The translations under genes and the position numbers were made by a program. DNA of 39,503 bases. Source: Mucilaginibacter sp. Its GTDB lineage: Bacteria; Bacteroidota; Bacteroidia; Sphingobacteriales; Sphingobacteriaceae. The DNA is taken from positions 1-39,503 of the forward strand of contig JAQNCM010000255.1 in NCBI GenBank assembly GCA_029237615.1, given 5' to 3'. The notes below the pieces were generated by a model, which made no database searches, was not told the origin of the DNA, and worked only from the letters and a program-made list of their open reading frames with translations. This document shows positions 1-39,503 of this stretch, piece after piece (positions within the stretch are counted from its first letter, which is position 1; each line of letters opens with the position of its first letter).

Positions 1-1369
1 GGTACATCAATTTTTTAATCATGAAAACACTGTTATAGCCAATGCACATTCAAATAGCATTAACCATACTTTTTCAACTTTGGTGTATGCCACTCCTTTG
101 TTGGGGGCAATCCTTGCCGACTGGTTCTTTGGGAAATACCGCGTTATACTTATCGGTTCATTAATTTATACAATCGGCCATTTTTTACTTTCCATGTTTG
201 ACACCTCTTTAGCTGGATTTGAAACCGGTTTAATTATAATAGCCTTTTCTGCCGGAGCTATAAAATCATGCGTTTCAGCTAATGTGGGCGATCAGTTTGA
301 TCATAAAAACCAACATTTGATGAGCAGTATTTACAGTTGGTTTTATTTCAGCATAAATGCCGGCTCAATGGTCAGCTTATTTCTTATCCCAGTAATTTAC
401 GATAAATATGGGGCAAAATGGGCTTTTGGCGTACCGGGAATATTAATGGCGCTTGCAACATTTATTTTCTTTTCGGGCAGAAAAAGCTATGTAAAATTGC
501 CCCCCAAAGGCATAAATAAAGCCAATTTTGTGTCGGTTAGCATCTATGCGATGATCAGCAAGTTCAGTCAAAGACCTGTCGGTAGAACAGCGTGGGAAGT
601 TGCTGAAGATAAATACGGTAAAGAAAAGGTTGATGGCATCAAAGCTGTTTGGCGCGTTATGGCTGTATTTGCTTTCATCCCTGTTTTCTGGTCGTTATGG
701 GATATGAACGGTGCCGAATGGGTTTTACAATCAACCAAAATGGATCTTAGTTTAGGTGTTTTTGGCTGTCATTTTTTACCATCACAAATCCAAACTGTTA
801 ATGCAGTGTTTTTGCTGGTTTTGATTCCTGTTTTTAATTATATAATATACCCCTTAGTTGAAAAAATCGGCATTAAACTTACTTCTCTTAGAAAAATAGG
901 TGCAGGCTTATTTATAACAGGTTTTAGCTTTGTTATAATCGCTATGCTTCAAAAGCAAATTGACGCCGGTTTACATCCTTCGGTTTGGTGGCAAATATTA
1001 GCTTATGTCATATTATCAGCAGGCGAGGTATTGGTTTCAATCACGGGGCTTGAATACGCCTACACACAATCGCCCCCTTCCATGAAAAGCACGATGACTG
1101 CTATTTGGTATTTTACTTATTCGGTTGGTTCGTTCTTCAATGCAACTGTTAATAACAGCATCGCTAACAATGGTGTTTTTAAAAACTTTACAGGTGCATC
1201 CTATTACTGGCTCTTTGTATTTATTTGTATGGGGTTTGTTGTAGTATTTGTTTTGGTAAGCCCCTTTATAAAGGAAAAAGCTTATTTGGTAGCCGACTTA
1301 TTGTCTGATGGGTTGGATATAAAAGGAAATAAAACGCAGGAAATTCATCCGGATAACCCAATTGTTTAA
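1..1369 (+). CDS. POT/PTR-family peptide MFS transporter (5' end missing)
   Basis: Proton-coupled oligopeptide transporter of the inner membrane, importing di- and tripeptides. The reading frame is open from base 2, so the N-terminus (perhaps 50 residues) lies outside the window; the TTG near base 80 is internal. The visible part has about ten or more hydrophobic segments and the family signature near the C-terminus: a Glu-Tyr-Ala-Tyr stretch followed by QSPPSMKS. The loop containing WEVAEDKYGKEKVDG is typical of bacterial POT proteins. An A7-TCGC-T7 sequence just after the stop may be a weak terminator. The family call is firm; the substrate is inferred from the family. Confidence 0.9.
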   Translation, partial: VHQFFNHENTVIANAHSNSINHTFSTLVYATPLLGAILADWFFGKYRVILIGSLIYTIGHFLLSMFDTSLAGFETGLIIIAFSAGAIKSCVSANVGDQFDHKNQHLMSSIYSWFYFSINAGSMVSLFLIPVIYDKYGAKWAFGVPGILMALATFIFFSGRKSYVKLPPKGINKANFVSVSIYAMISKFSQRPVGRTAWEVAEDKYGKEKVDGIKAVWRVMAVFAFIPVFWSLWDMNGAEWVLQSTKMDLSLGVFGCHFLPSQIQTVNAVFLLVLIPVFNYIIYPLVEKIGIKLTSLRKIGAGLFITGFSFVIIAMLQKQIDAGLHPSVWWQILAYVILSAGEVLVSITGLEYAYTQSPPSMKSTMTAIWYFTYSVGSFFNATVNNSIANNGVFKNFTGASYYWLFVFICMGFVVVFVLVSPFIKEKAYLVADLLSDGLDIKGNKTQEIHPDNPIV

Positions 1370-1418
1370 AAAAATCGCTTTTTTTGCACATTCGTTAATT
1401 ATAAACCGACTGCATTAA

Positions 1419-2150
1419 GTGCCAGATAGCATCGTTATTATTCCAACCTATAATGAAAAGGAGAACATCGAACTGATGATCCGAAAGGTTCTGTCCCTCC
1501 CTCATGATTTTCATTTACTCATCATCGATGATGGTTCTCCTGATGGGACCCAAAATATTGTAAAGCAGCTACAGCTTGAATATCCTGAACGCTTGTTTTT
1601 GGAAGAACGTGCCGGCAAACAAGGTCTTGGTACCGCCTATATTCATGGGTTTAAATGGGCTATCAGCCGCTTATATGAATACATATTTGAGATGGATGCC
1701 GATTTTTCCCATAACCCTGATGACCTGTTAAAGTTAAGGCAGGCTTGTATTGAAGGGGCTGATGCGGCAATTGGTTCGCGGTACATAAATGGGGTTAATG
1801 TTGTTAACTGGCCCATGAGCCGTGTACTGATGAGCTATTTTGCTTCAGTTTATGTACGTTTTATAACGGGTATCAACATACAGGATTCTACAGCAGGCTT
1901 CATGTGCTATAAACGCAACGTATTGGAGACTATCGAACTCAATAAAATAAAATTTGTTGGTTATGCTTTCCAGATAGAAATGAAATACACTTCCATTAAA
2001 CATGGTTTTAAACTGGTTGAAGTCCCGATCATATTTACAGACCGGACACTTGGCACTTCAAAAATGTCGACAAGTATTTTCAGGGAAGCATTCTTAGGCG
2101 TTATCCAGATGAAGATCAACAGCGTTTTCAGAAAGTACCCTGAAGGTTAG
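1419..2150 (+). CDS. Glycosyltransferase family 2, polyprenol-phosphate mannosyltransferase-like
   Basis: Likely transfers a sugar, typically mannose, from a nucleotide donor to polyprenyl phosphate at the cytoplasmic face of the membrane. At 243 residues it has the size of soluble dolichol-phosphate mannose synthase (Dpm1). Visible motifs are the N-terminal VIIPTYNEKENIE, the donor-site DDGSPDGT, the metal-binding DADFSHNP and the GSRY segment. There is no C-terminal membrane domain, unlike the GT2 enzyme at 28615. The start is GTG at 1419; no in-frame ATG precedes the conserved N-terminus. Acceptor and sugar are inferred from family resemblance only. Confidence 0.85.
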   Translation: MPDSIVIIPTYNEKENIELMIRKVLSLPHDFHLLIIDDGSPDGTQNIVKQLQLEYPERLFLEERAGKQGLGTAYIHGFKWAISRLYEYIFEMDADFSHNPDDLLKLRQACIEGADAAIGSRYINGVNVVNWPMSRVLMSYFASVYVRFITGINIQDSTAGFMCYKRNVLETIELNKIKFVGYAFQIEMKYTSIKHGFKLVEVPIIFTDRTLGTSKMSTSIFREAFLGVIQMKINSVFRKYPEG

Positions 2151-2159
2151 TGACCAGAC

Positions 2160-2258
2160 GTTAGAGATTGGAGATTAGTTACCAATTTTCAACCTTAATT
2201 TATAGCTTTGGTCTTTCAGATATAAAAAGAACTGATCTCTGATCACCAATCTCTAATC
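2160..2258. repeat. Imperfect inverted repeat enclosing the ruvB promoter
   Basis: Bases 2161-2178 and the reverse complement of 2239-2256 match at 16 of 18 positions; the arms are built on the words TTAGAGATTGG and GAT(T/C)AG. The same word reappears at 26028-26050 with 21 of 23 identities to 2160-2182. The 60-base loop holds a TAGCTTTG promoter box. Confidence 0.8.
2203..2210 (+). promoter_or_regulatory. Bacteroidota -7 box for ruvB
   Basis: TAGCTTTG matches TAnnTTTG exactly and lies 54 bases before the ruvB ATG. No clear TTTG -33 element is visible 17-20 bases upstream. Confidence 0.55.
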
Positions 2259-2264
2259 ACTATA

Positions 2265-3293
2265 ATGGCAATGAATGAGCACCTTGATCCCGACCGCGAA
2301 CGCCTCTCTCCTGCCGAACGTGATATTGAAAAAGTTTTGCGTCCGCAGGTATTTGAAGATTTTACGGGTCAGCATAAAATATTAGCCAATTTAAAGGTCT
2401 TTGTACAGGCTGCACGCCAGCGTGGTGAAGCACTTGATCATGTACTGCTTCATGGCCCCCCGGGATTAGGGAAAACTACCCTTTCAAATATTATTGCAAA
2501 TGAGATGGGCGTAGGTATAAAGATCACCTCGGGCCCTGTTCTTGACAAACCGGGCGACCTGGCGGGCTTGCTTACCAACCTGGAAACTGGCGATATCTTA
2601 TTTATTGATGAGATTCACCGGCTAAGCCCTTTGGTTGAAGAATATTTGTTCTCTGCCATGGATGATTTTATGATAGATATTATGCTTGAGAGTGGCCCTA
2701 ATGCCCGTTCCGTACAAATTTCTTTAAATCCTTTTACGCTGGTTGGCGCTACTACCCGGTCAGGTTTACTTACTGCCCCGCTTCGTGCAAGGTTTGGCAT
2801 AAATTCGAGGCTGGAATATTATGATGCCAAATTGCTGACTACTATTCTGCTGCGCTCAGCATCAATATTAAAAACACCGATAAGCGATGAAGGAGCCTTC
2901 GAAATAGCACGCCGCAGCCGTGGCACGCCGCGTATTGCCAATGCCCTGCTACGCCGTACGCGTGATTTTGCACAGATAAAGGGCGATGGTAACATTGATA
3001 CTGCGATTGCCAAATTTGCACTAAACGCCCTCAATGTTGATGAACACGGCCTTGACGAGATGGATAATAAGATACTAAGCACCATTATTGATAAGTTTAA
3101 GGGTGGCCCGGTAGGCTTAAAAACCATTGCTACCGCAGTTGGCGAAGATGAAGGCACCATTGAAGAAGTTTATGAACCTTTTTTAATACAGGAAGGCTTT
3201 TTAATGCGTACTGCCCGGGGCCGGGAAGCTACTGAAAGCGCATACAAACATTTAGGCAGAATAAAACATGGTGGCAATCCGTCACTTTTTTAA
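2265..3293 (+). CDS. ruvB: Holliday junction branch migration ATPase RuvB
   Basis: Hexameric AAA+ motor that drives branch migration of Holliday junctions with RuvA in recombinational repair. The 342-residue length is normal for the family. Visible features are the N-terminal [11 protein letters not shown], Walker [10 protein letters not shown] (about 64-72), Walker B DEIH (115-118), sensor-1 segment ATTRSG and RGTPRIAN, followed by a C-terminal winged helix with GPVGL. The ATGs at 2265 and 2271 are both plausible starts. Neither ruvA nor ruvC is adjacent, as is common in Bacteroidota. Confidence 0.98.
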
Positions 3294-3332
3294 GCAGCCA
3301 ACATAGAATTTTAAACAGTTACTGAATACACA

Positions 3333-5612
3333 ATGAAACACACCTTTCTTTTTATTGCCCTGCTGATTTCTTTTAAATGTTTTTCGCAACAAACAAATAA
3401 AACTGTCAACCTGGTGGATTATGTAAATCCTTTAATGGGCAGTGATTCCAAATATGACCTCTCAAACGGCAACACCTATCCTGCCATAGCATTGCCATGG
3501 GGGATGAACACATGGACGGCCCAGACAGGCAAAATGGGCGACGGCTGGCAGTATACTTATGACGCCCATAAAATAAATGGATTTAAAGAAACACATCAGC
3601 CATCACCCTGGATGAACGATTATGGCCAGTTTGCCATAATGCCGGTAACAGGGCATTTAAAGGTTTCACAAAATGGCCGTGCAAGCTGGTTCTCGCATAA
3701 AGCCGAAATCGCCAAACCTTATTATTACAGCGTTTATCTGGCCGATCATGATATAACTACTGAAATCACCCCTACGGACCGCACAGCACAATTCAGGTTT
3801 ACCTATCCAAAAAATGATAGTTCTTATATAATAATAGATGCTTTCGACCGTGGTTCGTATGTAAAGATCATCCCAAAAGAAAATAAGATCATAGGCTACT
3901 CAACCAAATTTGCACGCGGGCCCTTAAAAAACTTTAAAGATTATTTTGTTATTTATGTCGATAAACCAATTACCATCGCACAAACTTACAGTGATAGTAC
4001 TTTGACAGATTCTTTGTCATTGCATGCCAAACATGTTATGGCGGTAATCGGCTTTAAAACAGCTCACGGCGAACAGATGCATTTACGGGTAGCTTCATCA
4101 TTTGTGAGTTTGGAACAGGCCGAAATCAATTTAAAAAGAGAACAGGCTAATGACAGCTTTGATGTTACCGAACAAAAAGCTAAAGATACCTGGAACAAAA
4201 CGTTAAACCGCGTGGTGGCCGAGGGTGGTACAACCGATCAGATGCGTACCTTTTATTCGTGCCTTTACCGCATGCTATTTTTCCCGAACAAATTATATGA
4301 AATAAATGCCGAAGGAAAGATCATTCACTGGAGCCCCTACACCGGTAAAACCGAACCCGGTTATATGTTTGCAGGGACTGGCTTTTGGGATACTTTCAGG
4401 GCGCTTTACCCGTTCCTTAATCTTGTTTACCCCTCTATAAATAAAGAGATGCAGGAAGGCCTGATAAATGATTACAAGGAAGGCGGCTGGCTGCCTGAAT
4501 GGTCAAGTCCCGGCTATTCTGATGTGATGGTTGGAAATAACTCTGCTGCGGTGGTGTCCGAAGCATATATAAAAGGATCGCGTGGTTATGATATTGAAAC
4601 GCTTTACAAAGCATTGATCCACGGTGCCAACAATGAAGGTCCAAGGGCAGCCGGGCGTAAAGGGGTTGAGTATTACAATAAACTGGGCTATGTACCCTAC
4701 GATGTTAAGATCAATGAAAATGCTGCCCGTACGCTGGAGTATGCTTATGACGATTTTGCCATTTATCAATTAGGTAAAGCGCTACATAAACCGGCTGCTG
4801 AAATTGATGTATACAAAAAGCGCAGCATGAATTACAAAAACCTATTTGATCCTCAAACTGGCTTAATGCGTGGTAAAAACAAGGACGGCTCATTCGAAAC
4901 ACCGTTTAATCCTCTTAAATGGGGTGATGCCTTTACAGAAGGTAACAGCTGGCATTATTCATGGGGCGTTTTCCAGGATATACAGGGACTTGTTAACCTG
5001 ATGGGCGGCAAAAAGCAGTTTATTGCAAAGCTGGATTCGGTATTTATAATCCCGCCTGTTTTTGACGATAGCTACTATGGAGAAGTGATCCATGAAATAC
5101 GGGAAATGCAGATTGTAAATATGGGACAGTATGCGCATGGTAACCAACCCATTCAGCATATGCTTTATTTATATGATTATGCCGGTGAACCCTGGAAAAC
5201 ACAGTACCATGTGCGCGATGTAATGGATAAACTTTACATGGCCACTCCTGATGGTTATTGCGGTGATGAGGATAATGGGCAAACCTCCGCCTGGTATGTA
5301 TTTTCGGCGATGGGATTTTATTCTGTTTGCCCTGCAAGCGATCAATATGCTTTGGGTGCGCCCTTATTTAAAAAGTTAACCATCAACCTTGAAAATGGTA
5401 AAAAGGTGGTGATCAACGCGCCGAATAACAGCGATACCAATCTATACATCAACTCAATGACTGTAAATGGCAAGCCGTATGATTTTAACTGGCTTAGTCA
5501 TAAAACTTTGATGCAAGGCGCCGTTATTAACTACAATATGTCATCAAAGCCAAATAAACAACGTGGCATTAAAGATGTTGATTTCCCATATTCACTATCA
5601 AACGAAAAATAA
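3333..5612 (+). CDS. GH92 alpha-1,2-mannosidase-family glycoside hydrolase, exported
   Basis: Calcium-dependent inverting exo-alpha-mannosidase family acting on mannan or N-glycan-type substrates. A signal peptide is visible (MKHTFLFIALLISFKCFSQ), so the enzyme is probably periplasmic or surface exposed. The 759-residue length is typical. Family landmarks include GTGFWDTFR (around 348-356), the GGWLPEWSSPGYSDVMVG stretch, HGNQPIQHMLYLY, and GDEDNGQTSAW from residue 644, which contains the conserved catalytic acids. The next gene starts one base after this stop codon, suggesting co-transcription with an exported oxidoreductase. Linkage specificity cannot be read from sequence. Confidence 0.95.
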   Translation: MKHTFLFIALLISFKCFSQQTNKTVNLVDYVNPLMGSDSKYDLSNGNTYPAIALPWGMNTWTAQTGKMGDGWQYTYDAHKINGFKETHQPSPWMNDYGQFAIMPVTGHLKVSQNGRASWFSHKAEIAKPYYYSVYLADHDITTEITPTDRTAQFRFTYPKNDSSYIIIDAFDRGSYVKIIPKENKIIGYSTKFARGPLKNFKDYFVIYVDKPITIAQTYSDSTLTDSLSLHAKHVMAVIGFKTAHGEQMHLRVASSFVSLEQAEINLKREQANDSFDVTEQKAKDTWNKTLNRVVAEGGTTDQMRTFYSCLYRMLFFPNKLYEINAEGKIIHWSPYTGKTEPGYMFAGTGFWDTFRALYPFLNLVYPSINKEMQEGLINDYKEGGWLPEWSSPGYSDVMVGNNSAAVVSEAYIKGSRGYDIETLYKALIHGANNEGPRAAGRKGVEYYNKLGYVPYDVKINENAARTLEYAYDDFAIYQLGKALHKPAAEIDVYKKRSMNYKNLFDPQTGLMRGKNKDGSFETPFNPLKWGDAFTEGNSWHYSWGVFQDIQGLVNLMGGKKQFIAKLDSVFIIPPVFDDSYYGEVIHEIREMQIVNMGQYAHGNQPIQHMLYLYDYAGEPWKTQYHVRDVMDKLYMATPDGYCGDEDNGQTSAWYVFSAMGFYSVCPASDQYALGAPLFKKLTINLENGKKVVINAPNNSDTNLYINSMTVNGKPYDFNWLSHKTLMQGAVINYNMSSKPNKQRGIKDVDFPYSLSNEK

Positions 5613-5613
5613 A

Positions 5614-6690
5614 ATGAAAGCAATTTTTTCAACATTGTTATTATTTGCAGTTGCGCTTGGCGTATATGCACAAAAACCAATACGCGTATGCGTTGCCGGT
5701 TTAAACCACGACCATGCGCATGGTATTTTGCGCCGTTATAAAGATGGTACAGTAGATATTGTAGGGATTGCTGAACCCAACAAGGAATTATGGGTTAAAT
5801 ACGGTAAACTGTACCATATCCCTGATTCTTTGTTTTTTACCGATCTCAAAAAGATGATTATCCTTAAAAAACCTGATGCGGTTTTAGGTTATAATGCAGT
5901 GGCTAACCACGTTGATATTGTGGAGATATGCGCACCGATGCATATTCCGGTTATGGTTGAAAAACCACTTGCGGCAACCCTGGCACAGGCAAAACGAATA
6001 GAAGCGCTGGCTAATCAATACCATATTAAAGTTTTAACCAATTACGAAACTACGTGGTACCCGTCAAACCTTGATTTATATAATACGGTTGCCGCAGGCA
6101 CAATAGGCCCTATTAAAAAAATGATAGCACACGATGGGCACCAGGGGCCAAAGGAAATTGGCTGCAGCAAGGAATTTTTGAGCTGGCTAACTGATCCGGT
6201 ATTAAATGGCGCAGGGCCGCTTAATGACTTTGGCTGTTATGGCGCCGACCTGATGACCTGGTTTATGCATGGTCAAAAGCCTATTGCAGTTACAGCTATT
6301 GCACGCCATTACAAGCCGGAGGTATATCCAAAGGTTGAAGACGATGCTACCGTTTTTGTTGAATACCCCGGCGCTACCGGACAAATAGAAGGATCATGGA
6401 ACTGGCCTTTTGGAATTAAGGACTTTGAAGTTTTTGGCGAGCATGGCTACTTACATGCTTTGGATACAAGCAATATTGTAACCAGGATGCGTGAAAACAT
6501 AAAAGGCACTAAAAAATCCGAACCGCTTGCAACCCCAATAAACGACCCGATCATTTACCTGACTGCGGTGCTACGTAACAATATATCCGGAAATGACGAT
6601 CAATCATCCTTAAATTACAATATGGTAGTGATGGAAATATTAGATGCCGCAAAACGATCAATTAAAGAGGGAAAACGAATTGTTTTGTAG
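5614..6690 (+). CDS. Gfo/Idh/MocA-family oxidoreductase with signal peptide
   Basis: Putative NAD(P)-dependent sugar oxidoreductase or related enzyme. I place the start at ATG 5614, immediately after the GH92 stop; this gives 358 residues and a clean signal peptide (MKAIFSTLLLFAVALGVYAQ). A longer in-frame start at 5563 would overlap the GH92 gene and hide that signal. The Rossmann segment reads VCVAGLNHDHAHG, which is unusual because histidines replace most of the GxGxxG pattern. MVEKPLA is the family EKP motif. Coupling to GH92 suggests action on released sugars, but export raises the question of cofactor supply. Confidence 0.85.
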   Translation: MKAIFSTLLLFAVALGVYAQKPIRVCVAGLNHDHAHGILRRYKDGTVDIVGIAEPNKELWVKYGKLYHIPDSLFFTDLKKMIILKKPDAVLGYNAVANHVDIVEICAPMHIPVMVEKPLAATLAQAKRIEALANQYHIKVLTNYETTWYPSNLDLYNTVAAGTIGPIKKMIAHDGHQGPKEIGCSKEFLSWLTDPVLNGAGPLNDFGCYGADLMTWFMHGQKPIAVTAIARHYKPEVYPKVEDDATVFVEYPGATGQIEGSWNWPFGIKDFEVFGEHGYLHALDTSNIVTRMRENIKGTKKSEPLATPINDPIIYLTAVLRNNISGNDDQSSLNYNMVVMEILDAAKRSIKEGKRIVL

Positions 6691-6730
6691 CATTTGAATT
6701 ATCAAGATTTAACTAAAACAAAAATTATTC

Positions 6731-6738
6731 TATTTTTG
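6731..6738 (+). promoter_or_regulatory. -7 box before the polysaccharide deacetylase
   Basis: TATTTTTG fits TAnnTTTG and sits 36 bases before the chosen ATG at 6775, in the gap after the oxidoreductase. No good -33 element is seen. Confidence 0.4.
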
Positions 6739-6774
6739 CCGCCTTATAAGTATCTGCAAACACCATCTCATATC

Positions 6775-7560
6775 ATGTTAAAACAATTAATATCTCTTAG
6801 CTTTCTTGGTCTTTTAGGCTTGGTTGCTGCGGCTCAGCCGGTAAACAACGCCGCTATTATGGCGCGCAAACAAGTGCCGATAGTTTGTTATCACCAGATC
6901 CGCGACTGGCGGGCTACCGATTCAAAAACATCTAAAGATTACATTATCCCGGTTGTTGCGTTTAAAGCACACCTAAAAATGCTGGCAGACAGCGGTTACC
7001 ACACTATTTTACCAGATCAGTTATATGATTATTTAACAAAGGGGACTCCGCTCCCCAGCAAACCCATCATGTTAACTTATGACGATACGGATCTTGACCA
7101 GTTTGAGATAGCCCGTCCCGAGATGAAGAAATATGGTTTCAAAGGCGTGTTTTTTATCATGACCGTATCATTAGGCAGACCGCATTATATGACCAAAGAA
7201 CAGGTAAAACAATTATCTGACGAAGGAAATGTGATAGCCAGCCATACCTGGGATCATCACCGGGTAGACAGATACAAACATGACCCTAATCCTAAAAAAG
7301 ATGATTGGGTGGTGCAAATTGTAAAGCCAACGCAAAAATTGGAAGAAATTACCGGCAAAAAAATGAACTACTTTGCTTATCCTTTCGGCGTATGGAAAAA
7401 ACCTGTTTTACCCGAAATAAAGAAATATGGTTTCAAAATGGCATTCCAGTTAGCTGATAAACGGGATGCGGACTATCCGTTAATGACTGTTAGGCGTATA
7501 TTGGATAGCGGCTACTGGACAACTAAAACATTCAGTAACAGCTTAAGGCATAGCTTTTAA
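6775..7560 (+). CDS. Exported polysaccharide deacetylase (NodB homology, CE4-like)
   Basis: Probable metal-dependent N- or O-deacetylase of a polysaccharide in the periplasm. The ATG at 6775 gives 261 residues beginning with a signal peptide (MLKQLISLSFLGLLGLVAAAQ); the frame extends upstream to a TTG at 6694, but that would add a non-signal leader. NodB motif 1 appears as TYDDT (D103, D104) rather than the usual TFDDG. Motif 2 is SHTWDHH (H157 and H161, the H-x-x-x-H zinc pair). FAYPFG is the third family element. It follows the GH92-oxidoreductase pair, but an 84-base gap and its own promoter box suggest separate control. Confidence 0.88.
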   Translation: MLKQLISLSFLGLLGLVAAAQPVNNAAIMARKQVPIVCYHQIRDWRATDSKTSKDYIIPVVAFKAHLKMLADSGYHTILPDQLYDYLTKGTPLPSKPIMLTYDDTDLDQFEIARPEMKKYGFKGVFFIMTVSLGRPHYMTKEQVKQLSDEGNVIASHTWDHHRVDRYKHDPNPKKDDWVVQIVKPTQKLEEITGKKMNYFAYPFGVWKKPVLPEIKKYGFKMAFQLADKRDADYPLMTVRRILDSGYWTTKTFSNSLRHSF

Positions 7561-7594
7561 CCCCTGCCCCCTGAAGTGGGAATGTTAAAGTATT

Positions 7595-7627
7595 AAAAAC
7601 CTTTTTGGCCAGCCAAAGAGGTTTTTT
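7595..7627. terminator. Bidirectional hairpin terminator
   Basis: A stem of about 14 pairs (7595-7608 with 7613-7626, one G-T pair, loop CCAG) is bounded by A-rich and T-rich tracts. It separates the convergent deacetylase (+) and SpoIIAA-like operon (-). Confidence 0.8.
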
Positions 7628-7651
7628 GTTTGATCTGATATGTAAACTCGA

Positions 7652-8149
7652 CTACAAATTTTCACCAGCGGGTCCCTGTCCCTTGTTTGAGGAATTTTCT
7701 ATGGCCGGGTCCAGGCCATTATTATCGGAAAGCGGTGCCACTGGTTGTCCTTTTGACTTAGCTTCCGCTTTCTTGTCGTTCTCGTCCTTCGCCGAAATCC
7801 AGTCAATTGCTTCATTTAACTTAGCCAATGGAAACCCCTTTGATTTCCCTGGAATAAAAAACCTGAACAGATCACTAAACCACTCAACACCTTTTTGATC
7901 TGTCACCACGGCAATTTTGTTCCATTTGGTAAAATGCTTCAGTCCGATTTTAAGATCATCCCACCAGGCGCCGGCGGTAAAATTCTGTACCTCCGTTTCA
8001 AGTATCAATAAATAGTTGATTTCGCCCTGGCGTTTAACCAGTTCATCTAATTTTGGCACCAATACCTTTTCGTAATCATCTTTATTTACTTCGCCTACAG
8101 CATGTATGCCAACAACATGTTCAGGCAGATCTTTAATAAATCGTAACAT
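7652..8149 (-). CDS. SpoIIAA-like (STAS/SEC14-type) protein, copy A with disordered tail
   Basis: A 165-residue cytosolic protein of the SpoIIAA-like family (PF11964 type), a small alpha/beta fold related to STAS and CRAL-TRIO domains, with no known enzyme activity. Residues 1-125 align without gaps to the upstream paralogue at 8419-8811: LPEHVVGIHA, LILETEVQNF, GAWWDDLKIG, AVVTDQKGVEWF, FFIPGKSKGFPL. The last 40 residues are polar and rich in Asn, Gly, Lys and Pro, and are absent from the paralogue. It is the last gene of a three-gene minus-strand group. A role in membrane- or stress-linked regulation is only a guess. Confidence 0.85.
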   Translation of the reverse strand: MLRFIKDLPEHVVGIHAVGEVNKDDYEKVLVPKLDELVKRQGEINYLLILETEVQNFTAGAWWDDLKIGLKHFTKWNKIAVVTDQKGVEWFSDLFRFFIPGKSKGFPLAKLNEAIDWISAKDENDKKAEAKSKGQPVAPLSDNNGLDPAIENSSNKGQGPAGENL

Positions 8150-8208
8150 ATTATTAATTTATAGTTACAATATATAACAGAAATTACATAATTGTGTTTT
8201 CTGTTGCC

Positions 8209-8409
8209 TCATTCCTTTTTATCTGCTGGTGCCTGACTGGTGGCTGATGGTTTTTCAGCCGATTGGCCCGGTGTTCCGCTATCATTATCAGGGGCAACAG
8301 TAGGTACCCTTTTTTTATCCGGTTTATCTTGCACAGTTTGCTGTTTCCCTTTAGCTAAATTTTCATCAGTTTTAACCGTATCTTTTTCACTTAGATTTTT
8401 CATATTCAT
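8209..8409 (-). CDS. Small hydrophilic, probably disordered protein
   Basis: A 66-residue protein of mostly Lys, Asp, Glu, Pro, Ser, Thr and Gln with no hydrophobic core. It starts 9 bases after the stop of the upstream SpoIIAA-like gene and precedes the second one, so it is probably co-transcribed. Its Pro/Ser/Gly-rich C-terminal half resembles in composition the tail of the 7652-8149 protein (both contain V-A-P and D-N-x-x-G words). I do not recognise a family. The operon position supports it being real; a spurious frame cannot be excluded. Confidence 0.55.
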   Translation of the reverse strand: MNMKNLSEKDTVKTDENLAKGKQQTVQDKPDKKRVPTVAPDNDSGTPGQSAEKPSATSQAPADKKE

Positions 8410-8418
8410 TTAGTTAAC

Positions 8419-8811
8419 TTAAAAATCTGATTGTATTTGAAAGCCATTTTTACCGGATACCCACCTTATTGCCCGGTCGAGGTGATCCAGCGGAAATTTT
8501 TTATATTTCCCGGGAACAAGATATTTAAACAGATCATTATATCCTTGTACCCGCTTTTGATCGGTAACTATGGCAACCCTTTTCCATTTAAAAAAATATC
8601 TGAATCCCATTTTCACATTTCCGCACCAGGCGCCCGATACAAAATTTGCAATATCGGTTTCGAGTACCAGCACTAAATTTATTTTCCCTCGTCTTTTAAG
8701 CAGGTCATCAATTATTGGAATCAGCACTGCTATATATTCTTCTTCGGATACATCCGCAAAGGCATGTATTCCGGCAATATGGGGCGGCAAATCACTAATA
8801 AGGTGAAGCAT
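8419..8811 (-). CDS. SpoIIAA-like (STAS/SEC14-type) protein, copy B
   Basis: A 130-residue paralogue of the 7652-8149 product and the first gene of this minus-strand group. Shared blocks are LPPHIAGIHAF, KINLVLVLETD, FVSGAWCGNVKMGFRYFFKWKRVAIVTDQ (collinear with copy A) and LVPGKYKKFPLDHLDRAIRWVSG. This length is typical for single-domain SpoIIAA-like proteins. The intergenic region upstream (8812-8920) is A+T-rich and divergent from queG; no TAnnTTTG box is visible for this strand. Function unknown; the family is often linked to stress or membrane association. Confidence 0.85.
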   Translation of the reverse strand: MLHLISDLPPHIAGIHAFADVSEEEYIAVLIPIIDDLLKRRGKINLVLVLETDIANFVSGAWCGNVKMGFRYFFKWKRVAIVTDQKRVQGYNDLFKYLVPGKYKKFPLDHLDRAIRWVSGKNGFQIQSDF

Positions 8812-8919
8812 CTTCTAAAATTTTATTCAATACAACAACAATTACACCATAATTCTAAATAATTTAACTTATTATTAAAATGCTATAATAAAGGTTAAAT
8901 ATTTGTAAAATCTATTTTA

Positions 8920-8948
8920 TTTGAGTCCTTTTTTTGTAGCTATATTTG
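8920..8948 (+). promoter_or_regulatory. Full Bacteroidota promoter for queG
   Basis: TTTG (8920-8923), a 17-base spacer and TATATTTG (8941-8948) match the Bacteroidota sigma-A consensus. The ATG at 8954 lies 5 bases after the box, so the transcript would be leaderless or nearly so unless translation starts at ATG 8984. Confidence 0.65.
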
Positions 8949-8953
8949 TATTA

Positions 8954-9892
8954 ATGCTACAAAACAGGTCGGTTTATAGTTCAATGATTAGACAGGAAGC
9001 AAAAAAACTTGGCTTTATATTTTGTGGTATCTCGCGCGCAGAATTTTTGGAAGAAGAAGCTCCAAGGCTGGAAACCTGGCTGAAAAATGGGATGCATGGT
9101 GAAATGCAGTATATGGAAAACCATTTTGACAAACGCCTGGACCCGCGCTTATTAGTTGACGGCGCAAAATCAGTTATATCCCTGGGCATTAACTATTTTA
9201 CTGATAAGGTACAGGCCGATCCCTCAAGCCCTAAAATATCTAAATATGCCTATGGAATTGATTATCACGATGTTATAAAAGAAAAGCTGAAGCAATTATT
9301 AACAGTTATCAGAGAAAAAATTGGTGAAATAAACGGCCGTGTTTTTGTAGACTCTGCACCTGTGTTAGATAAGGCCTGGGCAAAAAAATCAGGAGCTGGC
9401 TGGATAGGTAAAAACACCAACCTGATCAATAAAAAAAAAGGTTCTTTCTTTTTCCTCGCCGAACTGATCATTGATCTTGAACTGGAATATGACGTTGAGC
9501 CTTCGGCCGATCATTGCGGTACTTGCACCAGGTGCATTGATGCCTGCCCAACCGAAGCGATAGTCGCGCCCTATGTAGTAGACGGCAGCCGTTGTATCAG
9601 CTATTTAACCATTGAACTTAAAAATGAGATACCGCAGGAATTTCATGGTAAAATGGATAACTGGATGTTTGGATGTGATATTTGTCAGGATGTTTGCCCC
9701 TGGAACAAATTTTCGGTATTACATCGGCAACCGGCCTTTGATCCGCATCCAGACATGCTTAACTTAACTAAAAGTGATTGGGAAGAACTAACTGAAGAAA
9801 TATTCCAAAAGGTTTTCAAAAACTCCGCGGTAAAAAGAACAAAATTTAGCGGAATTAAAAGAAATATCTCATTTTTAAAAATTGACAATTAG
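8954..9892 (+). CDS. queG: Epoxyqueuosine reductase QueG
   Basis: Cobalamin- and iron-sulfur-dependent reductase that converts epoxyqueuosine to queuosine in tRNA, the last step of the pathway. With ATG 8954 it has 312 residues. The N-terminal half carries the [17 protein letters not shown] and [21 protein letters not shown] segments. Two ferredoxin-type clusters follow: [12 protein letters not shown] and [21 protein letters not shown] is also typical. The frame extends to a TTG at 8921 that lies inside the promoter, so that start is unlikely. ATG 8984 (302 residues) is the alternative, favoured if a leader is needed; family alignments usually include about ten residues before [10 protein letters not shown]. 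Confidence 0.95.
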
Positions 9893-9958
9893 ATCAGCAA
9901 TTGTATTAAGAAGCAAGAAACAGGCTAATCACTAATCGCCCGCCTCAAATCATTAACC

Positions 9959-10999
9959 TCATCCTTTTTTAAACTTATCGGCCAGCATCTTCAGCATATC
10001 TTCGTTTACCGGCTTTGCAGGTTCATCATCCTTCTTTTTGAAGGGTTTATTATCCTCCCTGATATTGTTGTTATGTTTTTGAGGCGGATACTGGTTAAAT
10101 TCTTTTTTAACTGCATTTTCAGTAGGTTTGGCCTCGGTAACTACCGGCTCCTGGGCTTTAGGTTGTGCCGGTCTTGGTTGCCGCTCAGCTATTTTTTTAG
10201 CATTCCAACGGTTATAAATCTCTTCTAACTTCCGTTTGGTATACAATGGAAAATCGCCCTGCATCATCCATGAATAATAGCTGGGTTCAATTTTAAATAC
10301 ATCTTCAACAGGCTTCCCTTTGTGCTTTCCGAAATTAAAGGTTTCCTGTCCCTGTTCGTTGTATACCATCCTGCCCGCAAAATCAACAGGTCTGCTCAGG
10401 TTGGTAAATTTATGCAGCGCTTCAATGTCATTTACCACAGGAGTTAAACGATTCCCTTTTTTATCTTCCCATTCCATGTTTTCGTACCTGGCTATCTGGG
10501 CAATCAACACCTCCATGGTAGCACGTGTATCAGCCTCAGCCGAATGCGCATTTATTATCTGCTTTTCGCAGTAAAACTGGTAAGCAGCTTTTAATGTACG
10601 CTGCTCCATCTGGTGAAAAATATTCTGAACGTCCACAAAATGGCGATTATCAAGGTCAAATAAAACATTAGCCCGTAAAAACTCTTCCATCAGCATGGGT
10701 ATATCAAATTTATTTGAATTATAACCGGCAAGGTCGCTGTTATCAATAAATGCGGCAATTAATGGTGCTAATTCTTTAAAACCAGGCTCGTCTTTTATGT
10801 GCTCATCATAGATACCATGTACCAATGACGACTCCAGCGGAATCGGTATACCGGGGTTTATCCGCCATGTTCCAACCTCTTCACTCCCATCGGGGTGCAA
10901 TTTGATAACAGATATCTCAACAATACGATCAATCCCAATATTGGTTCCTGTAGTTTCAAGATCGAAAAATGCCAACGGCCGTTTTAAATTTAATTTCAT
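9959..10999 (-). CDS. DEDDh 3'-5' exonuclease (DNA polymerase III epsilon-like)
   Basis: Probable DNA or RNA 3'-5' exonuclease. Exo I is FFDLETTG near the N-terminus, Exo II is AGYNSNKFDIPML, and Exo III is HSAEADTRA, placing it in the DEDDh class. After the nuclease domain comes a segment with FNFGKHKGKPVEDV and SYYSWMMQGDFP, resembling the DUF3820-type tail of many Bacteroidota homologues, then a Pro/Lys/Glu-rich linker. I take ATG 10999 (346 residues) as the start, because it directly precedes the first beta strand; a GTG at 11038 would add 13 unrelated residues. It converges with queG. Confidence 0.9.
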   Translation of the reverse strand: MKLNLKRPLAFFDLETTGTNIGIDRIVEISVIKLHPDGSEEVGTWRINPGIPIPLESSLVHGIYDEHIKDEPGFKELAPLIAAFIDNSDLAGYNSNKFDIPMLMEEFLRANVLFDLDNRHFVDVQNIFHQMEQRTLKAAYQFYCEKQIINAHSAEADTRATMEVLIAQIARYENMEWEDKKGNRLTPVVNDIEALHKFTNLSRPVDFAGRMVYNEQGQETFNFGKHKGKPVEDVFKIEPSYYSWMMQGDFPLYTKRKLEEIYNRWNAKKIAERQPRPAQPKAQEPVVTEAKPTENAVKKEFNQYPPQKHNNNIREDNKPFKKKDDEPAKPVNEDMLKMLADKFKKG

Positions 11000-11193
11000 C
11001 TGTACGATGTTTTGTTTGTTGTCAGGATGTAAACACACCTGGTCTTTTTAACTTTTTTTACTTCTTTTCTTTTTCGGATTGCCGGAAAAGTCTGCAAAGG
11101 TCATAAAAAGAATCAGTACTATAAATTTAAAATCTATATAAATATATTCAAATTTAATATTACTTTGATCGCGTCTTATCAACCCTGATTAAT

Positions 11194-13191
11194 ATGAGAA
11201 AAACCTTACTTATCCTTATTACTTTATTTTTACTGTCGAACCTGGTAACTGCGCAGGATTTTCCTTATGGAAATGTCGACGATCACGCATTGGAAATGAA
11301 AAAATATGACAAAGATACTTCTGCCCACGCAGTAGTAATCAATGAATATGGAACTTCCAGGATCAATTTTAACAATGATTACCGTGTAATTGTAACTTTC
11401 GAGTACCATACCAAAATTAAGTTTTTCGATAATAAAGAGTTTGAACGGGAAGGGTCCTTTGAAATACCTGTTTATAATACTGATAATAGTACTTATGAAG
11501 ATGTACAGGATCTAAAAGGTATAACTTTTTATAAGGATGATAATGGTGTAATTCAGCAAGTTGAACTTGACCCAAAAAAGATTTTTCGGGTGGTACAAAG
11601 CAAGCATTGGAATGTATTAAAGTTTGCTATGCCCGGCTTACGAAACGGCTGTGTTATAGAGGTGAGTTATAAAGTTGTATCTCCGTACCTGTTTAATTTG
11701 CATTCGTGGAATTTTCAAGCCTATATTCCAAAAATGAACTCAGTTTATGAGGTGCATATACCAGGTTTCTGGAATTATAATGCCTCGCTAAAAGGTTATT
11801 TAAAGCTGACCAAAAACGAGGCAAAAATCGAAAATAGTTGTTTTACTTTCGCCAATTCAGGATATAATAGGGGAGCATCTGCTGATTGTTCAGACTTAGT
11901 TTATGGAATTAGCAATATTCCCGCATTTGTTGCCGAGGATTATATGACATCGGAAAAAAACTTCAGGTCAGCGGTACATTTTGAGTTAACAGACGAAACG
12001 AATATTCTTAACGGAGCAAAAACGAGATTTACCAAGGAGTGGAAGGATATTGACTATCTGCTCAAAACCGATGCAACTTTTGGTTCTCAACTCAAGCGGA
12101 TTGACTTGATGAAAGACAGGATTAAACCTGTAATCATTTCAAAAAATGACCCACTTGAAAAAGCTGAGGCCATTTATGATTATATCAAGAAAACCATAAA
12201 ATGGAATAACATCAATGATTTTTCCAGCGACGATGGCATAAAAAAAGTCATGGACAATCACATTGGTAACTCGGCTGATATTAACCTGGCGCTGGTAACC
12301 GCGTTAAATGCAGGCGGAATACCCACAGAAGCCGTCTTATTATCGACGCGAGACCATGGTAATCTTAATAAGCTTTATCCCAATATAAGCGAATTTGATT
12401 ATGTTGTCGCGAAAGCTAACATCGGAGATAAAAGCTATCTTCTGGATGCTACAGATCCGTTATTGCCTTTCGGTATGCTTCCTTTAAGGTGTCTTAATGA
12501 CCAGGGAAGGGTGTTTAGTTTAAATAAGCCTTCCTATTGGATGGATTTAGCTACTCAACAGCGACAGGCCGATACTTATTCGCTTGATCTCACTTTACAG
12601 GATAATGGCAAAATGAAAGGTACCATTACAAGGTATTCTTCAGGCTATAGTGGTTACCTGAAACGAAAGGAAATAAAAAAATTCAATTCAGTTGATGAAT
12701 ATGTTGAGAATACAACAATAAAAAGGGTGAAAATACTCAAATCGGAGATCATTAACCTTGACAGCCTGGATAAGCCGCTCGGCGAAGTTTACGAAGTTGA
12801 AATGAATCTTTATGATAATATGAACCATGACCGGTTAGCTTTTACACCGTTTTTGCTCAATGCGGTCACAACTAATCCATTCAAACTTGCAGAGAGAGAT
12901 TTCCCGGTTGATTGGGGTATGCCGTCCGACGAGCGTTATATTGTAAACATTCATTTACCTGCTCAATATGCAATTGAAAATTTGCCTCAGGGGATATCCT
13001 TTGTAATGCCAAATCAAAGCGGCAGGTTCTCTACCGCTTTTGAGGGTGACCAACAAAACTTCACATTCTCTTATGTTACGCACTTCAACCAATCTGTTTA
13101 CGGACCTGAAGAATATCCCTATCTCAAAGAGCTTTATAACAAGATCATCCTTACCGAAAAAAATGAAATAGTATTTAAAAAGAAAGGATGA
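11194..13191 (+). CDS. Secreted DUF3857/transglutaminase-fold protein with degenerate active site
   Basis: A 665-residue exported protein (signal peptide MRKTLLILITLFLLSNLVTAQ): N-terminal DUF3857 beta domain (about 60-290), a transglutaminase-like core (about 310-430) and a C-terminal beta-rich region. The papain-like triad looks broken. The position normally held by catalytic Cys is S360 in IGNSADIN, and the His position reads Tyr (Y403 in EFDYVV), while the Asp is kept (D418 in LLDATDP). This suggests a binding or structural role. It overlaps the next gene by four bases (ATGA), a translational-coupling arrangement with an apparently intact paralogue. Confidence 0.88.
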   Translation: MRKTLLILITLFLLSNLVTAQDFPYGNVDDHALEMKKYDKDTSAHAVVINEYGTSRINFNNDYRVIVTFEYHTKIKFFDNKEFEREGSFEIPVYNTDNSTYEDVQDLKGITFYKDDNGVIQQVELDPKKIFRVVQSKHWNVLKFAMPGLRNGCVIEVSYKVVSPYLFNLHSWNFQAYIPKMNSVYEVHIPGFWNYNASLKGYLKLTKNEAKIENSCFTFANSGYNRGASADCSDLVYGISNIPAFVAEDYMTSEKNFRSAVHFELTDETNILNGAKTRFTKEWKDIDYLLKTDATFGSQLKRIDLMKDRIKPVIISKNDPLEKAEAIYDYIKKTIKWNNINDFSSDDGIKKVMDNHIGNSADINLALVTALNAGGIPTEAVLLSTRDHGNLNKLYPNISEFDYVVAKANIGDKSYLLDATDPLLPFGMLPLRCLNDQGRVFSLNKPSYWMDLATQQRQADTYSLDLTLQDNGKMKGTITRYSSGYSGYLKRKEIKKFNSVDEYVENTTIKRVKILKSEIINLDSLDKPLGEVYEVEMNLYDNMNHDRLAFTPFLLNAVTTNPFKLAERDFPVDWGMPSDERYIVNIHLPAQYAIENLPQGISFVMPNQSGRFSTAFEGDQQNFTFSYVTHFNQSVYGPEEYPYLKELYNKIILTEKNEIVFKKKG

Positions 13192-15107
13192 AAAACATTT
13201 TAACGGTTTCCTGCCTTTTGATGATATGTTTCGCAGCTACAGCACAAAACAGCTATCAAAATTATTATGATGCCAGTATTATTCCGAAAGAGCTGCTGCC
13301 CTATGCAAGTGCAGTGATCCGTAATGAGGAGATAAGTAACGAAGTAAAGGACCTGGATAATACAATTTATCATGTAAAAAGGGTCATTACTATCTTAAAT
13401 CAAAATGGTGATAGCAAATTAGATTTAGATGTATCTTATGATAAAATAACATCCATCAGATATATAAAAGGCCTGATTTACAACGAATACGGGAAGCCGG
13501 TAGGAAAAATTACTGAAAGAGATTTTGATGATTACGCCGAAACTGACGGTTTTTCGCTATTTATAGACGACAGGGTGAAGCATTATAAAAAAGCTGTCGC
13601 GCAATATCCTTACACTATTGAATATGAATATGAGCTTAAATCAAAACAGTCTCTTGCATTTGCTGACTGGATGCCAAATAATGAAAGTGGCGTAGCGATA
13701 GAAAAGAGCGCATACACATTTATTTGCCCGCCGGAATTTACTATGAGGTACAAGCAGTTTAATTTGCCGTCGAACGTGACTGTAGGTAAAAACAAGGATT
13801 TAATGAAAACCTACACCTGGCAAGTTACAGGAATGAAGGCCCGCCGCGATGAACCTTTTAGTTCATACCCGGAAAAGCTGGTTACCAGGGTAACCGTTGC
13901 GCCGCAGAAGTTTACTTATTATGGTGTAACCGGCTCATTTACTAGTTGGAAGGAATTGGGAAAATGGTTATACGATCAATTATTGGTACCGAGACAACAG
14001 TTGCCCCCCGAAACTATTGAACATGTCAAAGAAATAACAAAAGATATTAGCGATCCAAAGTTAAAAGCAAAAAGGATTTATGAGTATATGCAGGAAAAAA
14101 CACACTACGTAAGTGTACAGATGGGCATTGGCGGTATCCAGCCCTTTCCGGCATCGGATGTGGATAAGCAAAATTACGGAGATTGCAAGGCATTGGTTAA
14201 TTATACACAAGCATTGTTAAAGGCGGTTAACATCAATTCTTACTATTGTGTGGTAAAGTCAGGACGGAATTATAATATTGGCATGATGGACGACTTTCCA
14301 AGCATCAACCAGGGCGACCATATTATCCTGTGCATTCCATTTAAAAATGATACCACCTGGGCAGACTGTACCAGCCAGACGATACCGTTTGGATATCTGG
14401 GCAAATTTACTGATGACAGAACTGTTTTAGCTTGCACATCCGAAGGCGGGAAATTAATACATACACCCAAATACAACACCATCACAAATTTGGAAAATCG
14501 TAAAGCCAGCTTTGTAATTGATAATGATGGGGGGCTAGCCGGTTCTATGCAAACCATTTTTAAAGGTGCTGAATATGAAAACAGGGAGTATTTTATAAAT
14601 GAGTCGCAAACCAAACAGTATAAATTTTTACAAAAGCAATATCCGATAAACAACCTTACCATTGATCACCTGGATTTTAAACAGGATAAAAGCTTTGATC
14701 CGGTTACCATTGAAAACGTCAAACTGCATGCCCGCGATTACGCATCCTTATCCGACGGAAAATATTATTTCATGTTGAATGCAGGTAACCGGATTACAGA
14801 GCCGCCGAAACAGCTGCGTAACCGACAGAACGATGTCTATATTACACGCGGCCGGACCAATGAAGACGAAATAAATTATACCGTCCCTGCCGGTTATCGT
14901 TTGGAAAAAGTCCCATTAAATGTTTCTATCGAGAAGCCTTTCGGAAAATTCACAGCTACAATGTCTTTAAATGGCAATAAGTTGACCTATAAACGAAAAT
15001 TTCAGCTTATTGACGGGACTTACAACAAAGACACCTACCAGGAATTGGTTGATTTTTACCAATCAGTAGCAGATGCTGATGAGTATAGCGTTGTGTTAAT
15101 TAAATGA
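13188..15107 (+). CDS. Secreted DUF3857/transglutaminase-like protein with intact triad
   Basis: A 639-residue exported protein (signal peptide MKNILTVSCLLMICFAATAQ) with the same order as its upstream neighbour: DUF3857, transglutaminase core, C-terminal beta domain. The active-site residues are present: C333 in YGDCKAL, H378 in GDHIIL and D393 in WADCTS, so protease- or transglutaminase-like chemistry is possible. Its ATG overlaps the stop of the preceding gene, so the two products are probably made in fixed proportion and may act together. Substrate unknown; a periplasmic or outer-membrane location is inferred from the signal peptide. Confidence 0.88.
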   Translation: MKNILTVSCLLMICFAATAQNSYQNYYDASIIPKELLPYASAVIRNEEISNEVKDLDNTIYHVKRVITILNQNGDSKLDLDVSYDKITSIRYIKGLIYNEYGKPVGKITERDFDDYAETDGFSLFIDDRVKHYKKAVAQYPYTIEYEYELKSKQSLAFADWMPNNESGVAIEKSAYTFICPPEFTMRYKQFNLPSNVTVGKNKDLMKTYTWQVTGMKARRDEPFSSYPEKLVTRVTVAPQKFTYYGVTGSFTSWKELGKWLYDQLLVPRQQLPPETIEHVKEITKDISDPKLKAKRIYEYMQEKTHYVSVQMGIGGIQPFPASDVDKQNYGDCKALVNYTQALLKAVNINSYYCVVKSGRNYNIGMMDDFPSINQGDHIILCIPFKNDTTWADCTSQTIPFGYLGKFTDDRTVLACTSEGGKLIHTPKYNTITNLENRKASFVIDNDGGLAGSMQTIFKGAEYENREYFINESQTKQYKFLQKQYPINNLTIDHLDFKQDKSFDPVTIENVKLHARDYASLSDGKYYFMLNAGNRITEPPKQLRNRQNDVYITRGRTNEDEINYTVPAGYRLEKVPLNVSIEKPFGKFTATMSLNGNKLTYKRKFQLIDGTYNKDTYQELVDFYQSVADADEYSVVLIK

Positions 15108-15230
15108 TTAGCTGAAAATAATAATACCTAATATTATACCGATTATCATTATAACGTATAACAAAATTTCATTGCCGGCAAATTTTTTGTATTTCGTCCA
15201 GAAGCTGTATCTTTCTTTTTCTTCGCCCAT
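15108..15230 (-). CDS. 40-residue single-pass membrane protein
   Basis: An ORF below usual annotation size, read on the minus strand from ATG 15230 to TAA 15108. The product has a charged aromatic N-terminus (MGEEKERYSFWTKYKKFAG) and one membrane span made of LLYVIMIIGIILGIIIF. Its stop abuts the stop of the DUF3857 gene on the other strand. A TAACTTTG promoter box lies 13 bases upstream of the ATG. The amphipathic head followed by one strong hydrophobic helix, together with the promoter box, supports a real small membrane protein. I do not recognise a named family. Confidence 0.6.
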   Translation of the reverse strand: MGEEKERYSFWTKYKKFAGNEILLYVIMIIGIILGIIIFS

Positions 15231-15243
15231 GATGATAATGGCA

Positions 15244-15251
15244 CAAAGTTA
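15244..15251 (-). promoter_or_regulatory. -7 box for the 40-residue membrane protein
   Basis: Read on the minus strand, TAACTTTG matches TAnnTTTG exactly, 13 bases before ATG 15230. No TTTG -33 element is present at the usual spacing. Confidence 0.5.
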
Positions 15252-15274
15252 TTCAATTATATAGACTTTAATAT

Positions 15275-16048
15275 ATGAGAGCTACAGAGGAGAATGAAAT
15301 AAAAAAGGAGTTTCAGCTGGAGCGGCTGATCTTTTTTAGCGATGCAGTCTTCGCCATTATTATAACCATCATGATATTGGATGTTAAGCTGCCTGAGGTT
15401 GAACGCTATTCATCGGAATCTGAGGCATTAAATACGTTTCTGCACTTAATGCCTAAACTCACTGGTTATGCTGTGAGTTTTTATTCAGTAGGACGATTGT
15501 GGATAAAGCATTTACGCATATTCAGTTTCTTAAAAGACTATAACTTACAGCTAATATCCATTAATCTTATTTTTTTATTTAGTGTATCTCTTTACCCTTT
15601 TGCATTATCATTTTTATTCAATAGTGCCCATATCATGCAATACAAGTGGGGCATTTACACTTATATCGTTATTACTTATCTTTCTGGTTTTACACAAACT
15701 ATGCTGTTAGGCTACCTCATTAAAAACAAAGAGGAACTTTGCGTAAAAACAAATGAGATGGAAATTGTACTTAGATGGAAGGTAAAAAGATTTGAATATT
15801 TTGTTCTGCCTGTTATAATTATACTAATGGCCTGTACCATATATTTCAAATTCGATCTGCGAACAAGTTTATATGTAGTTCTCGGGCCTATTTTTGTTTT
15901 TAATGTAACAAAAAACATTATAATGAAAATATATTACCGGCACTATAAAGATGACAAAGTCACCTTTCTTTCCCTATTCAGAAAAAATGAAACTATTTAT
16001 CCTGCCGGTAAAAGCATTAAACATCCTGTTAAGAAAGTCGCTAAATAA
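15275..16048 (+). CDS. TMEM175-family (DUF1211) potassium channel-like membrane protein
   Basis: A 257-residue integral membrane protein of the TMEM175 family, whose bacterial members form tetrameric potassium-permeable channels. The signature is at the start: ERLIFFSDAVFAIIITIMILDVKLPE, matching the family FSDAVFAI pattern in the pore-lining first helix. Five or six hydrophobic segments follow, then a basic C-terminal tail. The start at ATG 15275 leaves a short acidic cytoplasmic head. It is convergent with the NlpC/P60 lipoprotein gene, with only 8 bases between the stops. Selectivity for potassium is inferred from the family. Confidence 0.85.
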   Translation: MRATEENEIKKEFQLERLIFFSDAVFAIIITIMILDVKLPEVERYSSESEALNTFLHLMPKLTGYAVSFYSVGRLWIKHLRIFSFLKDYNLQLISINLIFLFSVSLYPFALSFLFNSAHIMQYKWGIYTYIVITYLSGFTQTMLLGYLIKNKEELCVKTNEMEIVLRWKVKRFEYFVLPVIIILMACTIYFKFDLRTSLYVVLGPIFVFNVTKNIIMKIYYRHYKDDKVTFLSLFRKNETIYPAGKSIKHPVKKVAK

Positions 16049-16056
16049 AAAGATAA

Positions 16057-16623
16057 CTACTTGCCGGTTGATGAATTTAAGCCATCAACAATTATAGATC
16101 CGCAACGCGAAAAGTATTTGTAAGTAAAAGGATCGTGCAGTTGGGTGATCATAACTCCCTTTGTTGAACTTGCATGTACGTAATAACCGTTTAAAAGATA
16201 AACGCCTACGTGACTAAATTTCTTTCCGTCGTAATCAAAAAACACCAGATCCCCCTCTGTCAGTTCTTCTTCGTATTTGCGTTTTATAATGGTTACTTGT
16301 TGAGAAGTGGTACGTGGGATAACTATGCCATAAACCTGTTGTTCTAATAACTGGGTCAAGGCCGAACAATCCACACCGTTTTTATCAATACCGCCAAATT
16401 TATAAGGTGTGCCCATCCATTGATCTATAAAGGCATACAAACGGCCGTTTTGAATTTCATTTTTATCCACCCCCATTAGTTCGGAGTATTTTTCAGCAAT
16501 ACTTCTATCGGCTTTTACAACCTCGCCCGGCTGACCTCTTAACACTGCTCTTTTACTATGACAGGATGAAAAACAGATAATTACAGCCAATAAAATACAA
16601 TACAGGTAATTTAGTTTACTCAT
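16057..16623 (-). CDS. NlpC/P60 lipoprotein, putative peptidoglycan endopeptidase
   Basis: Cysteine peptidase expected to cut peptide bonds in peptidoglycan (gamma-D-Glu to diamino acid type). The 188-residue precursor has a lipoprotein signal with the acylated cysteine at C21 (ICFSSC). The catalytic residues of the papain-like NlpC/P60 fold are visible: C86 in NGVDCSALT, H138 in FSHVGVY and the polar H150 in YYVHAS. Size and order resemble E. coli MepS/Spr-type enzymes. Its upstream region (16624-16859) is filled by repeats. A TATTTTTG box on this strand ends 5 bases before the ATG. Confidence 0.9.
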   Translation of the reverse strand: MSKLNYLYCILLAVIICFSSCHSKRAVLRGQPGEVVKADRSIAEKYSELMGVDKNEIQNGRLYAFIDQWMGTPYKFGGIDKNGVDCSALTQLLEQQVYGIVIPRTTSQQVTIIKRKYEEELTEGDLVFFDYDGKKFSHVGVYLLNGYYVHASSTKGVMITQLHDPFTYKYFSRCGSIIVDGLNSSTGK

Positions 16624-16628
16624 ATGCC

Positions 16629-16636
16629 CAAAAATA
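16629..16636 (-). promoter_or_regulatory. Possible -7 box abutting the NlpC/P60 start
   Basis: On the minus strand TATTTTTG ends 5 bases before ATG 16623, which would give an almost leaderless mRNA. With no -33 partner it may be fortuitous. Confidence 0.3.
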
Positions 16637-16689
16637 CGGGCAAACCGGTATTAGGGTTACGTTGATATTGTTAACATATTAACATGGCT

Positions 16690-16728
16690 TTGAGTCGGAA
16701 AGTCCGGAGAGTCAGTAAAGTCCGAAAG
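16690..16728. repeat. Tandem 9-base words (AGTCCGAAA-like)
   Basis: Four consecutive units AGTCGGAA, AGTCCGGAG, AGTCAGTAA and AGTCCGAAA. An inverted-orientation relative occurs at 28508-28534 (AGTCCGAA, AGTCGGAAA on the minus strand). Confidence 0.7.
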
Positions 16729-16738
16729 AACAGACCTT

Positions 16739-16815
16739 TAATCACATTCAATTTTTGAACCGGGATTTTTGGAATTAATGGATTTCACGAATAATTGAAG
16801 GTGTGATTATATAAC
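16739..16815. repeat. Inverted-repeat element upstream of the NlpC/P60 gene
   Basis: AATCACATTCAATT at the left and the reverse complement of AATTGAAGGTGTGATT at the right pair with one 2-base bulge, enclosing an interior with the words CGGGATTTTTGG and GGATTTCACGA. It resembles dispersed intergenic repeats of Bacteroidota. Confidence 0.6.
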
Positions 16816-16859
16816 AACATCAACATTCGTAAATCGTACCTCTAAACTCGTAAATCTAA

Positions 16860-19469
16860 TTACCCTTTTATTACCCGTTGAATCTCATCAAGTTTCATCA
16901 GGGCCTCTACTGGAGTTAGCGTATTTACATCAAGGTTGTTCAGTGTGTCGCGTATTTTTACCAGCACCGGATCATCTATACTGAACATTTGCATTTGTAC
17001 GGCCTGTTTCTGCACTTTGCGGATGCTTTCTTTTATATGCTCCCCCCCTGTCCGCTCGGCTTCCAGTTTCTTTAAAATTTCGTTGGCACGGGAAAGTACT
17101 TTTTGGGGCATGCCGGCAAGTTTGGCAACATGTATCCCGAAGCTATGCTCACTGCCGCCGGGAACCAGCTTGCGTAAAAATATGATCTGGTGGCCAACTT
17201 CTTTCACTGAAACATTGAAATTTTTGATGCGGTTAAAGCTGTTGCTCAGCTCATTTAATTCGTGGTAATGGGTGGCAAACAAGGTTTTGGCCCTTGTCTG
17301 CGGCTGGTTGTGCAAAAATTCGGCTATCGACCAGGCAATGGAAATCCCATCGTACGTCGATGTTCCGCGCCCGATCTCATCCAGCAGAATCAGGCTCCGG
17401 TCAGAAAGGTTGTTGAGGATGCTGGCGGTTTCATTCATTTCCACCATAAAGGTAGACTCGCCCGATGAAAGATTGTCTGATGCACCTACCCTTGTAAATA
17501 TTTTATCTACCAAACCTATTGAGGCTGCCTTAGCAGGTACGAAGCAACCCATTTGTGCCATCAGTACGATCAGTCCTGTTTGCCTGAGCAAGGCCGATTT
17601 ACCGGCCATATTTGGCCCTGTTATAATGATGATCTGCTGCGTTTCCGAATCCAGGTATACGTCGTTGGTAATGTACTCTTCACCCAGTGGCAGGTTTTTT
17701 TCAATTACCGGGTGACGGCCTCCTTTTATGTCAATAACCCTGCTATCGTTTATGTCGGGCTTAACGTAGTAATTTTTTATAGATATGGTTGCAAAGTTAA
17801 GCAGTACATCCAAACGGGCAATTAACTGGGCGTTAAGTTGTATGGGCTTAATGTATTCGGCCAGTGAATACATGAGGTCATTGTACAGCTTTGTTTCCAG
17901 TACCAGTATTTTTTCTTCGGCGCCTAATATCTGCTCTTCGTATTCTTTTAGCTCGGGTGTAATATAGCGCTCGGCATTTACCAGGGTTTGCTTACGGATC
18001 CAGTCTGTGGGCACTTTATCCCGGTGACTGTGGGTTACTTCTAAATAATATCCAAACACATTATTGAATGACACCTTAAGCGAAGGGATACCGGTTGATT
18101 CCGCTTCGCGTTTCTGTATCTCCAAAAGATATCCTTTTCCGCCAAATGCAATTTTACGCAAGCGATCCAGCTCTTCATTGATGCCCTCATTCATTACGCC
18201 CCCCTTTGCCAGCATTACCGGTGGTTCTCCGCTCAGTTCCTCTTCTATCTTTTTGCAGATAAGCGTGCAAGGATTTAGCTGCGCGCCTATCGCCTGCAAA
18301 GGTAAATTAGGAGATGTTTCTGCTAACTTTTTTATGGTATCAACAGCAGTCAGCGCTTTTTTTAACTGGCATATTTCCCGCGGATTTGCTTTCTGCAGGC
18401 CGATTTTTGAGATCAGCCTTTCCAGGTCTCCTATAAGGCGGATATTTTGTTTCAGCGTTTCACGCAGCTCTTCCTGCTCAATCAAATATTCCACCACGCC
18501 CAGGCGGTCATTAATAGGTTTAATTTCCTTAAGCGGCATCACTATCCAGCGGCGCAGCAAACGTGCCCCCATGGGAGAGCAGGTATGATCCAGTACCTCT
18601 ACCAGCGTATGTGCATTCTCATTGGCCGAGCCTACCAGCTCCAGGTTGCGTACACTGTAACGGTCAAGCCACAGGTAACGGTCTTCCTCGATCCTGCCGA
18701 TGGACGAGATATGCTGCAGGTTGCGGTGTTCCGTTTCATTCAAATAATGTAAAGCCACCCCAGCCGCCACAATACCAAGGTTCAGCTTATCAATACCAAA
18801 CCCTTTCAATGATTTCACACCGAAATGCTTTAATAGTACTTCAGTAGCATAATCGCCGCTGTAAGGCCATTCATCCAGTGTATAGGTATAAAACCGGTCA
18901 CCGAAGTTATCTTTAAAATCATGCTGGCGGCTTTTTGGGTAGATGATCTCACTGGGCGAATAACTTTGCAGCAACTTATCGATGTATTCGCTGCTGCCCT
19001 GTGCAGTTAAAAATTCGCCGGTTGAAATATCGATCAGGGCAATACCCAGGCTGTTCTTTTCAAAATACAGCGAAGCAAGATAGTTGTTGCTCTTTTGATG
19101 CAGGATATTATCATTAATTGCAACCCCCGGCGTAACCAGTTCGGTAACGCCACGCTTAACAATGGTTTTAGTTGCTTTGGGATCCTCCAGCTGGTCGCAG
19201 ATAGCCACCCGTTGCCCGGCGCGAACCAGTTTGGGCAAATAAGTATCCAGTGAGTGATGGGGAAAGCCTGCCAGCTCGATATGTGTGGCCGCCCCGTTGG
19301 CACGCCGCGTAAGCACTATGCCCAGTATGCCGGCCGCTTTAATGGCATCCTCGCCAAAGGTCTCATAAAAATCTCCCACACGAAACAAAAGCAATGCACC
19401 GGGGTACTTTACCTTTCTCTGGTTGTACTGCTGCATTAGGGGTGTTTCTTTCGTATTATCTTTTGCCAA
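16860..19469 (-). CDS. mutS: DNA mismatch repair protein MutS
   Basis: ATPase that recognises mispairs and recruits MutL. The 869-residue protein has the mismatch-reading F34-x-E36 in GDFYETFG, the connector and lever domains, Walker A GPNMAGKS (618-625), Walker B LLDEIGRGTST and the C-terminal helix-turn-helix/clamp region. The start is TTG at 19469: the sequence MAKDNTKETPLMQQYN from that codon matches the usual family N-terminus, and the next Met is 12 residues in and too late. It is downstream of the pterin dehydratase gene with a 133-base gap, so it probably has its own promoter, which I cannot identify with confidence. Confidence 0.98.
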   Translation of the reverse strand: MAKDNTKETPLMQQYNQRKVKYPGALLLFRVGDFYETFGEDAIKAAGILGIVLTRRANGAATHIELAGFPHHSLDTYLPKLVRAGQRVAICDQLEDPKATKTIVKRGVTELVTPGVAINDNILHQKSNNYLASLYFEKNSLGIALIDISTGEFLTAQGSSEYIDKLLQSYSPSEIIYPKSRQHDFKDNFGDRFYTYTLDEWPYSGDYATEVLLKHFGVKSLKGFGIDKLNLGIVAAGVALHYLNETEHRNLQHISSIGRIEEDRYLWLDRYSVRNLELVGSANENAHTLVEVLDHTCSPMGARLLRRWIVMPLKEIKPINDRLGVVEYLIEQEELRETLKQNIRLIGDLERLISKIGLQKANPREICQLKKALTAVDTIKKLAETSPNLPLQAIGAQLNPCTLICKKIEEELSGEPPVMLAKGGVMNEGINEELDRLRKIAFGGKGYLLEIQKREAESTGIPSLKVSFNNVFGYYLEVTHSHRDKVPTDWIRKQTLVNAERYITPELKEYEEQILGAEEKILVLETKLYNDLMYSLAEYIKPIQLNAQLIARLDVLLNFATISIKNYYVKPDINDSRVIDIKGGRHPVIEKNLPLGEEYITNDVYLDSETQQIIIITGPNMAGKSALLRQTGLIVLMAQMGCFVPAKAASIGLVDKIFTRVGASDNLSSGESTFMVEMNETASILNNLSDRSLILLDEIGRGTSTYDGISIAWSIAEFLHNQPQTRAKTLFATHYHELNELSNSFNRIKNFNVSVKEVGHQIIFLRKLVPGGSEHSFGIHVAKLAGMPQKVLSRANEILKKLEAERTGGEHIKESIRKVQKQAVQMQMFSIDDPVLVKIRDTLNNLDVNTLTPVEALMKLDEIQRVIKG

Positions 19470-19602
19470 ACGTTTTTTTATTTACAGGTTGGTAAAGTTA
19501 ATGCATTGAACGACGTTTAGCGGAATTGTGGAAAATTTGAGCAGATGTGGATTGTGTTATTGTCAGTACAATACACCTGTTTGTTTAGCCGTAAACGGTG
19601 AC

Positions 19603-19836
19603 TTATTTAAAAAGCTGATCAATCCGTTCCGCTAACTTTTTGTCCTTATCTGTAACGGTATTCCCGGCATCGTGGGTATAAAGCCAGATCTCTACCTTAT
19701 TCCAGCTATTTTTCCAGGTAGGATGATGGTTCATTTTCTCGGCCAGCAACGCCACCCTTGTCATAAACGCAAACGCTTCCGAAAAATCTTTGAATTCAAA
19801 AGCTTTGTATAATTTGTTATCTGTTTCCTGCCACAT
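19603..19836 (-). CDS. 4a-hydroxytetrahydrobiopterin dehydratase (pterin carbinolamine dehydratase)
   Basis: Dehydrates pterin-4a-carbinolamine produced by aromatic amino acid hydroxylases. The 77-residue protein is at the short end for the family but has its active-site signature: EKMNHHPTW with H37 and H38, then [13 protein letters not shown] with H55, then the terminal [12 protein letters not shown]. It begins 11 bases after the stop of the phosphoesterase gene and is probably co-transcribed with it, although no metabolic link is obvious. No aromatic amino acid hydroxylase lies in this window. Confidence 0.92.
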
Positions 19837-19847
19837 GTTAGGTAAAT

Positions 19848-21167
19848 TTAATTGTTGTTACCTCCCTTTAACGAATCGGCCCTCAGGTAATTTAAATAAT
19901 TACTGTGATTAATAGTTTTAGAACTGTCTATTGGCGTTCCGACATTATAAAAGTTAACGTAAGCTTTAAACGTTTCACCCGTGCTTTGGTTTTTTACATT
20001 ATTAATCAACCTGAAAAAGTTGGCGGCGTTGAGTTCACTCAACTCAAGGGATGATTTAAGGTCAAGCTTATCTTTCCAGGTCACATCAACGGAGCCTTTA
20101 CCCGTTGGGATAGCTGCTAAATTGAGGTAATGATTTGTTTCGTTAATCACTTTACCGGTTTTATGGTCATATTCAGCTATCTCGAACGAGGGATTGTTTC
20201 CATGGTTAGAACATACAGAAGGTACTACCCGCAAATAGGAAATTGGGGTGCCGGAAGCGTTATAAACAACTTTAAATTCATTAAAATGCGTGTGGCTTGC
20301 AATCATAAACTTAACCTGCGGCGCATATTTTACTATGGTGTTTACGAAAACACCGGTGTATTGCGGATTCCAAAAATTTGAATTATCGTATCCATTGGTT
20401 CCCGGCGGTATGTGTGAAATGATCCATACATTTTTACCATGCGCTGCAACTAAATTGTTTTGTAACCACGCAAGCATAGTTGCTGCCTGCGGGTAATTGT
20501 TTTTAAAACTCAGCAATGAGCTGTTAATTACCATCAGCCTTAAATTGTCGGTTTGGCAGGTATAATAACCGCGTACTTTTAATGAATCAGCGGAAGGTTT
20601 TGGCAAACTGGGCTCCCGGGCTTCCGCGAAATCCTTTAAAAACCGGGGGCCCTGCATGGTATAGTTATTACCATAGGTATCGTTATTGCCCAATGCGGGA
20701 ATAATAGGTACACCCGGAAAGGTATTTTTAAACATGCGGGCAATAAACTGAACAGACTTCTTTTTTAATGTAGAATCTCCTATGGTTGCATTATGCCATA
20801 TAAAGTCGCCTGCAATAATGATAAAAGCGGGATGGGGCAATCTTTTTTTCATATTGGCAATCGCGGATTGCAGCACGGCATAATTTGCATCTTTGCCTAA
20901 TAAGCTTGCATCAAGGGTCATCTGTGCAGGTGAGCTTTCAAAATATTTTTTCCATTCGGCAACTGAAGACGCCGCCAATCTTCTTTTCAGCGACGTGTCC
21001 GTTGAGCCATACATCGGATCAAAATGAATATCAGATACGATAAGGCATTTTTGTGTAGTAACCGGTTTATGTATAGTTTTAACAGAAAAGGCAAAAGAAA
21101 GGATCGTAGCAGCGACGATCATTAAACACAGAAATAAGCCGGGGAAATGTTTTTTTATATGTTTCAT
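19848..21167 (-). CDS. Exported metallophosphoesterase, acid-sphingomyelinase-like
   Basis: A calcineurin-like phosphoesterase of 439 residues with an N-terminal signal or anchor (hydrophobic residues about 9-27). The dinuclear-metal motifs are complete and in order: [27 protein letters not shown] and ASHTHFNEF. The spacing and the long insert after the first motif resemble acid sphingomyelinase-type enzymes, so a phosphodiester lipid substrate is plausible; Sphingobacteriaceae make sphingolipids, though that link is inference. A TAGCTTTG promoter box lies 27 bases upstream. Confidence 0.85.
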
Positions 21168-21194
21168 TATTTAAATGGCAAGATTATTTAATAA

Positions 21195-21202
21195 CAAAGC
21201 TA
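21195..21202 (-). promoter_or_regulatory. -7 box for the phosphoesterase-dehydratase operon
   Basis: On the minus strand TAGCTTTG lies 27 bases before ATG 21167. It is the same octamer as at ruvB. No -33 TTTG is seen. Confidence 0.5.
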
Positions 21203-21300
21203 TAACATTCTGGCAGGAAGAGGTGTATATAACTAAAAACGTTTACTGTAACGCTTATCATAAAATACACGTAAACCATTAACACCCTTATTCTTAACAG

Positions 21301-22032
21301 ATGAAAAACTCAATACTTATTATGCTGGTGGTTGCAATATTGTTCAACTCATGCAAAAAATCCGATAGCTTAAAAGCTATTGATGGTTGCCCGGTTAGTA
21401 GTTTAATCAGTACTGGTTATTTAAATGACGCCAAAGAAATAGTTTACCGCCGGATATTAAACGGCGACCATGTATCAGACGGCAATAAGCCCGAGTTTAA
21501 CCAGCAAGAACTGGACAGGGTTTTATCGGCTATTCAAAGCGTATACGCATTGCAAACCATACAAACCGATACCATTTTTAATATCGTCCGGATACATACC
21601 TTTAAACATTATATACTAAACAGCATCGTTTTGAAAATAAACCTGAATGCCCCGGAAATACAAAATCTTATCAGTCAACAACCAACAGGTAACGCTGCGT
21701 TTGATGACTTACTTGCCAAATACAGTTTCACTTATGACAGCACTTCGCCACCAAGCCCTACTTTACCTTATCTTACTATCAAAAGCAACAACTGGTATAA
21801 TACACAGGCATTAATACCCTACTTTAAACAATTTTCGTTTATCCCGTCTGCACAAAGCGACGGCAGTGTGGGCGATGGAAATGACATCACCTACACATTA
21901 AACGGTAATACCAGAACCTTAAATTTTAGTATTGGCTTTGGCGATTGCCCTGCTGGCTGTGGCGGCCGTAAAACATGGCAATTTAATGTAGATGAAAATT
22001 GCAAGGCAGGTTTTGTGAAACTGATTGAATAA
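21301..22032 (+). CDS. Lipoprotein of unknown function
   Basis: A 243-residue lipoprotein; the lipobox cysteine is C18 in LFNSCKK. The middle (about 70-150) is predicted mixed and holds two N-terminal-region repeats of the type found in small Bacteroidota lipoproteins. The C-terminal part has four closely placed features in FGDCPAGCGGRKTWQF and ENCKAGFV: three cysteines plus a Gly-rich turn, a pattern I have seen in uncharacterised Bacteroidota lipoproteins. An outer-membrane or periplasmic location is inferred. It is divergent from the phosphoesterase. No function can be assigned. Confidence 0.75.
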   Translation: MKNSILIMLVVAILFNSCKKSDSLKAIDGCPVSSLISTGYLNDAKEIVYRRILNGDHVSDGNKPEFNQQELDRVLSAIQSVYALQTIQTDTIFNIVRIHTFKHYILNSIVLKINLNAPEIQNLISQQPTGNAAFDDLLAKYSFTYDSTSPPSPTLPYLTIKSNNWYNTQALIPYFKQFSFIPSAQSDGSVGDGNDITYTLNGNTRTLNFSIGFGDCPAGCGGRKTWQFNVDENCKAGFVKLIE

Positions 22033-22072
22033 TCAAATCGGCAACCTGGAACCTGTCAACCTTATCAATTTA

Positions 22073-22258
22073 TTATTTCTTTTCCGGAGGTGTAGATACG
22101 ATCTCGCCAAATTCATTCACATAAGCCATCATACTATCAAGGTCGCTGCCTGTAGCGTTTTGCTGGCGATCAAGTTTGCGCTGCTCTTTATCTTCTTTCT
22201 TTTTCTGCCTGTTTTTTTCGAGTTGCTTCTTCATGAAGGTTGCCTGTGATTTCGCCAT
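22073..22258 (-). CDS. Small basic protein resembling the N-terminal region of Bacteroidota cold-shock-domain proteins
   Basis: A 61-residue protein with two parts. The N-terminal half is a highly charged Lys/Glu/Gln helix (SQATFMKKQLEKNRQKKKED), and the C-terminal half reads SDLDSMMAYVNEFGEIVSTPPEKK. Both match, from memory, the leader region found before the OB-fold of many Bacteroidota cold-shock-domain proteins, but here the OB-fold is absent. It has a long 5' leader with a TATATTTG box about 90 bases upstream and hairpin-forming sequence between. Function unknown; RNA binding is an inference. Confidence 0.65.
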   Translation of the reverse strand: MAKSQATFMKKQLEKNRQKKKEDKEQRKLDRQQNATGSDLDSMMAYVNEFGEIVSTPPEKK

Positions 22259-22347
22259 AATATTTGTATTAAATTAGATTGCCCGCACTTTAACCACAGT
22301 GGTTCGGGCGGAGAGCCCGATTAAGTGTCAATCAAGCCTGAGTTTTG

Positions 22348-22355
22348 CAAATATA
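22348..22355 (-). promoter_or_regulatory. -7 box for the 61-residue basic protein
   Basis: TATATTTG on the minus strand, 89 bases before ATG 22258. It implies an 80-base structured 5' leader, reminiscent of cold-shock mRNAs. Confidence 0.45.
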
Positions 22356-22361
22356 GCAAAA

Positions 22362-22401
22362 AAAGCTGGCTTTTCTGTTATAAAGCTGGCTTTTCTGTTA
22401 T
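22362..22401. repeat. Perfect 20-base tandem duplication
   Basis: The unit aaagctggcttttctgttat occurs twice with no mismatch. It lies just upstream of the minus-strand TATATTTG box, so the duplication falls in the promoter-upstream region of the 61-residue gene. Confidence 0.9.
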
Positions 22402-22449
22402 TTAGTATAGGTATAGAAGCATCGCTTTTAAATATTTATCGCTGGTTTT

Positions 22450-22590
22450 GGCTGAAGCCCTATTTTAATTGTTATTTTTCCGCCCCACTAAATGTGACGG
22501 CAATGAATTTAAATATTTGATTGCTTGCATTCATTGCCGTTTGGCTTTAGCCAACGGTTAAAATCGAAGCGATTAAACAGCTTTAGCCTA
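22450..22590. repeat. Palindromic intergenic repeat element (GGCTTTAGCC type)
   Basis: Contains GGCTGAAGCC near 22450, a perfect 12-base inverted pair ACGGCAATGAAT (22497-22508) and ATTCATTGCCGT (22529-22540), then TTGGCTTTAGCCAA (22541-22554) and a further CTTTAGCC. Nested palindromes without an ORF suggest a miniature dispersed element. Confidence 0.65.
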
Positions 22591-22717
22591 AATTTATACG
22601 CTTAGTATCTTAAACGCGATTTCCCTGATAGGTATAGGTTTAACAGTATTTTGATAGCTGACCAATTATTCCAATAAAACAGACAATTCCTGTTTGCAAA
22701 CTTCATCAATTATCATT

Positions 22718-22736
22718 TACTTTGCAATACAAAGTA
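22718..22736 (+). promoter_or_regulatory. Perfect palindrome (operator candidate) before DUF2809
   Basis: TACTTTG-CAATA-CAAAGTA is a perfect 7-base inverted repeat with a 5-base spacer, ending 10 bases before the ATG. TTACTTTG inside it differs by one base from a -7 box, so a repressor here would cover the promoter. Confidence 0.55.
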
Positions 22737-22746
22737 CTTTTACTTT

Positions 22747-23136
22747 ATGAAAATACATCTAGCGTTTCATAAATTCTATTTCCAGTTTGCCCTGCTACTT
22801 TTTGCAACCGAAGTATTGATAGGGCGCTACATGCACGATGCGGTTGTACGACCATACGGTGGCGACTTTTTGGTCGTTATTCTACTATACTGCCTGGTAA
22901 AAAGCTTCAGCAATGCCCCGAGTTTATTAACAGCGATCTATGTATTGTTATTTGCATATGCAGTTGAGATATCACAATATTTCCACCTGGTAAACGTTCT
23001 CGGCCTGCAGCATTCCAAAACAGCAAAGATATTGCTGGGCACGTCATTTTCTTTTGTCGACCTGCTTACCTATACTTTTGGCATCCTGCTTGTGATTGTA
23101 GTGGAAAATGTCAGAGTCAGCCTTAAAAATTTTTGA
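22747..23136 (+). CDS. DUF2809 family membrane protein
   Basis: A 129-residue integral membrane protein with four hydrophobic segments. Family-typical features are FATEVLIGRYMHDAVVRPYGGDFLVVILLYCLVK near the N-terminus, FAYAVEISQYFHL in the middle and GTSFSFVDLLTYTFGI near the end; this pattern belongs to DUF2809, which has no assigned function. It is the first gene of a two-gene unit with the DUF2236 protein, 3 bases apart. A perfect palindrome 10 bases upstream is a candidate operator, suggesting ligand-responsive control. Confidence 0.85.
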   Translation: MKIHLAFHKFYFQFALLLFATEVLIGRYMHDAVVRPYGGDFLVVILLYCLVKSFSNAPSLLTAIYVLLFAYAVEISQYFHLVNVLGLQHSKTAKILLGTSFSFVDLLTYTFGILLVIVVENVRVSLKNF

Positions 23137-23139
23137 CGT

Positions 23140-23907
23140 ATGATAACGGAAACCTGGTTTGTAAATAAAAATTCAATAGTTAGAAAAATTTGGGGTAATG
23201 CTGATACGGCGCTGTTCATATTTGCAGGGGCGGCGGCTGAGTTTGCCCTTAATAAAGCGGTAGACTGGTTGTATTTCACCGGCCGCCTGCCTGCCGATCC
23301 GCTGGGAAGACTATTTTCTACCGTGGCATATGCGCGGCAAATTATTTTTTCGGAAGAGGCAGCAGCGCTAAGCGCCATTGATAAAATTACCGCTATTCAT
23401 AAAGGAGTTGAGGAAAACCGTGGTGCAAAAATACCAGACTGGGCGTACCGCGATGTGTTGTTTTTGCTGATCGACTATTCCATCCGTTCGTTTGAACTAT
23501 TGGAGCGAAAATTGATTGAAGCTGAAAAAGCGGAGGTTTTTGATGTTTTTTATCGCGTAGGTTGCCGCATGCACCTTGCAGGCTTACCTGCCGGCTTCGG
23601 TGAATGGCAGGAAATGCGCAAAACACATCTTGAAACAGACCTGGTTAAAAGCCGGTGTACGATTGACCTTTACAAACAATATAAAAAACACCTTGGCCTG
23701 GTAAGGTATGTAATTTTAAAACAGATACAGCTAATGCTCGCGCCCGGGGCTGTGCGCAACCTGTTGCCTTTAGGAAATATCCGGTGGATAAATCCTTTTC
23801 TCAAAATTTACAAGCTTTTCAGGATCATAAAATTGGAAGGATTTTTAAAAAGCGCATTGCTGCCGTCAGCATACAAAACGCAAATAAAAGAGCTGAGTAT
23901 CAGTTAA
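23140..23907 (+). CDS. DUF2236 (MpaB/latex-clearing-protein-like) oxygenase-family protein
   Basis: A 255-residue protein resembling the DUF2236 family, whose characterised relatives (latex-clearing protein, MpaB) are haem-dependent oxygenases. Supporting segments are FAGAAAEFALNKAVDW, DPLGRLFSTVAYARQIIF, and the helix with AIDKITAIHKGVEENRG holding a histidine at the position expected for haem ligation, followed by WAYRDVLFLLIDYSIRSFELLER. It starts 3 bases after the DUF2809 stop, so the two are co-expressed. Chemistry and substrate are unknown; haem binding is inferred. Confidence 0.75.
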   Translation: MITETWFVNKNSIVRKIWGNADTALFIFAGAAAEFALNKAVDWLYFTGRLPADPLGRLFSTVAYARQIIFSEEAAALSAIDKITAIHKGVEENRGAKIPDWAYRDVLFLLIDYSIRSFELLERKLIEAEKAEVFDVFYRVGCRMHLAGLPAGFGEWQEMRKTHLETDLVKSRCTIDLYKQYKKHLGLVRYVILKQIQLMLAPGAVRNLLPLGNIRWINPFLKIYKLFRIIKLEGFLKSALLPSAYKTQIKELSIS

Positions 23908-23985
23908 GTGAGATGGTAACTGCGGTCTTTATATCGTCAGGACAATAACATGAGAAAAGCAATTATATGAGCGTAAAAATAATCC

Positions 23986-24028
23986 GGCTTAAACTATCAA
24001 TGCATTAATGCACAAATAGATTTAAGCC
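23986..24028. terminator. Symmetric hairpin between convergent genes
   Basis: GGCTTAAA (23986-23993) pairs with TTTAAGCC (24021-24028), then CTAT with ATAG, then symmetric CAA/CAA internal loops, then the palindrome TGCATTAATGCA. A T-run follows at 24042-24048. Likely a bidirectional terminator for DUF2236 (+) and the 69-residue gene (-). Confidence 0.55.
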
Positions 24029-24057
24029 AGATTAAATCAGCGGTGCTTTTTTAAAAA

Positions 24058-24267
24058 CTACCAGCCTGAACCTTTTTTAGCGTTACCATTTTTTATATGC
24101 TCTTCAGCAGTAGCCTTGCCCATAATAGCAGCCATTTTATTGCCTGCACTGTCTTTTCCTGTAGCAATGTACCGTCCTGATTTAATATCAATAACAGGAT
24201 CAATCATTGGTACATTTTTGGTCTTTGTTTTTACTGAATAAGCAGTAATTCCACTTGTTGTTGCCAT
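24058..24267 (-). CDS. Small DUF5679-like protein lacking the cysteines
   Basis: A 69-residue soluble protein. Its core reads AYSVKTKTKNVPM (9-21), then GR at 31-32 and GNKMAAIM (42-49). DUF5679 proteins, as I remember them, have the pattern YCVKCK..., GR and G-x-KM with paired cysteines that bind zinc; here the cysteines are Ser (S11) and Thr (T14) and the second pair is gone. It ends in a Lys/Gly-rich tail. Whether it is a true relative or convergent is uncertain. Monocistronic, with 800 bases of gene-poor DNA upstream. Confidence 0.6.
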   Translation of the reverse strand: MATTSGITAYSVKTKTKNVPMIDPVIDIKSGRYIATGKDSAGNKMAAIMGKATAEEHIKNGNAKKGSGW

Positions 24268-24682
24268 GATAAGTTTGTTTTTTTAAGTTAACCCTTTCCT
24301 GGGGCAATTGTTTTAGTAATTGGTGTTAATTGTTATACACACTAAGATCTGAATAAACCGTTAGCGGGGACAAGATATATAATTATGCCAAACAAACAAA
24401 TACAACTAACATGCCGCCTGGTGAATAGTTGTTAACATTTGATATACATTCTCATTATAAATCTGCTGTAAAGGGGAAATGGAACAATCATTTTATATCC
24501 TGCGTCCGTTGACCAATATCACAATGGCTAAAACGTACTTATTGGAGTTATTTTAGTTAATGCCAACAGGTTATTTCATAGCTGAAAATTTTACATCTAA
24601 AACCGATTTATTGCCCCCGCTTTTATTTCAATAAAAAGTTGATAAATAAGTGAATGGAGGCTGTAAAAGGCATATACCAACG

Positions 24683-24729
24683 GCAGGTTATTGCTATGGA
24701 TTATTAATGGATAACCTGCGGCTTTTTCT
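24683..24729 (+). terminator. Orphan intrinsic terminator-like hairpin
   Basis: GCAGGTTAT (24683-24691) pairs perfectly with ATAACCTGC (24711-24719), loop 19 bases, followed by GGCTTTTTC. There is no plus-strand gene within the 770 bases before it, so it may end a non-coding transcript. Confidence 0.5.
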
Positions 24730-24988
24730 TTAAATTACATTGAGCAGTACAACCATTTTTACCGGTTGCGGTATATGAAAATATGCTTATTGATCAGCTA
24801 TAATTATTGACATATTAAAGGTTTTTTTGCCATAATACTCAGCACATGGATACGCTTACGAATGTGGATAATTTTTGCCGGTTGCTTTAAATTTTTAATA
24901 TAATATATTAGCTGTTACGTAGCTTTCCTTTAATTAATCCTTAAAAACTTTCAATCAAAAGGATATTAATTTAAAACTGGTCAACTCA

Positions 24989-25021
24989 CTAACATTTGGA
25001 ACTGTTAACATAAAATGTTAG
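24989..25021 (+). promoter_or_regulatory. Inverted repeat upstream of the 65-residue membrane protein
   Basis: CTAACATTT (24989-24997) and AAATGTTAG (25013-25021) are perfect inverted arms around TGTTAACA, itself palindromic. It ends 46 bases before ATG 25068, in operator or leader position. Confidence 0.45.
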
Positions 25022-25067
25022 TTTAACATCATCAAATAACAACAATAGCAAATCAAACTGATTTATC

Positions 25068-25265
25068 ATGAAGAACAGAGATTCGAGTATCCTTTACCTC
25101 GTATTAGGCATTTACGCACTAATGGTAAACTGGTATTATAATCATAACCTTATATTATTACTGATAGCGTACATTTTCTGGCCATTATATCTTGTTTACG
25201 AATTATTGACTGGCGGCCTTTCTCATGGTATGTGGAAGATCATTCCGCTTTCGTATTTCAAATAG
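25068..25265 (+). CDS. Small membrane protein, 65 residues
   Basis: A short protein with two hydrophobic helices: SILYLVLGIYALMVNWYY and LILLLIAYIFWPLYLVYELL, separated by a short polar turn, with a basic-aromatic tail (MWKIIPLSYFK). Start at ATG 25068, preceded by an A-rich leader typical of this genome. It stands alone between gene-poor stretches and has an inverted repeat in its upstream region. I do not recognise the family; small hairpin-type membrane proteins of this kind often associate with larger membrane complexes, but that is speculation here. Confidence 0.65.
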   Translation: MKNRDSSILYLVLGIYALMVNWYYNHNLILLLIAYIFWPLYLVYELLTGGLSHGMWKIIPLSYFK

Positions 25266-25327
25266 CGTTGTTTTACCCCGGCATTTTCTTTAAGTTGATA
25301 CCTGTAGGGCTTGTGATCAATATGCCG

Positions 25328-25416
25328 ACCGGTATTGCTGAGGCATAACTATAAATACTCTAAAAATTCGCTTTCTGAGGGTGAATGTTAAATAATGTAA
25401 AAAAAGCAATACCGGT
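25328..25416. repeat. Long-range inverted repeat before the DUF6252-type lipoprotein
   Basis: ACCGGTATTGC (25328-25338) is the exact reverse complement of GCAATACCGGT (25406-25416), loop 67 bases. The 11-base match could fold the intergenic RNA; chance is unlikely but not excluded. Confidence 0.45.
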
Positions 25417-25462
25417 TATATTAATATTAGGTAAAAGTCGTTCTTTTGCTAAATAATCATAT

Positions 25463-26017
25463 ATGAAGAAAATTTCACTTATTGCTACCTTATTCTCAGC
25501 AGTGTTATTACTGCAAAACTGCAAAAAAACCACGGTTACCGCCTATACCACCTCAACCGAACCAATGATTGCCTTTATTAATGATACAACCTGGATAGCC
25601 AAGGCTGCTAATGTAAAAGCAACATTAACTTATAACTCGGCCGCCAAAACCAAAGTATTTACTTGTACAGGCCTGTCAAACAACCAACAGATCAACCTGT
25701 ATGCAACACAGCACAATGTGACTAACACAACAGGTTTCCCGTTGGCAACCTATAATGTAAATTCAACCACGGATGTTGCCCTTTCCTATTATTTAATGCA
25801 AAATGGTTCATTTAAACCGCAGGGAACCGTTGCCCCCGGCTCAGGTACTATTACGGTAACAGCGATCGATTCGGTTAAAAAAATTATAACAGGCACGTTT
25901 AGCTTTGCATCGTTAACAAACAACTACGATAACAATGGTAATATTATCTCTACCACTGTAGCACAAATTTCAGCGGGCGGCTTTAACAATGTACCATATA
26001 CCTTCACAAGTAACTAA
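25463..26017 (+). CDS. DUF6252-like lipoprotein
   Basis: A 184-residue lipoprotein with the acylated cysteine at C20 (LLLQNCKK). After the linker it reads PMIAFINDTTWIAKAANVKATL and ends VPYTFTSN, with a beta-rich, Asn/Thr-rich body and the phrase SGTITVTAIDSVKKIITGTFSF. That pattern matches the DUF6252 group of Bacteroidota surface or periplasmic lipoproteins, of unknown function. It is probably monocistronic. The low-complexity Asn/Thr composition suggests an exported beta-sandwich. Confidence 0.7.
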   Translation: MKKISLIATLFSAVLLLQNCKKTTVTAYTTSTEPMIAFINDTTWIAKAANVKATLTYNSAAKTKVFTCTGLSNNQQINLYATQHNVTNTTGFPLATYNVNSTTDVALSYYLMQNGSFKPQGTVAPGSGTITVTAIDSVKKIITGTFSFASLTNNYDNNGNIISTTVAQISAGGFNNVPYTFTSN

Positions 26018-26027
26018 GTAATCAGAG

Positions 26028-26050
26028 GTTAGGGATTGGAGGTTAGTTAC
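26028..26050. repeat. Second copy of the intergenic repeat word seen at 2160
   Basis: These 23 bases match 2160-2182 at 21 positions (differences A to G in two places). A second copy in a 39-kb window, between unrelated genes, marks a dispersed repeat family. Confidence 0.8.
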
Positions 26051-26119
26051 TGTATTAATGATACTCCGGTTCGATTTTTTTGATCTCCGAGCTAATTTCA
26101 TTAACGTCACAATCAAATA

Positions 26120-26611
26120 ATGCCTGCAAAAAATAAAGCTGTTTTTTTAGATCGCGATGGCGTGTTGAATCGCGAAATGGGTGATTATGTATGCCGCCTG
26201 GAAGATTTTCATGTACTGGATAATTTTAGTGCATTAAAAACCTTACAGGACAAAGGATACTTGCTTATTATTGCCACTAACCAGGGCGGCCTTGCGAAAG
26301 GCTGGTACACTGAGGAAGAACTGGCTAAAATGCACCACCGCTTACAAGAGGATTACCATGCCCATGGCATAGCGTTAACAGATATTTTTTACTGCCCCCA
26401 TCATCCTGCTTTTACCGGCGATTGCGACTGCCGTAAACCAAAACCGGGCTTATTGCTGCGGGGTATCGAAAAATATAATATTGATCCGGCTAAATCATAT
26501 TTTATTGGCGACCGCGAGCGGGATGTTGAAGCCGGCACCGCTGCGGGAGTTAAAGGAATTTTGATCAACAGCAACCAACCTATCAGCGAGGTGCTGGATT
26601 TGATTGAGTAA
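26120..26611 (+). CDS. gmhB: D-glycero-D-manno-heptose-1,7-bisphosphate 7-phosphatase (GmhB-type HAD phosphatase)
   Basis: Dephosphorylates heptose bisphosphate on the route to nucleotide-activated heptose for lipopolysaccharide. The 163-residue protein starts with the HAD motif FLDRDGVLN (D11 nucleophile, D13 acid/base), continues with ATNQGG, and has the GmhB zinc loop CPHHPAFTGDCDCRKPKPG. Motif IV is GDRERDVEAG. It is close in size to E. coli GmhB. No heptose isomerase or kinase lies beside it. The histidinol-phosphatase subfamily is the alternative, but the zinc loop favours GmhB. Confidence 0.85.
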   Translation: MPAKNKAVFLDRDGVLNREMGDYVCRLEDFHVLDNFSALKTLQDKGYLLIIATNQGGLAKGWYTEEELAKMHHRLQEDYHAHGIALTDIFYCPHHPAFTGDCDCRKPKPGLLLRGIEKYNIDPAKSYFIGDRERDVEAGTAAGVKGILINSNQPISEVLDLIE

Positions 26612-26870
26612 GTTGTTTTGTTGTTGTAAGCTTTTAAGGTTGGAATATTGTAAGGTTTAAATGTTCTTAGGCTACCGCAGGCGTCCCGCCTGTGTTAAGG
26701 TGCTTAGTATTCAGCTTTCAAAGTTTCTGATAGTTTAAAATTGTGGCTTTATAAGAAAGCGTAATTACAAGGGTTCTTACTTATGTTGAATTATAGCTTT
26801 ATTGAAAATGCTTTAAATAAGCAAATTATATATACAGTTGAAATTCAGGACACTATACCAATCAATTAAA

Positions 26871-26923
26871 GTGTTCCACCCGTTCCAAACGTTCCAAGTG
26901 TTCCTTCCTGCTTTTTGGAACAC
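26871..26923. repeat. GTTCC word array with closing hairpin
   Basis: Units GTGTTCCACC, CGTTCCAAAC, GTTCCAAGT and GTTCCTT run in tandem, and GTGTTCC (26871-26877) pairs with GGAACAC (26917-26923). Confidence 0.65.
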
Positions 26924-26951
26924 TATTTATCCCATCGTTTTCATTTTTTAA

Positions 26952-26959
26952 TACCTTTG
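26952..26959 (+). promoter_or_regulatory. -7 box before the GT-C-like gene
   Basis: TACCTTTG fits TAnnTTTG and overlaps the right inverted-repeat copy; the ATG at 26994 follows 35 bases later. Confidence 0.45.
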
Positions 26960-26993
26960 AACTTTACAATATTCCAACCTTTCAACAATATTC

Positions 26994-28484
26994 ATGATCC
27001 GCTATTTAAAAAATTCAGATTCATTAATAGCTGCCCTTATTGGTTTTTTCGCCATATACATGTTTACCAAATACGGTGGCGTTGGTCTCTCGCCCGATTC
27101 CATTATGTATGCCAGTACGGCAACCAACATGCAGGCACATGGTTCGTTAATTACTTTTAATAAAACCCCGCTGGTTTTTTTCCCGGTATTCTATCCTTTT
27201 TTTCTTGGGGTCATCCAGTTTATTACCAGGACCGATCCAATCAAAGCCGGTGCAATGATCGATGGCTTTTTATTTGCTGCTGTAATATTTACAAGCGGAT
27301 GGATAATGGAAAAGTTCTTATCTCATTCAAGGGTCTATAAATGGATCATACTGACCGCAATCATCCTGAGCCCCGGTCTGCTCGAAATTTACAGCTACCT
27401 GTGGTCAGAGACGCTATTTATTTTAGAGGTACTGTTCTTTATTATTGCCTACTGGCGTTATTTGCAAACCCATTCTGTTAAAAGCCTGGTTTGGGTAGCC
27501 ATAATAACTGCAATTAGTTGTATTACCCGTTATGCGGGCGTTACGGTTATAGGTGCAGGCGGTTTAATGTTATTACTTGACAACAAACTGCCGGTAAAGA
27601 AAAAAGCCGGTCATATCGCGCTATTTGGCTGTATAAGTATTTCGCTTTTGGTGGGTAATCTTATTTTAAACAGGATAAATACCGGCTTAAGCACAGGTAC
27701 CCGCGAACCGTCCATTACTCCTTTTTTGGATAATCTTTATTATTTCGGCACCGTTATATGTGATTGGGGTAGTTTAAACAAAACTACCTATCCCTTTGCA
27801 CCGTGGATTGCTGCTGTTATCTTACTGGCACTTATTGGTATTTTAACATGGAAGGTTTTTAAAGGGCGCATTAACAGTTATGAGAATATTGTGATCGCCT
27901 TTGCTTTGGTTTACGGGTTATTTATTGTGATCTCTGCAAGCATCTCCCGTTATGAACGTATTAACAGTCGCTTGCTTGCACCTATGTTTATCCCGCTACT
28001 TATAGCCTGTACCAGCTGGGTTCCGGATGTGTTAAAATTGGTCCGGTCCAATCTAAAGTATGTGCTTGCCGGTGTAGCCATTATATTAATGCTCGCTTTT
28101 GAATATGCTACTTTAAAGGTTGATTTGCAGCGCTATGATGATGAAAGCGATTATGGCATACCCGGCTATAGCGATGACGATTGGAATAAATCAGAATTTG
28201 TGGTTTATTTAAAGCAACACCGTAACATGTTTAAGCCAGGTATCCCTATTTATACCGATGCTAACGAAGCGGTTTATTTATTTACCGGCATGCCTTCTGT
28301 ACTGATACCGCACAAGTTTTTTAAGGCTGATGTGCAGAAATTTTATGCTAAAAAGCGTTTTTATTTAATTTGGTTTGATAATTTGTACAATACAGAACTG
28401 GTTGGATTGTCAGATATTATGAAAAACAAAAAACTTACTAAAATAGGTTCAGCTAAAGAAGGTGAAATTTATTTGTGCGAATGA
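26994..28484 (+). CDS. Polytopic GT-C-like glycosyltransferase (GT39/ArnT-like)
   Basis: A 496-residue protein with about ten membrane helices and a C-terminal soluble tail. The first periplasmic loop reads GGVGLSPDSIMYASTATNMQAHG, with the acidic pair-type position expected for lipid-linked-sugar-dependent GT-C enzymes, and a second signature SYLWSETLFILE follows. It likely transfers a sugar from polyprenyl phosphate in the periplasm. It opens the envelope cluster, followed by two GT2 enzymes, one of which could make the polyprenyl-phosphate donor. The acceptor (glycan, lipid or protein) is unknown. The family assignment is by general features. Confidence 0.75.
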   Translation: MIRYLKNSDSLIAALIGFFAIYMFTKYGGVGLSPDSIMYASTATNMQAHGSLITFNKTPLVFFPVFYPFFLGVIQFITRTDPIKAGAMIDGFLFAAVIFTSGWIMEKFLSHSRVYKWIILTAIILSPGLLEIYSYLWSETLFILEVLFFIIAYWRYLQTHSVKSLVWVAIITAISCITRYAGVTVIGAGGLMLLLDNKLPVKKKAGHIALFGCISISLLVGNLILNRINTGLSTGTREPSITPFLDNLYYFGTVICDWGSLNKTTYPFAPWIAAVILLALIGILTWKVFKGRINSYENIVIAFALVYGLFIVISASISRYERINSRLLAPMFIPLLIACTSWVPDVLKLVRSNLKYVLAGVAIILMLAFEYATLKVDLQRYDDESDYGIPGYSDDDWNKSEFVVYLKQHRNMFKPGIPIYTDANEAVYLFTGMPSVLIPHKFFKADVQKFYAKKRFYLIWFDNLYNTELVGLSDIMKNKKLTKIGSAKEGEIYLCE

Positions 28485-28507
28485 CCAAATATCTATCTTT
28501 CGATCTC

Positions 28508-28534
28508 CAGGACTTTTCCGACTTTCGGACTTCC
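28508..28534. repeat. Inverted-orientation copy of the AGTCCGAAA words
   Basis: Read on the minus strand this gives AGTCCGAA, AGTCGGAAA and AGTCCTGG, matching the units at 16690-16728. Confidence 0.65.
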
Positions 28535-28560
28535 CACACAGCCAACTCACAAAATTTTTA

Positions 28561-28568
28561 TATTTTTG
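28561..28568 (+). promoter_or_regulatory. -7 box before the GtrB-like GT2 gene
   Basis: TATTTTTG, 46 bases before ATG 28615. No TTTG at the -33 position. Confidence 0.4.
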
Positions 28569-28614
28569 CTGATGACAAGAACGTTTAATCCTGTCGCAGG
28601 CCCATCCCTACTAA

Positions 28615-29565
28615 ATGGATATATCAGTTGTAATACCTCTTTATGATGAAATAGAATCGTTGCCCGAGCTAACCTCATGGATCAGCCGTGTAATGGACGA
28701 GAACAGGTTTACTTATGAAGTCATCCTGGTTGATGATGGCAGCAGCGACGGTTCATGGGAGATGATACGGAAGCTCCATAAAAACAATCCTTTTTTAAAA
28801 GGCATAAAATTCAGGCGAAACTATGGCAAATCGGCTGCTTTAAATACCGGCTTTGAGGCAGCACAAGGCGACGTAGTGATCACCATGGATGCTGATTTAC
28901 AGGATAGCCCTGATGAGATTCCCGAACTTTACCGTCGTATTACAGAAGAAAAATATGATGTTGTTTCTGGCTGGAAAGCAAAAAGACATGACCCCTTAAG
29001 TAAGACCATCCCAACAAAAATTTACAATGCCGCAACCCGCCGCATGTCGGGCATACATAACCTGCATGATTTTAACTGCGGACTAAAAGCCTACCGTAAA
29101 CCGGTAGTAAAAAACATTGAAGTTTACGGCGAAATGCACCGGTATATCCCGGTGATAGCCAAATGGGCAGGCTTTGTTAAAATTGGCGAGCAGATAGTAG
29201 AGCACCGGCCCCGTAAATATGGAAAAACAAAATTTGGCATGAGCCGGTTTATCAACGGCCTGCTGGATTTAATGTCGATTTTCTTTGTCGGCAAATTTGG
29301 CAAAAGGCCTATGCACTTTTTCGGCACCATGGGTGTATTAAGCTTCTTAGCCGGAACTGTACTTGCCGTTTGGATATTGAGTGAAAAGCTCTATAACCTT
29401 TCCCACCATATCAAGCCAAGACAACCTACTGATAATCCGCTGTTTTATATTGCACTTGTTGCTGTAATACTGGGTTCACAGCTGTTTTTAACCGGCTTTG
29501 TTGCTGAACTGGTAGCACGCAGCGCACCAGAACGTAATAAGTATCAAATTGAAGAAACTATTTAA
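28615..29565 (+). CDS. GT2 polyprenyl-phosphate glycosyltransferase with two C-terminal membrane helices
   Basis: A GtrB/ArnC-type enzyme that attaches a sugar to undecaprenyl phosphate at the inner membrane. The catalytic domain shows VVIPLYDEIESLPE, DDGSSDGSWEM and DADLQDSPDEIPELY, ending in the R-x-x-x-YG-K-T-K-FG segment typical of this class. Two membrane helices follow (about 238-260 and 278-300). The 316-residue length is standard. Its likely partner is the GT-C-like membrane protein just upstream, which could use the lipid-linked sugar. The sugar cannot be predicted. Confidence 0.88.
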   Translation: MDISVVIPLYDEIESLPELTSWISRVMDENRFTYEVILVDDGSSDGSWEMIRKLHKNNPFLKGIKFRRNYGKSAALNTGFEAAQGDVVITMDADLQDSPDEIPELYRRITEEKYDVVSGWKAKRHDPLSKTIPTKIYNAATRRMSGIHNLHDFNCGLKAYRKPVVKNIEVYGEMHRYIPVIAKWAGFVKIGEQIVEHRPRKYGKTKFGMSRFINGLLDLMSIFFVGKFGKRPMHFFGTMGVLSFLAGTVLAVWILSEKLYNLSHHIKPRQPTDNPLFYIALVAVILGSQLFLTGFVAELVARSAPERNKYQIEETI

Positions 29566-29663
29566 ATGTGCAGATGTGGAAATATGCAAATGTGCAGATG
29601 AAAGAATATCAACTTATCTAACCAATAATCCGCACATTTGCACATCCGCACATCGCATATCTG
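29565..29663. repeat. Intergenic inverted repeat of ATGTGCAAATGTGC words
   Basis: The left arm (29565-29600) has ATGTGCAGATG and GCAAATGTGCAGATG; the right arm (29630-29663) contains CGCACATTTGCACATCCGC, its imperfect reverse complement. The gene frame of the next GT2 happens to stay open through it. Confidence 0.75.
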
Positions 29664-29665
29664 AA

Positions 29666-30634
29666 ATGTTTTTCTCCATCATCATACCCCTATATAACCG
29701 TCCGCAGGAGATAAAAGAATTGCTGGAAACGCTTACACTGCAAACTTATAAGCAATTTGAGGTTTTGGTGATTGAAGACGGCTCGATAGATGATGCGGCT
29801 GAAATTGTAAAAAGCTTTTCGGATAAGCTGGATGTTAAATACTTTGTGAAACAGAATGAGGGCCAGGGCTTTACCCGCAACTTCGGCTTTGAACGTGCTA
29901 AGGGAGACTACTTTATTATTTTTGACTCCGATTGCCTGATCCCCGAGAACTATTTGGAAATAGTTAATAATTCGCTGACAAAAAATCACCTGGACGCCTA
30001 TGGCGGACCGGATGCTTCGCACCCTTCCTTCACCCCTATCCAAAAAGCCATCAGCTACGCTATGACTTCACCATTTACCACCGGCGGCATCAGGGGTAAC
30101 AAAAAAGGTATCGGTCGGTTTCACCCTCGCAGCTTTAACATGGGCATATCAAGGCAGGTATGGGAAAAGGCCGGTGGCTTTATCATCACCCGCTCAGGCG
30201 AAGATATTGAGTACAGCATCCGTATTCATTCCATGGGTTTTAAGATTGGCCTTATACCCGAAGCAAAAGTTTATCATAAACGCCGCACTGATTTTTTTAA
30301 ATTTTATAAACAGCTTCATTTTTTTGGACGCGCCCGAATCAATGTTTATAAATTTTTCCCTGCCGAATTAAAGCTGGTACATTTTTTCCCGGTATTTTTC
30401 ACCTTGTCGCTTCTATTTACCGCCATCAGTAATATTTTAAACTGGCAAATAGCAGTTCTGTGTAATTTTATACTGGCCTGCATCATTTTGTTAATATTTT
30501 TTCATGCATGGTGGAAAAACAAATCAGCAAAAATCGCATTTTTGAGCATAATAGCTTCATTCATTCAATTAATAGCTTACGGGCTTGGTTTTATGCAGGA
30601 TTTTTGGAAGCGGGTAATATTAAAAAGATCTTAA
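29666..30634 (+). CDS. GT2 glycosyltransferase with C-terminal membrane helices
   Basis: A 322-residue family-2 glycosyltransferase. The catalytic part has FSIIIPLYNRPQEI, EDGSIDDA and a metal-binding FDSDCLIPENY, then a GGPDA loop and SGEDIEYSIRIHSMG near the acceptor side. About three membrane helices close the protein, so it is probably bound to the inner membrane. I use ATG 29666: a frame to 29549 exists but would overlap the preceding gene and translate the repeat element. Acceptor and donor are not evident; cell-surface polysaccharide synthesis is the usual role. Confidence 0.85.
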   Translation: MFFSIIIPLYNRPQEIKELLETLTLQTYKQFEVLVIEDGSIDDAAEIVKSFSDKLDVKYFVKQNEGQGFTRNFGFERAKGDYFIIFDSDCLIPENYLEIVNNSLTKNHLDAYGGPDASHPSFTPIQKAISYAMTSPFTTGGIRGNKKGIGRFHPRSFNMGISRQVWEKAGGFIITRSGEDIEYSIRIHSMGFKIGLIPEAKVYHKRRTDFFKFYKQLHFFGRARINVYKFFPAELKLVHFFPVFFTLSLLFTAISNILNWQIAVLCNFILACIILLIFFHAWWKNKSAKIAFLSIIASFIQLIAYGLGFMQDFWKRVILKRS

Positions 30635-30641
30635 GCTAAGT

Positions 30642-31343
30642 ATGTATCATCCTTTTTCTGTAACGGAAACCCTTAGTATAGCATGGCATATTTTGAAAAG
30701 AAACTTCGCCACCATTGCTGTATATTCCTTAATAGCCTTTATTATTGTTGGCGGGCTGGCCTTTCTAATTTATTATATAATTACTGACGATGTTTTGTCC
30801 AAAATTGGATTAGCAGCATTAGTAGCGGGTGTTAGTTTTATTTTTTTAGGATTTATCAAGTTAGTTTTTATATTGATAGATAAGGAGCTTTATGATTTTG
30901 ACTTTAGCGATATTGTGCCAAAGATTAAAATGCTCATTAGTTACCTTATACTTTTAGTGATAGTAAGTACGCTAGCTGTTTTCATGACAAGATCTATCGA
31001 TAAACTAAATGAAAGTTTGATACAAAGTATACTGGGAATATTTATCGGTTTATTTTTCCAATTCTTCTTTCTCTTTTATTTTCCTATTTGCACTTGTTTT
31101 ATTGTAGATGATGACAGCGGTCCGTTTGAATCAGTTGCACAAAGTTTCAGATTAATAAAAGGCAATTTTTTAAAATACTTTTTATTGTTTATTTTAATTG
31201 AGGCAATGGTTTTTGTTGGAACTATAACTGTTTTGGGGATGATATTTGTTATTCCTTTCGTAAACATTTTATTAGTAGTAGCCTATCGCAAGCTAGTTTA
31301 CAGTCACATGGATGTAGACGATGATATTACCGAAACGGTATAA
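30642..31343 (+). CDS. Integral membrane protein, GPDPase-membrane-domain-like
   Basis: A 233-residue protein with six hydrophobic segments. The motif-like stretch CFIVDDDSGPFESVAQSFRLIKGNFLKYFLLF resembles the conserved segment of membrane domains found in bacterial YciC/DUF975-type and glycerophosphodiesterase-associated proteins. It is 7 bases after the GT2 gene and 2 bases before the GH3 gene, clearly within one operon. The function is unknown; an envelope role is inferred from the context. Confidence 0.7.
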   Translation: MYHPFSVTETLSIAWHILKRNFATIAVYSLIAFIIVGGLAFLIYYIITDDVLSKIGLAALVAGVSFIFLGFIKLVFILIDKELYDFDFSDIVPKIKMLISYLILLVIVSTLAVFMTRSIDKLNESLIQSILGIFIGLFFQFFFLFYFPICTCFIVDDDSGPFESVAQSFRLIKGNFLKYFLLFILIEAMVFVGTITVLGMIFVIPFVNILLVVAYRKLVYSHMDVDDDITETV

Positions 31344-31345
31344 TT

Positions 31346-32848
31346 ATGGGACTAAAAGCCGTATTAAGCAAACCCTTTGCCTCAATAGTTAACCGAAGCT
31401 TAAATAAACTGCGCAATAATACTGTGGCGCTGCAGCAAAAAACATTTGAATACCTTATTGCCAGCGCTAAAAATACTTCGTTCGGCAAAACACATTCTTT
31501 TGGCGAGATCAAAACGTATGATGATTTTAAAAAGAATGTTCCCATATATGACTATGAAGACCTGCGTCCGTATATCGAAAGGATCACCAAAGGCGAGCCG
31601 GATGTGCTTTGGCCGGGCAAACCGGCTTATCTTGCTAAAACATCCGGAACAACCTCCGGCATTAAATACATTCCCATCTCAAACGAAAGCATGCCGGAGC
31701 ATATCAAAGCTGCGCGTAATGCCCTGTTAAGCTATATTTATGAAACAGGCAAGGCTGATTTTGTAGACGGCAAAATGATCTTCCTGCAGGGCAGCCCAGT
31801 GCTGGATATAAAAGCAGGGATTTCAACCGGGCGGCTATCGGGTATTGTAGCACACCATGTACCCGGATACCTGCAAAAAAACCGCTTACCCAGCTACGAT
31901 GTAAATTGCATTGAAGACTGGGAACAAAAAGTTGATGCTATTGTAGCCGAAACAAAAAATGAGGACATGCGGCTCATATCCGGCATTCCACCCTGGTGCC
32001 AGATGTATTTCGACCGGCTGTCGGAAGCTTGTAACGGTAAGAAAATAAAAGACATATTCCCTAATTTTAAGTTGTTTGTGCATGGGGGCGTTAATTATGA
32101 GCCTTACCGCGCCCGCATGGAAGAAAGTATCGGCTTTGCTATTGACTCGATAGAAACCTATCCTGCCTCGGAGGGTTTTATCGCTTTCCAGGATTCGCAA
32201 AAGGAAAAAGGCTTATTGCTGATGGTGGACTCCGGGATATTTTACGAGTTTGTTCCTGCGGATGAATTTTTTAATGAAGAGCCTACCCGTATCAGTCTGA
32301 AAGACGTTGAGCTGGATAAGAATTACGCACTGATTTTAAACACAAGTGCCGGCTTATGGGGTTATAGTTTAGGCGATACTGTTAAATTTATATCAAAAGA
32401 TCCGTATAAAATTGTTGTTACCGGGCGTATAAAGCACTATATATCAGCATTTGGCGAACATGTGATAGGCGAAGAAGTTGAGCAGGCGCTTATGGGCGTT
32501 GCAAATAAGCATGGAGTTGATATTATTGAATTCACGGTAGCCCCACAGGTTAACCCGCCCAAAGGCGAACTACCTTATCATGAATGGTTTATAGAGTTTG
32601 GAAAAGAACCTAAGAACCTAAAAGCATTTGCATTAGAAGTAGACCAAGCACTGCAAAAGAAAAATATTTACTATTATGACCTGATTGAGGGTAACATTTT
32701 GCAACCTTTAGTTATCCAATTACTTAAAAAGGATACCTTTATAAATTATATGCGCTCACTTGGCAAATTAGGAGGTCAAAATAAAGTACCAAGGTTGGCT
32801 AACGACAGAAAGATAGCGGAAGAATTGAAAAAACATATACAAAAATAA
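31346..32848 (+). CDS. GH3 auxin-responsive-promoter-family adenylating enzyme
   Basis: A 500-residue member of the GH3 branch of the acyl-adenylate superfamily; plant members conjugate amino acids to hormones via an acyl-AMP. The P-loop-like motif KTSGTTSG (98-105), the SIETYPASEGF block and the VTGRIKHYISAFGEHVIGEEVEQAL hinge are all present, so adenylation is plausible. The bacterial substrate is unknown. The gene begins 2 bases after the membrane-protein stop and is separated from dxr by a strong palindromic hairpin, so it is likely the last gene of the glycan operon. Confidence 0.88.
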   Translation: MGLKAVLSKPFASIVNRSLNKLRNNTVALQQKTFEYLIASAKNTSFGKTHSFGEIKTYDDFKKNVPIYDYEDLRPYIERITKGEPDVLWPGKPAYLAKTSGTTSGIKYIPISNESMPEHIKAARNALLSYIYETGKADFVDGKMIFLQGSPVLDIKAGISTGRLSGIVAHHVPGYLQKNRLPSYDVNCIEDWEQKVDAIVAETKNEDMRLISGIPPWCQMYFDRLSEACNGKKIKDIFPNFKLFVHGGVNYEPYRARMEESIGFAIDSIETYPASEGFIAFQDSQKEKGLLLMVDSGIFYEFVPADEFFNEEPTRISLKDVELDKNYALILNTSAGLWGYSLGDTVKFISKDPYKIVVTGRIKHYISAFGEHVIGEEVEQALMGVANKHGVDIIEFTVAPQVNPPKGELPYHEWFIEFGKEPKNLKAFALEVDQALQKKNIYYYDLIEGNILQPLVIQLLKKDTFINYMRSLGKLGGQNKVPRLANDRKIAEELKKHIQK

Positions 32849-32855
32849 CCCATAC

Positions 32856-32935
32856 GTCATTGCGGGGCACGAAGCAATCCCAAACTATACAGAGCGGCTT
32901 TGCATACCGGGGATTGCTTCGTGCCTCGCAATGAC
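32856..32935. repeat. Long palindromic intergenic element (25-base arms)
   Basis: Bases 32856-32880 and the reverse complement of 32911-32935 agree at 24 of 25 positions (words CATTGCGAGGCAC and GAAGCAATCC), with a 30-base loop. This is a REP-like sequence seen in many Bacteroidota genomes. It fills the GH3-dxr gap and ends 19 bases before the dxr start. Confidence 0.9.
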
Positions 32936-32954
32936 ATGTTGAAAAGATATTTCA

Positions 32955-34139
32955 TTGAGTAACAAAAAGAACATAGCCATACTTGGCTCCACAGGTAGCA
33001 TTGGTACACAAGCGCTTGAGGTGATTAATAATAACCCCGAACTTTTCGGGATCTATTTGCTGACAGCCTATAGCAATGCCGATCTGCTGATAGCCCAGGC
33101 GCTACATTTCAATCCCGCTTATGTGGTTATTTGCGATAAAGCAAAATACCAATACATAAAGGAAGCGCTTGCAGCCACCTCCGTAAAAGTATTAGCGGGC
33201 CTTGAGGCAATTATCGAAACTGTTACACATCCGGATATTGATGTTGTATTAACAGCAATGGTTGGTTTTGCGGGCCTGGAGCCTACTATAGCTGCCATAA
33301 AAGCGGGTAAAGACATTGCGTTAGCCAATAAGGAAACCCTGGTGGTTGCGGGCGAACTGATAACAGGACTCGCTAAAAAGCACGGTGTAAAAATATTGCC
33401 GGTTGATTCGGAACATTCGGCAATTTTTCAATGCCTGGCGGGAGAAGAGGGCAATCAGATTGAAAAAATAATTCTTACTGCCTCAGGCGGCCCTTTCAGG
33501 GGAAAATCTTTTGCTTTTTTGGATAGTGTTACCCGCGAAGATGCTCTAAAACACCCTAACTGGGTAATGGGCGCTAAAATCACCATCGACTCCGCTTCGC
33601 TGATGAACAAGGGACTGGAAGTTATTGAAGCCAAATGGTTATTTGACCTCGATGCAGATCAAATTGATGTTATTGTACACCCGCAATCCATTATTCATTC
33701 GATGGTACAGTTTCAGGACGGTTCTATCAAAGCACAAATGGGCCTGCCGGATATGAAATTACCCATCCAGTATGCGTTAACCTATCCCACACGAACAAAA
33801 AACAGCTTTAAACGCTTTGATTTTATAAACTACCCCGAACTGACCTTCGAAAAACCCGATATTAAAACCTTCCGCAATCTCGGCCTGGCTTTTGAGGCTT
33901 TAAAGCAAGGTGGTAATATGCCCTGCATTATTAATGCAGCAAATGAAGTTGCCGTTGCCGGATTTTTAAATAAAAGTATTGGCTTTTTAGCTATGAGTAC
34001 AATTATTGAACAGTGCATGCAATATATTCCTTATAAAGCAAGTCCTGTTTTGGATGATTACTTGAATACCGATAAAGAAACACGCATCTTTGCACAAAAT
34101 TTAAATCAAAAAATGCCGTTAAAGGCATTACAATTTTAA
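32955..34139 (+). CDS. dxr: 1-deoxy-D-xylulose-5-phosphate reductoisomerase
   Basis: NADPH-dependent rearrangement and reduction of DXP to MEP, the committed step of the MEP isoprenoid pathway. The 394-residue protein has the nucleotide-binding GSTGSIG (11-17), PVDSEHSAIFQCL (metal and substrate site), SASLMNKGLEVIEAKWLF, and HPQSIIHSMV. The start is TTG 32955: an in-frame stop lies five codons upstream and the first residues after TTG match the family. Isoprenoid output feeds undecaprenyl phosphate, the carrier used by the glycosyltransferases upstream, so a functional link is possible but not shown. Confidence 0.96.
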   Translation: MSNKKNIAILGSTGSIGTQALEVINNNPELFGIYLLTAYSNADLLIAQALHFNPAYVVICDKAKYQYIKEALAATSVKVLAGLEAIIETVTHPDIDVVLTAMVGFAGLEPTIAAIKAGKDIALANKETLVVAGELITGLAKKHGVKILPVDSEHSAIFQCLAGEEGNQIEKIILTASGGPFRGKSFAFLDSVTREDALKHPNWVMGAKITIDSASLMNKGLEVIEAKWLFDLDADQIDVIVHPQSIIHSMVQFQDGSIKAQMGLPDMKLPIQYALTYPTRTKNSFKRFDFINYPELTFEKPDIKTFRNLGLAFEALKQGGNMPCIINAANEVAVAGFLNKSIGFLAMSTIIEQCMQYIPYKASPVLDDYLNTDKETRIFAQNLNQKMPLKALQF

Positions 34140-34157
34140 TATATTATAAAATAACGT

Positions 34158-35513
34158 ATGAGTATAGTTATCATGGTAGGCCAGTTAATTCTGGGTATGT
34201 CAATTTTAGTGATTTTGCATGAACTTGGACATTTTTTAGCCGCACGCGCCTTTGGTATTAAGGTTGAAAAGTTTTATCTTTTTTTTGATGCATGGAATTT
34301 TAGCCTGTTTAAATTTAATTACAAAGGCGTTGAATATGGTATAGGCTGGCTGCCACTTGGCGGCTACGTAAAAATAGCCGGCATGATAGATGAATCGATG
34401 GATACGGATCAGCTTGCCGGTCCGCCGCAGCCATGGGAATTCCGTTCAAAACCCGCATGGCAGCGTTTAATTGTTATGCTTGGGGGTATTACCGTTAATA
34501 TAATACTCGGTATTTTTATTTTTTGGATTCTTACTATCCGGTATGGAGAAACCTATATACCTAATGCAGAAGTTAAATATGGTATAGTACCCGGAAAGAT
34601 CGGCCTGAAAATTGGTTTGCAACCCGGCGATAGAATTACCGCTATTAACGGAAAAACGGTGGTACGTTTTGAAGAGCTGACAAGTACACAGGTAATATTA
34701 GGCAATACCGATCTTACTGTGGAACGTGGTAACCAGACGATGCATATCAGGGTTCCCGGCAATTTAATTAATGACCTTTCCGATCAGGGTGGCATAGAGC
34801 AATTTATCAGCAGACTGCCTCGCTCAAAATTTGCAATTGACTCTGTAGCGCCGCATAGCTATGCCCAAATTGCAGGCTTACGCAAAGGCGATAGTATTAC
34901 GGCAGTTAACGGCACCAGTGTCCAATTTTTTGACCAGCTTCAATCCGAGTTAAAAAAATATACAGATAAACAAGCTGTTTTGGATGTAAAGCGAAATGGT
35001 AACATTTTGCAGTTAAAAAGTGATGTTAATAAGGATGGGATGCTGGGCTTTAAAGATGGAACTGCGGGTATTGCAATCAAATTTAATGAGCCGAAAGAAA
35101 AATCAATTAAGTATGGTTTCTTTGGTTCGCTTCCGATAGGCGCTACAAAAGCGATAGGCACTTTTACAGATAATGCCAAAGGACTTGGCAAAGTATTTAA
35201 GGGTGAGGTTAAATTTAACAAAGCAGTAAGCGGCCCGGTAGCCATTGCAACCATGTTTGGTTCACATATCGACTGGGTACGTTTTTGGAGCCTGGTGGGC
35301 TTTTTATCGATGGTGCTGGCACTTACCAACTTATTGCCAATACCAGCCCTTGATGGTGGCCATGCCTTGTTTTTGGTAATTGAAATGATAAAGGGCAAAC
35401 CGTTGAGCGATAAATTTTTAGAGCGGGCCCAGATAGTTGGTTTCGTAATATTGATAACCCTTATGGTGTTTGTATTTGGAAATGACATAGTGAAGCAGGT
35501 TATAAAGAAATAG
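34158..35513 (+). CDS. rseP: RIP metalloprotease RseP (site-2 protease)
   Basis: Intramembrane zinc protease that cleaves anti-sigma factors and residual signal peptides. The 451-residue protein has the zinc motif HELGH (H21, E22, H25) in the first helix, two PDZ domains in the periplasmic middle (around residues 130-300), and the third ligand in PALDGGHALF near the end. It starts 18 bases after dxr and is probably cotranscribed with it, a common pairing in Bacteroidota. A good terminator follows. Confidence 0.95.
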   Translation: MSIVIMVGQLILGMSILVILHELGHFLAARAFGIKVEKFYLFFDAWNFSLFKFNYKGVEYGIGWLPLGGYVKIAGMIDESMDTDQLAGPPQPWEFRSKPAWQRLIVMLGGITVNIILGIFIFWILTIRYGETYIPNAEVKYGIVPGKIGLKIGLQPGDRITAINGKTVVRFEELTSTQVILGNTDLTVERGNQTMHIRVPGNLINDLSDQGGIEQFISRLPRSKFAIDSVAPHSYAQIAGLRKGDSITAVNGTSVQFFDQLQSELKKYTDKQAVLDVKRNGNILQLKSDVNKDGMLGFKDGTAGIAIKFNEPKEKSIKYGFFGSLPIGATKAIGTFTDNAKGLGKVFKGEVKFNKAVSGPVAIATMFGSHIDWVRFWSLVGFLSMVLALTNLLPIPALDGGHALFLVIEMIKGKPLSDKFLERAQIVGFVILITLMVFVFGNDIVKQVIKK

Positions 35514-35551
35514 AAGCATTTGGATCAGCGATGATCGCGTATAAAATCATT

Positions 35552-35580
35552 AACAGGCTCCATTATTGGGGCCTGTTTTG
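35552..35580 (+). terminator. Intrinsic terminator of the dxr-rseP operon
   Basis: AACAGGCTCC (35552-35561) pairs with GGGGCCTGTT (35568-35577) over 10 bases with one G-T pair, loop ATTATT, followed by a T-rich tail. Confidence 0.85.
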
Positions 35581-35606
35581 TTTAAGTGAATATTTAATTT
35601 ACCTTA

Positions 35607-36041
35607 ATGTATATGGAAGATCAACTATCAATTTCAATAAACAAGTTACAACACGTGGGTATACCTGTAACTGATATTACCCGGTCAGTGGCTTTTTACG
35701 GCAGGTTCGGCTTTAAAAATGTAATGCAATCACCGTTTACGTTTGATGGTGAAACAGGCACCTGTGTAATGATGCAGCTTAAAGACATCATCATTGAATT
35801 ATACCAGATGCCGGCGAAACAGCTGGAAGAAATAAAGTTGCGCAAAAACGGGCATGTTGATCATGTGGCTTTCGATGTTGATGATGTGGATGCGGTTTTT
35901 GACACCTTAAGAGCAGATGGCAGCATTAAAATACTGGAGCACGCCCCTGTATTCCTTCCTTTCTGGAAAAATGGGTGTAAATATTTTAACATCGAGGGCC
36001 CGGATAATGAAAGATTGGAATTTAACCAGGTTATAAAGTAA
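35607..36041 (+). CDS. VOC/glyoxalase-fold protein
   Basis: A 144-residue single-domain protein of the vicinal oxygen chelate fold. Metal-site segments are LQHVGIPVTDITRSVAFYGRFGF at the start, DIIIELYQMP in the middle and the second half HVDHVAFDVDDVDAVF plus IEGPDNERLEFNQ, which closes the repeat. A dimeric metalloenzyme such as a glyoxalase, dioxygenase or resistance protein is possible; the substrate is not predictable. ATG 35607 or 35613 may be the start. It is monocistronic between two terminators. Confidence 0.8.
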   Translation: MYMEDQLSISINKLQHVGIPVTDITRSVAFYGRFGFKNVMQSPFTFDGETGTCVMMQLKDIIIELYQMPAKQLEEIKLRKNGHVDHVAFDVDDVDAVFDTLRADGSIKILEHAPVFLPFWKNGCKYFNIEGPDNERLEFNQVIK

Positions 36042-36049
36042 AATAAAAA

Positions 36050-36084
36050 CAAAACGCCTCAAACAATACATCTGAGGCGTTTTG
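36050..36084. terminator. Bidirectional terminator
   Basis: CAAAACGCCTCA (36050-36061) pairs perfectly with TGAGGCGTTTTG (36073-36084), loop 11 bases, with flanking A and T runs. It serves the convergent VOC gene (+) and first DUF4199 gene (-). Confidence 0.88.
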
Positions 36085-36102
36085 ATAAATATTTTTCTAA
36101 AA

Positions 36103-36657
36103 TTACACTGCCGGATCAGAATAAGATTCCGTTGATTCGATATCCAAAAGGGACCGCTCTTTTTTAAATATCGCTGCGCCAATCAGTGCAATGATCGCAC
36201 CAATAATAGGTGAGAAGATCACTGCGCCTATAGCAGCGAATAAAGGGCCATATTTTCGGCTAACACTCATCGCCTTGTCAATTTGATCGGCTGACAGGCT
36301 GCCTTTTGCCTGTAATTGTGCCTGGGTAGAGCTCAATATTTGTTCGTAAACCTGCGGACTCAAATATTGGTAGTAGATATAAATGAAGATGGCGCCTAAA
36401 ATCCCTGTAAAAACTGAAAATAATAAACCCGAAACAAAGCCTTCTCCAAAACTTATGAAACCGCCTAATTGATCCCTGTATTCCTTTTGTGTCAGGAACA
36501 GGAATGCAATAAAAGGAATAAAACTTAAATACTTTACAGAGGAAGTTTGGTCAACATTTAAAAATTGAAAGGCATAAGTAATGACTACAGAAGCTATAAA
36601 ATTAATTATGGCCCATTTAAATGCGACTTTCGATGCAGACGGTTTTACATTTTCCAT
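36103..36657 (-). CDS. DUF4199 membrane protein, copy 1
   Basis: A 184-residue protein of the DUF4199 family, common and uncharacterised in Bacteroidota. Four hydrophobic segments are visible, and the family core reads FISFGEGFVSGLLFSVFTGILGAIFIYIYYQYL. A polar loop after it carries QILSSTQAQLQAKGSLSADQIDKAM, typical of the family. It is the last gene of the minus-strand unit that begins beyond 39503 and follows a second DUF4199 gene with a 177-base gap. Function unknown. Confidence 0.85.
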   Translation of the reverse strand: MENVKPSASKVAFKWAIINFIASVVITYAFQFLNVDQTSSVKYLSFIPFIAFLFLTQKEYRDQLGGFISFGEGFVSGLLFSVFTGILGAIFIYIYYQYLSPQVYEQILSSTQAQLQAKGSLSADQIDKAMSVSRKYGPLFAAIGAVIFSPIIGAIIALIGAAIFKKERSLLDIESTESYSDPAV

Positions 36658-36834
36658 TGTGAATTTGGTTTGTTTTAGTTTTAATAAAATTAAACAATAA
36701 TTTCAATACGATTTATCTTTTATGTGAAAATAAATCAAATGCAATCCGCATTGCGTTATGTGATTTCGAAAAATATAAGAAAGCTTTCGTATATCTTAAA
36801 GGTAAGACGCTTGTATTTTGGAAGATTTGTTCTA

Positions 36835-37416
36835 TTATGGGGTGTTTGTATTAACGAATCCGGGTTCTCTTTTAAATAACGAAGCAAATATCAGGGCGAA
36901 AAGAAATACGAATAAAATAGAAAAAACCATTCCCTGGATGGTATTCCCAACCGTAAGATTTTTTTGCTGGTTAAAATCCTTTTTTAGCTCAATAATGTTC
37001 CTTTCTATCACCCTGGGGTCGGTTTTCCGCTCTTTCAATATGGCAACTTTCGCGTTTATCGCGGCGTTTTGGGTCATTTGTACATTATTGGGCTCAATAA
37101 CCTTGTCGAAAATTAAATTTTTTCCTGCAAATTGTACCAGGTATGCAGTTAAAAACATAATGAATATCCCGGTAGTTGCCTGTCTGAAGGTCCAATACCC
37201 ACCTATTTTCTTCCGCGCATTAAAACAAAAGAGCACTACCGCAAAAATGGGTATAAACACCGAAAACATGATAGGGCCGGCCACAAAAAGTACCGGCGAG
37301 CTTGTAATTGCAGTAATAAAATAATAAGAGAAAATGCTAAGCGCTGTTAAAATAACGCCTAACAGCAGCCCATTTATAACGCCATTGATCTTTATTCTTT
37401 TTTCGAGGTTATCCAT
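36835..37416 (-). CDS. DUF4199 membrane protein, copy 2
   Basis: A 193-residue paralogue-type DUF4199 protein with four membrane segments; its core GYWTFRQATTGIFIMFLTAYLVQFAG corresponds to the FxxGExxxxGxxxS region of copy 1 but is more divergent, and its loop is richer in Lys and Arg. It is 21 bases after the acidic protein gene on the same strand, suggesting an operon with that gene and the dihydroorotase-like gene. Tandem, divergent copies suggest a heteromeric pair, which is an inference. Confidence 0.8.
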   Translation of the reverse strand: MDNLEKRIKINGVINGLLLGVILTALSIFSYYFITAITSSPVLFVAGPIMFSVFIPIFAVVLFCFNARKKIGGYWTFRQATTGIFIMFLTAYLVQFAGKNLIFDKVIEPNNVQMTQNAAINAKVAILKERKTDPRVIERNIIELKKDFNQQKNLTVGNTIQGMVFSILFVFLFALIFASLFKREPGFVNTNTP

Positions 37417-37437
37417 TATATGGTAAGGGTATAGGCA

Positions 37438-38106
37438 CTATTTAAAACTGATCAGAATTTCTAACACAGCCATATCAAAATCTTTATTCTGTGATGCCCC
37501 GGCAATAGCATTTTTTTCCTGCTCAGACGGGCTGGTATTTTGAAAAAAGCACATCAACGGGTAAAAAAGTTCTTTTAATTCCGAATCTTCCGGTAAGCTG
37601 TTAGCTACTTTGCTTATTTCGGTTACCGGGCTTTCAATTAATATCTGGTTCTCTATTACCGGTTCATAAATGGCATATTCGTCCTGGAACTCATCTTCAT
37701 CAACTAATAAGAATTCTTTCAGATAATCGTCCAGTCCAGGTTCAATGTCTTCGTCAGCACACTCGTTTAAATAAAGCAATACATTTAAAAGTTCAGTCCC
37801 CCTGTCCAGCGTTTCTTCTTCAATCTCTTCCCACTCCGGCGAATCGAGGTAATCTTCTTCCAGTTTTATAACATCGGCGCTAAAGAAGTTGATCATCAGC
37901 AAATCGAAAAACACTTCTCTGAGCGGCTCCATCGGCGGATAGTCATCAAATACCTCATCCAGCATGCCTGCCTTTGATAAAAAGTCCTCTTCTGATGCAA
38001 ATACTGCGGTAAAAGCGCCGGTAAATGGTTTGGCGTCGAATGTGTTATATTTAGAAAAAGCTATTAATGCGGCTTCCGTAGCCGTTTTTACCTTTGGATC
38101 TATCAT
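37438..38106 (-). CDS. Acidic soluble protein of unknown function
   Basis: A 222-residue protein very rich in Asp and Glu, with no signal peptide and no membrane helix. A conspicuous acidic middle segment carries EEDYLDSPEWEEIEEETLD and VDEDEFQDEY. The pattern of short helices could be an all-helical scaffold. It lies 7 bases downstream of the dihydroorotase-like gene and 21 bases upstream of DUF4199 copy 2, so it is part of that operon. I do not recognise a family. Confidence 0.7.
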   Translation of the reverse strand: MIDPKVKTATEAALIAFSKYNTFDAKPFTGAFTAVFASEEDFLSKAGMLDEVFDDYPPMEPLREVFFDLLMINFFSADVIKLEEDYLDSPEWEEIEEETLDRGTELLNVLLYLNECADEDIEPGLDDYLKEFLLVDEDEFQDEYAIYEPVIENQILIESPVTEISKVANSLPEDSELKELFYPLMCFFQNTSPSEQEKNAIAGASQNKDFDMAVLEILISFK

Positions 38107-38113
38107 GATGTGG

Positions 38114-39364
38114 TTATTTATAAAGTTGATTGTTGTTACAGGTTAACAATACTTTTCCTTTTAAGTTCTGTCCTAAAAACGGTGAATTATAAGATTTCGA
38201 CCTGTTGTTGTTTTTGGTATAGGTCCATTCAGCATCGGCATCAAATAACACAAGGTTAGCTTCCTGCCCTTCAGCTATTGCCGGAACCAAAACATCTAAA
38301 ATCTCCCGCGGATTCACAGCCATTTTCTGCACGATCAGGTCAATGTCCAAACCAGCCTTTAGCGCCAGCGAAAACGCCGTTTGAAATCCTATCATACCAA
38401 ATTCAGCTACCTCAAATTCAACATCTTTAAATTCCACTTCGTGCGGGGTATGCTGCGATACAATAACATCTATGGTACCATCTTTAAGCCCTTCCAGCAA
38501 GGCGTCCACATCATCCTGTGTGCGCAATGGTGGCTTAACTTTATAAAGGCTGTCAAAGCCTGTAAGCGCTTCATCCGTTAAAACCAGGTGATGAGCGGCA
38601 ACATCACATGTTACTTCCAATCTTTTACGCTTGGCCTCACGTATCAGCTCAACAGAACGTGTAGTTGATATAGTGCTGAAGTGGATCCTTGATCCGGTAT
38701 ATTCAGCCAGGTAAAGATCCCGGGCTATCATCAGCTCTTCTGCTAATGAGGGGATACCTTTCATCCCCAGCAGGGTGCTTATTTCGCCCTCATTTATTTT
38801 GGCTTTTCCTGCAATGGCGGTGTCCTCTGGGTAAGATAATATAAGTGCTTCAAATCCTTGAGTGTACAATAAGGCCCTTTCCATTAATCCTGCATCCTGT
38901 ACGGGCCTGTTGCCATCAGTAAACGCTTTGGCGCCACTCATGTACATGTCATACATTTCGGCCAGGTCCTTACCTTCGCGTTTATGCGAAATGGTACCTA
39001 AGGGATAAACATCAACCAGGTTTTTATTTGCTCTATTCAGTAAATATTCAATTTCAGCCTTTGAATGTACCGGCGGAACGGTATTGGGCATCAATGCAAT
39101 ACCTGTAAAACCACCTGCTGCCGCCGCTTTTGTACCGGTATAAAGATCTTCTTTTGCTTCGAGCCCCAATTCGCCGATGTTGCAATTCAAATCAAAAAAG
39201 CCCGGAGAAACATATTTACCGTCGGCCTCAATAATTTCTGCGTCTGTCTCAATTTCGGGAGCTATTTTGGTGATAACACCTTTCTCAATTAAAATATCAG
39301 CTATTTTTTGATTAAATGGTGAGTTGGGATCAATAATAGTTGCGGATTTTATAAGCAAATTCAT
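38114..39364 (-). CDS. Dihydroorotase-family protein (PyrC-like) with lost metal ligands
   Basis: A 416-residue amidohydrolase-fold protein that would normally be called dihydroorotase (N-carbamoyl-L-aspartate cyclisation in pyrimidine synthesis). The overall fold is plain: SPGFFDLN near 53-60, GGFTGIALMPNT, GAKAFTDG, IHFSTIST, TPHE. However, the metal-binding H-x-H of active enzymes is N60-C61-N62, the third ligand region reads YPED (178-181) instead of HxED-like, and the catalytic Asp of the DHAPH motif is Q304 in SQHTPH. It is therefore probably not catalytic, perhaps a structural partner of carbamoyltransferase as in other pseudo-dihydroorotases. Divergent homologues of this kind are, from memory, common in Bacteroidota. 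Confidence 0.88.
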   Translation of the reverse strand: MNLLIKSATIIDPNSPFNQKIADILIEKGVITKIAPEIETDAEIIEADGKYVSPGFFDLNCNIGELGLEAKEDLYTGTKAAAAGGFTGIALMPNTVPPVHSKAEIEYLLNRANKNLVDVYPLGTISHKREGKDLAEMYDMYMSGAKAFTDGNRPVQDAGLMERALLYTQGFEALILSYPEDTAIAGKAKINEGEISTLLGMKGIPSLAEELMIARDLYLAEYTGSRIHFSTISTTRSVELIREAKRKRLEVTCDVAAHHLVLTDEALTGFDSLYKVKPPLRTQDDVDALLEGLKDGTIDVIVSQHTPHEVEFKDVEFEVAEFGMIGFQTAFSLALKAGLDIDLIVQKMAVNPREILDVLVPAIAEGQEANLVLFDADAEWTYTKNNNRSKSYNSPFLGQNLKGKVLLTCNNNQLYK

Positions 39365-39395
39365 TAGCGCTGCTTTATAGGTGGGTTTTATACAA

Positions 39396-39503
39396 TTAAA
39401 CCGGCTGTGAAACGCGTCGGCGATCAGTTTTATAATACCTGATCACTAAAATCTCGAGAGCCAGAAAAATCAATGCCAAAATTATACAAAGTTTCCATAA
39501 TTG
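39396..39503 (-). CDS. C-terminal tail of a BatA/VWA-like membrane protein (partial)
   Basis: On the minus strand the frame entering from beyond 39503 is open for 35 codons and ends at TAA 39396. The tail reads LWKLCIILALIFLALEILVI followed by RYYKTDRRRVSQPV: one hydrophobic helix then a basic end. This closing pattern (LWK then a long LxxxxLxLxE helix) is what I expect at the C-terminus of BatA-domain proteins of Bacteroidota. It is 31 bases upstream of the dihydroorotase-like gene on the same strand, so it may be the first gene of that operon. The rest lies outside the window. Confidence 0.55.
   Translation of the reverse strand, partial: QLWKLCIILALIFLALEILVIRYYKTDRRRVSQPV

Follow-up and report, generated by a model that had tools for sequence, protein, structure and literature searches.

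A PyrX-like pseudo-dihydroorotase of Mucilaginibacter that lacks the metal site and is probably kept as a partner of aspartate transcarbamoylase

Aspartate transcarbamoylases (ATCases; PyrB) are given the names class A1 and class A2 in PMC7053772. In class A1, represented by the DHO-ATC complex of Aquifex aeolicus (3d6n, 4bjh), the dihydroorotase (DHO) has an intact metal site and is catalytically active when complexed; its loops A to C become ordered only on binding of ATC (PMC3880350). Class A2 is represented by Pseudomonas and probably by S. meliloti, whose ATCase partner, PyrX (pDHO; smc01361 in S. meliloti), belongs to the type-I DHO family, has lost the metal ligands and occurs together with a separate PyrC. 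The P. aeruginosa ATCase chain alone is described as an inactive monomer, and the full dodecamer as forming only with pDHO (PMC7053772). Disruption of smc01361, which lies beside pyrB, led to pyrimidine auxotrophy, and its authors proposed that an inactive PyrX is needed for PyrB (PMC5929573). A search of titles and the starts of abstracts in open PMC found no literature on PyrX in Bacteroidia, and earlier mention elsewhere is possible.

Here, we examined a protein of the type-I DHO family encoded near the end of a contig of Mucilaginibacter sp.; the window refers to the whole stretch analysed (39,503 nucleotides). Read on the plus strand, positions 38114 to 39364 contained 20 stops, and the true open reading frame was on the minus strand. 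The gene and its neighbours were as follows:

39396..39503, minus strand: upstream BatA-like membrane protein, of which the contig end leaves the C-terminal tail (matched by eye)
38114..39364, minus strand: PyrX-like pseudo-dihydroorotase, 416 aa (open reading frame with ATG start, family score, predicted fold, alignment)
37438..38106, minus strand: acidic protein, predicted to be all-helical, 222 aa, beside the pseudo-dihydroorotase
36835..37416, minus strand: DUF4199 membrane protein a (PF13858)
36103..36657, minus strand: DUF4199 membrane protein b (PF13858)

The window protein scored 353.6 bits against the type-I dihydroorotase model TIGR00857, above the curated cut-off of 279.05, and 194.6 bits against the allantoinase/hydantoinase model TIGR03178, below its cut-off of 357.85 and with HxH missing, placing it outside the allantoinases and hydantoinases. 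Its closest solved relative by sequence was the A. aeolicus dihydroorotase (E 4e-84), and among the best 80 loci its nearest named relatives were from Mucilaginibacter (identity up to 87%), then from Arcticibacter, Daejeonella, Pedobacter and Sphingobacterium. The fold was predicted with a pLDDT of 94.4 and a pTM of 0.93, and comparison of the gene with the copy in the relative G099 gave a dN of 0.085 and a dS of 2.6, the latter close to saturation. A full-length protein with this family score, this fold confidence and so low a dN relative to dS is unlikely to be a product of chance or decay, and the dihydroorotase-like fold named in the initial annotation, which was made from the sequence alone, is borne out.

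Loss of the metal site was read from the alignment with A. aeolicus DHO, in which ligands H61, H63, D153, H180, H232 and D305 corresponded to N60, N62, G151, Y178, T231 and Q304, so that neither the metal site (H61, H63, D153) nor the catalytic D305 by which an active type-I DHO would be recognised was present. The positions concerned, together with two motifs that were kept, were:

39179..39187, minus strand: N60-C61-N62, where A. aeolicus has the HxH pair H61 and H63 (alignment)
38912..38914, minus strand: G151, where A. aeolicus has the alpha-site ligand D153 (alignment)
38822..38833, minus strand: Y178-P-E-D, where A. aeolicus has the H180 region (alignment)
38738..38794, minus strand: kept motif NEG..S..LG..G.P..AE, residues 191-209 (E192, G200 and E209 invariant in 51 PyrX)
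38672..38674, minus strand: T231 in place of H232 (alignment)
38522..38533, minus strand: kept motif PPLR, residues 278-281 (P278, P279 and R281 at 98-100% in 51 PyrX)
38453..38455, minus strand: Q304 in place of D305 (alignment)

The initial annotation had already pointed to N60-C61-N62 in place of the H-x-H metal pair, to YPED in the third-ligand region and to Q304 in place of the catalytic Asp, and the alignment agrees at each of these residues. It had also named alternative intact ligands as a finding that would speak against it; none appeared in the alignment of 51 PyrX from the class (54 were found, and G130, G154 and G202 were left out of the reading). H61 and H232 were missing in all 51. 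Partial remnants occurred, namely a His at 63 in five, D153 in one and a His at 180 in eight, while Asp still stood at 305 in 26 of the 51; this Asp and the remnant His residues count against reading these proteins as PyrX. All six ligands were present in nine of nine DHOs read from other classes of the phylum, which were among the best-scoring ones and not a random draw. Of 92 columns invariant in 10 active-site-intact enzymes, 18 dropped below 20% in the 51 PyrX, including H61, H63, D153, H180 and H232 as well as R65 and H309, and 37 stayed at 90% or above, including E193, L200, G201, E210, P279, P280 and R282 (all in Aquifex numbering). The kept NEG..S..LG..G.P..AE stretch starts about ten residues past the position of C181, the loop A cysteine of A. 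aeolicus. H61 was replaced by S, G, N, F, R or K and H232 by T, G, N, R, L or K, and no new conserved metal motif was found in the alignment of 51 PyrX. Since H61 and H232 were absent from every PyrX read and all six ligands were present in the nine other-class relatives, the loss is old and shared, with the positions drifting and not converging on a new site.

In structure comparison, Foldseek ranked the ATC-bound Aquifex DHO, 3d6n_A, first among structures matching the predicted model (TM 0.95, E 1.8e-49), and VIA-align gave a tie between 4bjh, 3d6n and the Thermus DHO 2z00 (Z 58.6, 58.2 and 57.7; rmsd 1.9, 1.9 and 1.5; 413, 413 and 410 residues aligned, respectively). Alignment and predicted model thus both describe a DHO-family fold without the metal ligands. 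Free Aquifex DHO scored below its complexed form, probably due to its missing loops. The modelled fit is consistent with PyrB binding and is no proof of it, because scores almost as high were obtained with complete DHOs from other bacteria and the ATC-bound form is not singled out.

The genome also encodes a separate PyrC with intact metal-site motifs, which the initial annotation had suggested looking for. The window assembly (5.27 Mb in 708 contigs) was 87.75% complete, with its own contamination estimate at 5.68%. PyrC, on contig C646, matched NF006688 with 728.5 bits (cut-off 535), carried the HxH-type QVH and DHAPH, and shared 32% identity with the window protein, of the same superfamily; this PRK09236-type enzyme presumably carries out dihydroorotase catalysis. 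A phosphoribosyltransferase gene (Pfam match), which we take to be PyrR-like, was found upstream of pyrB on another contig. PyrB itself was a 308-aa frame with motifs FxExSTR, RxQxER and HPGP, the ATCase motifs as named in PMC4581275. No PyrI was found in this 87.75% complete genome, so its absence leans on relatives: PyrI occurred in two of 61 class genomes, both without PyrX. An intact PyrC and a PyrB without PyrI thus accompany the window protein. On contig C706 (L003, G000), a hydantoinase-like gene lay among genes that looked alphaproteobacterial by eye, a possible contamination.

A strong match to the window protein (E 2.3e-80 or better) was present in 55 of the 61 class genomes, 54 of these matches being PyrX and one, in G072, active-site-intact. 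Among 395 class genomes, 334 encoded a near type of PyrB, defined as E <= 1e-110 to the PyrB of the window genome. PyrX was found in 311 of the 334 by a single-query scan, which scored at most four candidates per genome, and in 321 after a profile re-check counting fragments (presence counts include fragments in G398 and G532 and one copy with an in-frame stop in G451). The 13 near-PyrB genomes without PyrX count against the PyrX reading; seven were less than 90% complete and six (G468, G476, G480, G535, G542 and G556) at least 90% complete. Candidates in five of the latter were rejected as PyrX: the piece in G480 was PyrC (253 vs 73.5 bits), the best profile matches in G468, G535 and G542 kept TDHSP and scored about equally or higher with the PyrC profile than with that of PyrX, and that in G476 kept HVH and DHSP, the last four being other amidohydrolases. 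Six f68/g146 genomes carried a divergent PyrX that the single query missed and the profile found, and in family f80 a highly divergent PyrX candidate, likewise recovered by profile search only, was present beside PyrC in 12 of 12 genomes. Six f80 candidates were read, one of them a fragment; PPLR was present in all six and the metal site was lost in the five longer ones. The f80 copies at L159, L160, L379, L384 and L387 looked like an extremely derived PyrX with PPLR and L[AS]GWxGIPxYAE, and PyrB was fast-evolving there too.

PyrI was found in 17 of the 395 genomes, all 17 without PyrX and with PyrC as the sole full-length DHO match, as each match showed when read or scored, and their PyrB was at 35-38% identity (six measured). 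The PyrI genomes may form one clade, so that independent losses are few, in about four lineages, which weighs against the PyrX reading. A far or partial PyrB match was seen in 42 genomes: 24 without PyrX (17 with PyrI, two of f3, four of f87 and one fragmented assembly), the active pair of G072, and 17 with PyrX (11 of f80 plus G551, where both proteins are fast-evolving, and G272, G296, G388, G463 and G568, with a weak or split PyrB match). The distant PyrB of the PyrX-less lineages was at 43-44% identity in f3 and 37-50% in f87 (three of four f87 measured). No PyrB match at 1e-8 was found in the remaining 19 of 395 genomes. Five genomes that were 91-100% complete, G166 and G572 (f9) and G280, G314 and G344 (f77), yielded neither PyrB nor a clear PyrX with the queries used. 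In G072 (f9; L110), the active-site-intact DHO adjoined its own pyrB and PyrX was missing, and on a Hymenobacter canadensis plasmid (L369) an intact-site DHO adjoined pyrB in the same way; in both, a divergent DHO with its pyrB has apparently replaced the whole ATCase module. Co-distribution gave a Fisher p of 2e-28, calculated on single-query classes with relatedness ignored. PyrX is thus mostly gained and lost together with the type of PyrB.

For co-divergence, PyrX, PyrB and PyrC trees were compared over shared genomes, in sets of 59, 57 and 46. Given PyrC, PyrX and PyrB had a partial correlation of 0.70 (59 genomes) and 0.73 (57 genomes), values reached in 0 of 500 permutations; the corresponding values for PyrX and PyrC given PyrB were 0.13 and 0.37, respectively. 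In the 46-genome subset without fast lineages, the pairwise partial correlation was 0.39 (0 of 500 permutations) against 0.30 for PyrX-PyrC, and the per-genome value reversed (0.17 vs 0.35), which counts against the PyrX reading. Since the difference shrinks or reverses in this subset, the signal seems to rest largely on a few lineages in which PyrX and PyrB both accelerate.

In trees, the sampled Bacteroidia PyrX formed one clade (100/100) that grouped with active-site-intact DHOs of its own phylum (SH-aLRT/bootstrap 99.7/100; 94.4/98 with active-site columns removed), which were also the nearest tree group to the class PyrX at 44-46% identity, unlike it in having the metal site intact in the nine read, and with pyrB in the short stretch of two of 10 such genomes. 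The PyrX-like proteins of S. meliloti, Methylobacterium, Ruegeria and Azospirillum formed a separate clade (100/100). The phylum's active DHOs were weakly supported as a clade (52/76 and 68/80), and PyrX may be nested among them. Descent from proteobacterial PyrX, suggested by a sparse tree in which active DHOs and PyrX split at 98/99, was rejected when a fuller tree overturned it; this tree added two more alphaproteobacterial PyrX-like proteins and, from Actinomycetota and Bacillota, five DHOs with an intact active site, and was run with and without active-site columns. The trees were built without the Pseudomonas PyrX and the fast f68 and f80 copies, and their Nonomuraea row is an over-long 737-aa open frame. 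Common descent with proteobacterial PyrX failed to appear in a comparison covering four alphaproteobacterial sequences. Because the tree groups PyrX with the active DHOs of its own phylum and apart from the alphaproteobacterial PyrX-like proteins, the class PyrX was probably inactivated independently, in a single event starting from the active type-I enzyme of that phylum. The S. meliloti protein shares the NEG...LG..G.P..AE and PPLR motifs, A. aeolicus DHO remains the best match by sequence and best or tied-best by structure and differs in its kept metal site, and PRK09236-type PyrC stands apart from the window protein by its intact metal-site motifs.

Unlike S. meliloti, where pyrB and the DHO gene overlap, the class had no pyrB or pyrR within the flanks of any of 45 PyrX loci, a further point against the PyrX reading. 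The context set comprised 46 loci (the 45 and the active copy of G072), with flanks mostly of 6-7 kb and shorter at contig or stretch ends (for example L112 and L114). The initial annotation had listed an acidic protein, two DUF4199 proteins and a BatA-like tail as neighbours, and these were recovered: both DUF4199 genes matched PF13858, and G099 encodes a complete PF07584 BatA protein whose end the tail at the contig edge resembles on visual comparison. A BatA-like gene lay just upstream in 29 of the 46 loci, in one of them separated by a small ORF; DUF4199 followed in 24 and a GT2 gene in 21, many gaps within the cluster being a few bases or overlaps. The acidic protein adjoined PyrX in the window and in six loci of its family and in none of 40 other loci; the seven copies, each directly after PyrX, had 70% mean column identity, with no Pfam or NCBIfam match and an unconvincing PDB-fold comparison (best E 2.3). 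No tRNA was found in the window. Family f4 instead carried a small protein and/or an alpha/beta hydrolase downstream (17 loci each, 16 with both). A PyrX-DUF4199-DUF4199-GT2-glycosyltransferase block was present on Rufibacter tibetensis plasmid 2 (L367; 12.5 kb, six annotated genes), which belongs to the class. In other lineages, seven annotated records of a plasmid collection had a DHO gene after pyrB, once with a gene between. The ancestral order may have been pyrR-pyrB-DHO, from which the class would have retained pyrR-pyrB after a break.

Other GT2 genes were seen further afield. Two occur in the window at 28615-30634 on the plus strand, opposite to that of the pseudo-dihydroorotase and several kb from it; GH3-like, Dxr, RseP and glyoxalase genes lie in the interval, and relatives of the two GT2 genes directly follow PyrX and DUF4199 in L071, L073 and L074 of the same family. 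A GT2 gene at about 25-28% identity to those of the window was also noted in the PyrC flank of several PyrI genomes, as well as in that of G041 and G088 (L120, L121, L122, L126, L150, L152, L382, L385, L386 and L388).

We consider it probable that the window protein is a PyrX, that is, a type-I DHO without a metal site kept as a non-catalytic partner of PyrB. This is supported by the lost metal site, by an intact PyrC elsewhere in the genome, by conservation across most of the class genomes sampled, and by co-distribution and, in the wide sets, co-divergence with one PyrB type. The initial annotation had offered either a noncatalytic scaffold or a repurposed role; the scaffold is the better idea, with indirect support from the separate PyrC, the co-distribution and co-divergence with PyrB and the fit to the DHO of DHO-ATC, and a repurposed role is less likely. 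In the latter, the dead DHO fold would be a scaffold for BatA-like, DUF4199 and glycosyltransferase proteins, unrelated to PyrB. We still consider it because the conserved clustering with these genes is frequent, tightly spaced and repeated in the Rufibacter plasmid block, with pyrB and pyrR missing nearby in all 45 loci. It is nonetheless unlikely: the partners change in f4, whereas PyrX stays linked to the PyrB type and missing from PyrI genomes, and in the wide sets PyrX follows the divergence of PyrB beyond that of PyrC. The two roles might also be combined, the pseudo-dihydroorotase assembling ATCase and also linking that enzyme's reaction, the first committed step in making pyrimidines, to the envelope via the BatA-like/DUF4199/glycosyltransferase cluster, for example by bringing the ATCase dodecamer to membrane sites that consume nucleotide- or polyprenol-linked sugars. 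Both co-distribution with PyrB and a recurrent envelope-gene context were observed, but neighbourhood alone is weak and this context is not universal, leaving such tethering or coupling a rather improbable account.

That the protein is still an enzyme, acting on another substrate through a metal-free or differently ligated site, would fit the conservation of N95 (44 of 51), H306 (51 of 51) and PPLR and the D305 kept in about half of the PyrX; we regard it as very unlikely, given that the former metal positions vary among many residues instead of settling on one new motif and that the pyrB-adjacent S. meliloti homologue also lacks the metal site. A decaying pseudogene has the lost catalytic residues and nothing else in its favour, and presence in 54 of 61 class genomes, a dN far below dS and a high-confidence fold make it scarcely credible; local decay or assembly error is likewise unlikely given class-wide conservation and the low dN.

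PyrX is thus the most likely identity by anatomy and distribution, with PyrB binding and support putative, and with an origin and a neighbourhood that differ from those of known PyrX. The window protein itself would be inactive. By analogy with the DHO-ATC complex of A. aeolicus and the ATCase-pDHO complex of Pseudomonas, two trimers of PyrB would be held together by PyrX dimers to give a dodecamer. PyrB would then require PyrX for activity or stability, and the catalytic step would be left to a different dihydroorotase of PRK09236 type.

The label "dihydroorotase", as applied by family models and in records, is very probably wrong for most of the class, and the mislabel affects metabolic models and calls of pyrC essentiality or drug targets in these bacteria. 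If the PyrX reading is true, loss of catalysis with retention of the ATCase-subunit role arose on two or more occasions, in this class with the gene unlinked to pyrB, and the class would offer a clean system for enzymes turning into structural partners. It would also predict that PyrB from these bacteria is not amenable to study in isolation.
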